A DNA stretch of 51,655 nt from Schlesneria paludicola DSM 18645 (GTDB lineage Bacteria > Planctomycetota > Planctomycetia > Planctomycetales > Planctomycetaceae). The number at the start of each line of letters is the position of its first letter. Positions within the stretch are counted from its first letter, which is position 1. Both the position numbers and the translations under genes were made by a program. The DNA is taken from NCBI GenBank assembly GCA_945862235.1, contig CAMAYU010000023.1:1-51655 (forward strand), read 5' to 3'. The notes under the pieces were generated by a model, which saw only the letters and a program-made list of their open reading frames with translations, was not told the origin of the DNA and did not search any database. Below, one piece after another: positions 1-51,655 of this stretch.

Positions 1-9
1 ACAACGACC

Positions 10-318
10 TCATTCCGGCCTGTGTGCTGCCGAGTGATTCCAGTTCAACAGTGGAGTCCGTCGCTCGTCGTGACGTTGCGGCTTAGCGGGGCGATGCAGT
101 GTCGCACCGTCTTTCTGGAGTGCGTCAAACAACTTGGCGGGCGTTCCCAACCGCTGAGCTTCCAACTTCAGACTGGCCTGCGTTTCAACAAGAACTTCCA
201 AGCGATACTGCTGCTGGCTGAGTTGCCGCTTGTACGCGAGGTTCTGCGTTTCCAAGGCCGTCCCCGCCAGCGCGATCGCCACCACCAACGCCAGTGCCGC
301 CCCGAAACGAAAGAACAC
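10..318 (-). CDS. FtsL-like small division protein (putative)
   Basis: A 102-residue protein with one N-terminal membrane segment (about residues 5-24), followed by a glutamine- and leucine-rich stretch (about 25-65) that could form a coiled coil and ends in 'EAQRLGTPAKLFD'. This is the topology of FtsL, the bitopic protein that bridges FtsQ and FtsB at the division site. Position supports it: it lies downstream of rsmH on the same strand, where ftsL sits in dcw clusters, with ftsI expected next, beyond the window edge. FtsL sequences diverge strongly, so the call rests on topology and context. The start is GTG at 318; no ATG occurs in frame after the preceding gene's stop. The C-terminal third is charged and proline-rich and matches nothing I recognise. 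Confidence 0.55.
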   Translation of the reverse strand: MFFRFGAALALVVAIALAGTALETQNLAYKRQLSQQQYRLEVLVETQASLKLEAQRLGTPAKLFDALQKDGATLHRPAKPQRHDERRTPLLNWNHSAAHRPE

Positions 319-381
319 GGCAAGACTCTCAGCAGATACGTGGAATAGGACTCGGACAGCGCATTGCCCGAGGACTCCCCG

Positions 382-2052
382 TCATCGGTTGAGTCGGGGC
401 ATTGCCACCACCTCAACTCGGCTGGCGTCGCCAGGAAGCCGTAACACCGTGCCGAGCTTGAGTGAGTTGCCGTCCGTGAGGATCTCCCGGTTCATCTCGA
501 AGACCTGCACCCAGCGTGAGGATCGACCGAGATGACGCTGCGAGATGACGCTCAACGTGTCTTCCTGACCCACGCGGTACATCGGGACACCGTCGGCCGA
601 AACGAAGAAGCCCGGCACTTCATCCTTGGTGGCCGTTGTCGATAAGGTCGATCGCGCGGGTTGTACCGATCCGGCCAAGACTGGTTCGGCAGGAGCCGCT
701 GCCGGGATCAGTGTGGAGTACGTTCGTTCCAATTCTGCGGCCGGAGGCGTGGCGATTGTGACTCCGGGTTTCATCCGTTTGGGATCGGGGATCACTTTCA
801 AATTGTGCTGCGACAGGGCCATGAAGTACCGACCGGTCCCGTACTTCTTGCGTGAGATTGTCCAGAAGTTGTCGTTCGGTTCGATGTTGTACGTGTCGCC
901 CGGCACCAGTGGTTTTGAGATTGCGCGCGGCGCGAAGTCTTCATCCACTCGGCCCGTGGGGGCGGGACGCCGCGCTTCCCCGAAGGGATCGCTCACGGGA
1001 ATCGCCGTCGTTGCCGTGCGCTCTTCGCGTGTGAACTCATTCATCGCGCGTTGACTCACATCAGTGGGACGAAAGCCACCCAAGCGGTCGTCGTCTGCAG
1101 TGGCTGTTCTGGCGGGAGTTGATTCCGATGCAATCGGACTGGTGGACGGAGGCGATTCAAACGCGGGTGCCTTCATTGCTGGCGGCGCTGTGAGTGGAGT
1201 CGTGGTTGCAGGCACGGGCTGCGCTGGTTCTTCGATCACGTCAAATCCGGTCGTCGATCGTGAAGCAGGCTCACTCACCGGAGCCTCCAAAACGGGAGTT
1301 CGGTCTTGGGTAAAAGGATCGCCCACTTGAGCTGCCGGTTCGCGCGCGTTACTTGCCGTAAATTGCGGAGCGGCGTCAAACGGATCGACCTCGACGGCGG
1401 GACGCTCGTCCACGGTCACGTCCGCCGTAGCGCTGCGGGAAACGGGCTGAGCGACTTCTAGCGGAGCCTCGAACGGATCGCTGGCGGCTGCGGATGGACT
1501 TCGATCAGATTCAATCACGGTCGTTGCTGCCGCTGTCGCCGGACGAGCGTCGCGATCGAACGGGTCGAAGTTGGCCGCGGGTTCCGACGAAGCCACTGTC
1601 GCAGCCGGACGCGCGGCTGCGGTCGCCGGTTGTGAAAAGGCATCCGCAAACGCGTCGTCGCTCGAGACGGAGGTCGGCAGGTTGGGCTTCACTTGAGCAA
1701 CCGGTTGAACGGGAATGTCGTTCGTTTTGAGAACGGACTTCGAGGTCACATCAAACGGATCGACTTCGCGCGGTGAGGCACTGACTGCCGCCGGATTGTC
1801 AATCAGCGCACCAGGCTCAGCAGCGGCTGCGGGGACAACTCGTCGGCCAACCGGTCCACCCTGTGCGCTGGCCGTCTCGAACGGTGAAGCGGTCGAGTCT
1901 TTGCCACCCGTGGCCCTGTCTGCGGGATTTCCTTCGACCGGCTGTCCGGCCAAAGCTTCTGAGGGGCGATGGATCTTCTTGTAGACCATGAAGCCGAATA
2001 CGCCGACGAGCAGCATGACCATCAACAGCCCGACCTTGGTTTCGCGCGTCAT
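382..2052 (-). CDS. Membrane-anchored protein with two LysM domains
   Basis: A 556-residue protein with an N-terminal membrane anchor (about residues 8-24), a long Ala/Pro/Thr-rich low-complexity linker (about 30-370), and two LysM-type domains near the C-terminus. The first contains 'YNIEPNDNFWTISRKKYG' and the second 'YRVGQEDTLSVISQRHLG'. LysM domains bind N-acetylglucosamine glycans such as peptidoglycan, so the tail probably reaches the periplasmic wall. The linker carries six or more DPF-type motifs (DPFD, DPFE, DPFT, DPFG). The start is ATG at 2052 behind an AAGGAGCC-like site. The gene sits between rsmH and the FtsL-like gene, which suggests a role in wall synthesis or division; the exact function is not known to me. 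Confidence 0.85.
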   Translation of the reverse strand: MTRETKVGLLMVMLLVGVFGFMVYKKIHRPSEALAGQPVEGNPADRATGGKDSTASPFETASAQGGPVGRRVVPAAAAEPGALIDNPAAVSASPREVDPFDVTSKSVLKTNDIPVQPVAQVKPNLPTSVSSDDAFADAFSQPATAAARPAATVASSEPAANFDPFDRDARPATAAATTVIESDRSPSAAASDPFEAPLEVAQPVSRSATADVTVDERPAVEVDPFDAAPQFTASNAREPAAQVGDPFTQDRTPVLEAPVSEPASRSTTGFDVIEEPAQPVPATTTPLTAPPAMKAPAFESPPSTSPIASESTPARTATADDDRLGGFRPTDVSQRAMNEFTREERTATTAIPVSDPFGEARRPAPTGRVDEDFAPRAISKPLVPGDTYNIEPNDNFWTISRKKYGTGRYFMALSQHNLKVIPDPKRMKPGVTIATPPAAELERTYSTLIPAAAPAEPVLAGSVQPARSTLSTTATKDEVPGFFVSADGVPMYRVGQEDTLSVISQRHLGRSSRWVQVFEMNREILTDGNSLKLGTVLRLPGDASRVEVVAMPRLNR

Positions 2053-2112
2053 GAGGGAGGCTCCTTCCTTCCAGAGAACTTGCTTGAACTGAACTCAATC
2101 TATTTGCGAACC

Positions 2113-2196
2113 ACACCAACCCGCAGCGTGAGCAAGGACGAAGTCGATCAACATCCTTGCTCACGATCCATCCTTGCTCACGCTGCGGGTTGGTGT
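2113..2196. repeat. Palindromic repeat, family A copy 1
   Basis: A perfect 26-bp inverted repeat (arms 2113-2138 and 2171-2196) reads CACCAACCCGCAGCGTGAGC on the left arm, with a 32-nt loop that contains a third, partial copy of the right arm (about 2154-2166). It fills the gap between rsmH and the LysM gene, so it would be transcribed as a strong hairpin inside the operon. Related copies occur near 16020, 16762, 20229, 20946 and 29910. Confidence 0.9.
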
Positions 2197-2205
2197 TCTT
2201 CGCAC

Positions 2206-3105
2206 TCACCCGATTTTGCGAGCCACGCGTAACTTGGCCGAGCGACTGCGCGGGTTGAATCGCTGTTCTTGGTGAGTGGCCACGATCGGCTTGGAGGTCA
2301 GGTTTTCCCAACGCTCCGTCCGACGAAACTCCTGTTTGACGATCCGATCTTCCAACGAATGAAACGTGATGACCGCCGCCAGTCCGCCCGGCTTCAGTGA
2401 TCGAAACACCGACTCTTCCAATCCACGGGCAACGTGGCCTAACTCATCGTTTACCGCGATTCGCAATGCTTGAAAGACGCGCGTCGCCGGGTGTTTGTCT
2501 CCCGCTTCACGCCGCTGCACGTTCATGCACTCGGCCACCGCTTCGGCCAACTCGACTCCCGTCGTGATCGGTGCGGAAGCCGCTCGCGCCGCCAGAAACC
2601 GCGCGATCCGACCGCTCGCCGGATCCTCGCCGTATTCCCGCAGCACTCGCTCCAATTCCACTTCACCCGCCGTCCGAATGAACTCCGCCGCCGACTGGCC
2701 GCGCCGTGTATCGAATCTCAAATCGAGCGGCCCATCCACGCGAAAGCCAAAGCCGCGCGACTCGTCCGCCAACTGATCTGACGACAATCCCAAATCCAAC
2801 AAGACACGATCAACGCCCGCCACGCCGAGTCCGCTCAGAACCTCGGGCAACTCAACATAGCTGGCCTGTTTCAAGGTGACATTCTGCATCTCGACCAACG
2901 CCTGCGTGGCGAAGGCCAGCATCATCGGATCACGATCCAGCCCGATTAGCCGCCCCTCTGGACCGATTCGATCCGCAATCATTTTGGAATGCCCGGCCGC
3001 TCCCACGGTGCCATCCAGCACAATCAAACCGGGGCGTAGCTCCAGTACCCGTTCAACCTCGCGCAACAGCACGGGAACATGTCGCGCCGCGTGAGTGTCT
3101 GGCAT
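2206..3105 (-). CDS. rsmH: 16S rRNA (cytosine(1402)-N(4))-methyltransferase RsmH
   Basis: RsmH (MraW) methylates N4 of C1402 in the ribosomal P site using S-adenosylmethionine. The 299-residue protein shows the family signatures: 'HVPVLLREV' at the start, the SAM-binding 'VLDGTVGAAGHSKMI', 'GLDRDPMML', 'LDLGLSSDQL', 'RGFGFRVDGPLDLRFD', 'ATRVFQALRIAVNDEL' and 'VITFHSLEDRIVKQEFR'. Its length is close to the usual 300-315. I chose ATG at 3105 because the preceding in-frame candidate at 3141 is TTG and the residues it would add are not family-like. rsmH usually opens the dcw cluster; here the LysM and FtsL-like genes follow on the same strand. Confidence 0.97.
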   Translation of the reverse strand: MPDTHAARHVPVLLREVERVLELRPGLIVLDGTVGAAGHSKMIADRIGPEGRLIGLDRDPMMLAFATQALVEMQNVTLKQASYVELPEVLSGLGVAGVDRVLLDLGLSSDQLADESRGFGFRVDGPLDLRFDTRRGQSAAEFIRTAGEVELERVLREYGEDPASGRIARFLAARAASAPITTGVELAEAVAECMNVQRREAGDKHPATRVFQALRIAVNDELGHVARGLEESVFRSLKPGGLAAVITFHSLEDRIVKQEFRRTERWENLTSKPIVATHQEQRFNPRSRSAKLRVARKIG

Positions 3106-3235
3106 TCGTTTCACTTCGTTCGGTTCAAACTCTCGACCCAATTTGGAGCGGGCTTATAGCCAAAGTTGCCGAAGTGTGAGAAGACCATCTGCGGTCGATC
3201 CAGAGCCAATGTGTTTTTTAAGTTGGACAGGATGC

Positions 3236-3332
3236 AGGGTGGGACCAGCGGCGTTTCGCCGCGCCGGCCCACCCTGATTTCTCGAAGGTTTCTAATGGTG
3301 GGCCGGTGTTCGAAGCGAGTTGGTTCCACCCT
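3236..3332. repeat. Nested palindrome between divergent genes
   Basis: An outer inverted repeat (3236-3247 with 3321-3332, one mismatch) encloses an inner perfect 10-bp one (3264-3273 with 3297-3306). Together they form a long hairpin in the 358-bp gap between the divergent rsmH and TPR-peptidase genes. I see no coding signal in the rest of this gap, and both promoters must lie in it. Confidence 0.75.
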
Positions 3333-3463
3333 ACGTTAAAAAATGCGATGGCCCTGCGATCGAACCAAAGTCGCCGCCGTGATTGAACTTGAGCGTTGCC
3401 TGCCGAGTCCTGTTCCCTGCCGGACACGCCAGATACACTCCGCCCCATCTGGGAGGCTGAACG

Positions 3464-6061
3464 ATGAGCAACGGTGAGTGCGGCGACGATGACTCAACAA
3501 TTCAGGCACATTCTCGGCGTTTGCCACACGTTCTCCGTCGCGTCTGGACGGCGTTGATTTTGGCGACGGCATCGCTGGCCACAGTACACGACGTGACCGC
3601 GGCGGAACTCGAAGACGCGACGAAGGCGTTGCGGGCGGGAGACCATGCGACCTGCATCAAGATCACCGACAAGGCGATTCAGGCGCGGCTGTTCGGTGAG
3701 GAGTACTACCTGCTCAAGGCCGAGGCCGAATTACAGACGGGTGAGTACAAAGCCGCTCACGACACGCTGGTCAATGGCCTCGCGCGGTACTCGTGGAGCG
3801 TGCGGATGCGGCACTTGGGGATCGAGGCCGCTCGGATGAGTGGCGACTCGAAGCAGGCGTCCACTTGGCAGGTCGAGATCGTCGATCAGGCCGGTCGCGC
3901 CCCGTGGCGGTACTCGGATGCGGACAATCTCGTGTCGCTCGGTCGCACGGCGGTCCTCATTGGATCCGATGCCCGCCTCGTGCTGGAGAACTTTTTTGAT
4001 CGGGCACTCAAGCTCCATCCGCTGCATCGCGACGCATTGCTCGCCAGTGGCGAGTTGGCTCTCGCCAAACAGGACTTTGCATTGGCGGCCGACACGTTTC
4101 AGGCGGCCGTCAAAAAGTATCCTGACGATGCGGACCTGCAGTTTGGCGTGGCGCAGAGCCTCGACCGCAGTGAGCCTCCGCTGGCGGCCCATGCTTTAAC
4201 GCTCTGCCTCAAGGCCAACTACCGACATCTCGGCGCGTTGCTGCATCAGGCCGAGAACGCAATCGACGCCGAGCAGTACGACAACGCGAATGACGTGCTC
4301 GACAAGATCCTCTCCGTCAACCCGAAGCATCCCGCCGCGTGGGCTTACCGCTCGATCATCGCCGGGCTGAAGAACGACCAACGGCACGCGACCGAGTACC
4401 GCGCCGCCGCCCTCTCGACGTGGAAAGAGAACCCACTCGTCGATCATCTGATCGGAAAAAAACTCTCACAGAAGTACCGCTTCACCGAGGGAGCCGCACA
4501 CCAGCAGCAGGCCCTCGCATTCGAAGACAACTTTCTGCCAGCACGCATTCAACTCGCGCAGGACTTCCTCCGGTTGGGCAAAGAGGACGAAGGTTGGAAG
4601 CTCGGCGAAGCGGCCGCGAAAGCCGACGCCTACGACGTTCACGTCTTCAACCTGCTGCAGCTTCGCGATGCCCTCGCCAAGTACAAGACACTCGAAAACG
4701 ACAGCTTCATCGTGCGGATGGAGGCCAAGGAAGCGGCCATCTACGGCGCTGCCGTGCTCGACTTACTCAAACGCGCCAAGGAAAAACTTTGCACCAAGTA
4801 CGGCCTCGAATTGAAAGACCGCATCACGGTCGAAATCTTTCCCGAGCCAAATGACTTCGCCGTAAGAACCTTCGGAATGCCGGGCGTCGCCGGTTATTTG
4901 GGCGTCTGCTTCGGCAAGGTCATCACCGCGAATAGCCCTGCGTCCCAGAAGGATCATCCGTCCAACTGGCAGGCCGTGCTGTGGCATGAGTTCTGTCACG
5001 TCGTGACGTTGGAGAAGACTCACAACCGGATGCCGCGCTGGCTGAGCGAAGGAATCTCGGTTTACGAGGAGCGTCAGGCGCACCCGACGTGGGGCCAGCG
5101 CATGAACGCGATGAACCGAACTCGCATCCTGAGCGGCCGCCTCATGGCGATTCGCGAGCTAAGCGGCGCGTTCCTGCGTCCCGAGTCATCCGCCGAGCTG
5201 AACTTCGCCTACTTCCAATCGTCGCTCGTCGTCGAGTTCTTCATCGAACAATACGGCATCGACGCACTGAAGAAGGTGCTCGATGATCTCGCCACCGGAC
5301 TGCCAATCGACGCCGCGCTGGAACGCCATCTCGCGCCGCTCGACCAGCTCGAAGAAGAGTTCCGCACGCACGCGACCCAGATGGCGCGAGAACTCGCCCC
5401 GAACCTCGATTGGGAAAAGTACGACCTCTCCGCCGTTCGAGACGATGACGATCCGGATCGCCTCGTCCGCTGGGTGGCCGATCACCCGACCAGCCTTCAA
5501 GGACTGACGGTCCTCGCCATCCAACTCATCGAAAAACGCGAGTTCGCCGAGGCCAAGAAGCCGCTCACCAAGTTGATTGAACTTTACCCCGAACAGACCG
5601 GCGACGACTGTCCGTATGAGTTGCTCGCCGCCATCCACAGGGAACTGAAAGAGGTCGCCGCCGAACAACGTGTTCTCGAACAGTACGCGACTCGCGCCGA
5701 TTCGGCCGTGCCATCATTGCTGAGACTCGTCGAACTCCAATCGACTCCCGTTGACTGGCCCGCCGCGCGCGAGACCGTTCGCCAACTGCTGGCCATCAAC
5801 CCGCTGCTCCCTCAAGTCCAACGCGCCCACGCCACAGTCTCCGAGCAGTTGAAAGACACCTCCGAGACACTCACCGCTCTCGAAGCGTTGCTCCTCATGG
5901 AACCCGACGACCCAGCCGAACTTCACTTCCGCCTCGCGAAACTCCTCCACCAACAGGCCGACCCGCGAGCCAAGTCGCACGTCCTGCAAGCCCTCGAAGC
6001 CGCGCCCCGCTATCGTGACGCCCAAAAGCTGCTGCTGAAGATCGTCCGAGAAAAAAAGTGA
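3464..6061 (+). CDS. Secreted TPR-repeat metallopeptidase (gluzincin, peptidase_MA-like)
   Basis: An 865-residue protein. The N-terminus has a signal-type hydrophobic stretch after a basic region (about residues 20-46, 'RRVWTALILATASLA', ending near 'VTAAEL'). Residues about 50-420 are helical TPR-like repeats. The central peptidase region has a zinc motif HEFCH at 508-512 (HExxH), followed by 'WLSEGISVYEE' with a likely third ligand glutamate at 529, the spacing seen in gluzincins such as M1 and peptidase_MA proteins. More TPR-like repeats follow (about 680-860). The start is ATG at 3464 after a GGGAGG site. It probably cleaves or organises proteins in the periplasm; the substrate is unknown. 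The kinase gene follows in the same direction after a large hairpin. Confidence 0.85.
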   Translation: MSNGECGDDDSTIQAHSRRLPHVLRRVWTALILATASLATVHDVTAAELEDATKALRAGDHATCIKITDKAIQARLFGEEYYLLKAEAELQTGEYKAAHDTLVNGLARYSWSVRMRHLGIEAARMSGDSKQASTWQVEIVDQAGRAPWRYSDADNLVSLGRTAVLIGSDARLVLENFFDRALKLHPLHRDALLASGELALAKQDFALAADTFQAAVKKYPDDADLQFGVAQSLDRSEPPLAAHALTLCLKANYRHLGALLHQAENAIDAEQYDNANDVLDKILSVNPKHPAAWAYRSIIAGLKNDQRHATEYRAAALSTWKENPLVDHLIGKKLSQKYRFTEGAAHQQQALAFEDNFLPARIQLAQDFLRLGKEDEGWKLGEAAAKADAYDVHVFNLLQLRDALAKYKTLENDSFIVRMEAKEAAIYGAAVLDLLKRAKEKLCTKYGLELKDRITVEIFPEPNDFAVRTFGMPGVAGYLGVCFGKVITANSPASQKDHPSNWQAVLWHEFCHVVTLEKTHNRMPRWLSEGISVYEERQAHPTWGQRMNAMNRTRILSGRLMAIRELSGAFLRPESSAELNFAYFQSSLVVEFFIEQYGIDALKKVLDDLATGLPIDAALERHLAPLDQLEEEFRTHATQMARELAPNLDWEKYDLSAVRDDDDPDRLVRWVADHPTSLQGLTVLAIQLIEKREFAEAKKPLTKLIELYPEQTGDDCPYELLAAIHRELKEVAAEQRVLEQYATRADSAVPSLLRLVELQSTPVDWPAARETVRQLLAINPLLPQVQRAHATVSEQLKDTSETLTALEALLLMEPDDPAELHFRLAKLLHQQADPRAKSHVLQALEAAPRYRDAQKLLLKIVREKK

Positions 6062-6077
6062 AGACGGACGTGACCGA

Positions 6078-6197
6078 CAAAAGTAGCCTTCCTCGCTCCG
6101 CGTGAAGTCAGCCGAGTCACCAGCAACCCGGATCGGCGGGAAACAGCGTCATTCGGTGTTCGGCTCTCTTCACGCGGAGCGAGGAAGGCTACTTTTG
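6078..6197. repeat. Long hairpin with perfect 30-bp arms
   Basis: Arms 6078-6107 and 6168-6197 are perfect 30-bp inverted copies (core GTAGCCTTCCTCGCTCCGCG). The 60-nt centre contains a further imperfect pairing around 6110 and 6160. It lies just after the TPR peptidase stop and before the kinase start, so it could act as terminator, processing site or mobile palindrome. There is no T-run. Confidence 0.85.
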
Positions 6198-6251
6198 GCG
6201 GGTGCATCCAGACGTTTCAGGCAAAACACGAAATCAGACGAAGTGCAATCT

Positions 6252-8501
6252 ATGCGTGCTGCGAACACGGGTGTTTCGAGTGATCAGCGACCTCTGGAGG
6301 AGACGCTCGACCAAGGTGTCGAGTCGGTCGAACGTGCTCGGGAATTGAGCGCGTTGGCGGGCGAAGCCCCCGCATCGGTGCCGGGCTATCGCATTCTCAA
6401 GTCGATCGGCGAGGGGAAGTACGGATCGGTCTGGTTGGCTCGCGAGCAGAACACGGGCAAGCATGTCGCGATCAAGCTCTACACACATCGGCGCGGTGTC
6501 GATTGGTCGCTGCTGGGGCGCGAGGTCGAGAAGCTGGCCGTGCTGTACACCTCGCGCAACATCGTCGGGTTGCTGGCGGTCGGCTGGGATCACGACCCGC
6601 CGTATTACGTGATGGAGTACTTAGAGAACGGGTCGCTGGCCGCGCGATTGAACGGCAGTCCGCTCACTCCCCTCGACGCGGTGCGGATTGCGACGCGCGT
6701 CTGTCAGGCATTGGTTCATGCGCACGGCAGCGGCATCCTGCACTGCGATCTCAAGCCGGCAAATATTTTGCTTGACCAAGACTTCGAGCCGCGTTTGTGC
6801 GACTTCGGACAATCGCGACTCGCAGATGAGAACAGTCACGCGTTGGGGACGTTGTACTACATGGCTCCCGAGCAAGCGGACCTCAAGGCGGTCCCCGATG
6901 CGAAGTGGGACGTGTACGCGCTCGGGGCACTCGTCTATCACATGCTGACCGGCTCACCCCCGTTTCGCACGGATGAGAACGATCGCCGGTTGAGCGATGC
7001 GCGGTCGCTGGAGGAACGGTTGACGATCTATCGCCAAATCGTGCGGAATGAGGTGAGACCACAGGCGCATCGACGCGTCTCGGGCGTCGATCAGCATCTG
7101 GCGGAGATTGTCGATCGTTGCCTGGCATCCGACCCGGCGAAGCGATTCCCAAACGCCCAGGCGGTGCTGGACCGGCTGATCGCGCGGGAACGGTTTCGCG
7201 CACGCAGGCCGCTCGTGTTGCTCGGGCTGGTCCTGCCGGCGCTGCTCTTGTTGGGGACAGCGCCGCTGGCGATCGAGGCGATGAATGACGCGATCCGCAC
7301 GACGCAATCGAGTCTCACGCGGCGGGCACTCGAAAGCGACGTGCTCACCGTCAACCTGCTGGCGGAAGGAATCAATCGCGATCTGGGAGATCGGCAGGCG
7401 GAGTTGGAGGCGATCGCCGCTGATGAAGAACTCCAGCGGGCGATCATCAACTTTGCATCTCAGCCGCGCGAGGAACGACAGCCCCTGTGGGACTTGTTGA
7501 ATGACTTCAAGAAGCAGAACGACAAGCGATGGAAGGGACTCGGCCGGTCGCTCGATGACAGTTGGTTCCTGCTCGACGCGGGCGGCGTGCAGCGGTGGCG
7601 CAACGTCATCAGCATGTCGCTGGATGGAGGCTATGCGTATCGCGACTACTTCCACGGCGGCGGCTTTCACTACCCCGAGAACGAGGTGCCGGTCGGTGTC
7701 GCGCCGATCACAAAGCCGTACGTTTCGATTCCCTATCGTGGTACGACTCAGCAGCACGATTTGATCGCGCTCTCGGTCCCCATCTTCGCGCCGGATGATG
7801 AATCTCGCGTGATCGGCGTTCTGGCGAGATCGCTCTCGCTGAGCAGTCTGTTGCAGGACTACGAGCGCAGCCTGCGTTCACAGGGGAGCGATGGCGTCGG
7901 TCGTGAGTTCGCGATTCTTGACGGGCGCTCTGTCGATGGACGGCAGCGGCCGTGGACGTTGCTCGCGCACGAATGGATGACGAAGGGCAACCTCGATTCG
8001 CTTGGCTCATCCGGGTTCGAGAAGCTCAGTCTGGTCGGCGTTGCCAAACAGGATGTGCTGCTGGACCTCGAACACCTTTTGCAAGAGTCCGCCCCAGGGG
8101 ACTCCGCCGAGGAACGAACCACGCGGACTGAGCCGGATCGAACGCGGCATTACATCGATCCGATCGGCAAGCTCGACCCGGCGACCTACGGCGGCGAATG
8201 GCTTGCGGCGTTCAGTCGTGTGCGCGGCACCGATTGGGTCGCCGTCGTACAAGAACGAAAGAAGTCCGCGTTGCAGCCTGTGGAAGACCTGCAAGCGCGA
8301 CTCTTCTCGTCCGCGCTGGGAGCCGTCCTCGTCATGCTCGGCCTCGTCGCGGGATCGTGGTGGCTGATCGTGGCCTTGTTGAATGAACGCGGTCCGCGCT
8401 GGCTCCGCTTCTGGCGGCGACAGTCTCCGTCGGGCAACACGACGACGTTGTCGTTGACCGCGAAGGGGACCGACAACGTAAAGGGAGGCGACAGTGCTTG
8501 A
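6252..8501 (+). CDS. Transmembrane Ser/Thr protein kinase with extracytoplasmic Cache-like sensor
   Basis: A 749-residue receptor-type kinase. The cytoplasmic N-terminal kinase domain (about 44-310) has the glycine loop 'GEGKYGSVW' (53-61), lysine 75 in 'VAIK', catalytic Asp166 in 'HCDLKPAN', DFG at 184-186 and 'APEQA'. The usual HRD arginine is cysteine, making it a non-RD kinase. A membrane segment (about 320-343) leads to a roughly 340-residue outer region with 'YRDYFHGGG', 'YVSIPYRGTTQ' and 'VIGVLARSLSLSSLL', resembling a double-Cache ligand sensor; a second membrane segment lies at about 686-708. I chose ATG at 6252 because the longer frame runs back into the palindrome at 6168-6197. Its last 8 bases overlap the next gene, an FHA-domain cyclase, so the two are probably made together. 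The ligand is unknown. Confidence 0.9.
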   Translation: MRAANTGVSSDQRPLEETLDQGVESVERARELSALAGEAPASVPGYRILKSIGEGKYGSVWLAREQNTGKHVAIKLYTHRRGVDWSLLGREVEKLAVLYTSRNIVGLLAVGWDHDPPYYVMEYLENGSLAARLNGSPLTPLDAVRIATRVCQALVHAHGSGILHCDLKPANILLDQDFEPRLCDFGQSRLADENSHALGTLYYMAPEQADLKAVPDAKWDVYALGALVYHMLTGSPPFRTDENDRRLSDARSLEERLTIYRQIVRNEVRPQAHRRVSGVDQHLAEIVDRCLASDPAKRFPNAQAVLDRLIARERFRARRPLVLLGLVLPALLLLGTAPLAIEAMNDAIRTTQSSLTRRALESDVLTVNLLAEGINRDLGDRQAELEAIAADEELQRAIINFASQPREERQPLWDLLNDFKKQNDKRWKGLGRSLDDSWFLLDAGGVQRWRNVISMSLDGGYAYRDYFHGGGFHYPENEVPVGVAPITKPYVSIPYRGTTQQHDLIALSVPIFAPDDESRVIGVLARSLSLSSLLQDYERSLRSQGSDGVGREFAILDGRSVDGRQRPWTLLAHEWMTKGNLDSLGSSGFEKLSLVGVAKQDVLLDLEHLLQESAPGDSAEERTTRTEPDRTRHYIDPIGKLDPATYGGEWLAAFSRVRGTDWVAVVQERKKSALQPVEDLQARLFSSALGAVLVMLGLVAGSWWLIVALLNERGPRWLRFWRRQSPSGNTTTLSLTAKGTDNVKGGDSA
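8483..8488 (+). promoter_or_regulatory. Ribosome binding site GGGAGG for the cyclase GTG start
   Basis: GGGAGG sits five bases before GTG 8494, inside the 3' end of the kinase gene. It fixes the GTG as the cyclase start in preference to the ATG codons at 8506 and 8509. Confidence 0.75.
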
Positions 8502-10266
8502 ACTCATGATGCAGGGGGCCGAGCCGTCTCAGTCGCGGCGGCAGCTCTTGCGACCGGGCGAGAACCATGTCATCGGACGGGCGTCCGACGCGAGCCTCAG
8601 CATTCCGTGGGACAGCTTGCTCTCACGCCGCCATGTGCAGCTCGACGTGCAGCCCGGTCACGTGCAGCTCAAGCGTGTCGAGTCGGCTCGCAACCCGCTC
8701 TTCTTCGCGGGGGAATCGGTCGAGTCGTGTCGGGTGGAGATCGGGCAGCACTTTGTCGTGGGAGCGACCTCGTTCTATCTGTTGGAAGCGGAGGCGGACG
8801 GTTCCGTCGTAGCCGCGCCCGTCGAAGAGTTCGCCTTCAAGCCGCAAGAGCTGCGCAAGATCCGATACCAAGATCCCGAGAACCGTATCGAGGTGCTGAC
8901 GCATCTTCCCGAAGTCATCGCGGGAGCGGCGAATGATGGCGAGCTGTTTCATCGGCTGGTCAATTTGCTGCTCAAGGGGATCGTCCATGCGGAGGCGGTC
9001 GCGATCGTGACGGCGGGCGGGACCGAAGACATTCCCCTGCTGCATTGGGATCGACGGCGCGAGACTGCGGGACCGTTCCGCCCGTCGCGGCGGCTGGTCG
9101 TGGAGGCGCTCGAAAAGCGGCGGGCCAGCGTGCTGCACATCTGGGAGAAGAACTCCCCGAAGCAGCACGACCAAACACTGATGCAAGAGTTCGACTGGGC
9201 CTACTGCACGCCGGTGCCGGGCCTCGCCACCGAGCCGACCGGACTGTACGTGGCCGGTCGGATGGGCAAGACCTTCGTACCGGGCACGACGCTCTCCGAC
9301 ACGTTGCAACTCGAAGCCGATGTGAAGTTCACGGAACTCGTCGCGGAGATCATCAGCGCGGTCGTTCGCGCGCGCCGCTTCGAGCGGCAGAAGGCCGGAC
9401 TGCGGCAGTTCTTCGCGCCGCCAGTCCTCGCCGCTCTGGGAGATGAACTCGACACGACGCTGCTCGAACCGAGTGAGTGTGATGTGACGGTGATGTTCTG
9501 CGATCTGCGTGGCTTCAGTCAGCGGGCCGAGTCGGCGGCGGGCGACTTGATCGGACTGCTCGAACGAGTCAGCCGGGCACTCGGTGTGATGACGCATCAC
9601 ATTTTGGAACATGGCGGCGTCACGGGCGACTTTCAGGGAGACGCGACGCTCGGGTTCTGGGGCTGGCCATTTCCGTCACCCGATGCGGCCGTTCATGCGT
9701 GTCGCGCGGCACTCGGCATTCGCGCCGCGTTCGCGAAAGCGGCCGCCACGAAGAACCATCCGCTGGCTGACTTCGCGATGGGGATCGGCATCGCACATGG
9801 TCGCGCGGTGGCAGGCAAGATCGGCACGGCCGAACAAGTGAAAGTCACCGTGTTCGGCCCGGTCGTCAATCTGGCGAGTCGCCTCGAAAGCATGACCAAG
9901 CAACTCCGAGTGCCGATCGTCGTCGATGAAGCGACCGCCAAGATCGTGCGGCCGCGACTCGCCTCCAGCGAAGGCCGCCTGCGCCGCTTGGGTCGCCTGC
10001 TGCCCTACGGGATGGAAACGCCCGCCGTCGTCAGTGAGTTACTTCCGCCCGAAACGGAACTCCCCGAACTGACTGACGCGCACGTCGCCGAGTACGAATT
10101 GGGAGTCGATCACTTCACCGAGGGACGCTGGGATCAAGCCTATCGCTGTCTGCACGGGATGCCCGCCAGCGACCGCGCCCAAGACTTTTTGATGCAGCAC
10201 ATCGTCCTGCACAACCGCACCGCCCCCGCCAATTGGGACGGCACGATCCGCCTGCCTAACAAATAG
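8494..10266 (+). CDS. FHA-GAF-class III adenylate/guanylate cyclase
   Basis: A 590-residue protein with three regions. An FHA domain (about 5-100) keeps the phosphothreonine-binding pattern Gly28-Arg29, Ser44 and His47. A GAF-like region (about 130-300) follows. A class III nucleotidyl cyclase domain (about 325-500) has metal-binding Asp337 in 'FCDLRGFS' and Asp383 in 'GDFQGDATLGFWG', and the transition-state residues Asn459 and Arg463 in 'VNLASRLE'. Threonine in 'VTVFGP' fits class IIIb, usually adenylate cyclases. No membrane segment is seen. The GTG start overlaps the kinase gene by 8 bases. Inference: the FHA domain reads phosphothreonine written by the adjacent kinase and sets cyclic nucleotide output. 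The last 70 residues look like a short helical (TPR-like) tail. Confidence 0.92.
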   Translation: MLELMMQGAEPSQSRRQLLRPGENHVIGRASDASLSIPWDSLLSRRHVQLDVQPGHVQLKRVESARNPLFFAGESVESCRVEIGQHFVVGATSFYLLEAEADGSVVAAPVEEFAFKPQELRKIRYQDPENRIEVLTHLPEVIAGAANDGELFHRLVNLLLKGIVHAEAVAIVTAGGTEDIPLLHWDRRRETAGPFRPSRRLVVEALEKRRASVLHIWEKNSPKQHDQTLMQEFDWAYCTPVPGLATEPTGLYVAGRMGKTFVPGTTLSDTLQLEADVKFTELVAEIISAVVRARRFERQKAGLRQFFAPPVLAALGDELDTTLLEPSECDVTVMFCDLRGFSQRAESAAGDLIGLLERVSRALGVMTHHILEHGGVTGDFQGDATLGFWGWPFPSPDAAVHACRAALGIRAAFAKAAATKNHPLADFAMGIGIAHGRAVAGKIGTAEQVKVTVFGPVVNLASRLESMTKQLRVPIVVDEATAKIVRPRLASSEGRLRRLGRLLPYGMETPAVVSELLPPETELPELTDAHVAEYELGVDHFTEGRWDQAYRCLHGMPASDRAQDFLMQHIVLHNRTAPANWDGTIRLPNK

Positions 10267-10279
10267 TCCGGCGAGCGAT

Positions 10280-10414
10280 ACCTCGCGCGGCACAAAGTGA
10301 GCGGTTTCTGAGCGGGTCGGCGTCAGCCCCCGGTTCTTCCAAAGCGGGCTTACGCCCAAGAGCCAAGGGCTGACGCCGTCCCGCTCAGATGCCTCATCAC
10401 TGACCGCGCGAGGT
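10280..10414. repeat. 135-bp element with terminal inverted repeats, family B copy 1
   Basis: The ends are a perfect 11-bp inverted repeat (ACCTCGCGCGG at 10280-10290, its complement at 10404-10414). Inside, a second inverted repeat pairs GAGCGGGTCGGCGTCAGCCC with its near-complement about 70 bases on. A second copy at 29149-29287 matches along nearly its whole length. The right end runs into the 3' end of the enolase-superfamily gene and supplies its last codons and stop. Confidence 0.9.
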
Positions 10415-11542
10415 CTCGCTGGTGCGGCCCGATTCGGCGATCAGGTGCGAGGCGATGAAGTCTTCGTCCAACGTGACGCCCAAGCCAGGGCCGTCCGGTG
10501 GCGTGATCCATCCGTCCACCGCTTGCACTCGCTCGTGAGTCAGTTGATGTCGAAGCGGCGAGTCGTCCACGCAGTCTTCAAACAGGAAGGCGTCGCGACA
10601 GGTGGACAGCCAGTGCAGACTGGCGGCAACAGTGACGGGACTGGTGTAGCAATGGTTGCAGAGTCGCGCGCCGATCTCCTGCACGCGCTGCTTGATGTAG
10701 TCGGCATCGGTGAAGCCATTGCGGGCGAGATCGACTTGATAGACATCGAGTGCCCGCGCCTCGATCAACGGACGCCACGCTTCGCGACCACACTCTTCCT
10801 CGCCGCCCGCGATCGGGATCGGTGAACGATCGCGAAGCCAGCGGTAGCCTTCCACGTCGTCGGGCCGCAGCGGCTCTTCGAGCCAGCCGAGTTGATACTG
10901 CTCGAACGAGTTGGCTCGTTGGAGTGCAGTGCGCGCATCCCAGACACAGCCCGCGTCGATCAGCAGCGTCCCGTCGCCGATCCCGTCGCGAGCCGATCGC
11001 ACCAACTCGATGTCGAGCGATTCGCTCTGCCCCATCGGCTCCCAACCGAACTTGATCGCGCGGTATCCGGCCTCACGCCAGTGTTCCGCGATGGCCTTCG
11101 TTTCGGCTCCATCGCGTCCAAACAAAATCGACGCATACGCCTTGATCCGGTCGTGCTGTTTGCCGCCGAGTAAGCGATGGATCGGTTGGCCGTACAGTTT
11201 TCCCTTCAAATCCCACAGGGCCATGTCGATCGCGGCCATCGCCGTGATGGTGACGGAGGAACGGCCGAAGTACATCGTGCGACGATACATCTTTTGCCAG
11301 AGCCGCTCCGTCTCCAGTGGGTTCTCTCCCACAAGCAACTGCCGCAAACCGCAGGCAATGTTGTGGCTGAAGGGGGCGTCGATGATGGCTTTCACCACTT
11401 CGGGCTGCGAGTCGGCCTCACCAATTCCCTCCAGCCCCGTATCAGTGCGAATACGAACCAGCACGGCGTCTTGGCTGCTGGCGGTCTTTTGTTCGACGCT
11501 GGGAACTCGCAAGAGCTGACAAATGACTTCGGTGATTTTCAT
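10397..11542 (-). CDS. Mandelate racemase/muconate lactonizing enzyme family protein (enolase superfamily)
   Basis: A 381-residue enzyme with the enolase-superfamily plan: an N-terminal capping domain (about 1-125) and a TIM barrel (about 130-365). The probable Mg2+ ligands are Asp in 'LLIDAGCVWD', Glu in 'WLEEPL' and Glu in 'IAGGEEECG'. The lysine region reads 'AIKFGWEPMG', and 'NHCYTS' may supply a histidine. Such enzymes dehydrate or racemise sugar acids; I cannot fix the substrate. A divergent MFS carrier of the organic-anion type starts 127 bases away, which supports a sugar-acid uptake and breakdown pair. The last six codons and the stop come from the family B repeat. Confidence 0.88.
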   Translation of the reverse strand: MKITEVICQLLRVPSVEQKTASSQDAVLVRIRTDTGLEGIGEADSQPEVVKAIIDAPFSHNIACGLRQLLVGENPLETERLWQKMYRRTMYFGRSSVTITAMAAIDMALWDLKGKLYGQPIHRLLGGKQHDRIKAYASILFGRDGAETKAIAEHWREAGYRAIKFGWEPMGQSESLDIELVRSARDGIGDGTLLIDAGCVWDARTALQRANSFEQYQLGWLEEPLRPDDVEGYRWLRDRSPIPIAGGEEECGREAWRPLIEARALDVYQVDLARNGFTDADYIKQRVQEIGARLCNHCYTSPVTVAASLHWLSTCRDAFLFEDCVDDSPLRHQLTHERVQAVDGWITPPDGPGLGVTLDEDFIASHLIAESGRTSETSRGQ

Positions 11543-11668
11543 CGGTTCGGTTCTTTCTTCAGACCGCGGCGGGATATCGACGGGGAGTGGAAGAAATTAG
11601 TGTATGCCGTTGTGTTCGGCTACTGGCTAGCTCGTAACGTTGGAACTTGGAAAGGTTTGGTCCCCTTG

Positions 11669-12967
11669 ATGAATGCCGTCTCTCAGAATGCCGTGTCGTT
11701 GTCGGCGACGACGCGTTGGCGAGTCGTGTTCATGCTGATGGCGTACACGGCGCTGGCCCACTTCAATCGGGAGGGACTCGCGGTCGCGGGAGGCGAAGTC
11801 TTCATCAAGCGACTCGGGATCACTGAAGTTCAGATGGGCTGGGTCTACACGTCGTTTCTGATCGTCTACACGATTGCCATGTTGCCGGGCGGCTGGCTGA
11901 TTGACCGCATTGGTTCCGCGAAATCGCTGACGTTGCTCGGCCTGACGATGGGATCGTTCGTCGCGTTGACCGGAACGCTGGGCTGGGTCACGCTGACCCC
12001 CGTGAGTCTGTGGATCGGCCTGCTCATCCTTCGCGGCATGACCGGAGCCTGCAGCGCGCCGCTGCATCCGGGAGCCGCGCACGTCGCGTCCGACTTGATG
12101 TCCGAACGCCATCGCGCGACCGCGAATGGAATGCGCACTGCGGGAGCGTTGATCGGCATTGCATTCAGCTATCCGATTTTCGGCGGACTGATGGATTCGC
12201 TCGGTTGGCCGTGGGCGTTCATTGTCAGCGGTACCACGCTGATCGGTTTCGGTTTGCTCTGGCAATGGAGCGTCACTTCGTCACTGCCGCTACCGGAACA
12301 GGCCGTCTCGGTGGAGTCGGCAAAGGCAGACTCGCGCTTCGCATGGTCGCTGCTGCGTCAGGGCAATCTCTGGCTGCTCACGCTGAGTTACGCGGCTTAC
12401 GGCTACTTCCAATATCTGTTCTTTTATTGGATGGATTACTACTTCAATACCGTGCTGCACGTCCCCGCAGTCGAATCGCGGAAGGTCACGTTCACCATCT
12501 TTCTGGCAATGGGAGCGGGGATGGCGATCGGCGGTTTCTGTACGGACATCCTGTGCAAGCTGCTCGGCCCGATTCGCGGTCGGCGCGCCATCGTGATGAC
12601 CGGCATGGGACTGGGAGCAGTCTTCGCATTGCTGGGCGTGAACATGACCGACCACTGGAGCGTTGCCACTTGCTTGGCGATCTCGATGGGCGCGTTAGGG
12701 ATGTGCGAAGGAGTGTTCTGGACAACGGCGACCGACATCGGCGGCAAGGCACGCGGCTTTTCGGGCGCGTTTATGAACACCGGCGGTAACGTCGGCGGGT
12801 TCATCTCACCGGTTCTCACGCCGTTTATGGCTCAGACGATGGGTTGGCCGGGAGCGATCGCGGTGGCCTGCGCGATCAGTGGCTTGGGTGGCCTCGTTTG
12901 GTTCTTCATCACGCTGCCACCCGCCGCCCCGCTCACCAAAACGACAACCGCAGAAACACCTCATTGA
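11669..12967 (+). CDS. MFS transporter, anion:cation symporter (ACS) type
   Basis: A 432-residue membrane protein with about 12 hydrophobic segments. An MFS signature follows segment 2: 'GGWLIDRIGSAKSLTLLG'. 'ALAHFNREGLAVAG' near the N-terminus and 'EGVFWTTATDIGGKARG' late in the protein resemble ACS-family carriers of hexuronates, tartrate and related organic anions. I chose ATG at 11669; an open frame continues upstream but overlaps the divergent enolase-superfamily gene and is not hydrophobic. It is probably coregulated with that gene from the shared intergenic region. Confidence 0.88.
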   Translation: MNAVSQNAVSLSATTRWRVVFMLMAYTALAHFNREGLAVAGGEVFIKRLGITEVQMGWVYTSFLIVYTIAMLPGGWLIDRIGSAKSLTLLGLTMGSFVALTGTLGWVTLTPVSLWIGLLILRGMTGACSAPLHPGAAHVASDLMSERHRATANGMRTAGALIGIAFSYPIFGGLMDSLGWPWAFIVSGTTLIGFGLLWQWSVTSSLPLPEQAVSVESAKADSRFAWSLLRQGNLWLLTLSYAAYGYFQYLFFYWMDYYFNTVLHVPAVESRKVTFTIFLAMGAGMAIGGFCTDILCKLLGPIRGRRAIVMTGMGLGAVFALLGVNMTDHWSVATCLAISMGALGMCEGVFWTTATDIGGKARGFSGAFMNTGGNVGGFISPVLTPFMAQTMGWPGAIAVACAISGLGGLVWFFITLPPAAPLTKTTTAETPH

Positions 12968-13024
12968 AGGTATCCCTCACGCGTCACAAGTGGTTTAACC
13001 GCGTGGGCAACGCAACCGAACAAC

Positions 13025-13066
13025 TTAAAATTGGCGAACCACTAGTTAAAATTGGCGAACCACTAG
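13025..13066. repeat. Exact 21-bp tandem duplication
   Basis: TTAAAATTGGCGAACCACTA plus a final G occurs twice without a gap (13025-13045, 13046-13066). It lies in the gap between the MFS gene and the next gene. The AT-rich unit could be a regulator site or a replication slip. The rest of the roughly 290-bp gap shows no gene. Confidence 0.9.
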
Positions 13067-13246
13067 CCCTGATTCACGCCGGACGCTCGCCAAGAATCAT
13101 CGGAGTGGAACACTATCGAGAATGGCGACTCATCCCTCGCGCACCGAGTTCGATCTTGACCCATCTGAGGGGATGACTAAGCTCCGGCCCCGCTGGCGGG
13201 TGGATTGGGCTTCTCCATGAGGGCGAAGCGGCTCGCAGTGAATTCC

Positions 13247-13252
13247 AGGAGG
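13247..13252 (+). promoter_or_regulatory. Ribosome binding site AGGAGG deciding the start at 13260
   Basis: A perfect AGGAGG ends one base before an ATG at 13254 and seven bases before an in-frame ATG at 13260. The spacing selects the second ATG. Confidence 0.8.
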
Positions 13253-13259
13253 GATGCCG

Positions 13260-13925
13260 ATGAAACGCTGGTTCGCCAAACTGACCATCGGTCTGTATCT
13301 GAGCATGAGCTTTATCGGAATCGCCGCCCACGCGATGAACTTTGGAACGGCGTCACACCCGGCCATGTATTACTTCGTGTGGGACATGTTCTGCGGCTGG
13401 GCGGCTCACGAGATTCGCTATCACGTCGTGGCTGAGGGCGAAAGCGGCGCGTACTACGATGTCTCGCAAGGTCCGTGGAGCACGTTCAAGCCATACGGCG
13501 ACCTGTCGCGTGCCCAGTACGACATCCTTGGGAACGGACTGCACAAGATCGCATTGCACTCACTCAAGAACACCGACCACGAACCGATTCTGCGCATCAT
13601 CGTGGCGGAAGAGGTCTGGCCGAAGAAGTTCAATCTGCCCGAGTCACTCTGGAACATGCGGTTCGACGAACCGAAGGACCCGAAAAGTTATTTTTGGGTC
13701 AGGACGACCCTGGATGGCGACGGAACGATTCTCAGCCACCGCCCCAATTATCTGTCGTATCTCTACACGAAAACCGTCGCCAACAATCCGCGTTTGCAGG
13801 CGGACACACAGCGTGGCAAACCGTTCTTCGCCGTCAGCCCGATTCATCGCACGGCGGCCTCGGGTGGCGGCAACAGCACCTATATGGGAACCGAGACCGC
13901 ATGGAGTTCGCCGAGTACGAACTGA
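13260..13925 (+). CDS. Hypothetical membrane-anchored or secreted protein
   Basis: A 221-residue protein that starts at the second of two close ATG codons, chosen by the AGGAGG site. Residues about 8-27 ('LTIGLYLSMSFIGIAAHAM') form a signal peptide or membrane anchor. The rest is soluble and rich in aromatic residues ('MYYFVWDMFCGW', 'NYLSYLYTKT'). I recognise no domain. It is followed within 30 bases by a small anchored protein and then by the HTTM gene on the same strand, so the three probably work together; the HTTM context suggests a membrane-linked modification or transport role, which is inference only. Confidence 0.75.
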   Translation: MKRWFAKLTIGLYLSMSFIGIAAHAMNFGTASHPAMYYFVWDMFCGWAAHEIRYHVVAEGESGAYYDVSQGPWSTFKPYGDLSRAQYDILGNGLHKIALHSLKNTDHEPILRIIVAEEVWPKKFNLPESLWNMRFDEPKDPKSYFWVRTTLDGDGTILSHRPNYLSYLYTKTVANNPRLQADTQRGKPFFAVSPIHRTAASGGGNSTYMGTETAWSSPSTN

Positions 13926-13950
13926 TCTCGCGTTCGGAAGGATCGTGTGA

Positions 13951-14304
13951 ATGGATCGCTCCCTGAAGTCCGATGCCTGGATCGCGGCGACGTTGGTTAT
14001 GTTGGCCGTCGTGTTTGTGGCACTGGTGTCGCTTTCCGGAAGCTCAGCAGGTGGCACGCTGTCTTCGGGGCGAACTGTCTTGGTCGTTTCCGACACGTTG
14101 TATTTGTGCAGCGAGTTTTGCAAAGAGAGTGCGACGATCACAGCCAACAACCGGAAGATTGTCGTTCACCCCACGTCATTGATCGTGGATGGCCGGAAAG
14201 TGGGAGATCTCGACGAAGCGGCGTGCGCCGTGGAGGTGCGAGTGAAATTCGGCACGATCACTTTTTTAGCCGATGGCAAGGACGTGCAGACGACTCTCAA
14301 GTAG
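13951..14304 (+). CDS. Small membrane-anchored hypothetical protein
   Basis: A 117-residue protein with one N-terminal membrane segment (about 10-30) and an outer domain with two cysteines in 'LYLCSEFCKES' and one in 'EAACAVEV'. The start ATG at 13951 has a GGAAGG site nine bases upstream. I do not recognise the family. It sits between the preceding hypothetical gene and the HTTM gene, all in the same direction, and is likely part of the same transcript. Confidence 0.7.
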   Translation: MDRSLKSDAWIAATLVMLAVVFVALVSLSGSSAGGTLSSGRTVLVVSDTLYLCSEFCKESATITANNRKIVVHPTSLIVDGRKVGDLDEAACAVEVRVKFGTITFLADGKDVQTTLK

Positions 14305-14427
14305 TCGCGGCACGATGAGTCAGAGCTGAGCTTGAATTTGAGTTTGCAGCGACCGAACAGCGTTGCTAGGCACTCGGCATTTCGCAGAGACAAAGAACAC
14401 GTTCATGTTGAGACAGGGAGGCCCACT

Positions 14428-15945
14428 GTGAGACACCAGACAGAATCGTTCAGCACGCGAGTTCATCGGTTCTTCTTCGATGAAGAAGTTCCTTACGGAT
14501 TGGCGTTGTGCCGCATTCTGCTGCCTCTCGTGCTGATGGGCATGATCTTTCCCCGCTGGTCGGCAGTGCGAGAAGTCTTCTCGACCGACGGCGCGACCGC
14601 GCCTCTGGCGGTGGGTTATGGCTACCTCGACTTGTTGCCGGAGTTCTCTGGTTCGATCGCGGTCGGACTGTATTCGGCGATGGTACTCGCATTTCTGTGC
14701 GTCTCAGTCGGCTGGTGTACGAGAGCTTCACTCATCATTGCGAACGTCCTGTTCACGTACTTCTGCATGTTGGACTGCATCAGCACGATGACGAAGTACA
14801 CCGTCATCGCGACCCACATGCTGTTCCTGCTCACACTGTCCGAATGCGGAAGCCTGTGGTCGGTCGATGCGTGGCTGGCCGGACGAAAACGATCGCACTG
14901 GCCGGGAGAACCGTCGCTCGTGCGAAGCCGCTTTCCAGCATGGCCGCGCCGCCTGATGCAGTTGCACATTGGCAGCGTCTACTTCGGCGCGGCAATCACC
15001 AAGATGCACACGCCAACGTTCTTCACCGGTGACCAGTTGCAGTATTGGATGCAGACGCATCTCAACTTCCAGCACCCGCTGGGAGAACTGCTCAGCCTGT
15101 ACCCGATCCTGTTGGTCGCGATGGCCTATGTGGCAATCGTCTGGGAAGTGGTGTTCATTTTCCTCGCGTGGAAGAGCATGTGGCGGATGTTTGTGCTGCC
15201 GATGGGAGTCCTGTTTCACGTCATGACGATGCTGACGCTCGGTCTGCTGATGTTCCCGATGGTCTGCTTCATGGCGTACTTCGCGTTCATCGACGAGGAC
15301 GATGTGCAGACCTGTTCGGCGTGGTGTCGCCGTCAATTGCGGGCCTTCTCGTGGACGAAACCGTTGGTTCAGCGAATCACCACCGCTCGTGACTGGCTCG
15401 GCGATCCGGTCGGTTGGCGAACGTCGTCTCGCGCCGCGTTTGTCTTCGCGTTGGCGATGTTTTCCGTAGCGAACATCGAACTGGAACATTGGCGAGATCC
15501 GTTCGGGCTGCGTCGTCCGGAAGGACCTCACTCGCTGACGTTGGCGGATCCCGTGCTCGTAGACAAAATTCTTACCCCGACGGAGCCGTGGCGAGAATCG
15601 GACATGTTTTTCGCGGTTGATACGGGAACGATCCTGGTTGGCGATCAACTCGCAGATCGACGGCGCGAGTTCCGCCATGGGGAAACCATGATCGCCCAGT
15701 GCAATCTCATTCCGCCTCATGACGACCTCTATATCGGTTGCCAGATTCATGACTCGGAGAATCGGATCGTGAACAGGTTGGAAACAGTCGCGACGCGCGA
15801 AATGTTCCGCTCCAACTTCACCTATCCAATCTCCGACACCATGACGCCGGGTGATTACACGCTGGTCATCACCACAGGGGGACGGCCCGTGATGCAGAAG
15901 TTCATCACGGTCTTGGCGCGTCATGGCGGAGTGTCGGTGAACTGA
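14428..15945 (+). CDS. HTTM-domain (vitamin K-dependent gamma-carboxylase-like) membrane protein
   Basis: A 505-residue protein with several hydrophobic segments over the first 310 residues, then a soluble C-terminal region. The region 'HIGSVYFGAAITKMHTP' matches the HTTM/VKGC core. In human gamma-carboxylase the equivalent 'YFIAGVKKLD' holds the catalytic base lysine (K218), and Lys192 here aligns with it, while the neighbouring lysine is threonine. I chose GTG at 14428, with GGGAGG six bases before it, over the in-frame TTG at 14332. Bacterial HTTM proteins are mostly of unknown substrate. The C-terminal part (about 400-500) looks beta-rich and may be the outer domain. Confidence 0.82.
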   Translation: MRHQTESFSTRVHRFFFDEEVPYGLALCRILLPLVLMGMIFPRWSAVREVFSTDGATAPLAVGYGYLDLLPEFSGSIAVGLYSAMVLAFLCVSVGWCTRASLIIANVLFTYFCMLDCISTMTKYTVIATHMLFLLTLSECGSLWSVDAWLAGRKRSHWPGEPSLVRSRFPAWPRRLMQLHIGSVYFGAAITKMHTPTFFTGDQLQYWMQTHLNFQHPLGELLSLYPILLVAMAYVAIVWEVVFIFLAWKSMWRMFVLPMGVLFHVMTMLTLGLLMFPMVCFMAYFAFIDEDDVQTCSAWCRRQLRAFSWTKPLVQRITTARDWLGDPVGWRTSSRAAFVFALAMFSVANIELEHWRDPFGLRRPEGPHSLTLADPVLVDKILTPTEPWRESDMFFAVDTGTILVGDQLADRRREFRHGETMIAQCNLIPPHDDLYIGCQIHDSENRIVNRLETVATREMFRSNFTYPISDTMTPGDYTLVITTGGRPVMQKFITVLARHGGVSVN

Positions 15946-16019
15946 GAGCGTGTCGTGCATCCCCCACGGATGTCTGTTCATAATCGCGTGTCTGTTTGCG
16001 CCTCACGCGGCCGGAATTG

Positions 16020-16083
16020 ACACCAACCCGAAGCGTGAGCGAGGACTGCGACACCACTCCTCGTTGACACTTCGGATTAGTGT
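16020..16083. repeat. Palindromic repeat, family A copy 2
   Basis: The left arm 16020-16045 (CACCAACCCGAAGCGTGAGC core) faces a decayed right arm 16058-16083. The mismatches suggest an older copy. It lies between the HTTM gene and the next small membrane gene. Confidence 0.8.
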
Positions 16084-16149
16084 GCCGCAGTGATCAATGT
16101 TTCACTGTGGGCCGCGCGAGTCCTACACGCCGTGCTAGGAAACACTCCC

Positions 16150-16701
16150 ATGTGGTTCACCGAAAATGCTTGGCCACCGATGTTCTTGGCGGGACTGTGC
16201 GGGCTGATTCTTTTGGCCGTGTGGAATTCAAATCGTCGCGGTCGGTATCTCGTCGCGGCTGCGGTCTGCTGGACTGCGTGTGTCGGGTGCTACTTCCTCG
16301 AACGGGCCATCGTGACGGAGGGGGAAAAACTCCAGCAGATCGTCGTCTCGCTGTGCGATGACTTCCGCCACAAGCGACAAACGACACTCGGCTACATCTC
16401 GGATGCCGCGCCGCAATTGAAGCTGATGATGATGGGAGCGATGGCGATCGTTGAGATCACCGATGGCCCACGGCTGACCGACTTTCAAACATCGATCACG
16501 AATCAAAACTCGCGCGGTCGCATTCACTTTCGAGCCAACGCGACACTCAGCGTCACAGGCCACGGCAGCGTTGGACATCACCCGGCTCGACTCGTGTTGA
16601 CGTTCCAGCGGGAAAAAGACCAGTGGAAAATCATCGAGATCGAACGCCTCAATCCACTGACCGGCGAGAGAATGGAATTGCTCGCCCAGCAGCCGGGCTG
16701 A
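16150..16701 (+). CDS. Membrane-anchored protein with NTF2-like C-terminal domain
   Basis: A 183-residue protein with two hydrophobic segments near the N-terminus (about 10-25 and 33-51), then a soluble domain. The C-terminal pattern 'LTFQREKDQWKIIEIERLNP' is the closing strand pair seen in NTF2/SnoaL-like folds. The start ATG at 16150 is preceded by AGGAA; a GTG at 16090 would add 20 residues. The function is unknown. It lies 204 bases after the HTTM gene with a palindrome between, so co-transcription is possible. Confidence 0.7.
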   Translation: MWFTENAWPPMFLAGLCGLILLAVWNSNRRGRYLVAAAVCWTACVGCYFLERAIVTEGEKLQQIVVSLCDDFRHKRQTTLGYISDAAPQLKLMMMGAMAIVEITDGPRLTDFQTSITNQNSRGRIHFRANATLSVTGHGSVGHHPARLVLTFQREKDQWKIIEIERLNPLTGERMELLAQQPG

Positions 16702-16713
16702 ACCAAAGAACGA

Positions 16714-16908
16714 GACCGTAAAGCGACCGGCAAAAAGCGACCGGCAAGACTTGTCTGCCCCACACCAACCCGAAGTGTGAACGAGGGCGAAGTCGAACGA
16801 CGTCCTCGTTCACACTTCGGGCTGGTGTATTCGGGTAAATCATTTCTTGCCGGTCGCCTAATAAGCCGTCCATCCCACGGTAAGCAGTTTCCTGCCGGTC
16901 GCCTTACT
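16714..16908. repeat. Palindromic repeat, family A copy 3, nested in GCGACCGGCA inverted repeats
   Basis: The core hairpin has 25-bp arms 16762-16786 and 16804-16828 with one mismatch. It is flanked by two direct copies of AAGCGACCGGCAA on the left (about 16720-16750) and two inverted copies (TTGCCGGTCGCC, CTGCCGGTCGCC) on the right (about 16845-16905). The whole forms one long nested palindrome between convergent genes, where it could terminate both. Confidence 0.85.
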
Positions 16909-18247
16909 TCCCAAGCGTAATCTCTTTCAATGTCATCGACCTCGCGCTGACTCCGTTCGTGGACGACACTGTTTGCGAGAGGGTTGCTGGCAGGTTGAAT
17001 TGGCCGAGTTGTTGCCAAGTTTGGCGGACGGTCTCGACTCGTGTGATGGCCCCCGTGGCGGCGTCTCGGTATTGGACTTGGTAGGCGCGGGGAAGGACTT
17101 TCCCGTCCGCATTGCGTTCGCTGGCGAGCATCTGCAGCGACATGTTTTCTTGCCCGAGGCTGCGATTCACGACGGTGATCTCGTCGTCGCGGATGCGGTA
17201 GGTCGCAGCGAAGCGACCGCCGTGGAAGGTGAGCAGGCGACCAAGCGGATGCTGGTCGTCGGTGTCCGAAAAACTGAGAACTGGCTTCGAGCGGGTGTCG
17301 GATGAGGGGACTCGGTGGATGACCATTGAATGAAGTTGATCGCGCAGCCAGTCGCGAGCCGCTACGTCGGTGAGACCCGGTTCGTCAAACGTCACCTCGC
17401 CGTCAGCCTTCACCGTGACCGGACCGTCGTTCCGTCGGCCGTCGATATAGACCGAGGCATTCGCGGCGAAGCCTTTGAAGTCGGGCCATGCCGCGCGGGC
17501 CGCGATGGCTCGTTCAAACATCTCGACCGCAGCCGCATCGACTCGCGCCCCATCGAGCGGCCAGTCAAAGGCGAGAGTCGCGAACTCACGAATCTCGTCG
17601 TAAGCGTCATCAACTTGCTTGCCCGCTTGCGGAACAACGTGCTTCACGTAGACGGCGAATTGACCGGAAGCGGGCAGCTTCCATGTGGCGCGGCCCTGTG
17701 CGTCGGCCTTCAGTTCGACATTGGTCAGATCAGAGTCAATCGTCGTCAACACGACGTTCGGCAGCGGCTGACCTTCGCGCAAAACGGTCATCGTGATCGA
17801 GTCACTCGTAAACGTTGGCATGATCTCCAGCGAAACGGCCTCGTGCCGAGTCAGCTTCGCGATCTCATCCGGCCTCCCCGACACGGCCTTCGGGTAGTAG
17901 CGGAGCAAAAACGGCTTCTCGCGTTTCAGCACGCCGTACTCGCATCGCCCGATCACTGCCACGGACGAACCCGACGCCAGCGGAGCACGTAGCCGATCGG
18001 GCCCGTTCGTCACGGTCATCGATACAAACTTGCCCGGCACATCCGACCGCCACAGCTCCGTCCCCGCGATCTTGCCGACAAACTTCGGATCCCCCGCCGT
18101 CGCCCGCTCGCTGAAGAAGACTTCGACCCCTCGCCCCGCTTCGGCGTGCGGCCCGATCTGAATGAAGATAAAGTGAGCGTGAGCCGGTGCATTGCACAAA
18201 CCAATCCACTGAATGACGCAGAGCAATCCCAACTGTAGGCGATTCAT
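16904..18247 (-). CDS. Secreted DUF4198-like protein with planctomycete C-terminal domain
   Basis: A 447-residue protein with a signal peptide (about 1-24, ending 'APAHAH'). The following histidine-led 'HFIFIQIGP' and a beta-rich N-terminal half (about 25-240) resemble DUF4198 proteins, which occur next to metal-uptake systems. The C-terminal half (about 245-447) resembles the DUF3386-type region ('VTFDEPGL', 'SMVIHRVPSSD', 'YQVQYRDAATG'). The start is ATG at 18247 with AGGAG upstream. The gene follows the Gfo/Idh/MocA gene on the same strand by 95 bases. The role is probably extracytoplasmic; the ligand is unknown. Confidence 0.75.
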   Translation of the reverse strand: MNRLQLGLLCVIQWIGLCNAPAHAHFIFIQIGPHAEAGRGVEVFFSERATAGDPKFVGKIAGTELWRSDVPGKFVSMTVTNGPDRLRAPLASGSSVAVIGRCEYGVLKREKPFLLRYYPKAVSGRPDEIAKLTRHEAVSLEIMPTFTSDSITMTVLREGQPLPNVVLTTIDSDLTNVELKADAQGRATWKLPASGQFAVYVKHVVPQAGKQVDDAYDEIREFATLAFDWPLDGARVDAAAVEMFERAIAARAAWPDFKGFAANASVYIDGRRNDGPVTVKADGEVTFDEPGLTDVAARDWLRDQLHSMVIHRVPSSDTRSKPVLSFSDTDDQHPLGRLLTFHGGRFAATYRIRDDEITVVNRSLGQENMSLQMLASERNADGKVLPRAYQVQYRDAATGAITRVETVRQTWQQLGQFNLPATLSQTVSSTNGVSARSMTLKEITLGK

Positions 18248-18342
18248 GACAGGCTCCTAGCTCACGGCAAAATAGAACGTCGATCAACGTCCTCTGTTGC
18301 CAACGAAGGTGAGCAGGACGCTGCGATCGGGAATTCGAAGTC

Positions 18343-19725
18343 TCACGCCAACTTCCAGCCGGCGCGGTACTCGCGCTTGATGTACTGGTCGGCTTCAGGG
18401 GCGTTGGGGCAGCGGAGTTGGGCGGCGTCCCAAGTGATCTTCTTGCCGACGCGATAGGCGACATTGCCGAGGTGATTGGCTTCTGTAAGCAGGCCCGAGT
18501 ACTCGAAGTTGCAGCTTGTCACGCGATCCGTCTTGCAGGCTTTCACCCATTCCTGCTGCTGACCGGGAGAGTCGGGGATGAACGGATCGGGACGTTGGAA
18601 GCCGGATGATTGGCCGTCGAACATCAGCAGGTGGCGACCGTAGTCGGCGAGCAGCATTCCCTTGTCGCCCATGAAGAGCGTGCCGCTGTCCCAGCGCGGG
18701 ATGGCTCCGTCGAGCCATTGTTTTGGCTTGTTTGCTCCTTGGTACCACGTCAGCGTGACGGCAGGCATGTCTCCGCGCGGGCCGTATTCGTACTGAGCCT
18801 GCATTGATGCCGGAGCGAGATCGGGATGCGGGGGCGGGCCGCTCGCTTCGATCGTCAGGGGCGATTGCAGCTTGAGTGCCCAGAACGGCAGGTCGTTCAT
18901 GTGGCTGCCGAGATCCGACATCGTGCCGCTGCCCCACTCCCACCAGCGATACCACTTCGGGCCGGGGAAGTAGGCGTTGTTGAACTCGCGGAATGGAGCG
19001 GGGCCGAGCCACAAGTCCCAGTCCACACCCGCCGGAATGGGATCGGATGTCTTCGGCCGTTCCTGTGTCGAGACAATGTCGCCGTTCTTCTTGGCGTCTT
19101 CGGGCGATTGGAAGCCCCACGCGCGCGAGGTCCAGACGTGAGCCTCTTTCACGTTGCCGATGATGCCGCTCTGCACGAGTTCGACCACGCGGTGATAGTT
19201 CGAGGTCGCGTGAATCTGGATTCCCATCTGAGTCGCCACTTTGGCTTTGGCCGCCGCCTCGCGAATGACGCGCGCCTCCCAGACGCTGTGCGTCAGCGGC
19301 TTCTCGCAATAAACGTGCTTGCCGAGTTGCAGCGCGGCGAGCGTCGCGAAGGCGTGCGTGTGTTCGCACGTGCTGACGACGACGGCGTCGAACTCGTTTG
19401 GATTGTCGAAGACCTTGCGGAAGTCCACGACTTTGCGTGCCTTCGGATGCCCGGCCGCCGCCTTGTTGAGATTGTTCTCGTTCACATCGCACAGCGTGAC
19501 GATGTTCTCGGTACCGGCGACCGCTTGGAGATTGCCTCCCCCTCGCCCCCCCGAACCGATGACCGCGATGTTCAGTTTCTCGGTGAGACCCCGCGCGCGG
19601 AGAATGGCCGGTGCGGCGAACGTCATCGCAGCGGACGCGGCCGACGTTTGTATGAAGCGTCGCCGCGTGAGCGACAAGGAATGGCAAGTCCTTGAATCAG
19701 GCGATACGCGAGGCGGGCGACTCAT
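18343..19725 (-). CDS. Gfo/Idh/MocA-family oxidoreductase, Tat-exported
   Basis: A 460-residue protein. The N-terminus has a twin-arginine signal ('[16 protein letters not shown]', about 20-45). The Rossmann domain begins '[15 protein letters not shown]' and carries the family motif '[12 protein letters not shown]'. The C-terminal domain has the DUF-type region common in planctomycete members ('[13 protein letters not shown]'-like motif here reads '[12 protein letters not shown]'). Such enzymes bind NAD(P) and act on sugars or polyols; exported planctomycete members are common but substrates are seldom known. I chose ATG at 19725, with AAGGA upstream, over an in-frame start 32 codons earlier. 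Confidence 0.9.
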
Positions 19726-19997
19726 GGATGCTGTCCTTGCTGGAGACTTCGTAGCGCGACACGAAACGTCAGCGGCCCCTCTTTCGAGGCGGGCCGCACA
19801 CGACACGGAGAGACTACCCAAGCCACATCGCTCTGACTACGAAGCCAAGTTACGGCGGTCATCCCGCTTTCCTTGCCGAATCAACGATTTCCTCGCCACC
19901 TTGGTATGCAGCGCAGGCCATCGCTATACTCCCGCCCGACCTAGGATGCCGAATTTCGGGGACCGGGCTTTGTCAGTATCTGAAGAGACAGCGTTAC

Positions 19998-20216
19998 ATG
20001 CCCAAAGAAGAGGCCATTGAAGTCGAGGGGGACGTGGTCGAAGCCCTTGCCAACACACAATTCCGCGTGAAGTTGAAGAACGGCCACACGGTGATGGCAC
20101 ACGTCGCTGGAAAGATGCGCAAGCACTTCATCCGGATCGTGCCGGGAGATCATGTGCTGGTTGAGGTGTCGCCCTACGACCTCAATCGCGGTCGTATCGT
20201 GTTCCGCGAACGCTGA
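19998..20216 (+). CDS. infA: Translation initiation factor IF-1
   Basis: A 72-residue single OB-fold protein, the exact usual length. It carries '[20 protein letters not shown]', '[20 protein letters not shown]', '[20 protein letters not shown]' and 'RGRIVFR', all characteristic of IF-1. IF-1 binds the ribosomal A site and helps IF-2 and IF-3 select initiator tRNA. It is separated from ribosomal protein genes here, and a family A palindrome lies directly after it. Confidence 0.98.
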
Positions 20217-20228
20217 GTTGTGTCCGCC

Positions 20229-20325
20229 CACACCAACTCGCAGCGTGAGCAAGGCGGTGTCTCTTGATCGCTCACCCAACCCGTCCTCACCTTCACCTGT
20301 CCTCGCTTACGCTTCGGGTTAGTGA
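20229..20325. repeat. Palindromic repeat, family A copy 4
   Basis: The left arm starts at 20229 (CACACCAACTCGCAGCGTGA) and the right arm ends near 20325 (CTCGCTTACGCTTCGGGTTA). The centre is longer than in other copies and holds extra half-arms. It lies after infA. Confidence 0.8.
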
Positions 20326-20443
20326 CTTCAGGCGAGCCGTTGTTTCGCGGACTCGCCCCCGGCACGAAGCCGTTCACAGACACACGGCTCTTGCCGTCCA
20401 CTCGCTCTCGTCCACTTCGCCGTGACTCTTTGGTGCCCCGTAC

Positions 20444-20935
20444 ATGTCGAGTGCTCCTTCCAGTGATGCTTCGTCATCGGCCCCGCTTCCGTTTGTGAAG
20501 CTCTTCACGGATGGTGCCTGTCGCGGCAATCCCGGACCCGGCGGCTGGGGCTGCATTCTGCGGCATCCCGCGTCGGGGTCTGAAAAGGAAATCTCCGGCG
20601 GCGTGACACTGACGACCAACAACCAGATGGAGCTTCAAGCGGTCATCTCGGGATTGGAGGCGTTGAAGTCGCCTTCCGAGGTCGAGGTCGTGACTGACAG
20701 CAAGTACGTCGCTCAGGGATGCGAGGAATGGATGGCCGGTTGGAAGCGGAACGGCTGGCGGCGGAAAGAGGGCGGGGCGTGGAAGCCCGTCAAAAACGTC
20801 GAGTACTGGCAGAAGCTCGATGAGTTGCTGGTCAAGCATCGAGTTCGGTTCACGCACGTTCGCGGACACATGGGCCATCCCGAGAACGAACGCTGCGATG
20901 TGCTGGCCGTCGCGGCAGCTCTCGCTGTGTCGTAA
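20444..20935 (+). CDS. rnhA: Ribonuclease HI
   Basis: A 163-residue type 1 RNase H that cuts the RNA strand of RNA-DNA hybrids using two metal ions. The four acidic residues are visible: Asp23 in '[16 protein letters not shown]', Glu63 in 'NNQMELQAV', Asp85 in 'VVTDSKYV' and Asp152 in '[12 protein letters not shown]', with the basic-protrusion region '[19 protein letters not shown]' between. A short Ser/Ala-rich N-terminal tail (about 15 residues) precedes the domain. Confidence 0.97.
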
Positions 20936-20945
20936 CCTCGGTTAA

Positions 20946-20971
20946 GACCAACCCGAAGCGTGAGCAAGGAC
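20946..20971. repeat. Half copy of family A repeat (copy 5)
   Basis: Only one arm is present (ACCAACCCGAAGCGTGAGCA), just after rnhA and 70 bases before rimO. No facing arm is found nearby, so this is a decayed or solo copy. Confidence 0.75.
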
Positions 20972-21042
20972 GAACTCTCACGTGCATCAGGGAACAGGCG
21001 TTCCGCGCCAAATAGTTCTTCAGATTGAAAGGCATTCAGATT

Positions 21043-22464
21043 ATGTCGTCTCTCCCCATCATCGGTTCCTTCGAGCCAAACACGTCCTCATCGCTGGCCG
21101 CTCCCGTTGCGGAGGGCTTCTGCAAGGGGACGTATGCGTTCGTCACACTCGGCTGTCCGAAGAACCTCGTCGATAGCGAGAAGATGCTGGGAACGCTGGC
21201 TCTCGACGGCTACGCCCTCGTCTCTGAGGCGGACGGCGCGGACTTTGTGATCGTCAACACCTGCGGCTTCATCGAGAGTTCACGCGACGAATCAAAGGCC
21301 GTCATTCGCGAGATGCTCGATCTCAAGCGAGCGGGCAAGACGAAGGGCGTGATCGTGGCGGGATGCCTCCCGCAGCGACTCGGCCCGGCGTTGCTGGAGG
21401 AGATTCCCGAGATCGACCACATCGTCGGCGTCTTCGGGCGTGATGAGATCAACCGCGTGGCCGATCACTTGCTCGGTGGCCAGCGCGAACAGCGGCATTT
21501 GTTCCGACCTGCTCCAATCAAGGCCCTCGACGACCGTGCCCGGTTGAGAATGACGCCCGATCACTTTGCGTACCTCAAGATCAGCGAAGGCTGCGACCGA
21601 ACCTGCACGTTCTGTTCGATCCCCATGATGCGCGGCAAGCACATCACCAAGCCGATCGAGATGGTCATTGCCGAAGCGCAAGAACTCGCCAAAGACGGCG
21701 TGCGCGAACTGAACCTCGTCGCACAAGACACGACGTATTACGGCCTCGATCTGTACGGCAAGGTCCGCCTCGTCGAGCTGCTCAAGGAACTGGAGCAGGT
21801 CGAGGGACTCGACTGGATTCGGCTGATGTACCTCTACCCCGTGAACTTCACGGACGAGCTGATCGACACGATCGCTGGCTCCAACAAGATCATTCCGTAT
21901 CTCGACATGCCACTCCAGCACATCAACGACACGATGCTCCGCCGCATGCAACGCCGCGTGAACCGGTCTCAAACAGAAGACCTCGTTCGCAAGTTGCGAG
22001 ACCGAATCGACAACCTCGTCATGCGGACGACGTTCGTCGTTGGCTTCCCCGGTGAGACCGACGAGCAGTTTGAGGAACTCAAGCAGTTCGTCGAAGAAGC
22101 GCAGTTCGAGCGGATGGGCGTCTTCCCGTACTCACTCGAACCCGACACGCCAGCCGCAAAGTTGGAAGGGCATCTGCCCGAGGAAGTGAAGCTCGCCCGC
22201 CGCGACGAACTGATGGCGCTGCAACAACAGATCGCCTTCGAGTACGGCGACACGCTCGTCGGCAACGAGATCGACGTGCTGATCGACGAGCAAGTCGAAG
22301 AGGGCGTCTGGCGCGGACGCGGCTACATGGACGCCCCCGAAATCGACGGCGAAGTGATCGTCAACGGCCAAGACCTCCAACCGGGCATGTTCGTCCCCGT
22401 CGAGATCGTCGAACGCAACGACTACGATTTGGTGGGAGTTGCCGTGGAAGACGACGAGTCTTAG
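21043..22464 (+). CDS. rimO: Ribosomal protein S12 methylthiotransferase RimO
   Basis: A 473-residue radical SAM enzyme that methylthiolates Asp88 of ribosomal protein S12. The N-terminal UPF0004 domain has its three cluster cysteines in 'LGCPKNLVDSE', 'NTCGFIESS' and 'VAGCLPQR'. The radical SAM domain carries Cys184, Cys188 and Cys191 in 'CDRTCTFCSIP'. A C-terminal TRAM domain (about 400-473) completes the family plan. 'GCPKNLVDSE' distinguishes RimO from MiaB. I chose ATG at 21043; TTG at 21025 would add six residues. Confidence 0.97.
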   Translation: MSSLPIIGSFEPNTSSSLAAPVAEGFCKGTYAFVTLGCPKNLVDSEKMLGTLALDGYALVSEADGADFVIVNTCGFIESSRDESKAVIREMLDLKRAGKTKGVIVAGCLPQRLGPALLEEIPEIDHIVGVFGRDEINRVADHLLGGQREQRHLFRPAPIKALDDRARLRMTPDHFAYLKISEGCDRTCTFCSIPMMRGKHITKPIEMVIAEAQELAKDGVRELNLVAQDTTYYGLDLYGKVRLVELLKELEQVEGLDWIRLMYLYPVNFTDELIDTIAGSNKIIPYLDMPLQHINDTMLRRMQRRVNRSQTEDLVRKLRDRIDNLVMRTTFVVGFPGETDEQFEELKQFVEEAQFERMGVFPYSLEPDTPAAKLEGHLPEEVKLARRDELMALQQQIAFEYGDTLVGNEIDVLIDEQVEEGVWRGRGYMDAPEIDGEVIVNGQDLQPGMFVPVEIVERNDYDLVGVAVEDDES

Positions 22465-22495
22465 GTCTGACTTTCTCAACGAACACGAATCGACA

Positions 22496-22573
22496 ATGAG
22501 CGACCTGATCCCGATGATTGGAGCCGTCTTGGTCTCCCGCAACTTTTCTCTCAACAGGGGGAACAGCCGATGA
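22496..22573 (+). CDS. Possible 25-codon leader ORF
   Basis: ATG 22496 opens 25 codons ending in TGA 22571-22573, which overlaps the ATG of the next gene as ATGA. It could be a coupling leader for that gene. There is no homology evidence and no clear ribosome binding site, so it may be chance. Confidence 0.25.
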   Translation: MSDLIPMIGAVLVSRNFSLNRGNSR

Positions 22574-22815
22574 TGACTTTCAGCAAAGTTGGCGAGTACG
22601 TTTCCGCCGAGCCATTCCGTCCGTTTCGGCTGAAAATGGCCAGTGGCCAAATGTTCGACATTCGTCATCCCGAGATGATTCTGGTCGGGAAATCCTCGGT
22701 CAAGGTGTATACGAAGACGAAGCCCGACTCCCCCAACGAACACTGGCACGACGTTTCCCTGATGCTCATGGAGTCCATCGAACCCATTGACTCCTTAGCA
22801 ACGGCGGGCGTTTGA
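22570..22815 (+). CDS. Small conserved planctomycete 'EPFRPF' protein
   Basis: An 81-residue protein with 'YVSAEPFRPFRLKMASGQMFDIRHPEMILVG' spread over residues 10-40. The opening pattern (AEPFxPFRxxxxSGxxFxIxHPExI) is one I recognise from many small hypothetical proteins in planctomycetes, often in several copies per genome. Predicted beta-rich and cytoplasmic; function unknown. The start is one of two adjacent ATG codons, with AGGGGGAA upstream. Confidence 0.8.
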   Translation: MMTFSKVGEYVSAEPFRPFRLKMASGQMFDIRHPEMILVGKSSVKVYTKTKPDSPNEHWHDVSLMLMESIEPIDSLATAGV

Positions 22816-22881
22816 GTCACGCTGAGCGAACCGTGCGGACGCCCAGCCAACTAACAGAATCCTGATGTCGCTTTCAGAACC

Positions 22882-23475
22882 ATGCCAACTTCCGAACGCT
22901 CCCTGAACCTGCCCAACGCGATCACGTTTTCGCGGTTCGTGTTGTCGTTGGTGTTGTTCGCGCTGATGCAAGCGGGGGGCTATTGGCTGACGGCGGCGGG
23001 GTTGTTTGTCTTCGCCGTGCTGACCGATGTGCTCGATGGTTGGATTGCCCGGCGCTACAAGCTCATCACGCAACTCGGTCGGATCATGGACCCGTTCGTG
23101 GACAAGTTCATCACGAGCGGGACGTTCCTGTTCCTATTGCCCGTCACGCAGCAGTCGGGAGTCACGCCGTGGATGGTCGTTATCGTGTTGGGGCGTGAGA
23201 TGCTCGTGACGAGTCTGCGCGGGTTCCTCGAACAACGGGGAGCCGACTTCTCTGCGTCATTCAGCGGGAAGCTCAAGATGTTCTTGCAATGCGTCGCGGC
23301 CACGGCCGCGATCCTTTCGATGCACCCGCCGATTGCGGAATGGTCGGTCGGTGGAATGGAGTTCACCGCCGTGCGCGATGTGCTGCTCTGGTCGATGGTC
23401 GCCGTCACGGTTTGGAGCGGCTGGGACTATGTCCAGCGAGCCATCGTGTTGTTGCGAGGAGTCGAAACGAAGTGA
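22882..23475 (+). CDS. pgsA: CDP-diacylglycerol-glycerol-3-phosphate 3-phosphatidyltransferase
   Basis: A 197-residue integral membrane enzyme of the CDP-alcohol phosphatidyltransferase family. The catalytic motif DG-x2-AR-x8-G-x3-D-x3-D is complete in 'DGWIARRYKLITQLGRIMD' followed by PFVD. It joins CDP-diacylglycerol to glycerol-3-phosphate, the committed step to phosphatidylglycerol. 'LNLPNAITFSRFVLS' at the N-terminus is typical of PgsA. Its stop codon overlaps the GTG start of the next small gene (GTGA), which points to translational coupling. Confidence 0.93.
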   Translation: MPTSERSLNLPNAITFSRFVLSLVLFALMQAGGYWLTAAGLFVFAVLTDVLDGWIARRYKLITQLGRIMDPFVDKFITSGTFLFLLPVTQQSGVTPWMVVIVLGREMLVTSLRGFLEQRGADFSASFSGKLKMFLQCVAATAAILSMHPPIAEWSVGGMEFTAVRDVLLWSMVAVTVWSGWDYVQRAIVLLRGVETK

Positions 23476-23684
23476 CCACCCACTCAAGCCGCTCCTTGCC
23501 GCTGACTCAGGGTGATGCGGCTTCGACTCACGACTCGGCGTGCAACAACGAATCGCCGCGAGCCGAGACGTGCCTCCCTGCGTGTCCCGTTTGCGGTGGC
23601 GTGTTGATTGAGATTCGCCACAAACTGACCTGCAGCCGCTGCCACACCATCTGTGAAACCTGCTGTGAAGGCGGGCGAGGCTGA
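23472..23684 (+). CDS. Small zinc-ribbon protein
   Basis: A 70-residue protein starting at GTG 23472, which overlaps the pgsA stop. The C-terminal half has six cysteines arranged 'CPVCGG' and 'CSRCHTICETCC', a rubredoxin/zinc-ribbon style metal site. The N-terminal half is low complexity. It is too small for catalysis and may be an adaptor or electron-transfer partner for its neighbours; the next gene encodes a probable diiron protein and begins within 30 bases. Confidence 0.7.
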   Translation: MTTHSSRSLPLTQGDAASTHDSACNNESPRAETCLPACPVCGGVLIEIRHKLTCSRCHTICETCCEGGRG

Positions 23685-23711
23685 TTGGCCCCCCGGAATC
23701 ACGAGACCCTC

Positions 23712-24491
23712 ATGGAATTGCGTCACTTCGCTGAACGAGTCCTGTTGTCACCGTCGCTCGATGAGAAGCTCGAACCGGTTCGTGTCCCGTTCACCGACGA
23801 ACAGCCCGGTGCGGCGTTGCGACTCGCCGAACCTGTTCGTTCGTCGGACCTCGTCTTTGCGGCGCGAAGAGCCGCCCCCGCGATGCCTCACCCCGACACG
23901 TTTGTCGATCCGGCAAAGCGGGCGATCGCGCATCACATCATGGCCAACCACGAGTTGCAGGCGCTCGAGGTTATGGCGTGGATGCTGCTCGCGTTCCCCG
24001 AGGCTCCGCGCGACTTCCGACTCGGCATGGCGAGAATCATGCAGGACGAGCAGCGTCACACGCGGATGCACGTCGAACGAGCGGCCTCGCTGGGACTGCG
24101 GTTCGGCGATCTGCCGGTGAACGCCTACATCTGGAAGAAGTCGCAAGAGTTCGAGTCCGTCATGGACTATCTCGCCGGACTGCCGCTCACGTTCGAAGGC
24201 CGCAACCTCGACCACACGCTTGAATTCGATGAGTATTTCACGGCAGTTCACGACCCGAAGAGCGCGGCGATGATGCAGGCCATCCATCGCGATGAGATCG
24301 AACACGTCGCATTCGGCATGGAATGGCTGCGAAAACTGAAGCCGCCCGAACTGTCCGACTGGGACGCCTATGTGAAGCATCTCCACTTCCCACTGCGCCC
24401 CGACAAGTCCGTCGGCGATGTCTTCCACGAGGGACCACGGCTGGCAGCGGGGATGACGGAAGAATTCGTTGCGCGACTGCGCGGCGGATAG
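23712..24491 (+). CDS. DUF455 ferritin-like (probable diiron) protein
   Basis: A 259-residue helical protein of the DUF455 family (COG2833). Likely metal ligands are the glutamates in 'NHELQALE' and the two ExxH motifs in 'QDEQRHTRMH' and 'HRDEIEHVAF', the arrangement of ferritin-like diiron carboxylate proteins. Family function is not settled; relatives include hydroxylases and oxidases. The start could instead be TTG 23685, directly after the upstream stop and with a better GCGAGG site; I prefer ATG 23712 because the family-like part begins there. It is linked in one transcript with pgsA and the zinc-ribbon gene. Confidence 0.82.
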   Translation: MELRHFAERVLLSPSLDEKLEPVRVPFTDEQPGAALRLAEPVRSSDLVFAARRAAPAMPHPDTFVDPAKRAIAHHIMANHELQALEVMAWMLLAFPEAPRDFRLGMARIMQDEQRHTRMHVERAASLGLRFGDLPVNAYIWKKSQEFESVMDYLAGLPLTFEGRNLDHTLEFDEYFTAVHDPKSAAMMQAIHRDEIEHVAFGMEWLRKLKPPELSDWDAYVKHLHFPLRPDKSVGDVFHEGPRLAAGMTEEFVARLRGG

Positions 24492-24582
24492 TCGAGAAGT
24501 CCGGCGATACCTGCCACGGTCGTCGAGGAGACATTCTTAGTGAGCCGGGACTCGAACTTGAGAGCCTGACTTCGGCCTTCGA

Positions 24583-26562
24583 TTACGAGGCCCCTGCCAG
24601 TTGGATACGGCTGAGTTTCGCGTACTCGCCGTCGAGTTGCATCAGTTCGGCGTGGCTACCCGACTCGACGATGCGGCCTTGGTGCAGGACGTAGAGGCGG
24701 TCGGTTCGCTGGAGGGCGCTGATGCGGTTCGAGACGAGGATCGTGGTACGACCTCGTCCGGCGGTCGAGATCGCCTGTTGAATCTCATGCTCGGTTTCGG
24801 GATCGACGGCGGCAGTCGCGTCGTCGAGTAACAGGATCGGCGGATCGAGTAACAGCGCGCGTGCAATCGCCAGACGTTGGCGTTGGCCGCCCGACAAGTT
24901 CGAGCCGTGTTCGCCGATCATGCTGTCGTAGCCGGTCGGCAATTCCGTGACGAACTCATGCGCGGCCGCGAGCTTCGCGGCGTCCTCGATTCGCTCCAAC
25001 TCGGCACCGGGCTGACCGAAGGCGATGTTCGCGGCGACTGTGTTGCTGAACAAAAAGCTCTCTTGAAAGACGATGCCGAGGTTGCGACGCAGGTCGTGGA
25101 GATCGAGCTGCCGCACGTCGATGCCGTCCACGAGGACTCGCCCCGCAGTCGCGTCGTAGAACCGAGCAATCAAGTTGAGCAGCGCGGTCTTGCCCGCTCC
25201 GGTCTCACCCACGATCCCGATCGACTCACCCGGCGCGATCTCCAACGAGATGTCTTGTAGAACCGGCTGGCCCGGCACGAACGCGAACGAGACGTTCTCG
25301 AACGTCACCGCGCCGCGCGCCTGCGGGAGTCGTGTCGCGTTCGGAGGACTCTCAATTTCGATGTCGGCATCGAGCACCGCGAAGACACGCTCGGCACCGG
25401 TCAGGCTGCTCTGAATGCTGCTGGCGATGTTGATGATCTGACCGACTTGATTGGCGAACTCGTGTATGAGATTGGCGAACACAAACAAGCCCGCGCCGAG
25501 TGGCAGTTCACCGCGAATGACCAGAACACCGCCGTAGCCGATCACGATCATCTGGTTGATCTGCGTCAGAAAGCCCATCGTCGGCTGATAAAGACTGAGC
25601 TTCCAGAAGATGTCGTACTTCTGGTCTTTCACGGCGAGATTCGCCGCACGGAACCGCGCGATCTCATCGGCCTCCCGCGCGAAGCCCTTCACGACTTGAA
25701 TCCCCTGCACGTTCTCGGACAGCCGCAGGATGAGCTTGTCGCCGAGTTCACTGCTGCGCCGGTAGAGCGGACGAACGGACTTGGAAAACCAGACGGCTCC
25801 CACACAGAGCAGCGGCGATGCGAAGACGCACGCGAACGCCAGCGTCGCGTGGACCGACAGCATGTATGCGAGATAAACCGCCAGCGACAAGCTGACGGTG
25901 AGTACCTTCAGGATCACGCCATCGACGAATCCGCGTACCGCCTGCACGTCGCCCGCCACACGGTTGATGAGCGAACTGCTGTCGTGAGCGTCGAAAAAGC
26001 GGAAGCTCAGCCGCTGAAGTTTGTCGTAAACGTCGGTACGCAGTTGAATCACGATTCGTTGACTGAGCGCCGCTCCCGCGACTGCCGTGATGAACTTGAA
26101 CGCCGCCTGCACGATGGCCACGGCCAGTACCAGTCCGGCGATGAACACGATCCGCGTCATCACGCTCCACGCGACTGGCGGTTGCCAGCCGAGTGGCCAG
26201 CGTGGCGCGGGGCTGCCGGGTTGCAGCGACTCACGCAGCGCATCGATCCCGAGTCCGGCGAGACTCAACCCCGACAGGTTCAGCGCGACGAGCGTGAAGT
26301 TGAGTGTCACCACCAGCAAGCATCGGCCACGATAGCGCCAGCCCAAGCCCAACATGCGACGAACGAGCAGCCAACTCGACACGGGAGGAGCGGCATCCGT
26401 GAGCGAAGCAGCGGGCGGAGTCGGTACGGGTTTGGGAGCTGACACTGAGGGGAACACTTCGGCGGGAACGAGGCAATCAAAGCGAGTGAGTCGGAGGATG
26501 AACGGCCACGCAGAAGCGGTCAAGCAACGGAGTGAAGTCGCAGCAGCAGCCCCCGATTGCAT
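24583..26562 (-). CDS. ABC exporter half-transporter with degenerate ATPase site
   Basis: A 659-residue fused membrane-ATPase protein. The membrane domain (about 70-370) has the exporter type 1 fold. The ATPase domain (about 400-650) has Walker A 'GETGAGKT' and signature 'LSGGQRQR'. The Walker B region reads 'ILLLDDATAAVD', so the catalytic glutamate is aspartate (Asp581). The H-loop reads 'LVSNRIS', so the switch histidine is Asn612. Both changes are seen in the degenerate subunits of heterodimeric exporters, so a partner with a normal site is expected elsewhere. No partner gene is adjacent. The first 60 residues are non-conserved and the true start may be later. Substrate unknown. Confidence 0.9.
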   Translation of the reverse strand: MQSGAAAATSLRCLTASAWPFILRLTRFDCLVPAEVFPSVSAPKPVPTPPAASLTDAAPPVSSWLLVRRMLGLGWRYRGRCLLVVTLNFTLVALNLSGLSLAGLGIDALRESLQPGSPAPRWPLGWQPPVAWSVMTRIVFIAGLVLAVAIVQAAFKFITAVAGAALSQRIVIQLRTDVYDKLQRLSFRFFDAHDSSSLINRVAGDVQAVRGFVDGVILKVLTVSLSLAVYLAYMLSVHATLAFACVFASPLLCVGAVWFSKSVRPLYRRSSELGDKLILRLSENVQGIQVVKGFAREADEIARFRAANLAVKDQKYDIFWKLSLYQPTMGFLTQINQMIVIGYGGVLVIRGELPLGAGLFVFANLIHEFANQVGQIINIASSIQSSLTGAERVFAVLDADIEIESPPNATRLPQARGAVTFENVSFAFVPGQPVLQDISLEIAPGESIGIVGETGAGKTALLNLIARFYDATAGRVLVDGIDVRQLDLHDLRRNLGIVFQESFLFSNTVAANIAFGQPGAELERIEDAAKLAAAHEFVTELPTGYDSMIGEHGSNLSGGQRQRLAIARALLLDPPILLLDDATAAVDPETEHEIQQAISTAGRGRTTILVSNRISALQRTDRLYVLHQGRIVESGSHAELMQLDGEYAKLSRIQLAGAS

Positions 26563-26600
26563 CTCGCCGGAGGGAACGATACATGCGATGCGTTTCTTGT

Positions 26601-26667
26601 CTTCATCCGCGCCCCGGCTTTGCCATCCGCGCTACTTCTTCCTTAACGGAATAGCGCGGATGAAGAC
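26601..26667. repeat. Hairpin in divergent promoter region
   Basis: A perfect 14-bp inverted repeat (GTCTTCATCCGCGC at 26601-26614, its complement at 26654-26667) with an additional GCGCTA/TAGCGC pairing inside. It lies between the divergent ABC exporter and sarcosine-oxidase-like genes. Confidence 0.8.
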
Positions 26668-26784
26668 GGGCAGAATCCAATTGGAGTGTCACTGTGGGGC
26701 AGTCAACGGTTCAACGAAATGTGTTTCATCAATACTGGCGCTTTCGCGCTTGATCCCCCCCTCAGTTCATCGGAGAAACCATTC

Positions 26785-27921
26785 GTGGCGGAGACGTTTG
26801 ATGTCGTGGTTCTTGGTGTCGGTGGGATCGGTTCGGCCGCGTGCTTGCATCTCGCACGCGGTGGGGCGCGCGTGTTGGGACTCGAACAATTCTCGCTCGT
26901 CCATGATCGAGGCAGTTCGCACGGCGAATCGCGGATCATCCGACAAGCGTACTTCGAGCATCCCGATTACGTGCCGCTCTTGCTCCGCACCTACGACCAC
27001 TGGCGCGACCTGGAGCGGGCGACGAACCAGACGCTGTTCCACCAGACCGGCCTGATTTTATCGGGGCGAGATGACAGCGAGACGATCGTCGGAGCGAGGC
27101 TTTCGGCAACGCTGCACGGTCTAACGTTGGAGTCGCTCAGTCCGGAGGCGGCTCACGCACGCTGGCCCGCGTTCCGCTTTCCACTCGATCACACGGTCGA
27201 GTTTGAACCGGCCGCCGGGACGTTGCGGGTTGAAGCGTGCGTGCAGGCTCACGTCGATGAGGCTCGCCGACACGGGGCCGATCTGCGCGACCATGAGACC
27301 GTGCGCGACTGGAACTCGAACGGAAACGCAGTCGTCGTCCGAACGGACTCGAACGAGTACCACGCGAAGTCATTGGTCATCACGGCGGGCGCATGGGCTA
27401 GCCGCTGCGTGGCCGATCTCGGTGTGCCGCTAAACGTGCTGCGAAAGTTCGTTGCATGGTTCCCGATTCGCAGCGGTGAGTACCGGGTCTCGCAGGGAAC
27501 TCCCACGTACTTCTTCGAGCAACCGCACGGCACGTTCTACGGCTTCCCGAGTCTCGACGGTCAGACGATCAAAGTGGCCGAACATTCCGGCGGACAAGTC
27601 GTGAGCGATCCGGCGACCGTTGATCGCACGCGGCATGACTCTGACACCGAGCGACTGAATGAATTCGTGGCCGCACACCTGACCGGGATCGAACCCGTTC
27701 CCGTGCGGCACTCGGTCTGTTTGTACACGGTCTCCCCCGATCAACACTTCGTCGTTGATCTCCATCCGCGCTGGCCCAACGTCGCCGTGGCGTGCGGCTT
27801 CTCAGGTCACGGCTTCAAGTTCGCCCCGGTGATGGGTGAGGTGCTGGCCGACTTGATCAAGCACGGTCGAACATCACTGCCAATCAGGTTTCTTGGGTTA
27901 AGCCGTTTCACTCCGGGATAG
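26785..27921 (+). CDS. Sarcosine oxidase/N-methyltryptophan oxidase-like FAD enzyme
   Basis: A 378-residue flavoprotein of the monomeric sarcosine oxidase (MSOX) group, which oxidises secondary amines or N-methyl amino acids and gives hydrogen peroxide. The N-terminus holds the dinucleotide motif 'VVVLGVGGIGSAACLHLA', followed by 'GSSHGESRIIRQAY', typical of the family. Cys312 in 'SVCLYTVSPDQHF' aligns with the cysteine that holds FAD covalently in MSOX (Cys315). 'GFSGHGFKFAPVMGE' closes the FAD domain. I chose GTG at 26785 with GGAG nine bases before it, giving the family's usual length; earlier in-frame starts would add 22 or 33 residues. Confidence 0.88.
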   Translation: MAETFDVVVLGVGGIGSAACLHLARGGARVLGLEQFSLVHDRGSSHGESRIIRQAYFEHPDYVPLLLRTYDHWRDLERATNQTLFHQTGLILSGRDDSETIVGARLSATLHGLTLESLSPEAAHARWPAFRFPLDHTVEFEPAAGTLRVEACVQAHVDEARRHGADLRDHETVRDWNSNGNAVVVRTDSNEYHAKSLVITAGAWASRCVADLGVPLNVLRKFVAWFPIRSGEYRVSQGTPTYFFEQPHGTFYGFPSLDGQTIKVAEHSGGQVVSDPATVDRTRHDSDTERLNEFVAAHLTGIEPVPVRHSVCLYTVSPDQHFVVDLHPRWPNVAVACGFSGHGFKFAPVMGEVLADLIKHGRTSLPIRFLGLSRFTPG

Positions 27922-27988
27922 CAGTCACGCGGCTAAGAGGAACCGCGTGCTACGCGATCCGATCTTCTTGTCGTCCTGCTCGCATTTC

Positions 27989-28057
27989 GTAGCTCAGGCG
28001 GCTCTCCCGAGACGCGTCGCCCATGTTGACGCATCTCAGGCGAGCCGCCTGAGCTAC
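27989..28057. repeat. Palindromic repeat, family D
   Basis: Perfect 16-bp arms (GTAGCTCAGGCGGCTC at 27989-28004, its complement at 28042-28057) enclose a further partly paired centre. A half copy (GAGCCGCCTCTGCTACGG) is seen near 35736. It is one of two palindromes in the 352-bp gap after the sarcosine-oxidase-like gene. Confidence 0.85.
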
Positions 28058-28169
28058 GGGTCGAAGTCAGTCACCCGCGCCGCCCGTTGAGACTTATCAT
28101 CCGCCCGCCTATTCTCTTGCCGCATTCTTCCACGTCATCACTGACGTAACCGACAGAAGCTAAAATGCA

Positions 28170-28229
28170 GGTGGCGTAAACCCGCGGATGCTTACCTACT
28201 GCCTCAAGAGTCCGAGGGCTTACGCCGCC
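28170..28229. repeat. Imperfect hairpin before the Ldh2-family gene
   Basis: GGTGGCGTAAACCCGCGGA (28170-28188) faces TCCGAGGGCTTACGCCGCC (28211-28229) with a few mismatches. Apart from this and the family D palindrome, the 27922-28273 gap shows no gene. Confidence 0.65.
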
Positions 28230-28273
28230 CGGCTCACCACTTTCTGTAGAAAACGTCTTCACTGAGACTCGTC

Positions 28274-29224
28274 ATGGAACCCAACTCATCTCACACCGAC
28301 GCAGCCGAGATCACGCACGTGGATCGTGCGTCACTGACCGCCCTCATCTTGAAGTTGCTCCAACGCAAAGGGATGTTTGCTGCGGAGGCCGAGATCGTGG
28401 CAGCGCGATTGATCGAGGCCGATTTGTGCGGGATGTCGGCCGAGGGTATCGGTTCGTTGCCGCAGTTTCTCGACGCGATGGATCTCGGTGACATCGACCC
28501 GCGTGCGCGGATCATCACGTTGCGTGACACTCCGGCAGCGGCACTGCTCGACGGCAGCACGGGGATGGGCCACGTCGCGACGACCCGTGCGATGCTGCTC
28601 GCGATTGAGAAGGCCCGCGCGGTCGGGACGGGAACCGTGGTCATCAAGAACAGCCGACTGTGCGGCGACGTCGGAGTGATCGCGCGACTGGCGGCCGATG
28701 TAGGACTGATCGGCTTCGTCACGAACAGCTTTGCCGAGTCTGTGACCAATGACGCGGGAGACCATGCGCTGGCGTGGGGACTGCCGACGCCCGATGCCTC
28801 GGCGTCGTTGGTCGTTCGCGAACGGAGCCTCAAGTTTGGCGACGCCCCTGCGTTGGCAATCGGATTCTTGGCGGCGGGTCTCGCGGGAGCCGAACCGATG
28901 TCGCGCAAACGCAAGGCGAACCGCGTGACCAACACGGTCGAACACCTTGTTCAGGCGATGGATCCCGATCAGTTCGGCTCGCGCGAAACACTGTTGGCGA
29001 AATGGGGACCGACTCTCGCCGCGCGGCAGCTCAGTTCAGATGTCGTCTCGAACGATGCGGAGGCATCTCACGCAGTGCCGCTGCAAGCTGGCGATGTTCA
29101 GGTGTTGTTGGAGTTTGCCGCAAAGTTCAACGTGGAGTTGGTTATGAGACCTCACGCAGCACAAAGTGAGAGCTTTCCGAGCGGGGCGGCGTCAGCCCCC
29201 CCCGGTTCTTCCAAAGCGGGCTGA
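28274..29224 (+). CDS. Malate/L-lactate dehydrogenase (Ldh2) family protein, probable pseudoenzyme
   Basis: A 316-residue protein with the Ldh2 (PF02615) layout. The family's 'GVxSHG' reads 'GMSAEG' here, and the catalytic 'NSxHxG' reads 'NSRLCG', so both characteristic histidines are missing. The later 'GTNP' region is also not recognisable. The gene is otherwise intact and in good frame, so it looks like a retained, non-dehydrogenase relative rather than fresh decay. Family members are usually 330-360 residues. The C-terminal 26 residues ('MRPHAAQSESF...KAG') are encoded by a family B repeat copy, which probably cut the original end short. Confidence 0.82.
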   Translation: MEPNSSHTDAAEITHVDRASLTALILKLLQRKGMFAAEAEIVAARLIEADLCGMSAEGIGSLPQFLDAMDLGDIDPRARIITLRDTPAAALLDGSTGMGHVATTRAMLLAIEKARAVGTGTVVIKNSRLCGDVGVIARLAADVGLIGFVTNSFAESVTNDAGDHALAWGLPTPDASASLVVRERSLKFGDAPALAIGFLAAGLAGAEPMSRKRKANRVTNTVEHLVQAMDPDQFGSRETLLAKWGPTLAARQLSSDVVSNDAEASHAVPLQAGDVQVLLEFAAKFNVELVMRPHAAQSESFPSGAASAPPGSSKAG

Positions 29225-29287
29225 CGCCCAAGAATCGAGGGGCTGACGCCGCCCCGCTCAGAGGTCTCATCACTGACCGCGCCAGGT
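29149..29287. repeat. 139-bp element, family B copy 2
   Basis: Matches the element at 10280-10414 over its full length, including GGTTCTTCCAAAGCGGGCT and CATCACTGACCGCGC, with a few substitutions and small insertions. It begins inside the Ldh2-family gene, provides that gene's tail and stop, and ends directly before the next gene. Confidence 0.9.
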
Positions 29288-29326
29288 ATGGTTCTTAGTT
29301 CTTGCATTTTCTCCCTCGGAGTTCTC

Positions 29327-29881
29327 GTGGTTCGCATTTTCTTGCCGTTGTCGTTGCTCAGCACGGTCACGTTGGTCGTGGCGCTGGTGTTGGGTCTGGC
29401 GATTGATGATCCGAAGGTTCTCGACAAGGCTGTTCAAGCGGGAGTGCAGTACCACTTTCTCGCGGCACTGGCGGCACTCGTCTTCTCGACGCTGGTCCAT
29501 GCGATCGTCTTGACCTACTTCATGGGGACCGGCCGCTGGATTGAAGAGACTTCCACCGCGTATCGGCTCGGTCCAGAGTTGTATGCGCGGAGCAAGTCCC
29601 TCAAGTACCAGACGATCCCAGCGATGGTCGGTTGCTTCGCGTTGCTGATCGCCACAGGGGCATTGGGAGCCGCCGCCGATCCCGCTGCCCCGATGCACTG
29701 GCGCGGCGGCTTCGGTCTCTCGGCTGCGACGATCCATCTGACCGCCGCACTGGTGACGGTCGTCGCCAACCTCGCCGTGAACTACTTGGAGTTCCGGGCA
29801 CTCGAACGCAACGGTGAGATCATCGACGAGGTTCTGACTCGGGTGAAACGAATCCGGCTGGAGAAGGGCCTCGCGGTGTAG
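29327..29881 (+). CDS. Hypothetical membrane protein
   Basis: A 184-residue protein with about four hydrophobic segments (near residues 5-25, 43-63, 97-117 and 135-155) and a charged C-terminal tail that could be a short coiled coil. I chose GTG at 29327 with GGAG in front; ATG 29288 lies right at the edge of the family B repeat and lacks a usable site. I do not recognise the family. A palindrome (29910-29973) follows it. Confidence 0.65.
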   Translation: MVRIFLPLSLLSTVTLVVALVLGLAIDDPKVLDKAVQAGVQYHFLAALAALVFSTLVHAIVLTYFMGTGRWIEETSTAYRLGPELYARSKSLKYQTIPAMVGCFALLIATGALGAAADPAAPMHWRGGFGLSAATIHLTAALVTVVANLAVNYLEFRALERNGEIIDEVLTRVKRIRLEKGLAV

Positions 29882-29909
29882 AGGCAACCGGCACGAGATC
29901 GCCCGGCAG

Positions 29910-29973
29910 CACCCACCCGAAGCGTGAGCGAGGAGTTCGATCCGCTATTCCTCGCTCACGCTTCGGGTGGGTG
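29910..29973. repeat. Palindromic repeat, family A copy 6
   Basis: Perfect 25-bp arms (29910-29934 and 29949-29973, core CACCCACCCGAAGCGTGAGC) with a 14-nt loop. This is the tightest copy in the window and would form a very stable hairpin after the membrane-protein gene. Confidence 0.9.
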
Positions 29974-30027
29974 TGCCCGCCCCAGATCCAATCCACGTTC
30001 GCAGCGATGACTCACCCCCGGATCACC

Positions 30028-31155
30028 ATGAACAGCACCACCTTCGCCGCTGACTTTTCTCACGCTCACGCTGTCATCGAGCAGGGGATCGAGCGCGGGT
30101 TACACACCGGCTGCCAGGTTTATGTCTCACTGAACGGCCGAGTGTTGGCGGACGCCGCCGTGGGGGAATCGCAGCGCGGCGTGGCGATGACAATCGACAC
30201 GATCAACCTGTGGCTGTCGGCCGGGAAGCCGCTCACGGCGGTGGCATTGTTGCAGCAGTGGGAGCATGGCGAACTCACGCTGGATGATCGCGTCGCTCGG
30301 TTCATTCCTGAGTTCTCTGCGGGCGGCAAGGGGCCGATCACGCTGCGACACTTGCTGACTCACACGGGCGGCTTTCGCATTGTCGAGACCGGTTGGCCCG
30401 AGGTGTCGTGGGACGAAACGATGGCCCGCATCTGCGCTGCGCCGCTGGAAGAGAACTGGGTGATCGGTCGTTCGGCGGGCTACCACACGTCATCGAGCTG
30501 GTTCATTCTCGGCGAGGTGCTGCAGCGAATCAGCGGTCGCGCTTATGCCGATCTCATCCGCGACAAACTGCTGTTACCGCTCGGCATGAACGATACTTGG
30601 GGGGCGATTCCCGTCGAACAACACGTCGCGTACGGCGAACGAATTGGCCGGATGTTCGCGCGGGAACAAGGTGAGCTGCGGATGCTCGACTGGCACGAGG
30701 CGACTCGTTGTGCAGCGGCCTCACCCGGCAGCAACACCCGCGGGCCGATCCGAGAACTGGGCCGCTTCTACGAGATGCTGTTGCGCGACGGCGAGGCTTC
30801 CGCCGGGCGCGTGTTGTCGCCGCAGAGTGTGGCGGCACTGACGGCGCGACATCGCGTCGGTGACTTCGATCAAACGCTGGGGCATGTGATCGACTTTGGC
30901 CTCGGCGTGATCGTGGACTCCAACCGCTACGGTCTCGACACAGTGCCGTATGGTTACGGTCGCCGTTGCTCACCGAGGACGTTCGGCCATGGCGGTGCTC
31001 AGTCGTCACAAGGTTGGTGCGATCCCGAGGCGGGGCTGGTCGTCGCGTACTACTTCAACGGGCGAGCGGGTGAAGGTCAGCACCAGCGCCGGGCCAAGGC
31101 TTTTAACGACGCGATTTGGTCCGACATTGGATTGGCTGAGACGCCGCAGTTGTAG
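30028..31155 (+). CDS. Beta-lactamase-fold serine hydrolase
   Basis: A 375-residue protein of the class C beta-lactamase/esterase group. The nucleophile motif SxxK is Ser64-Ala-Gly-Lys67 ('WLSAGKPLTAV'), Tyr152 in 'GYHTSSSWFILGE' is the likely general base, and 'FGHGGAQSS' (His321) stands where lactamases have KTG. HGG at this place is usual for esterases and D-aminopeptidase-like members. 'LRHLLTHTGGF' is also typical. No signal peptide is seen, so it is probably cytoplasmic. The start may instead be ATG 30007. A compact hairpin follows the stop codon. Confidence 0.88.
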   Translation: MNSTTFAADFSHAHAVIEQGIERGLHTGCQVYVSLNGRVLADAAVGESQRGVAMTIDTINLWLSAGKPLTAVALLQQWEHGELTLDDRVARFIPEFSAGGKGPITLRHLLTHTGGFRIVETGWPEVSWDETMARICAAPLEENWVIGRSAGYHTSSSWFILGEVLQRISGRAYADLIRDKLLLPLGMNDTWGAIPVEQHVAYGERIGRMFAREQGELRMLDWHEATRCAAASPGSNTRGPIRELGRFYEMLLRDGEASAGRVLSPQSVAALTARHRVGDFDQTLGHVIDFGLGVIVDSNRYGLDTVPYGYGRRCSPRTFGHGGAQSSQGWCDPEAGLVVAYYFNGRAGEGQHQRRAKAFNDAIWSDIGLAETPQL

Positions 31156-31175
31156 GACGGGCACTCTTGCCCGTC
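31156..31175. terminator. Probable bidirectional terminator
   Basis: GACGGGCA and TGCCCGTC (8-bp perfect stem, 4-nt loop) lie exactly between the stop codons of two convergent genes. There is only a short T-rich tail. The same sequence is common as a dispersed repeat, so it may be both. Confidence 0.55.
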
Positions 31176-31180
31176 TTGGC

Positions 31181-31678
31181 TTAGGGTTGGACGACCGCGC
31201 TGTTTCGCTTCGACTTGCGTGGCTTGGGGATCTCAACGGCCTGCGACTTGAGTAGGTCGTCGAGTTCCTCTTTCGCCACGACCCAGCCTCGGCATCCTGA
31301 GCTGCCGCACAGGCACTTGATCGCCCCCGAGGCGGCCCATTGGTAGTCGATCGTCAGCTCCTCCCCCTTGGAAATGTCGAGCAAGGCTTCAACATGAACT
31401 TCAGGAGGCGCGGGAGTTCCGTCTTCGTACTCGGCATCAACCGTATGGAGATGGCTATTCGGAACACAGCAGTGGTTGAGGTAGCGGAACGGAGCATGCG
31501 GTTCGAGCGACAGGGGATCACCGAGGTCGATGCAGTACGACGACGCATAGTCGGGGTCGTCGAGGATCTTGCCCGTGACCACACCGAGTGTTGTTCCTGC
31601 TGGGATATCCTGCCTCGCGAAGACGCCTCGACCAAAAGGAACCTTGCCCACTCGCACCCACGGATTGCCGACTGCCAT
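31181..31678 (-). CDS. SET-domain protein (lysine methyltransferase-like)
   Basis: A 165-residue compact SET protein. It has 'GKVPFGRGVFARQDIPAGT' at the start, the cofactor motif 'LNHCCVPNSH' (NHxxxPN), 'GEELTIDYQW' with the catalytic tyrosine, and a post-SET cysteine cluster 'CLCGSSGCRG' that probably binds zinc with the upstream cysteine. It would transfer methyl from SAM to protein lysines; the target is unknown. The start is ATG 31678 after GAGGAG. It is divergent from the CobW-like gene, sharing a 166-bp promoter region. The C-terminus is lysine- and arginine-rich. Confidence 0.88.
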   Translation of the reverse strand: MAVGNPWVRVGKVPFGRGVFARQDIPAGTTLGVVTGKILDDPDYASSYCIDLGDPLSLEPHAPFRYLNHCCVPNSHLHTVDAEYEDGTPAPPEVHVEALLDISKGEELTIDYQWAASGAIKCLCGSSGCRGWVVAKEELDDLLKSQAVEIPKPRKSKRNSAVVQP

Positions 31679-31844
31679 CGTGTCTCCTCGTTGAATCGTG
31701 CTCAGACCGCCTTGATCGCGGGAGGTCGGTCTTGGAAAGGGCGACACGATAACGGAGGCTCTGCGCGAGTCAACCGTGCGAGGTATAACCGCGACCGTCT
31801 GCTCCACCGCACCAACCACTGCCTGCTCACTGAGGACTCCACTC

Positions 31845-32858
31845 ATGACCACCGAACGCCCGCGCGTGCCGACCAATCTCATTACCGGCTTTCTCGGCGT
31901 CGGCAAGACGACGACCATCTTGAATCTGTTGTCACAACGACCGGCTGATGAGCGTTGGGCGATCCTCGTCAATGAGTTCGGTGAGGTCGGGATCGACGGT
32001 GCGATTCTCGGTGGCTCGGGGAGCGAGGGCGTGGTCGTGAGTGAGATCGCGGGAGGTTGCTTCTGTTGTTCATCGAGTGAACCGCTCGACTTCTCGCTGA
32101 TTGAACTGTTGCATCAGACGAAGCCGCAGCGCGTGCTGATCGAACCGACCGGGTTGGGACATCCGGCAGCGGTCCTCGACACCCTGCGCGGTCCGTGGTT
32201 TCGCGAGCTGATCGACTTGCGAGCCACGATCTGCGTGGCCGATCCCGCCGACTTTGCCACGCCGCGCATTGCTGCGTCGCCGGTCTTTCAAGATCAGTTG
32301 CACATGTCCGACATCGTGCTGGTCAACAAAACGGATCGCGCTCCGTCAGAACAGACCGCCGCGTTTCTGACTCATCTGCGCGAACTGTTTCCGCCCAAGT
32401 TGCAGGTCATCTGCACGACGCACGGCCACTGCGATGCCGCGCTGCTCGACGCCGACATCTCGGCGCTGCGCGTTCCGTTGTTCCCCAACGCGCATCCGCC
32501 TCAGACCGCGAGTGCATCGTCGGACCAACCGGCTCCCGTCGCCATGTTGCTGCCAGGGAAACCGATGCGGAAAGAGAGTCCTCAGAACGACCGAGCCGCC
32601 TGCGGGTGGATCTTCTCGCCGTTCGATCGCTTCAGCCGACTGGCGTTGATGGAAGCCCTCGGCGGCAGTTTGGAGGTCCATCGCTTGAAGGGCGTCTTCA
32701 ACGTCGGAGCCGAATGGCTGCTGTTCAACCGCGTGGGAGGCGACCTGACGTGCGAGTCGATCCCCTACTGCCGCGACAGCCGCATCGAAGTCATCCTCGA
32801 CCAGCCCTGCTACGACTGGACCGAGTTCGAGCGAGTGCTGCTCGCGTGTTTGAAGTGA
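31845..32858 (+). CDS. CobW-like G3E-family GTPase (metal chaperone)
   Basis: A 337-residue GTPase. Motifs are Walker A 'GFLGVGKTT', the metal-binding CxCC in 'GGCFCCSSS', 'IEPTGLGHP' and the guanine motif 'NKTD'. G3E proteins of the CobW/COG0523 group deliver zinc or cobalt to client enzymes. The C-terminal CobW_C region (about 245-337) is shortened, with an acidic/proline insert before it. The start is ATG 31845 with GAGGA nine bases upstream. It is divergent from the SET gene; tRNA-Leu lies after it on the other strand. Confidence 0.9.
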   Translation: MTTERPRVPTNLITGFLGVGKTTTILNLLSQRPADERWAILVNEFGEVGIDGAILGGSGSEGVVVSEIAGGCFCCSSSEPLDFSLIELLHQTKPQRVLIEPTGLGHPAAVLDTLRGPWFRELIDLRATICVADPADFATPRIAASPVFQDQLHMSDIVLVNKTDRAPSEQTAAFLTHLRELFPPKLQVICTTHGHCDAALLDADISALRVPLFPNAHPPQTASASSDQPAPVAMLLPGKPMRKESPQNDRAACGWIFSPFDRFSRLALMEALGGSLEVHRLKGVFNVGAEWLLFNRVGGDLTCESIPYCRDSRIEVILDQPCYDWTEFERVLLACLK

Positions 32859-32929
32859 GGGCTACGGCGACCGGAAGGTGAGGGCAGACAACTCTGTCCG
32901 CTCGCCTAAAAAGTCGCTCCAAACGGGAA

Positions 32930-33015
32930 TGGCCGAGGCGGGGTTCGAACCCGCACGTCGCTTTCGCGACACCGGATTTTAAGTCCGATGCGTCTGCCTG
33001 TTTCGCCACTCGGCC
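32930..33015 (-). tRNA. tRNA-Leu (anticodon UAA)
   Basis: Read on the minus strand, a 7-bp acceptor stem GGCCGAG/CTCGGCC closes an 86-nt tRNA with D-arm, an anticodon loop centred on TAA inside CGGACTTAAAATCCG, a long variable arm (GTCGCGAAAGCGAC) as expected for leucine, and a T-arm with GTTCGAA. The discriminator is A. The 3' CCA is not encoded. Confidence 0.95.
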
Positions 33016-33147
33016 AAGAGTGTTTCTTCCAAAGTGTTGAGCAATGCCGGGAGTTGTTACTTGCTCGCGTAGGCTGTTGTCAAACGGTGGTCGATAACAC
33101 CCTGAGACACGGGGGCGGGATCGCAGCACACTCTCGCATTTCCAAAG

Positions 33148-33232
33148 GTGTGGCTGGGGTCGGCGCTTCGCTGCCCCAGCGAGATGAGGCCCGCTTCAGT
33201 CTGGGGGCGGCGAACGCCGATCCCAGCCACAC
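33148..33232. repeat. Palindromic repeat, family G copy 1
   Basis: GTGTGGCTGGGGTCGGCG (33148-33165) faces CGCCGATCCCAGCCACAC (33215-33232), one mismatch. A second copy starts at 51580 and runs out of the window. It lies between tRNA-Leu and the DUF1501 gene. Confidence 0.88.
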
Positions 33233-33261
33233 AAGCACCCGAGCATCCCCCCACGAAAGCC

Positions 33262-34470
33262 TCATCCCCACAGTTCGGTTAACGGTGCGGCGGGAATCAG
33301 TGGGAGCTCCGTCTTGCCGATGAGTGCCGTCAAGGGGGAGGCGTCCACTCCGCACCACGCGACGAGAGTCGCAGCGACTTCCCCCGGCGAGACGGGGCGA
33401 TCGACAGGGGTACTCGCGGTCGCGTCGCTCGCGCCGAGAACCGCACCGCCCGTGATTTTTCCGCCTGCGATCACACCCGACCAGCAACTCGGCCAATGAT
33501 CGCGTCCCTGTTGGTCATTCAACTTTGGCGTGCGCCCGAACTCACCCGTGGCGATGACCAGCGTGTCGTCGAGTAAGCCGCGTTGAGCGAGATCGTCGAG
33601 CAGGCCGGACAGCGCGCGGTCGAACTCGGGGCACAACCGATCTTGGTAATCCATCACCGTGGCGGGGCCGCAATTTTTGTCGCCATGACAGTCCCACGTC
33701 ACCCGCTGGTGAAGCGAATCAAACAGGTTCACCGTGACACAGCGGGTGCCGCGTTCGATCAGTTGCCGAGACTTCAACAGCGCGCGACCGAATTGGCTTG
33801 AACCGTACAGCCGGTGGATCGACTCGGACTCATCAGCGGGATCAATTAACGAGACCGTCGGTTGCCATTCGTCACCCAACAGCCCTGATGACTGGCCGTG
33901 ATCCGCCTTCACTCCCGTTCCGACCAACGGCCCATTGACGATGGCGCAACCCGCCACCGCTCCGCGTGCGGGTGAATTGCGGGCAACGACACTTCCCCAA
34001 TGGGGAAACCTCACGCCGCCGGTGGCCAATCGTCCGGTCTGCAAGAGCTGTTGACCGGTCTCATGAATCGGAGCCGCATCGTGCGAGAATGACCGGACGA
34101 CCGCGAACCGATCCGCTCGTTGAGCCAACAACGGCAATGTCGCACTGAAACGAAGGCCGGGAACAGCGGTCTCGATGGACTGAAACGGGCCGCGAATGAT
34201 CGACGGCGCGTCGGGTTTCGGGTCGAACGTTTCGAGTTGGCTCGGCCCGCCCGTCATCAGGATCAGAATGGCCCGTCGGTGCGTGAAGGCCATCGCGCCG
34301 CGAGCCAGTGCCGCCTGTGACAGTCCGACGACACCGAGTCCCCCCACACGCAGGAAGTCACGTCGCGACACGCCCTCACTCCCTTCGGTGTCTGCACCAC
34401 GTTCGGTGTTCGCCAATCCACCCGACATCTCGCCGCCCTTTTTCCGCCAATTCCAATTCCAGACGGTCAT
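33262..34470 (-). CDS. DUF1501-domain protein, Tat-exported
   Basis: A 402-residue planctomycete-type DUF1501 protein. A twin-arginine signal 'SRRDFLRVGGLGVVG' lies at about 35-50. Family motifs include 'ILILMTGGPSQLETFDPKP', 'DWDCHGDK'-like 'TWDCHGDKNCGP', 'DDTLVIATGEFGRTPKLN' and 'RDHWPSCWSGVIAGG'. The fold is related to alkaline phosphatase/sulfatase enzymes. DUF1501 genes are usually paired with DUF1549/DUF1553 cytochrome-like genes; none is adjacent, so this copy stands alone. Function is not established. Confidence 0.92.
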   Translation of the reverse strand: MTVWNWNWRKKGGEMSGGLANTERGADTEGSEGVSRRDFLRVGGLGVVGLSQAALARGAMAFTHRRAILILMTGGPSQLETFDPKPDAPSIIRGPFQSIETAVPGLRFSATLPLLAQRADRFAVVRSFSHDAAPIHETGQQLLQTGRLATGGVRFPHWGSVVARNSPARGAVAGCAIVNGPLVGTGVKADHGQSSGLLGDEWQPTVSLIDPADESESIHRLYGSSQFGRALLKSRQLIERGTRCVTVNLFDSLHQRVTWDCHGDKNCGPATVMDYQDRLCPEFDRALSGLLDDLAQRGLLDDTLVIATGEFGRTPKLNDQQGRDHWPSCWSGVIAGGKITGGAVLGASDATASTPVDRPVSPGEVAATLVAWCGVDASPLTALIGKTELPLIPAAPLTELWG

Positions 34471-34865
34471 GACTCTATCGCTGCCTCAACGGGAAGAAAA
34501 GAAGGCTGCCTCCTGCCTGACGCTCCGTCGAGACAACATCGGCCACAAGCCCGGCGTTCGTTGCCGCCGTTCGTTTGTCGCGACGGACCTCGCCGATCAC
34601 GTTGGCGATCGTAACGGTTGTGCTTGTCGTGCCGCCCGAGGAAACTCCGCCACCGATCAAAAGGGATTGAGCCCGCTTTCGCTCGTGTTGCCCGCATCCA
34701 ATTTCTGGCATGGTTCAAACGCGAGCGGCTTGGAGTGTCAGTTATCTTCGCCGGTCCCCTCGCCCCGGTTTTGCAGGGAGAGGGCTTGGGTGAGGGGTCT
34801 TCTGCTTGGCTGTTATCTCGATTTAAACCATGCCCAATTTCTCTGTTTCTACGTGAGACCTGCTG
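34471..34865. other. Divergent intergenic region, no gene seen
   Basis: The 395-bp gap between the divergent DUF1501 and SDR genes. An open frame of 78 codons on the minus strand (34475-34711) lacks recognisable features. Near 34751-34798 there is an imperfect palindrome (CCCCTCGCCCCGG facing GGGTGAGGGG) of a kind often dispersed in planctomycetes. Confidence 0.55.
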
Positions 34866-35627
34866 ATGATTCTCGACCTGTTCAAACTGGATGGCCGCGT
34901 GGCACTCGTGACGGGGGCCAGTCGCGGGTTGGGTCAGTCCATGGCGTTGGGATTGGCCGAAGCGGGAGCCGACATCGTGGCTGTCTCCAGTTCGGGAGGC
35001 TGCCAGGAAATCGAGGCCCTGGTCTGTGAAACCGGTCGCCAGTTCTGGTCGTTTACGTGCGACCTCGGCCAGCCAGCAGAGCGTGTCGGGTTGATCGACC
35101 GCATCGTCGAGCAAACGGGACGATTGGACATCCTCGTCAACAACGCGGGCAACTCGCAGCGGCATCCCCCCGAGGACTACCCGCTCTCAGAGTGGTATCA
35201 ACTGCTGGAAATTCATCTCAATGCGTCGTTCGATCTGTCACAACAGGCGTCGAAACACATGCTGCCGCGTGGTCGTGGCAAGATCATCAACATCGGTTCG
35301 GTGATGTCGTTTGAGGGGGGGCTGAACATCCCCGCCTATGCGGCAGCGAAGCACGGTCTGGCGGGACTGACGAAGTCGCTCGGCAACTCGTGGGGCAAAC
35401 GCGGGATCAACGTGAACTGCATCTGCCCCGGATACTTTGAAACGTCGATGTCGCACGTCCTGCAAGACGATCCCGTGCGAGGCCCCCAGATTCTGGATCG
35501 CATCCCGGTCGGGCGCTGGGGCCAGCCCGATGAGTTGGCCGGGCTGTGTGTGTTCCTCGCGTCCGACGCCTCGAACTACATGCACGGCAGCACGATCGCC
35601 ATCGACGGCGGTTGGCTCGCACGGTAA
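34866..35627 (+). CDS. Short-chain dehydrogenase/reductase, KduD-like
   Basis: A 253-residue classical SDR. It has the cofactor motif 'TGASRGLG', 'NNAG', the catalytic Ser in 'INIGSVMSFEGG', Tyr and Lys in 'YAAAKHG', and the C-terminal 'MHGSTIAIDGGW'. 'LFKLDGRVALVTGASRGLG' and 'CICPGYFETSM' are close to 2-dehydro-3-deoxy-D-gluconate 5-dehydrogenase (KduD) and gluconate 5-dehydrogenase. It probably interconverts keto- and hydroxy-sugar acids with NAD(P). The symbol is withheld because this SDR subgroup has mixed substrates. Confidence 0.9.
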   Translation: MILDLFKLDGRVALVTGASRGLGQSMALGLAEAGADIVAVSSSGGCQEIEALVCETGRQFWSFTCDLGQPAERVGLIDRIVEQTGRLDILVNNAGNSQRHPPEDYPLSEWYQLLEIHLNASFDLSQQASKHMLPRGRGKIINIGSVMSFEGGLNIPAYAAAKHGLAGLTKSLGNSWGKRGINVNCICPGYFETSMSHVLQDDPVRGPQILDRIPVGRWGQPDELAGLCVFLASDASNYMHGSTIAIDGGWLAR

Positions 35628-35798
35628 GGAACTGGCTCGCAATAACTTCCCGGTTGGACACTCAAATTCGGTCAGTGGCACGGCGCGAGCCGCTGGTGAG
35701 TTGGAACTACCGGCAGCTAGTTGGAAATCACCGGCGAGCCGCCTCTGCTACGGGCTGCTCAACGACGCTGCGTCAATTTCGACCGTGCGAGAAATGTG

Positions 35799-36995
35799 TC
35801 ACTCAACCACACGAAACACGTCGTTCTTCTTGATGGCAATCGGATTCGCGCCGGTTCCGAACTCGATGTGACAGTCGAAGAGAACTCCGACCGCCGCATC
35901 TTCTGGAATCTTGAACTCGGCGGTGACGATGTTTCCGGCTCGCGTGATCTTCGCCGCTTCAAAGGGTCCGATTTGAACCCAGCTCGGCTTGTCGTTCGGT
36001 AGTGAGCGGCGTGAGTTTGCCGGAGTCAGTTCAAATTGGATGGAATGCGTCTTGCCGCGCGAGGCCGCGCCGGGACGAACAGCGGTGATGACCGGCTCCA
36101 TGCGTGTCCCCGGTTGCGTGTTGTCCGTGATCGCTCCCTCACCCGCGCGATTGAGGCCGCGGTTGTTTGAAATCTCGACCACTCCCGCGTAGCCACCGAG
36201 GATGTACGGGAACCGCCCCGGCGTGACGTGATAGTGGTAGCCGCGATCCTCGTCTTGATGGCCATTGCAGACATCCAGTGCCCGGTTCCCTTTGAGGTCT
36301 TTCGCCATCACCCCTTTCTCGTCGTAGGGGCCGTAGAGCGGGAAGCCATCCCACGCGAAGCCGATGATGGGCGAGTGCTGCTTGCCATCGTCGGCGAAGG
36401 GCGATTTCACGCAACTCGGATACTTGTGGTAGTGATAGACACCCGTCTGCTGCGGATGCCCGCAACACGAATCGAGCCACACTTCCGAGTAGCCCTCGAC
36501 GGCATTCTGTCCGCCCATCTCGAACGGGTTGAAGAAGACGACCCCATTCGACGCCATCCCGATCGCCCCCATGGGCACACGCGTGATCTTGCCCGCCAGC
36601 TTCGGTTCGAGCGGCAACCGGAATGTGAAGTTCTGCACGCGAATCGAATTGGGATTGCCGCTGTTCGGAAAGACGGCGGTCGGATGATTTGGGTAGCCCT
36701 GACTCTCGATGATCAGGAACCGCTCGTCGTGACGGACTTTCACGTTGTCGATTCCATCCTTGTTCGAGTCCTGCGTGTGGTACGAGAACAGGTCCACGAA
36801 GCGTTCGCCGTCGCGATAGAAGTAGACGGGCTTGTCACCCGCCCGGACGAACCACTTTCCACCGATGGCCTTCATGTTTTCGGGAGGCTCCGTCCCGTGA
36901 ACGGTATCGACGCTGAACGCGAAGACCATTGCCGCCAGAACGCAGAAGCGAGCGCGGATGGTGGGAAAAGTGCCTCGAAGCTGAGCTATGACCAT
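35799..36995 (-). CDS. Secreted YHYH-domain protein
   Basis: A 398-residue protein with a signal peptide (about 10-34, 'RFCVLAAMVFAFSVDTVHG'). It holds the two histidine motifs of the YHYH domain: 'GVYHYHKYPSCV' and 'RGYHYHVTPGRFPYILGG', with 'GFAWDGFPLYGPYDEKG' between. These histidines are suited to metal binding, and the family is secreted, but function is unknown. It stands alone, convergent with the SDR gene. Confidence 0.88.
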   Translation of the reverse strand: MVIAQLRGTFPTIRARFCVLAAMVFAFSVDTVHGTEPPENMKAIGGKWFVRAGDKPVYFYRDGERFVDLFSYHTQDSNKDGIDNVKVRHDERFLIIESQGYPNHPTAVFPNSGNPNSIRVQNFTFRLPLEPKLAGKITRVPMGAIGMASNGVVFFNPFEMGGQNAVEGYSEVWLDSCCGHPQQTGVYHYHKYPSCVKSPFADDGKQHSPIIGFAWDGFPLYGPYDEKGVMAKDLKGNRALDVCNGHQDEDRGYHYHVTPGRFPYILGGYAGVVEISNNRGLNRAGEGAITDNTQPGTRMEPVITAVRPGAASRGKTHSIQFELTPANSRRSLPNDKPSWVQIGPFEAAKITRAGNIVTAEFKIPEDAAVGVLFDCHIEFGTGANPIAIKKNDVFRVVE

Positions 36996-37289
36996 CGCGT
37001 ACGACTCCTCGAAATGTGACTGTCATCTGACCACTCGTCCCGGATTTGTGGAAAGTCTAATGCCGGACAGAGACCTTCAGAAACGAACTTGGCTGAGATT
37101 TTCAACACCTGCGGCGACCTTAAAACCTCCTCAAGAACAATTCCATGTTTCTCAGTTGACCCAAAACGTGCGAAGACGTGCGCATGTCACGCTGCTGCAA
37201 CCGATGTTACCGCTCACCCCCACGTTGCTCCGTCCCCCGTGGTCGAGTCCGTCGTGAAAAGCGGAGAGATCATGGGCCATCGTTGAAGA

Positions 37290-37780
37290 ATGCCAAGCTG
37301 TTTTTTCTGAGCGGCGGTGAAAGGGCGACTACTGATCGAGAACCCGCTTCAAGGACACAAGACCGCCGTCTCCGCAAACAACGAACGACAGGAATTCATC
37401 AGTCGAGAAACCATCGAGCGGGTTCTGCAAGCGTGTCCGTCCTCGAAGTGGCGTGCCATCGCGTCGCGCTGCCGGTTTGGTGGCTTGCATGCAGTGCCCG
37501 TCTGAAGTGCTGTCGCTGTGAGGGGACAACGTGGACTTTGAACGCGGCCCGATGCGAGTCCGCCCTTCCAAGACGGAAGCCCAAGACGGCGGTGGCATCC
37601 GAGAAGGGCCACTCTTTCCTTAAGTCCACAGGGCGTCGGAAGAACTCTTTCTTGAACCCGATGGCGAACCGGGATCGCACCACAAATCGGAGACCCACAT
37701 TCGAGAAGATCATCCGACAGGCGACCGCTCGGCCGCGTCGGACCAAGAGGCTGTGCATGGATTACGTCCGAGAGTTGGTG
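37290..37780 (+). pseudogene. Degraded tyrosine recombinase/integrase
   Basis: Conceptual translation across frames recovers the planctomycete integrase catalytic region in order: 'AKLFF', then after a frameshift at the T-run 37301-37306 'AAVKGRLLIENPLQG', 'QEFISRETIERVLQACPSSK', 'FGGLHA'; after another shift 'CPSEVLSL', a TGA in place of the usual tryptophan, 'GDNVDFERGPMRV', 'PSKTEAQDGGGIREGPLFP'; then in a third frame 'TTNRRPTFEKIIRQATAR'. Intact members read AKQFFRAAVRR...GGLRCPSEVL.W.DVD. At least two frameshifts and two stops make it non-functional. The region ahead (36996-37290) is AT-richer and holds no clear gene. Confidence 0.85.
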
Positions 37781-37826
37781 TCCCCACGGTGTTGAGCCGC
37801 GGAGCGGCAGCCGAATCAAGCCTGGG

Positions 37827-37998
37827 GCGGGTGCCTCGCCCGCCCCAAGACAGAGCGCCATCAAAAATGGTTTTAGCCCCGGAGGGGCGGCCTCAATCCG
37901 GTCCGAGCGTGTCGAGACCGCCCGGAGACAGGCTCGAAAGGGGACGCCCCGCCGGGGCTGGGTGAACTGGGTGAGGTGATCTCCTGTCCTGGGGCGGA
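37827..37998. repeat. Cluster of GC-rich palindromes
   Basis: Contains GGGGCGGGTGCCTCGCCCGCCCC (a near-perfect hairpin, about 37829-37850), a long imperfect palindrome from AGCCCCGGAGGGGCGGCC to CGCCCCGCCGGGGCT (about 37875-37960), and a small one at about 37988-38010 (GGGGCGGACGAAGTGTCCGCCC). It fills the space between the two pseudogenes. A direct repeat TGACCTCCGATTAC follows at about 38067 and 38137. Confidence 0.75.
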
Positions 37999-38283
37999 CG
38001 AAGTGTCCGCCCTGCGGCTCAAGAAATCCCAACTCTCGGAAGTTGCAAATGCACCGCCCCTTACTGACCTCCGATTACGGAGAGTCGCCCGACCTCAGAA
38101 GACTGAGCGTCACGCGACGCCCCCCGCTGCGAGTGACCTCCGATTACTGATAACTGGCTAATGGGCCGTTGCAGGCAGGGACTGACCGGCGTCACGCCCA
38201 CATTCGACCGATCCGCCGCCGGGCATCTGCCGTCGTCACGTCACTCCCACCACCGGTCTGCGGGAGCTTCAGCGTGATTCGGC

Positions 38284-38515
38284 CCGTGGTCACTGGCCCG
38301 AATCACGGCAGCAGTTCGTCTGAAATGAACCGCGTCCACTGTGAGTACGAGTGCTAGTCGCTCTTGCAGTGGTTGTGAAAGTATTAGCGATGGGGATGCA
38401 GAACGTGGAGGTGGGACTTCGCCCGCGTGAGGGCGACATAGAGCAGCCGCCGCTCTTCTTCAATTTCGGCGTCCGATTGGGTCGCCAAATCTGAAGGGCA
38501 GTTGTACGACAACCC
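38284..38515 (-). pseudogene. C-terminal remnant of a UvrD/Rep-family DNA helicase
   Basis: On the minus strand one frame reads 'NCPSDLATQSDAEIEEERRL' then 'LYVALTRAKSHLHVLHPHR', which is helicase motif VI and its surroundings. The frame then continues through a TAA (38384-38386) into 'YFHNHCKSD', a TAG, 'HSYSQWTRFISDELLP' and a TGA, matching the usual post-motif VI tail of this helicase group (…DRHVY..RTRFI...). A TAG upstream closes the frame as well. The rest of the helicase is missing, so this is a truncated fossil. Confidence 0.85.
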
Positions 38516-38719
38516 CAACTACCGCAGAGCAACTCATTGCTCCGCAAGCGGGATAAGTCGCCAACAACTTCGGGCCGATTTCCGGACTGAGGCCCATCGA
38601 AACTGCACCGGATGCAGAAATCGGATGAACAAATTAGGGGGACTGTGTCGATAGTTTCGATTGCAGGGATTGTAAGCCCTCGCCGTTTGGAACTATTCGA
38701 CTTCTTGAGCTTGCACGAC

Positions 38720-41542
38720 ATGTCACACCCTCGAAAGGACTTGCGATTGAAGTTGGGGGGAAGCGTCCCTCTTTCTTGGTCGAAAATTTCAGTCAGGTGG
38801 TACTTGGCCACTGCGGGTTTAGCGTGCGTGCTGCTGTTTGCTGGGTACGGATTATCTGAAGTCATTCGATCTTCAAATCCGGTGGGCCCCAAAGCATCCA
38901 AGTCGATCGGGCAGACGAAACGAGTGCGAGACCGGAACAAACAGCCCAGCCTGCCATTGCTCAGTTTGGAGCATCGGCCCTTCGTGGAAGCGAATCCAAA
39001 ACCGGCACAATCGGCGGGAGTTCGACCGACCGGATTGGTGACGCCTGTCACTCATTGGTCGTACGGTCGACCATTCGATGACTGGCCAGTGATGCCTCCG
39101 CAACCGCTCCCCGCTCCATGGAGTGGATCACGAAATCAGATCACTCAGATGGCGGCCCCGAACGGATTCGAGACGCGGCCGCAGCAGATGGCTTATCAGC
39201 TTCAAGGTGCTTCCCCGAATGGTGACCCATCGATGTCGGGGCCACAGTACGATGGGGCGCAGTCGCCGGGAGCGGCTCTCCCGCCAAGCGGCCCACCACC
39301 ACAGCTTGCTCCCAACCCGTCCACGATGCGACCTCCGGAGCCGACGCCCATTGGGGCGGAGGAACGGCGATTGTCGTTTCAGTTTCAGTCCGCTCCGTGG
39401 GAAGTCGTGTTGAGATACTTTGCCACTCAGAACGGCATGTCCTTGCAGATGGGCGAGGCTCCTCCGGGAACCTTTTCGTATTTCGATCAGGCTCAATTCA
39501 CACCGACCGAAGCGATTGACATCCTAAATGACTCCTTGTTGCCGCTAGGTTTCGTGTTGATTCGATCGCAGCGCCATCTGGTGGTGGTCAGCACGAAGTC
39601 CGAATTGCCGGATCAGATGATCCCCTTTGTTTCGTCCGAAGACCTGCCGCGTCTGGGCCGTCATCAACTGGCCAGCATCGCAATCCCGATTCAGGCGGCA
39701 CAGGCACCGCAGGCGGCTCAGGAAGTCGAGAAGCTGCTCTCACCGCTGGGAGCGGTCAAGCCGCTGTCCTCGTCGCGCCGGTTACTGGTTCGCGATACGG
39801 GGGCGTCATTACGGCGATTGTGGTCGCTACTGGCGGACGTTCCGGACGAGGCACTTAATCAGACGTTTGTCGTCGTACGGTTGAAGAACACACCGGCCGA
39901 GGAAGTGGCGCGCGCAATCAGCGAGTTCCTTTCGTCGAGGCAGGGAGCAGCGATGGCTCCTCAAGCGGCGAGCGTTCCCAACGGCCAACCGGCTCCCCGA
40001 TCAAACGGCTCGGCCGGATCGCAGGCCCAGGTTGTCGTGGCCGAACGAGCCACAAACTGCCTGCTGATTCGAGGCAGTGCGCGCGACGTGGCTGAGATTC
40101 AAAGCATCGTCTGCGAACTTGATCGGACCCCGTCGCAAGTGGTCATCCAGGCGCTGCTGGTTGAGGTGGAATTGGGTGACACGGATGAATTCGGTGCCGA
40201 ATTGGGCCTCCAGGATTCGGTCCTCTTCAATCGCAGTGTCATCGACAAGGTGCTGACGGTGACGGAAACGGTGACAGGTGCCGGCGGAAACCAGACGACC
40301 AACCAGAAGATCATTTCGCAGACGGCCAATCCGGGATTCCAATTCAACAATCAACCGCTGGGAAACAACATTACCGCCAGTCCGGGAACGCTGGGTTCAC
40401 AGGGTCTGTCCAGCTTGGGAGTCGGTCGCGTGAACGGAGACCTTGGATTCGGCGGGTTGGTTCTGTCGGCGAGCAACGAATCGATCAGCATTCTGCTTCG
40501 GGCGCTTAAGGCCCGCTACAAGACCGAAATTCTCAGCCGCCCGCAGATTCGAGCGCTCGACAATCATGAAGCAATGATTCAAATCGGACGTCAGGTTCCG
40601 GTCATCGATGGTGTGTCAATCACGGCGGTGGGCAGCGCCAATCCGATAGTTCGTCAGGACAAGGCGGGCCTGATCCTCAAGGTGACTCCCCGCATCAGCC
40701 CGGACGGCATGGTGCTGATCGACGTCAACGCCGAGAAGAGCCACTACCAACTGGCTCCCGGCACCGGAGTCCCGATCTTCACGGATGCCACCAATGGAAA
40801 CGTGATTGAAGCTCCGGTGAAAGACATCACCACGGCAGTGACTTCGGTCAGCATGCGCACCGGTCAAACGGTCGTGCTGGGTGGAATGATCACCAACGAC
40901 ACGATCGATGCGGAACGAAAAGTCCCGTTCCTGGGCGACATTCCCTACCTTGGTATGTTGTTCAAGTACCGGCTCGACAAACACACTCGCAAGGAACTGC
41001 TGATCTTTCTGACGCCGCACATCATCTATGACGAGGAGCACTCGGAAGAGCACAAGCGCGTCGAATCGGCCCGCATCAACACCTCGTGGGAGACGGCCGA
41101 GTCGATTTATGGTCCGATCTTCAAGCCGTCTTCGGCGTCATTCGTCCCGACAAACAGCATCAACGGGCAGCCCCAGGTGTTTGCATCGCCACCGCAGAAC
41201 GGACCAGCTCAAGGAATGATGGCCGCGCCGTATGAAGCTTCCCCTCCGCCTCCGAACTTCAACCCGCCGCCCGTGTATGAACAGGAATCTCCACCGGCGG
41301 CCTCGGATTCTCGTCGCTACCCGCAATCTGGGCCTCCCCAGAAAATGGATGCCCCCCTCTCACCTCAGTCACCCACACCGGCTGCCGATTCGAATCAACA
41401 ATCGGCAACGCCCAAACGGAACTGGATGCCCTTCGCCAATCGTCGTGCCGTGAATGATGCGAACCGTTCCTCGACGGATCGCTTTCCATCTGCCGAGCCT
41501 TCGTCGCGCGTGACACCGGCGAGTGGCACGCGAAACTGGTAG
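38720..41542 (+). CDS. gspD: Type II secretion system secretin GspD
   Basis: A 940-residue secretin, the outer-membrane channel of the type II system. There is an N-terminal membrane segment (about 25-47) rather than a clear signal peptide, a Pro/Gln-rich linker to about 210, N-domains (about 215-480), and the secretin core with 'ILSRPQIRALDNHEAMIQIG', 'MRTGQTVVLGGMI' and 'VPFLGDIPYLGMLFKYR' (about 735-750). A Pro/Ser/Gln-rich tail of about 130 residues follows. I chose ATG 38720; ATG 38612 would add 36 residues with no family likeness. The gene is convergent with the gspE-M run and lies next to the pseudogene graveyard. Confidence 0.93.
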   Translation: MSHPRKDLRLKLGGSVPLSWSKISVRWYLATAGLACVLLFAGYGLSEVIRSSNPVGPKASKSIGQTKRVRDRNKQPSLPLLSLEHRPFVEANPKPAQSAGVRPTGLVTPVTHWSYGRPFDDWPVMPPQPLPAPWSGSRNQITQMAAPNGFETRPQQMAYQLQGASPNGDPSMSGPQYDGAQSPGAALPPSGPPPQLAPNPSTMRPPEPTPIGAEERRLSFQFQSAPWEVVLRYFATQNGMSLQMGEAPPGTFSYFDQAQFTPTEAIDILNDSLLPLGFVLIRSQRHLVVVSTKSELPDQMIPFVSSEDLPRLGRHQLASIAIPIQAAQAPQAAQEVEKLLSPLGAVKPLSSSRRLLVRDTGASLRRLWSLLADVPDEALNQTFVVVRLKNTPAEEVARAISEFLSSRQGAAMAPQAASVPNGQPAPRSNGSAGSQAQVVVAERATNCLLIRGSARDVAEIQSIVCELDRTPSQVVIQALLVEVELGDTDEFGAELGLQDSVLFNRSVIDKVLTVTETVTGAGGNQTTNQKIISQTANPGFQFNNQPLGNNITASPGTLGSQGLSSLGVGRVNGDLGFGGLVLSASNESISILLRALKARYKTEILSRPQIRALDNHEAMIQIGRQVPVIDGVSITAVGSANPIVRQDKAGLILKVTPRISPDGMVLIDVNAEKSHYQLAPGTGVPIFTDATNGNVIEAPVKDITTAVTSVSMRTGQTVVLGGMITNDTIDAERKVPFLGDIPYLGMLFKYRLDKHTRKELLIFLTPHIIYDEEHSEEHKRVESARINTSWETAESIYGPIFKPSSASFVPTNSINGQPQVFASPPQNGPAQGMMAAPYEASPPPPNFNPPPVYEQESPPAASDSRRYPQSGPPQKMDAPLSPQSPTPAADSNQQSATPKRNWMPFANRRAVNDANRSSTDRFPSAEPSSRVTPASGTRNW

Positions 41543-41589
41543 AGGCCATTCGCTCGAAGAGGGATCACAGTCGAAGAGACTGCTCAGCG

Positions 41590-42567
41590 TCATTTCATGG
41601 GGACGACGTGACCCAGTTGGACTGTTGTCGATACTCCGCCGGAAAGTGCCAGCGTGACAGAATCGCTTTCAATGCGCAGCACCGTCCCTCGCACATCGGC
41701 AATTTGAAATGGGCTGCGTTCGTTGAGAACAAACGTCTTGCGCGAGCGAGAGTCATAGAGCCAGGCCTCGCGCTGGCGGCCGTTCGCGATCGAAGCGACC
41801 AAACGCACCTGCTGTTCCGTTTTGGGAACCGTTGGTTTCTCCGCAGCAATCGGACGTTGCTGCGTCGGCAAGCTGGCGGCCGCCTTGGGACGCGAGAACC
41901 AATCATGGCGAGTCCAAGACCGCGTTAGTTGACCTTCGGTGGTGGAAGTCTTCGCCGCCGACGCCAGATGCCTGAGACGCTCGCTCGCGACCGGATCGGC
42001 GTCGGTGAGCGACATCGCTTCGATGGCCATCACGACTTTCAGCGGAGCCTCTTCTGATTCCATGCTGTTCGAGGAACGACGGCCTTCGCCTGACGCAACT
42101 TCTGAGCTCTGGATCGTCAACGCGGTCAACTTGTGCAGCAGCGGCGTGGCATGAAAGGCGTCGAGAAACGCCGCCAAAACCTGCGGATCGGCGTCGCCTC
42201 GTACTGCGAACGGCAGTCGGTGTCCCAGTTCAGGCTCAGGCCAGGCGCGATTGGGAGTCACCACGACGTTCGTCCATCCTGATTCAGCCAGCAATTCGAG
42301 CAGCCACTTCTGATACCACGCCGTCGCAACCGAGGGGACAGACGGCAGGCTTCGCGCGCGACTCTCGGCCAGCTCGCGCGACGCTCTCTGGACTCGAAGG
42401 GATTCGGCCTCCAGGTCGCTCAGTTTTCGATCCAACGCGGCAATCGCGACGGATCTGGATCGGAACGGACCGAGAAACAATTGCCACAGGCTATCCCAGC
42501 CCATCACACCCAGAAAGATGCTGGCCAACAGCACGACCAGGATTCGTTCACGTTTCGATTTGGGCAT
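41590..42567 (-). CDS. GspM/PilO-like protein with GspC/PilP-like C-terminal domain
   Basis: A 325-residue protein at the end of the gsp run. It has one N-terminal membrane segment (about 8-30), a coiled-coil region (about 40-75), and a ferredoxin-like region (about 85-180), the plan of GspM and PilO. The last 70 residues ('VRLVASIANGRQREAWLYDS' to 'VTLALSGGVSTTVQLGHVVP') look like the HR/PilP homology domain that in other bacteria is a separate inner-membrane protein, GspC or PilP, which contacts the secretin. No separate gspC is present. This points to a fused subunit; the domain call is by pattern only. Confidence 0.72.
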   Translation of the reverse strand: MPKSKRERILVVLLASIFLGVMGWDSLWQLFLGPFRSRSVAIAALDRKLSDLEAESLRVQRASRELAESRARSLPSVPSVATAWYQKWLLELLAESGWTNVVVTPNRAWPEPELGHRLPFAVRGDADPQVLAAFLDAFHATPLLHKLTALTIQSSEVASGEGRRSSNSMESEEAPLKVVMAIEAMSLTDADPVASERLRHLASAAKTSTTEGQLTRSWTRHDWFSRPKAAASLPTQQRPIAAEKPTVPKTEQQVRLVASIANGRQREAWLYDSRSRKTFVLNERSPFQIADVRGTVLRIESDSVTLALSGGVSTTVQLGHVVPMK

Positions 42568-42660
42568 CGTGTCATTCGCTCTGTGGTAACGGTTGGGCTG
42601 GGGGGAGTCGACGTGACAGGGAAGCGGGTGCGGTGGGTCTCAAAGACGCGACCCATCCGA

Positions 42661-44064
42661 CTACGGGCGACTGTGGCTACTCACGGCGAGGGGCGGTTCA
42701 TCCGCGATGTCGGGTGCGTTGATGGTTGCTTCGACCTCAAAGCGAATAAAATACAGCGGGTCTTTCGCGTTGGGTTCGAGGCCATGCGGATGCAGTTCGT
42801 ACTTATCCACTTGCTCGATGAGTTGATTCTGCCAGTCGAGCACGACGCGCGGATCGCGAGCAATCCCGGCCGCTCGAACGACCGGCAATCCCGATCCCCG
42901 ATCCAATCCGCAGTCCAGACGACTGATGACCAGCTGCGATGAGTCTGGCAGCCGATTCCCGAACTGATGCAGTTCGCGCGACCAGTCGACGTGGCGGTCG
43001 CTCCATTCGCGCAGGGCCGACTCGGTGGCAACGAGATGCTGTCCCTTGTTAACCAGTTGTTTCAGTTCGTGTAGCCGCGTTTGTCGGCGCTGCTGTTGGT
43101 CGGCGAGGTTCATGTGCTCGTCAAACCAGAGTGCTCCGCCCACAGCGGCCAGCGCAGCGGCGGCGGCAGCGGCCCGTGAGTATTTCCGCCATAACGTCGC
43201 ACTTGACGGTGTCGCACGCCGCGGCGAGACGAAGTTCAACAGCGGTTGCCGCGTTGCGAGAGACCGATGCACTCCCGAGGCGATCGCCCCCACACGATCG
43301 GCGGATGCGGTACCGTTGCCGGCCCATCGATGCAGCGGAATCTGAAGCTCGTCCTGTAACGCAGCGATCGCGCCGGGAATGGCATCCGGTACGCAGACCC
43401 AGGCCGAGGTCGGCAGCGCCAGCATCCCCTGAGGCAGCGAGGCACAGAGCCTGTTGGCGGTGGACTTGATGTGTCGCGCGGTCTGCCGCCGGTCGCTCCA
43501 GTCACAGCGCACGGACTGAGACGCAGCCGCCTGCCGATCGACGGTGATGACGACGTCGGCTCCGTTGCCATCGACCGCGATCATGATTTGACAGTGATCC
43601 TTGGCGTCCGAGAGGGCCGTCAAGGTGTGAGGCCCCACTGTGACTCCGGCCACGCGGAGCCCGGCGTTCTTCCAGACGGACGTGGCTTCCTCGACGAGCG
43701 ACTTCGCCACGGAGGCGGCCTGAATGGTGAGCCGTTTGGACGACGACGACGATCCCGCTTCGAGTCGCACGTGATCGCTGAGCGACTCACACGCACCGCC
43801 CGCCGCCAGCGACTCCAATTGCAGCGCCACCAGTCCCGCGATGTCCGAATCGCTGGCGGTTGGCAGTTCCAGAAAGCGGACAACCGCTGCGCTGCGAGGA
43901 AGAGCCACCCACACGTGGCGCGATCGAAAACCGGACTGGGTCAGCGCCGCGCGTAGTCGAGCCGGATCGGCCACAAACGTCGCGATGTCGCTTCGGGACC
44001 AATGCACCGTGCGTGTGCGGTCGGACACCGTCCACTGCTGGTCCTGCAAAACAACCACAATCAT
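42661..44064 (-). CDS. gspL: GspL/PilM-PilN-like type II secretion protein
   Basis: A 467-residue protein. The N-terminal cytoplasmic half (about 1-290) has the actin-like fold of GspL/PilM ('HVWVALPRSAAVVRFLELP', 'MIAVDGNGADVVI'). A membrane segment (about 308-325, 'AAAAAAALAAVGGALWF') is followed by a coiled coil and a small outer domain of the PilN/GspL kind. GspL joins the GspE ATPase to the inner-membrane platform. It lies between gspK and the GspM-like gene on the same strand. Confidence 0.8.
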   Translation of the reverse strand: MIVVVLQDQQWTVSDRTRTVHWSRSDIATFVADPARLRAALTQSGFRSRHVWVALPRSAAVVRFLELPTASDSDIAGLVALQLESLAAGGACESLSDHVRLEAGSSSSSKRLTIQAASVAKSLVEEATSVWKNAGLRVAGVTVGPHTLTALSDAKDHCQIMIAVDGNGADVVITVDRQAAASQSVRCDWSDRRQTARHIKSTANRLCASLPQGMLALPTSAWVCVPDAIPGAIAALQDELQIPLHRWAGNGTASADRVGAIASGVHRSLATRQPLLNFVSPRRATPSSATLWRKYSRAAAAAAALAAVGGALWFDEHMNLADQQQRRQTRLHELKQLVNKGQHLVATESALREWSDRHVDWSRELHQFGNRLPDSSQLVISRLDCGLDRGSGLPVVRAAGIARDPRVVLDWQNQLIEQVDKYELHPHGLEPNAKDPLYFIRFEVEATINAPDIADEPPLAVSSHSRP

Positions 44065-44107
44065 GTTCTGGTCCTTGTTACGGTGAAGAGGCTGATCCTA
44101 GAACGCC

Positions 44108-45823
44108 TCATCGACTGCTGGGGATCCGTGCGCGACTGCGGCCTCGCGCTGCGGTCGGGTGGAAAGCGGGATTCAATTCGATTTCTCGCCACGCACAGAC
44201 GCGGGACGGATATTGGCTGGCATCGATCATGAATTCGGAGGCGACTCGCACTGCGCTGCCGGGCCGGGTGACAACAGACACTCCGCTCCACACGTCTCCG
44301 CCGCAGGTGATGTACGGAGCCATCTGCCGCAGATCAGGCAGCGGCATCACGTTGTCGGTGACAAGCCAAGCGAGGCCCCTGGCTTCCGGGGGAAAGGACT
44401 CGCGCCGCGTGGCGAACGACCGGGCTTTCAGGATCGCTTCCACCTGTTCCGGCGTGATGCCGGGGATCGTCAGCAGGACCTCGCGCGACGCCCGTTCGAC
44501 GTTGATGCGACCCGCCACAACCGGCTCACCCGTTGTCGTGAGCCGCGACTCCAACAGGCGCAGTGAAGCGTCGAGCGACTTCGCGTCGCCCGACCACGGG
44601 CTGTGCAAAACCGTGTCCTTGCGATCGACATCGATCCGCACGTCGGTCCCGATGAGATCGACCAAGGAACGGACGGCATACGCCGGTATTCGCGACACCA
44701 CGATGCCGCCTTGTCGGACTTCGGCCTGACTCCGATCCTTTTCCGCGACCCCCGCCGCACCGGCATCGTAGCCTTGGCCATCGTTTCCCAACTGCTTCTT
44801 GATCCGGCGGCGAGCAGAATCCTTCTCGGCTTCAAACAGGTCGTAGTCCTCGTCGGCATCGACCTGCGCGGGGACCATTTTCCCCTCCTGCGGATTGATC
44901 TGACGCTGGTCTTCGGAACCGCTGACGCTTCCCGCCAGACGCCACGCGACAACGAACCGCGCCGCATCCTGATGGAACTCGCGCCGCAGAGCGTCAAACA
45001 ATTCGGCGAGGTTCGGATGATTGACGTTGATCTTCGGAGTCACACCGTCGCGACGAAGGTTCGACTCGGCGCTGTGCAATGTGATCAGCGACGCCCATCC
45101 CGACGCCGGGCCTGTGGAAGCGGAACTGCCATACAACAGCTCGGGCGTCACGCCGCGAACGAGCAGCAATTCGTCGATCGAGGTGAACGGATCCTGTCTC
45201 GGTCGATACGGCCGGACGAGCGTGGTGTAGTACGACGATTCGGCTCCGAATTCTGAGGGATCATCGTCGGAGTCCATCCAGTCCAGCAGCGCATCGGCGA
45301 TGGAGGGAGTCATGGCGGGGAGTTCCATCAGCTGAGTTCTCGCCAGTTTGCGCTGGTGCTTGCCGGTCGGAAGGGCATTGATGTTCAGCCGCGTCGATTC
45401 GTTGAGCATCTCTGGCGCAGAGCCTTCCACGTGGGAGGGAGCAGCCGCGAGGAACGCGTTCGCCTCGTCGCGCGTGGAAAAAACGTGCACGCTTGCCGAC
45501 GGAGCGAACTGCCCACTTGAGGCCGCAGCGTGCGAGTCGCTCAGCAATCGCCGCCAGTCTTGTTGAACGTCGCGCGCGTTTTTGAAGCGGCTGTCGAATG
45601 CCGCCGCCACGGTTTCACTCGCCGACTCCAACTGGCAACGCATCTCCAACTGATGGATCAGGTGTCGCGAGACGAGATGCTCAGACAGCATCAACTCTGA
45701 AAACGAATACGCGCCGAAGCTCAGCATCACGACGGCGATCAGCACAACAAACAGGATCGTGCCTCGACGCGATGAGCCGGTCGTTGAATGAGTCTTGGTG
45801 TCAGGCCCGCAAGGCGTTTTCAT
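44108..45823 (-). CDS. gspK: Type II secretion minor pseudopilin GspK
   Basis: A 571-residue pseudopilin, larger than usual (about 320). It starts at ATG 45823, which overlaps the gspJ stop as ATGA. The N-terminal methylation region 'RRGTILFVVLIAVVMLSFGAYSF' lacks Glu at +5, as is normal for GspK. Later come helix-hairpin-like segments ('SIDELLLVRGVTPELLYG', 'RASREVLLTIPGITPEQVEAIL'), a GspK hallmark. A long charged insert (about 340-400) accounts for part of the extra length. GspK caps the pseudopilus tip with GspI and GspJ. Confidence 0.88.
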   Translation of the reverse strand: MKTPCGPDTKTHSTTGSSRRGTILFVVLIAVVMLSFGAYSFSELMLSEHLVSRHLIHQLEMRCQLESASETVAAAFDSRFKNARDVQQDWRRLLSDSHAAASSGQFAPSASVHVFSTRDEANAFLAAAPSHVEGSAPEMLNESTRLNINALPTGKHQRKLARTQLMELPAMTPSIADALLDWMDSDDDPSEFGAESSYYTTLVRPYRPRQDPFTSIDELLLVRGVTPELLYGSSASTGPASGWASLITLHSAESNLRRDGVTPKINVNHPNLAELFDALRREFHQDAARFVVAWRLAGSVSGSEDQRQINPQEGKMVPAQVDADEDYDLFEAEKDSARRRIKKQLGNDGQGYDAGAAGVAEKDRSQAEVRQGGIVVSRIPAYAVRSLVDLIGTDVRIDVDRKDTVLHSPWSGDAKSLDASLRLLESRLTTTGEPVVAGRINVERASREVLLTIPGITPEQVEAILKARSFATRRESFPPEARGLAWLVTDNVMPLPDLRQMAPYITCGGDVWSGVSVVTRPGSAVRVASEFMIDASQYPSRVCAWREIELNPAFHPTAARGRSRARIPSSR

Positions 45824-46767
45824 CGTTCCGATCCTCGTGAAGGAAGAGAAATGACGAACGAGCGCGGGACATCGTCCTCGGCAAACCGGGCGGTGATCTC
45901 GACGCAGCGCGGCAGTTTTTGAAGGCGATGTCCGTCCCAGTGGTTCGACCAGTCGCGGCCGTCGAAATAACGAAACGAAACCGCCACGATGTCTGACGAA
46001 ACGAGCGACACGTTCCCGGCGCGATCGGTCTCGCGCTGCGAGTCCCCGTCCACGTCGGGCCAAGCCGCGCGTTGAACGCGAACCAGTCCGGCGGCTGCTC
46101 CCGGTTCGACCTTTCTCTGCTTGCGTCGCCCCTGTTCGCGTTCGAGTGGGAGCGAAAGTGGCTCACCGCGCGAGACGGCATAAGCCACGATCCGCTCGCG
46201 CGCTGCAGGGCGCTGAGCGTGCAAGTCATCAAACCGCGTGCTGGCCCCCGCCACGTGAAGCACCAGCGCGTCGGGTTCGCCCACAAATCCAATTGGCTCG
46301 ACTGCCGATGGAAGATCGAGATCGAGGAACCGTTCGTGAACATCCAGCACCCGCTCGCCGACGTTTGTCTGGAACGACGACTCCGCTGTCTGGAACGACG
46401 ACTCCGCAGGAGATCCCACTCCCGCCGCTAACGGCTTGGCAAACGGAGCAATGCAGTTCCGCAGATCGGACGAGATGTCCTCAATCACGCCCCACGTGCG
46501 GGTGTTCCGCGACACCTGCCGCTCGCCCGACGCACGGACTCTTTCGTCATGCAGAATGGTCGAGAAGGCGATGGACAACACAATGCCGCACAGGAGCAAC
46601 GCCGTCAGCGTTTCGACGAGCGTGAAGCCGCGACGCCCCTGTGCGCTTCGTTCCCGTCGCACCGTTTGGTGACGGGGGCTGGATCGAGACTTCCGAGGCA
46701 AGCCCCGGGGTTTCGCGACGCCGCTCCCACCCCGGCCACTCCTACACAGGAAACGGCAACGTCTCAT
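45820..46767 (-). CDS. gspJ: Type II secretion minor pseudopilin GspJ
   Basis: A 315-residue pseudopilin with the prepilin cleavage motif 'RRGFTLVETLTALLLCGIVLS'. Starting at ATG 46767 gives a leader of about 46 residues, far longer than the usual 5-10; no better start is visible, and both ends of the gene overlap neighbours as ATGA. A perfect 21-bp tandem duplication inside encodes 'AESSFQTAESSFQT'. GspJ works in the pseudopilus tip. Confidence 0.87.
   Translation of the reverse strand: MRRCRFLCRSGRGGSGVAKPRGLPRKSRSSPRHQTVRRERSAQGRRGFTLVETLTALLLCGIVLSIAFSTILHDERVRASGERQVSRNTRTWGVIEDISSDLRNCIAPFAKPLAAGVGSPAESSFQTAESSFQTNVGERVLDVHERFLDLDLPSAVEPIGFVGEPDALVLHVAGASTRFDDLHAQRPAARERIVAYAVSRGEPLSLPLEREQGRRKQRKVEPGAAAGLVRVQRAAWPDVDGDSQRETDRAGNVSLVSSDIVAVSFRYFDGRDWSNHWDGHRLQKLPRCVEITARFAEDDVPRSFVISLPSRGSER
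46366..46407. repeat. Exact 21-bp tandem duplication inside gspJ
   Basis: TGTCTGGAACGACGACTCCG plus C occurs twice head to tail (46366-46386, 46387-46407). It keeps the reading frame and duplicates seven residues. Confidence 0.92.
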
Positions 46768-47165
46768 CGTGCGCCTCCGAGACGAGAGGCCAGACTCGCA
46801 GGCCGCACGGCGCGGGTGAGTGCATACCCGTTCGATTGACCTGGCACGGTCGAGGCGGATCTTCGTTCAAACGTGATCGTGACCAGTTGCAGTTCGTCCG
46901 AGGTCAGAGGAAGAATTTCGAGCGACCAGACCCAGTCGGGTTGATCGGCCAGTCGCGCGGCGGTCATCGCGTGCAGCGGTTCGATCCCCGCCAGCACTTC
47001 ATCCATTTTGGATCGGCACAGGAGCGCGGCCGTGGTCTCGGCGTCCTGTCGCAGTCCGGCCTGCACGCCGCGCGAAACCAATTGCGATGTTGCCGTGAGG
47101 GCCACACCCAGAATGGCCAGCGAAACGAGAACCTCCAGCAGCGTGAAGCCGCCCGGTGCGTTCAG
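46764..47165 (-). CDS. gspI: Type II secretion minor pseudopilin GspI, probable CTG start
   Basis: A pseudopilin with the motif 'GGFTLLEVLVSLAILGVA' and a C-terminal region of the GspI kind. The only ATG in frame (47300) would overlap gspH by 139 bases and give a 53-residue leader. A CTG at 47163-47165 overlaps the gspH stop as CTGA and gives the leader 'MNAPGG', the right length for a pseudopilin; the other joins nearby are ATGA overlaps of the same geometry. I therefore mark CTG as start, with the ATG as the alternative. Confidence 0.75.
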   Translation of the reverse strand: MNAPGGFTLLEVLVSLAILGVALTATSQLVSRGVQAGLRQDAETTAALLCRSKMDEVLAGIEPLHAMTAARLADQPDWVWSLEILPLTSDELQLVTITFERRSASTVPGQSNGYALTRAVRPASLASRLGGAR

Positions 47166-47689
47166 CGGTCGGGGGTTTCGAGACGGATTGTTCCCGTGGC
47201 CCGATCGATGCGCAGTCGATACGACGCTCCCTGGGCCTCGGACAGCGTCAGGCTTCCGCTGCTGGAGGTGCCGTTGGGATGGAATCGAATGACGCAACAT
47301 GGCTCTACGTTTCCTGGATTTGTGTCGGACGAGGTCGAAGTCATTGCAATCTGGATGCCAGCGGGGAGAGACAACGGCGCAACAGGCTCGAACTTCTCGA
47401 CGGCGACCCCTTCGGCAGACTCGATGCGAATCTGATGCTGCGGGATGTCGATCACGGCGCGTTGAGGAACTCCCGTTTCCACGGCACGGCGGCGAGCCTC
47501 GTTAAGTTGGTTTCTGATCGAGACTGCCGTCGAATGAAGCTCGTTGCGCTGCAGGCGATGCATCAGCCGAGGGACGGAGATCGCCGTCACGATCAGCAGG
47601 ATCGCGAGAGTCAGCAGCAGTTCAAACAGCGTGAACCCGCATCGCAGGGCCTTTCGCCGGGAACAACTGGCAATGTGGACTTTGGTCAA
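47162..47689 (-). CDS. gspH: Type II secretion minor pseudopilin GspH
   Basis: A 175-residue pseudopilin with 'CGFTLFELLLTLAILLIVTAIS' (cleavage before Phe) and the GspH/FimT-type region 'IRNQLNEARRRAVETGVPQ'. I chose TTG 47689, with CGAGG seven bases before it; TTG 47713 would add eight residues. It lies after a palindrome-filled gap of about 290 bases following gspG, so the run may have two transcripts or an internal processing point. Confidence 0.83.
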   Translation of the reverse strand: MTKVHIASCSRRKALRCGFTLFELLLTLAILLIVTAISVPRLMHRLQRNELHSTAVSIRNQLNEARRRAVETGVPQRAVIDIPQHQIRIESAEGVAVEKFEPVAPLSLPAGIQIAMTSTSSDTNPGNVEPCCVIRFHPNGTSSSGSLTLSEAQGASYRLRIDRATGTIRLETPDR

Positions 47690-47852
47690 CAGAAGACCTC
47701 GCAATGTTGGCAAATGTCACCAGGTCAATGGAATCGAATGTCGCCCGGCAGGCTTGGAGCGTCTTCGCACAAAACCGGGCCGTCCTTCGCAAAGCCCCAG
47801 TCCAGCCTCAGTCCCAGCCCAGCCACACAGCCATTCTGGCGACGATGTTTCT

Positions 47853-47962
47853 GTGAGCGGCCCGGCGCTAGCCGCCGGTGTATTTTCAAGCGAAGAACCG
47901 ACGGCTAGCGCCATGTCGCTCAGTAACGTGAGTGCCATTGGGCTAGCGCCATGTCGCTCACG
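47853..47962. repeat. GCTAGCGCC palindromic repeats between gspG and gspH
   Basis: One arm GTGAGCGGCCCGGCGCTAGC (from 47853) faces two right-hand arms, CGGCTAGCGCCATGTCGCTC (about 47901-47921) and GGCTAGCGCCATGTCGCTCA (about 47941-47961). The double right arm allows two alternative hairpins. It sits inside the otherwise tight gsp run. Confidence 0.85.
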
Positions 47963-47975
47963 GGAAGTTGTTTTC

Positions 47976-48401
47976 TTATTCAGCCCAGTTGCCGATGTCG
48001 TCGTCGGTGTTGGTGACTCGGTCGGGGCCGAGGGATTGAATGTCGTAGCTTTGGGGATTGCGACGGCCGGGGAATTCGTAAGCCAGTGGCGAGCCCCAGG
48101 CGTCCAACGGCGGCTGGTCGAGATACGGACCTCGCCAGCGCGGGTCTTTCTGACTGGGAGCCTCCTGCAGGATGTTCAGCCCGTCGCCGGATGGGGGAAA
48201 GTTTCCACCGTGATCGAGAGCGTACAGCTTCAGCGCTTGCTCGACGCCGCGAACGCTTAGCCGCGTGGCGTCGGCGTTGGCATGCTGCTGCCGACCCAGC
48301 AAGCGGGGCAAGACCATCGACATGATGACTCCGAGAATGGCCAGGACCAGCAACACTTCCATGAGCGTGAAGCCCGATTGGCGCGAACGTCTTTTCAACA
48401 T
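47976..48401 (-). CDS. gspG: Type II secretion major pseudopilin GspG
   Basis: A 141-residue major pseudopilin. It has a short leader 'MLKRRSRQSG' and the motif 'FTLMEVLLVLAILGVIMSMV' with Glu at +5, the 'LYALDHGGNFPPSGDGLNIL' loop, and a C-terminal calcium-site segment 'GPDRVTNTDDDIGNW'. It builds the shaft of the pseudopilus. The start is ATG 48401 with GGAG upstream. Confidence 0.95.
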   Translation of the reverse strand: MLKRRSRQSGFTLMEVLLVLAILGVIMSMVLPRLLGRQQHANADATRLSVRGVEQALKLYALDHGGNFPPSGDGLNILQEAPSQKDPRWRGPYLDQPPLDAWGSPLAYEFPGRRNPQSYDIQSLGPDRVTNTDDDIGNWAE

Positions 48402-48415
48402 GATTGACTCCAAAA

Positions 48416-49618
48416 TTAGAGACCGCTTGATCCTTCGAACACCGGCAGCAACAGAGCCACCACCAAAAAGCCAACCATCAGCGCCATCAGCAACATCAGG
48501 CAGGGTTCCAACAATTTCATGAGGACATCGAGTCGTCGATGAGCCTTCTGCTCGAGCTTTTCGGCGAGTTCAACGAGCACCGTCTCCAAACGATTGGCCT
48601 GCTCGGCGACGCTCAGAATTTCCAGCACTTCGCGGGGGAACTGTCCCGAGGCCCGCAGCGGCTGCGCGAGCGTTTTGCCGGACGAGATGTTCTCGGCGGC
48701 GTCGGCGATGGCTGCGCACAGGACGCGATTCCCGGCGGCATCTTTCGCGATTCCGAGAGACCTCAACATCGGCACTCCGTTTTGCAACAGCGTTCCCAGC
48801 ACGCGGCTGAATCGCGCGATGGCCAGATGGCGCGCGATCGGCCCCCACAGCGGCAGAGTCAGTTGAACCGAGTCCCACCACGAGCGGAACGAGTCGCGCG
48901 CCGACAGCCGCTGCGCTCCCAGACCCGCGACGACGACGATGGCGAGCACCCACGGAAGCTGTTCGCGAATCAGATCGCTGATCGTCAGCAGCAGAGTGGT
49001 GGCCCAGGGCAACGTGCCGTTGGCTCGCAACCGACCGAACAGCGGTTCAAATTTGGGGACGAAAAAGACCAGCATCCCGATCAGCACCATCAGGCCCGTC
49101 GCCAGCAGAAAGGCGGGATACGCGAGGGCTGCCACCACGCGACCGCGCAGTTCTTCGGAACGTTCGGTGAACTTCGCGATCCGACGCAGCGAGCCTTCCA
49201 GAAATCCGCCCTCTTCCCCCGCATGAACCATGCTGATCGCCAGCGAGGAGAACACCTGCGGATGATCGCGCATCGCTTCGGCCAGCGGACGACCGTCGGC
49301 GATCTGCTGTCGAATCGTCCGCAGGATGTCTCGTAACGTGGGATGTGCCATCTGATCGATCAGGATGTCCATCGCCTTCAACAGGGGGACTCCCGATTCG
49401 AGCAGGTCGGTGAGTGAATCGAACATCGCGGTGAGGGCCGCCGTATTGGGACGGCCTCCGCGCCGCATCAAGCTCGTTCCGGCAGCCTCTTGCAACGTGA
49501 TCGGAAAGAGCGACTGTTGAGCCAGCCACGCCAACGCGTCTCGTCGAGTTTCGACCGTGAGCTGGCCGGACAACGGCGCCCCGGAGAGCGGTTTCGCAAC
49601 GTAGTGAAAGGTGGGCAT
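48416..49618 (-). CDS. gspF: Type II secretion inner-membrane platform protein GspF
   Basis: A 400-residue protein with two copies of the T2SSF domain (about 65-190 and 268-390) and three membrane segments (about 165-185, 215-235 and 370-392). 'MVHAGEEGGFLEGSLRRIA' and 'LSVAEQANRLETVLVELAE' are the conserved halves. It forms the platform with GspL and GspM and works with the GspE ATPase. It lies 6 bases after gspE. Confidence 0.96.
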   Translation of the reverse strand: MPTFHYVAKPLSGAPLSGQLTVETRRDALAWLAQQSLFPITLQEAAGTSLMRRGGRPNTAALTAMFDSLTDLLESGVPLLKAMDILIDQMAHPTLRDILRTIRQQIADGRPLAEAMRDHPQVFSSLAISMVHAGEEGGFLEGSLRRIAKFTERSEELRGRVVAALAYPAFLLATGLMVLIGMLVFFVPKFEPLFGRLRANGTLPWATTLLLTISDLIREQLPWVLAIVVVAGLGAQRLSARDSFRSWWDSVQLTLPLWGPIARHLAIARFSRVLGTLLQNGVPMLRSLGIAKDAAGNRVLCAAIADAAENISSGKTLAQPLRASGQFPREVLEILSVAEQANRLETVLVELAEKLEQKAHRRLDVLMKLLEPCLMLLMALMVGFLVVALLLPVFEGSSGL

Positions 49619-49624
49619 GATTCG

Positions 49625-51295
49625 TTACGACTCCGTGCTGCAAACGCGAAGGACTTCATCGACCGAGGTTTTTCCGGCCAAGACACACTGCCAGCCCGAC
49701 TGACGAATCGTCGTCATCCCGGCACGCAGCGCGTGGTCTCGCAACACGTCCGACGAGACACGCTGATTGCACAACTGGCGCGTGGTGCCATCGGTGACCA
49801 GCAGCTCGAAAATCGCGAACCGTCCCTGATAGCCCATGCCGTTGCATTCGCGGCATCCCACGGTGCGGTGCAACGTCGGCAGAGTCGCCATCGGCGGGAA
49901 GTCGGCGGGCAGATCGAGTCGATTCGGAATCTCCGCCTGCTTGCAGTGCGGGCAGAGTCGTCGCACCAGCCGCTGCGCCAGGACGCCTTGCAGAGCACCG
50001 GCGACCAGATAGGGCTCGATCCCCATGTCAATCAATCGCGTGAACGCGCTGGGGGCGTCATTCGTGTGGAGCGTGCTGAGAACCGTGTGGCCGGTGAGCG
50101 ACGCCTGAATCGCGCTGGTCGCGGTCTCGGCGTCGCGGATTTCTCCGATCAGCACAACGTCGGGATCGTGACGCAGGATGCTGCGCAGTCCGGTGGCGAA
50201 TGTCAGACCGATCTTGCTCTGAACCTGGATCTGATTGATACCAGTCAGGTCGTATTCGATCGGATCCTCCACCGTGATGATTTTCGTGAAGGGACTGCGG
50301 ATGTCGGCGAGCGAACTGTAAAGCGTGGTCGTTTTTCCGCTGCCTGTGGGACCGCTCACGAGAATTAAGCCGTGAGGCCGTCGGATCAGTTTGCTCCAGG
50401 TTTCCGCCATGTCGGCAGGGAACTCCACCGACGACAGATCAAAGCTGGACTTTGATTTGTCGAGCAGTCGCATGACGATCCCTTCGCCATGCAGCATCGG
50501 AATGATGGAAACGCGGACGTCGATCTCGCGGCCCGAGACCGACATTTTGATGCGGCCGTCTTGTGGCAGGCGTTTCTCGGCGATGTTCAGTTTCGCGAGG
50601 ATCTTGAGTCGGCTGACGATGGCCGCGCGATACCGATGCAGTTCGGCGGCCACGGGCTGCGTGCGCAGCATTCCATCGACGCGATAACGAATGTCCAGGC
50701 CCTCACGCGTCGCTTCGAGATGCACGTCGCTCGCCCGCAGCGTGACGGCCTCCTTGAGCAGCTCGTTGACGAGCTTGATGACCGACGACGCCCGCGACTC
50801 GTCGTCCAGATCGGCCTGACCATCGTCATCGACTTCGTCATAGATCAAGTCGCCATCGCGCGCGGCCATCTCGCGCACCGTGCCGCCGCCCACTCCCAGT
50901 TCGCGCTTCAACGCCTCTTCAATTTGTGAACGACACGCGACGACAGGTTCCAGCGAAAAGTCGCAGGCCACCGTCAGCTCGTCCAATGCGGCCAGATTGA
51001 GCGGATCACTCGTGGCAACCTTCACCCCGAAGCGGTTCTTTTCCAACGGCAGAATCGCATGGCGAAACAAGTCATGGCTGCGAAAGCAGCGCAACAACTC
51101 GGCATCGACCTTGTGTCCTGTCAGATCGACGAACGGCATTCCCAGGTCCGTGGCCACGGCACGCAAAAGTGTGGCTTCGTCGACCCATTGTCGTTCGACA
51201 ACGGCCCTCAACGCCGCGCCCCCTTCGTCGGTGAGTTGACTCAACTGTGCCGGTGACACCAACTGATGTCGCGAGAGTGTCTGGTGTACGTTCAT
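49625..51295 (-). CDS. gspE: Type II secretion ATPase GspE
   Basis: A 556-residue ATPase. The N1 domain (about 1-150) is the MshEN type. The core has Walker A 'GPTGSGKTTT' from residue 315, the Asp box in 'ITVEDPIEYDLTGINQIQVQ', Walker B 'DPDVVLIGEIRDAET', and the His box 'LTGHTVLSTLHTNDAP'. Two CxxC pairs ('CPHCKQ', 'CRECNG') form the zinc site of GspE. It powers pseudopilus growth. It opens the minus-strand gsp run. Confidence 0.97.
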   Translation of the reverse strand: MNVHQTLSRHQLVSPAQLSQLTDEGGAALRAVVERQWVDEATLLRAVATDLGMPFVDLTGHKVDAELLRCFRSHDLFRHAILPLEKNRFGVKVATSDPLNLAALDELTVACDFSLEPVVACRSQIEEALKRELGVGGGTVREMAARDGDLIYDEVDDDGQADLDDESRASSVIKLVNELLKEAVTLRASDVHLEATREGLDIRYRVDGMLRTQPVAAELHRYRAAIVSRLKILAKLNIAEKRLPQDGRIKMSVSGREIDVRVSIIPMLHGEGIVMRLLDKSKSSFDLSSVEFPADMAETWSKLIRRPHGLILVSGPTGSGKTTTLYSSLADIRSPFTKIITVEDPIEYDLTGINQIQVQSKIGLTFATGLRSILRHDPDVVLIGEIRDAETATSAIQASLTGHTVLSTLHTNDAPSAFTRLIDMGIEPYLVAGALQGVLAQRLVRRLCPHCKQAEIPNRLDLPADFPPMATLPTLHRTVGCRECNGMGYQGRFAIFELLVTDGTTRQLCNQRVSSDVLRDHALRAGMTTIRQSGWQCVLAGKTSVDEVLRVCSTES

Positions 51296-51579
51296 GGTTG
51301 CCGAACTCGCAACGATCGTGCCAATCAGAAAGTGCCTGAAATGACGGGTCAGGGTTGCCGAACGGCATCATGGGCATGTGGTCTGACCATCAGATGATGC
51401 CGGTTCACATCGCCACGACAGGAGATCGTTCGGCTTGCGGCCGCCCGTTGTCCCCGGTGCCCACCCTGCGTTTGGACCGCCCACGCGGTTGAGTTGCTCA
51501 ACTTCGTCCCCCCCGCGAGCAGTACACGCTTGGGGTACGGATCACGTTGCTGAGGGGCGGGGCCGCAATCACTTCCCGA
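51296..51579. other. Intergenic region upstream of gspE, no gene seen
   Basis: About 280 bases with no convincing coding signal; open frames here are shadow-like. It should contain the promoter of the gsp run. A short palindrome-like segment (CATCAGATGATG, about 51389-51400) is visible. Confidence 0.5.
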
Positions 51580-51655
51580 GTGTGGCTGGGGTCGGCGCTT
51601 CGCCGCCCCCAACGACGCGGGATTCACCCGAATCTGGGGGCCGCGAAGCGCCGAC
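51580..51655. repeat. Palindromic repeat, family G copy 2, cut by window end
   Basis: Starts GTGTGGCTGGGGTCGGCGCT as in the copy at 33148 and proceeds to the start of the right arm (GCGAAGCGCCGAC) when the window ends. Confidence 0.85.

Follow-up and report, generated by a model that had tools for sequence, protein, structure and literature searches.

A dCache receptor kinase and an FHA-bearing nucleotide cyclase encoded by overlapping planctomycete genes: a possible phosphothreonine-linked signaling pair

We analyzed a 51,655-nucleotide stretch of DNA from Schlesneria paludicola DSM 18645 (hereafter the window; contig CAMAYU010000023.1), in which the gene of a transmembrane receptor kinase runs into that of a nucleotide cyclase. 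The following features make up the pair:

6252..8501, + strand: dCache receptor Ser/Thr kinase, transmembrane, 749 aa, ATG start (open reading frame, Pfam, model and hydropathy)
6303..6350, + strand: Thr18-x14-Ser33, N-terminal to the kinase domain, a candidate FHA ligand (conservation)
6387..7166, + strand: kinase catalytic domain, PknB-like, non-RD, with a short activation loop (Pfam, structure match, motif reading)
6741-6749, + strand: HCD motif, kinase residues 164-166
7200..7283, + strand: first transmembrane helix, residues ~317-344 (hydropathy; model helix 302-389)
7284..8288, + strand: extracytoplasmic dCache-type sensor region, residues ~345-679 (dCache_1 in aligned kinases)
8289..8387, + strand: second transmembrane helix, residues ~680-712 (hydropathy; model helix 670-710)
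8483..8488, + strand: GGGAGG, ribosome-binding-like site of the cyclase gene (sequence)
8494..8501, + strand: 8-base overlap of the kinase and cyclase genes; the same gap of -8 recurs in relatives
8494..10266, + strand: FHA-(GAF-like)-class III nucleotide cyclase, 590 aa, GTG start
8494..8787, + strand: FHA domain, residues 1-98, with GR28-29, SRRH44-47 and N67 (profile matches, conserved residues, model)
8866..9267, + strand: GAF-like alpha/beta region, residues ~125-258, then a long helix, 266-304 (predicted-model topology only)
9466..10044, + strand: class III cyclase catalytic domain, with metal Asp337/Asp383 and Asn459/Arg463 kept
9628..9630, + strand: Asp379, at the Lys position of adenylyl cyclases (alignments)
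9859..9861, + strand: Pro456, at the Asp/Thr position of adenylyl cyclases (alignments)
10075..10263, + strand: C-terminal helices and a conserved PxxWDG-like tail (alignment, model)

The 8-base overlap described in the initial annotation was borne out when positions 8494-8501 were re-read, with both genes on the same strand. A longer reading frame, opening at GTG 6102, was considered as the start of the kinase gene and rejected: the added stretch contains a genome-wide repeat and does not show a GC pattern like that of coding sequence. Sigma-70 promoters and intrinsic terminators were sought and none were found, in a phylum where such searches are uninformative. The genes next to the pair encode a TPR/peptidase protein and a member of the enolase family.

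The first gene had been described as a membrane Ser/Thr kinase with an outer Cache-like region, and this description held. Its kinase domain is PF00069 (5.4e-49), and a structure search with the kinase model returned only kinase domains among the matches listed. Hydropathy gives two hydrophobic segments, with the dCache_1 region between them, as in dCache receptors; on the window kinase itself dCache_1 scores 23 bits, under the Pfam cut-off of 45, and it reaches E<=0.01 in 28 of the 31 aligned kinases (best 4.7e-16). The kinase had also been called non-RD, with HCD for HRD. In fact, HCD is kept in every orthologue where the motif is readable (34/34 and 29/29 rows from overlapping sets, 3 incomplete rows skipped, and a further 16/16 orthologues), and none of those read has Arg before the catalytic Asp. 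In a set of 29 further kinases from this genome, none reads as HCD and one as HGD, the motif being unrecognized in several. By these alignments, HCD is a hallmark of this kinase family.

An invariant Thr-x14-Ser element, absent from the initial annotation, lies ahead of the kinase domain. Thr18-x14-Ser33 is invariant in 31/31 kinases of alignment A2, and Thr-x14-Ser stands 20-34 residues ahead of the kinase domain in 76/76 orthologue rows (67 distinct), including 14 kinases whose cyclase lies elsewhere, apart or on other contigs. At the same distance it occurs in 0/29 other kinases of this genome, in 0/4 HRD kinases with a similar sensor and in 10.8% of shuffled N-termini, all under a motif definition picked after the sequences had been inspected; an earlier regular expression, T..Q, missed 4/60 and matched 5/29 controls, and T-x14-S took its place. 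A search of the last 70 residues without regard to distance finds Thr-x14-Ser in 5/29 control N-termini; of the 4 HRD kinases just mentioned, one carries it at 16. Thr18 is the better conserved Thr, because the activation loop, 12 residues from DFG to GT in 62/63 kinase rows, has no Thr in 52/63, though it does carry Ser in 54/63 (two overlapping sets in each case). Residues 1-21 and 31-35 have pLDDT < 50 in the model, and the N-terminal stretch with the invariant Thr is probably flexible.

The cyclase begins with an FHA domain. Pfam FHA scores 19.9 bits on the window protein, just under the 20.7 cut-off, and is found at E<=0.01 in 22/25 aligned cyclases; the cyclase profile also matches solved FHA domains. 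The GR, SxxH and N residues of phospho-Thr binding FHA domains are all present, with G28, R29, H47 and N67 invariant in the 25/25 cyclases of alignment A1 and single exceptions among relatives (L117, for example, is without the Asn). On conservation, Thr-x14-Ser is the best candidate for the phospho-Thr ligand of this domain, and the invariant N-terminal Thr would make the idea of kinase autophosphorylation followed by FHA docking more specific. The GAF domain annotated between the FHA and cyclase domains finds no support in sequence, and neither does the second input that was proposed for it: Pfam GAF matched 0/25 and 0/15 cyclases, hhalign with 8 GAF domains from this genome as reference gave a probability of 0.65% (E 0.088), and a PDB profile search with the cyclase gave no GAF match. 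The region at ~125-258 is GAF-like in predicted topology by eye only, its sequence tests being negative or not significant, and in a structure search with the cyclase model the matches listed were dominated by cyclase domains. Two other sites were considered as FHA ligands, the C-terminal tail of the kinase and the cyclase's own C-terminus ('WDGT'), and both were rejected because their Thr is not conserved.

Lack of conservation in related genomes had been named at the outset as grounds for abandoning the proposal; the pair turned out to be conserved in several families. Of the 80 closest named loci, 37 have the kinase followed by an adjacent cyclase, the gap ranging from -8 to +342, and this adjacency, kept over several planctomycete families, changes state ~7 times on the tree versus 25.9 in shuffles. 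Because pair and motifs are conserved across genera, chance is excluded for them, and comparative sequence evidence marks the pair as a conserved unit of planctomycetes. In family f1, among the matches listed, a kinase-sensor match is present in 29/29 cyclase genomes, adjacent to the cyclase in 20 of them and non-adjacent in the other 9 (by hand tally), a co-occurrence that is weak as evidence given that both genes are near-universal there. A mirror-tree r of 0.93 over 26 genomes, obtained without a control protein, is not counted as evidence.

The equal production that the initial annotation expected from coupling fares less well. Eight genomes of the same genus keep both genes without adjacency, as do the 9 of 29 listed in family f1, and coupled equal production cannot be essential because both genes persist when not adjacent. 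In fact, the pair is apart in 38/75 informative named loci, with both genes retained when apart, as would be expected if kinase and cyclase were independent and their overlap reflected compact gene packing only. We nevertheless find independence improbable, because the kinase-then-cyclase order extends across several families and an FHA domain of the phospho-Thr type stands beside a kinase.

The FHA domain and the Thr/Ser element could also serve other partners. The N-terminal element might regulate the kinase itself, by dimerization or autoinhibition, or recruit other FHA proteins, while the cyclase FHA served other or several kinases, the operon being shared by history with loose cross-talk. 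Some genomes in which no kinase sensor was found do have FHA-cyclases from this clade, whose FHA domains must therefore bind something else; in a separate survey, 8/46 cyclase-bearing genomes had no kinase-sensor match (hand tally). There are also 42 kinase-domain matches in the genome that the cyclase FHA could serve, and adjacency has changed repeatedly. We still consider such cross-talk rather unlikely. Adjacency is retained over several families, and in the class sample both sensor-positive genomes without the cyclase have HRD kinases of another family; in the other survey, the sensor-positive genomes without it are G004 (89% complete, with an HCD kinase) and two unread weak matches. G100, G112, G065 and G126 were counted as sensor-positive, but their HRD kinases are non-orthologues; G116 was left unread. 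A receiver-domain gene follows the pair in 13 named loci, which, together with the same-clade FHA-cyclases found without the kinase sensor, makes the 'self-contained' module of the initial annotation doubtful.

The catalytic domain has the class III fold with two metal-binding Asp, and its transition-state residues, N459 and R463, are invariant in 25/25. It does not keep all key residues, as had been claimed: both base-specifying residues of adenylyl cyclases are missing, with Asp379 and Pro456 replacing Lys and Asp/Thr. Asp and Pro occupy these positions in 78/80 relatives, 77 of them also having the metal-1 Asp, Asn and Arg that were scored, and Asp/Pro cyclase rows form one clade (support 100/100). 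A pocket changed clade-wide, together with the additional loss of a metal Asp and the Asn in one relative (G058), could indicate that the domain is a nucleotide sensor or scaffold and not a catalyst. This is very improbable in our view, because a scaffold would have no need of the metal Asp, Asn and Arg, yet all are retained in 30/30 first orthologues and in 25/25 cyclases of alignment A1.

By its residues, the pocket is not of the standard adenylyl type. In guanylyl cyclases, according to PMC4215837, the Lys position holds Glu and the second base position varies; the residue here is Asp, with Glu in 1/80 relatives, and the Asp/Pro pair exactly matches no characterized pocket. Overall similarity is uninformative on the substrate, because a profile search ranks adenylyl cyclases (OaPAC) above Cya2; GTP would be our first guess. 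In BcPycC, Asp94, a possible counterpart of Asp379, contacts UTP according to PMC11224242, and the PycC profile gives 4.9e-16 on the window cyclase, about equal to the 1.7e-13 of the general cyclase profile. No Pycsar effector (PycTM or PycTIR, CNB) lies beside the pair, the genome's single CNB match being on another contig; that protein lacks the usual Arg (read by eye), and no classic cAMP/cGMP receptor was found in the genome. The phosphodiesterase family PF00233 had no match in the genome, and control genomes gave none either.

Our preferred reading places kinase and cyclase in one pathway, from dCache sensing through phospho-Thr18 and FHA docking to a changed output, and we regard the case for it as evenly balanced. 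From what was computed, namely the gene pair, its domains, conservation, co-retention and residue changes, we infer a ligand, Thr18 phosphorylation, docking, a direction of control and a substrate. Binding of an outside ligand to the dCache domain would be relayed inward by the first membrane helix, and the non-RD kinase in the cytoplasm would then (auto)phosphorylate Thr18 just ahead of its catalytic domain. Phospho-Thr18 would be gripped by the cyclase's FHA domain, and docking would either recruit the dimeric cyclase to the membrane or rearrange the stack of FHA domain, GAF-like region and helix, altering output. The product would be a cyclic mononucleotide made in the non-adenylyl Asp379/Pro456 pocket, most likely cGMP.

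Bacterial signaling by cGMP and other non-cAMP mononucleotides is known from few cases. On a bolder reading, which we think unlikely though worth stating, the Asp/Pro clade has a pocket unlike those of known adenylyl and guanylyl cyclases, and its paired form is phospho-Thr-gated and FHA-docked on a non-RD dCache kinase. The pair would then be a bacterial counterpart, split over two proteins, of receptor guanylyl cyclases; its general second messenger might be cGMP or a cyclic pyrimidine nucleotide. An altered base pocket makes this conserved planctomycete cyclase clade an easy target for biochemistry, and the FHA domain together with the invariant Thr narrows the vague idea of a kinase near a cyclase to a single peptide-binding question.

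Known systems share parts of this design. Cya2, the class III guanylyl cyclase of Synechocystis (PDB 2w01), is the best single-sequence PDB match (phmmer E 6.2e-14), and its catalytic fold superposes on the cyclase model (VIA Z 18.8, rmsd 2.4, 187 aligned). Both have an acidic residue at the Lys position, but it is Glu in Cya2 and Asp here, where Pro holds the second position and FHA and GAF-like regions stand in front; adenylyl cyclases, moreover, outmatch Cya2 by profile and by fold. The 6fht phytochrome construct and OaPAC share the layout of sensor, long helix and cyclase, although 6fht as a whole fits poorly (TM-score 0.31), and the window cyclase differs from both in its added FHA domain, its base pocket and in having no GAF that sequence can detect. 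Mycobacterial PknB is a receptor kinase with an FHA partner, GarA. The PknB kinase domain resembles that of the window kinase (Z 28.8, rmsd 2.2, 249 aligned) and the cyclase profile matches the GarA FHA (E 0.0024), whereas the window pair has a dCache sensor, HCD, a short activation loop and an FHA domain fused to a cyclase. The TOMM kinase/cyclase (TIGR03903) and Myxococcus Pkn2 (described as a Ser/Thr kinase with a class III cyclase in PMC1262709) combine the same two kinds of domain, but in one polypeptide where the window has two genes. TIGR03903 itself scored 56.1 and 17.1 bits, below its curated cut-off of 705.75. Finally, animal receptor guanylyl cyclases join an outer sensor, a membrane helix, a kinase-homology domain and a cyclase in one chain; the logic of the window pair is similar, but its kinase has catalytic motifs and its cyclase is a separate protein.

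The two genes are laid out as follows:

6252-8501, + strand, Ser/Thr kinase gene, 749 residues (reading frame)
8494-10266, + strand, cyclase gene with a GTG start, 590 residues (reading frame)

These frames bear out the 8-base overlap reported in the initial annotation, and the last base of a GGGAGG lies five bases before the cyclase GTG. The window's genome, 6.83 Mb in 377 contigs and 97% complete, contains one match to the cyclase profile PF00211 and 42 to the kinase domain. Its sole PF00027 match (L184:1342-2049) has a pocket that, by eye, is without the usual Arg, and it adjoins a gene for a cysteine-rich, iron-sulfur-like protein. Upstream of the kinase, at 6082-6193, lies an inverted repeat with a 22-base half-site in copies ~90 bases apart; the half-site occurs 132 times genome-wide at up to 2 mismatches (0 for the reversed-pattern control) and the repeat looks like a dispersed palindromic element.

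The kinase-cyclase pair is a real, conserved module. Adjacency in related genomes, the check first proposed for it, was found in several families and in 37 of the 80 closest named cyclase loci (best of at least 571 matches), with 5 undecidable loci and 7 changes on the tree. The pair is apart in the other 38. Equal production through the coupled arrangement is a weak point as regards stoichiometry. Further families with adjacent pairs are represented by genomes G043, G045, G081, G087 and G141 (coordinates or gene order), the last three kinases being placed in this way alone. We also scored the cyclase together with the sensor, a match to the kinase's outer dCache-type region. Among 59 genomes counted by hand (cyclase E<=1e-85, sensor E<=1e-5), 38 had both, 8 the cyclase alone, 3 the sensor alone (G004, 89% complete; G042 and G055, weak matches known from score only) and 10 neither. 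Among 118 genomes of the class (E<=1e-60 and E<=1e-10), the cyclase was found in 70, the sensor in 46 and both in 44; both sensor-alone cases, as well as G065 and G126 among the 44, carry HRD kinases of another family (G116 is counted by its match alone). Within the window's family, among the matches listed, a sensor match accompanies the cyclase in 29/29 genomes (20 adjacent, 9 apart), a tally that includes genomes without a match only partly; G017, of the same family, has neither.

Of 15 genomes in the window's genus, six have the two genes side by side (the window's own and 5 more), 8 have them apart, and G004 carries the kinase alone. In the cyclase tree, the six named Schlesneria-type rows whose pair is apart group as a single clade. 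For both genes, identities run higher inside the adjacent and the non-adjacent group than across the two, so the difference probably goes back to one event. In the 8 genomes with the pair apart (as at L042:7920-10568), a small gene for a ~190-aa protein comes after the kinase, and then an SNF2 helicase gene; the one small protein tested had no Pfam match. In four genus genomes with the kinase elsewhere (L037:8396-9901, L038, L039, L041), the gene directly 3' of the cyclase carries YADD and resembles, on visual inspection, reverse transcriptases of the retron type.

A third gene, encoding a receiver-domain protein (PF00072 matches its G015 member), lies 265-862 bases 3' of the cyclase in 13 named loci, all with the kinase adjacent. 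Where 1200 or more bases of sequence are available downstream, it follows the cyclase in 12/32 adjacent versus 0/33 apart loci; in G036, where the pair is apart, it also lies 3' of the cyclase. Given this distribution, the ancestral order may have been kinase-cyclase-receiver. In the window's genome, a receiver-domain protein on a different contig (L233, G000:C153:13735-14265; identity 52%, next best 30%) is likely the orthologue of the gene trailing the pair in these 13 relatives.

The kinase catalytic domain is PknB-like (structure comparison of the predicted model, mean pLDDT 83: VIA Z 28.8, rmsd 2.2, 249 aligned) and retains the ATP Lys, DFG and APE motifs. HCD replaces HRD, and the non-RD assignment extends to every readable orthologue: 34/34 and 29/29 rows in overlapping sets (3 incomplete rows skipped), plus 16/16 more. 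HCD was read in none of 29 other kinases of the genome (HGD in one, motif unrecognised in several). The DFG-to-GT stretch spans 12 residues in 62/63 kinase rows, is without Thr in 52/63 and contains Ser in 54/63. Membrane helices span ~317-344 and ~680-712, and dCache_1 matches the region between them in 28/31 aligned kinases.

Ahead of the catalytic domain, the kinase N-terminus is divergent among orthologues apart from a D-x-T-L-x-Q-D...R-x-L-S element, with Thr18 and Ser33 invariant in 31/31 aligned kinases. T-x14-S stands 20-34 residues ahead of the kinase domain in 76/76 orthologue rows (67 distinct, some genomes entering twice from two collections). This pattern was picked post hoc, from sequences already seen, and its weight therefore rests on controls: at the same distance it occurs in 0/29 other kinases of the genome (5/29 somewhere in the last 70 residues), in 0/4 HRD kinases whose sensor is similar (one carries it at a distance of 16) and, among shuffled N-termini, in 10.8%. 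Model residues 1-21 and 31-35 have pLDDT <50, and the Thr18-bearing segment is probably flexible.

In the cyclase, the FHA residues GR, SxxH and N are conserved with few exceptions, and Pfam FHA matches 22/25 aligned proteins. Profile searches against solved structures recovered the FHA domains of Ki-67, Dun1, Rv1747, GarA and TB39.8 (E 2e-4 to 2e-3), and 3gqs ('adenylate cyclase-like protein', 106 residues), which aligns with the FHA portion, at 6e-7. Residues 125-258 are predicted to form an alpha/beta unit followed by a long helix. By eye its topology looks GAF-like, but none of the sequence tests gave a significant GAF match, so that a GAF domain as second input is a weak point.

What, then, could connect the two proteins? 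Most likely, reading each step from domains and conservation, a ligand would bind the dCache region, the signal would pass through the membrane helix to the kinase, Thr18 would become phosphorylated, and docking of the FHA domain on phospho-Thr18 would alter cyclase output. We favor this chain because the cyclase keeps an FHA domain of the phospho-Thr type beside a kinase with one invariant Thr in a probably flexible segment, a Thr kept even where the genes are apart. Against it, members of the same FHA-cyclase clade are present in other genomes in which no such kinase was detected. The phospho-dependent docking first suggested remains plausible, in sharper form.

The catalytic residues Asp337, Asp383, Asn459 and Arg463 are retained, as was claimed of all key residues; at the two base-selecting positions, that claim is wrong, and interestingly so. 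Asp379 replaces Lys and Pro456 replaces Asp/Thr, in 30/30 first orthologues and in 78 of 80 named relatives; these 80 are the closest among at least 571 confirmed matches and came from two peptide patterns excluding both positions. One exception has Ser for Pro, the other Glu for Asp, and a third relative has Asp/Pro with the metal-1 pattern unmatched. In a tree of 43 cyclases, whose root is unsure because of long branches near it, the Asp/Pro rows fall within one clade of 31 (support 100/100), which also includes a Gly/Pro row and a row whose catalytic residues are partly lost. Ten more FHA-cyclases make up a second clade, which pairs Asp with His, Asn, Ser, Ala, Thr, Glu or Asp, and the remaining two have the usual Lys/Asp. 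One relative, L203 (G058:C137), has lost the metal Asp and Asn and retains the FHA residues, an apparent pseudocyclase.

Among the matches listed in the open-licence literature on FHA cyclases, or on cyclic GMP and planctomycetes (in one case 20 of 5,774), no title concerned such a pair. In PMC4215837, base positions are Lys/Asp in adenylyl cyclases and Glu with Cys, Ser, Thr, His, Ala or Gly in guanylyl cyclases; Asp/Pro is absent from the combinations given there. An acidic residue with a non-donor is nearer the guanylyl pattern, above all that of Cya2, of which PMC4284465 says that no other bacterial guanylyl cyclase had been confirmed when it appeared. By profile and fold, however, Cya2 is no better a match than adenylyl cyclases are. 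BcPycC has an Asp among its UTP-selecting residues (PMC11224242), not placeable in our alignment. Finally, according to PMC1262709, cyanobacteria have FHA plus kinase, and Pkn2 differs from our pair in carrying kinase and cyclase within one chain.
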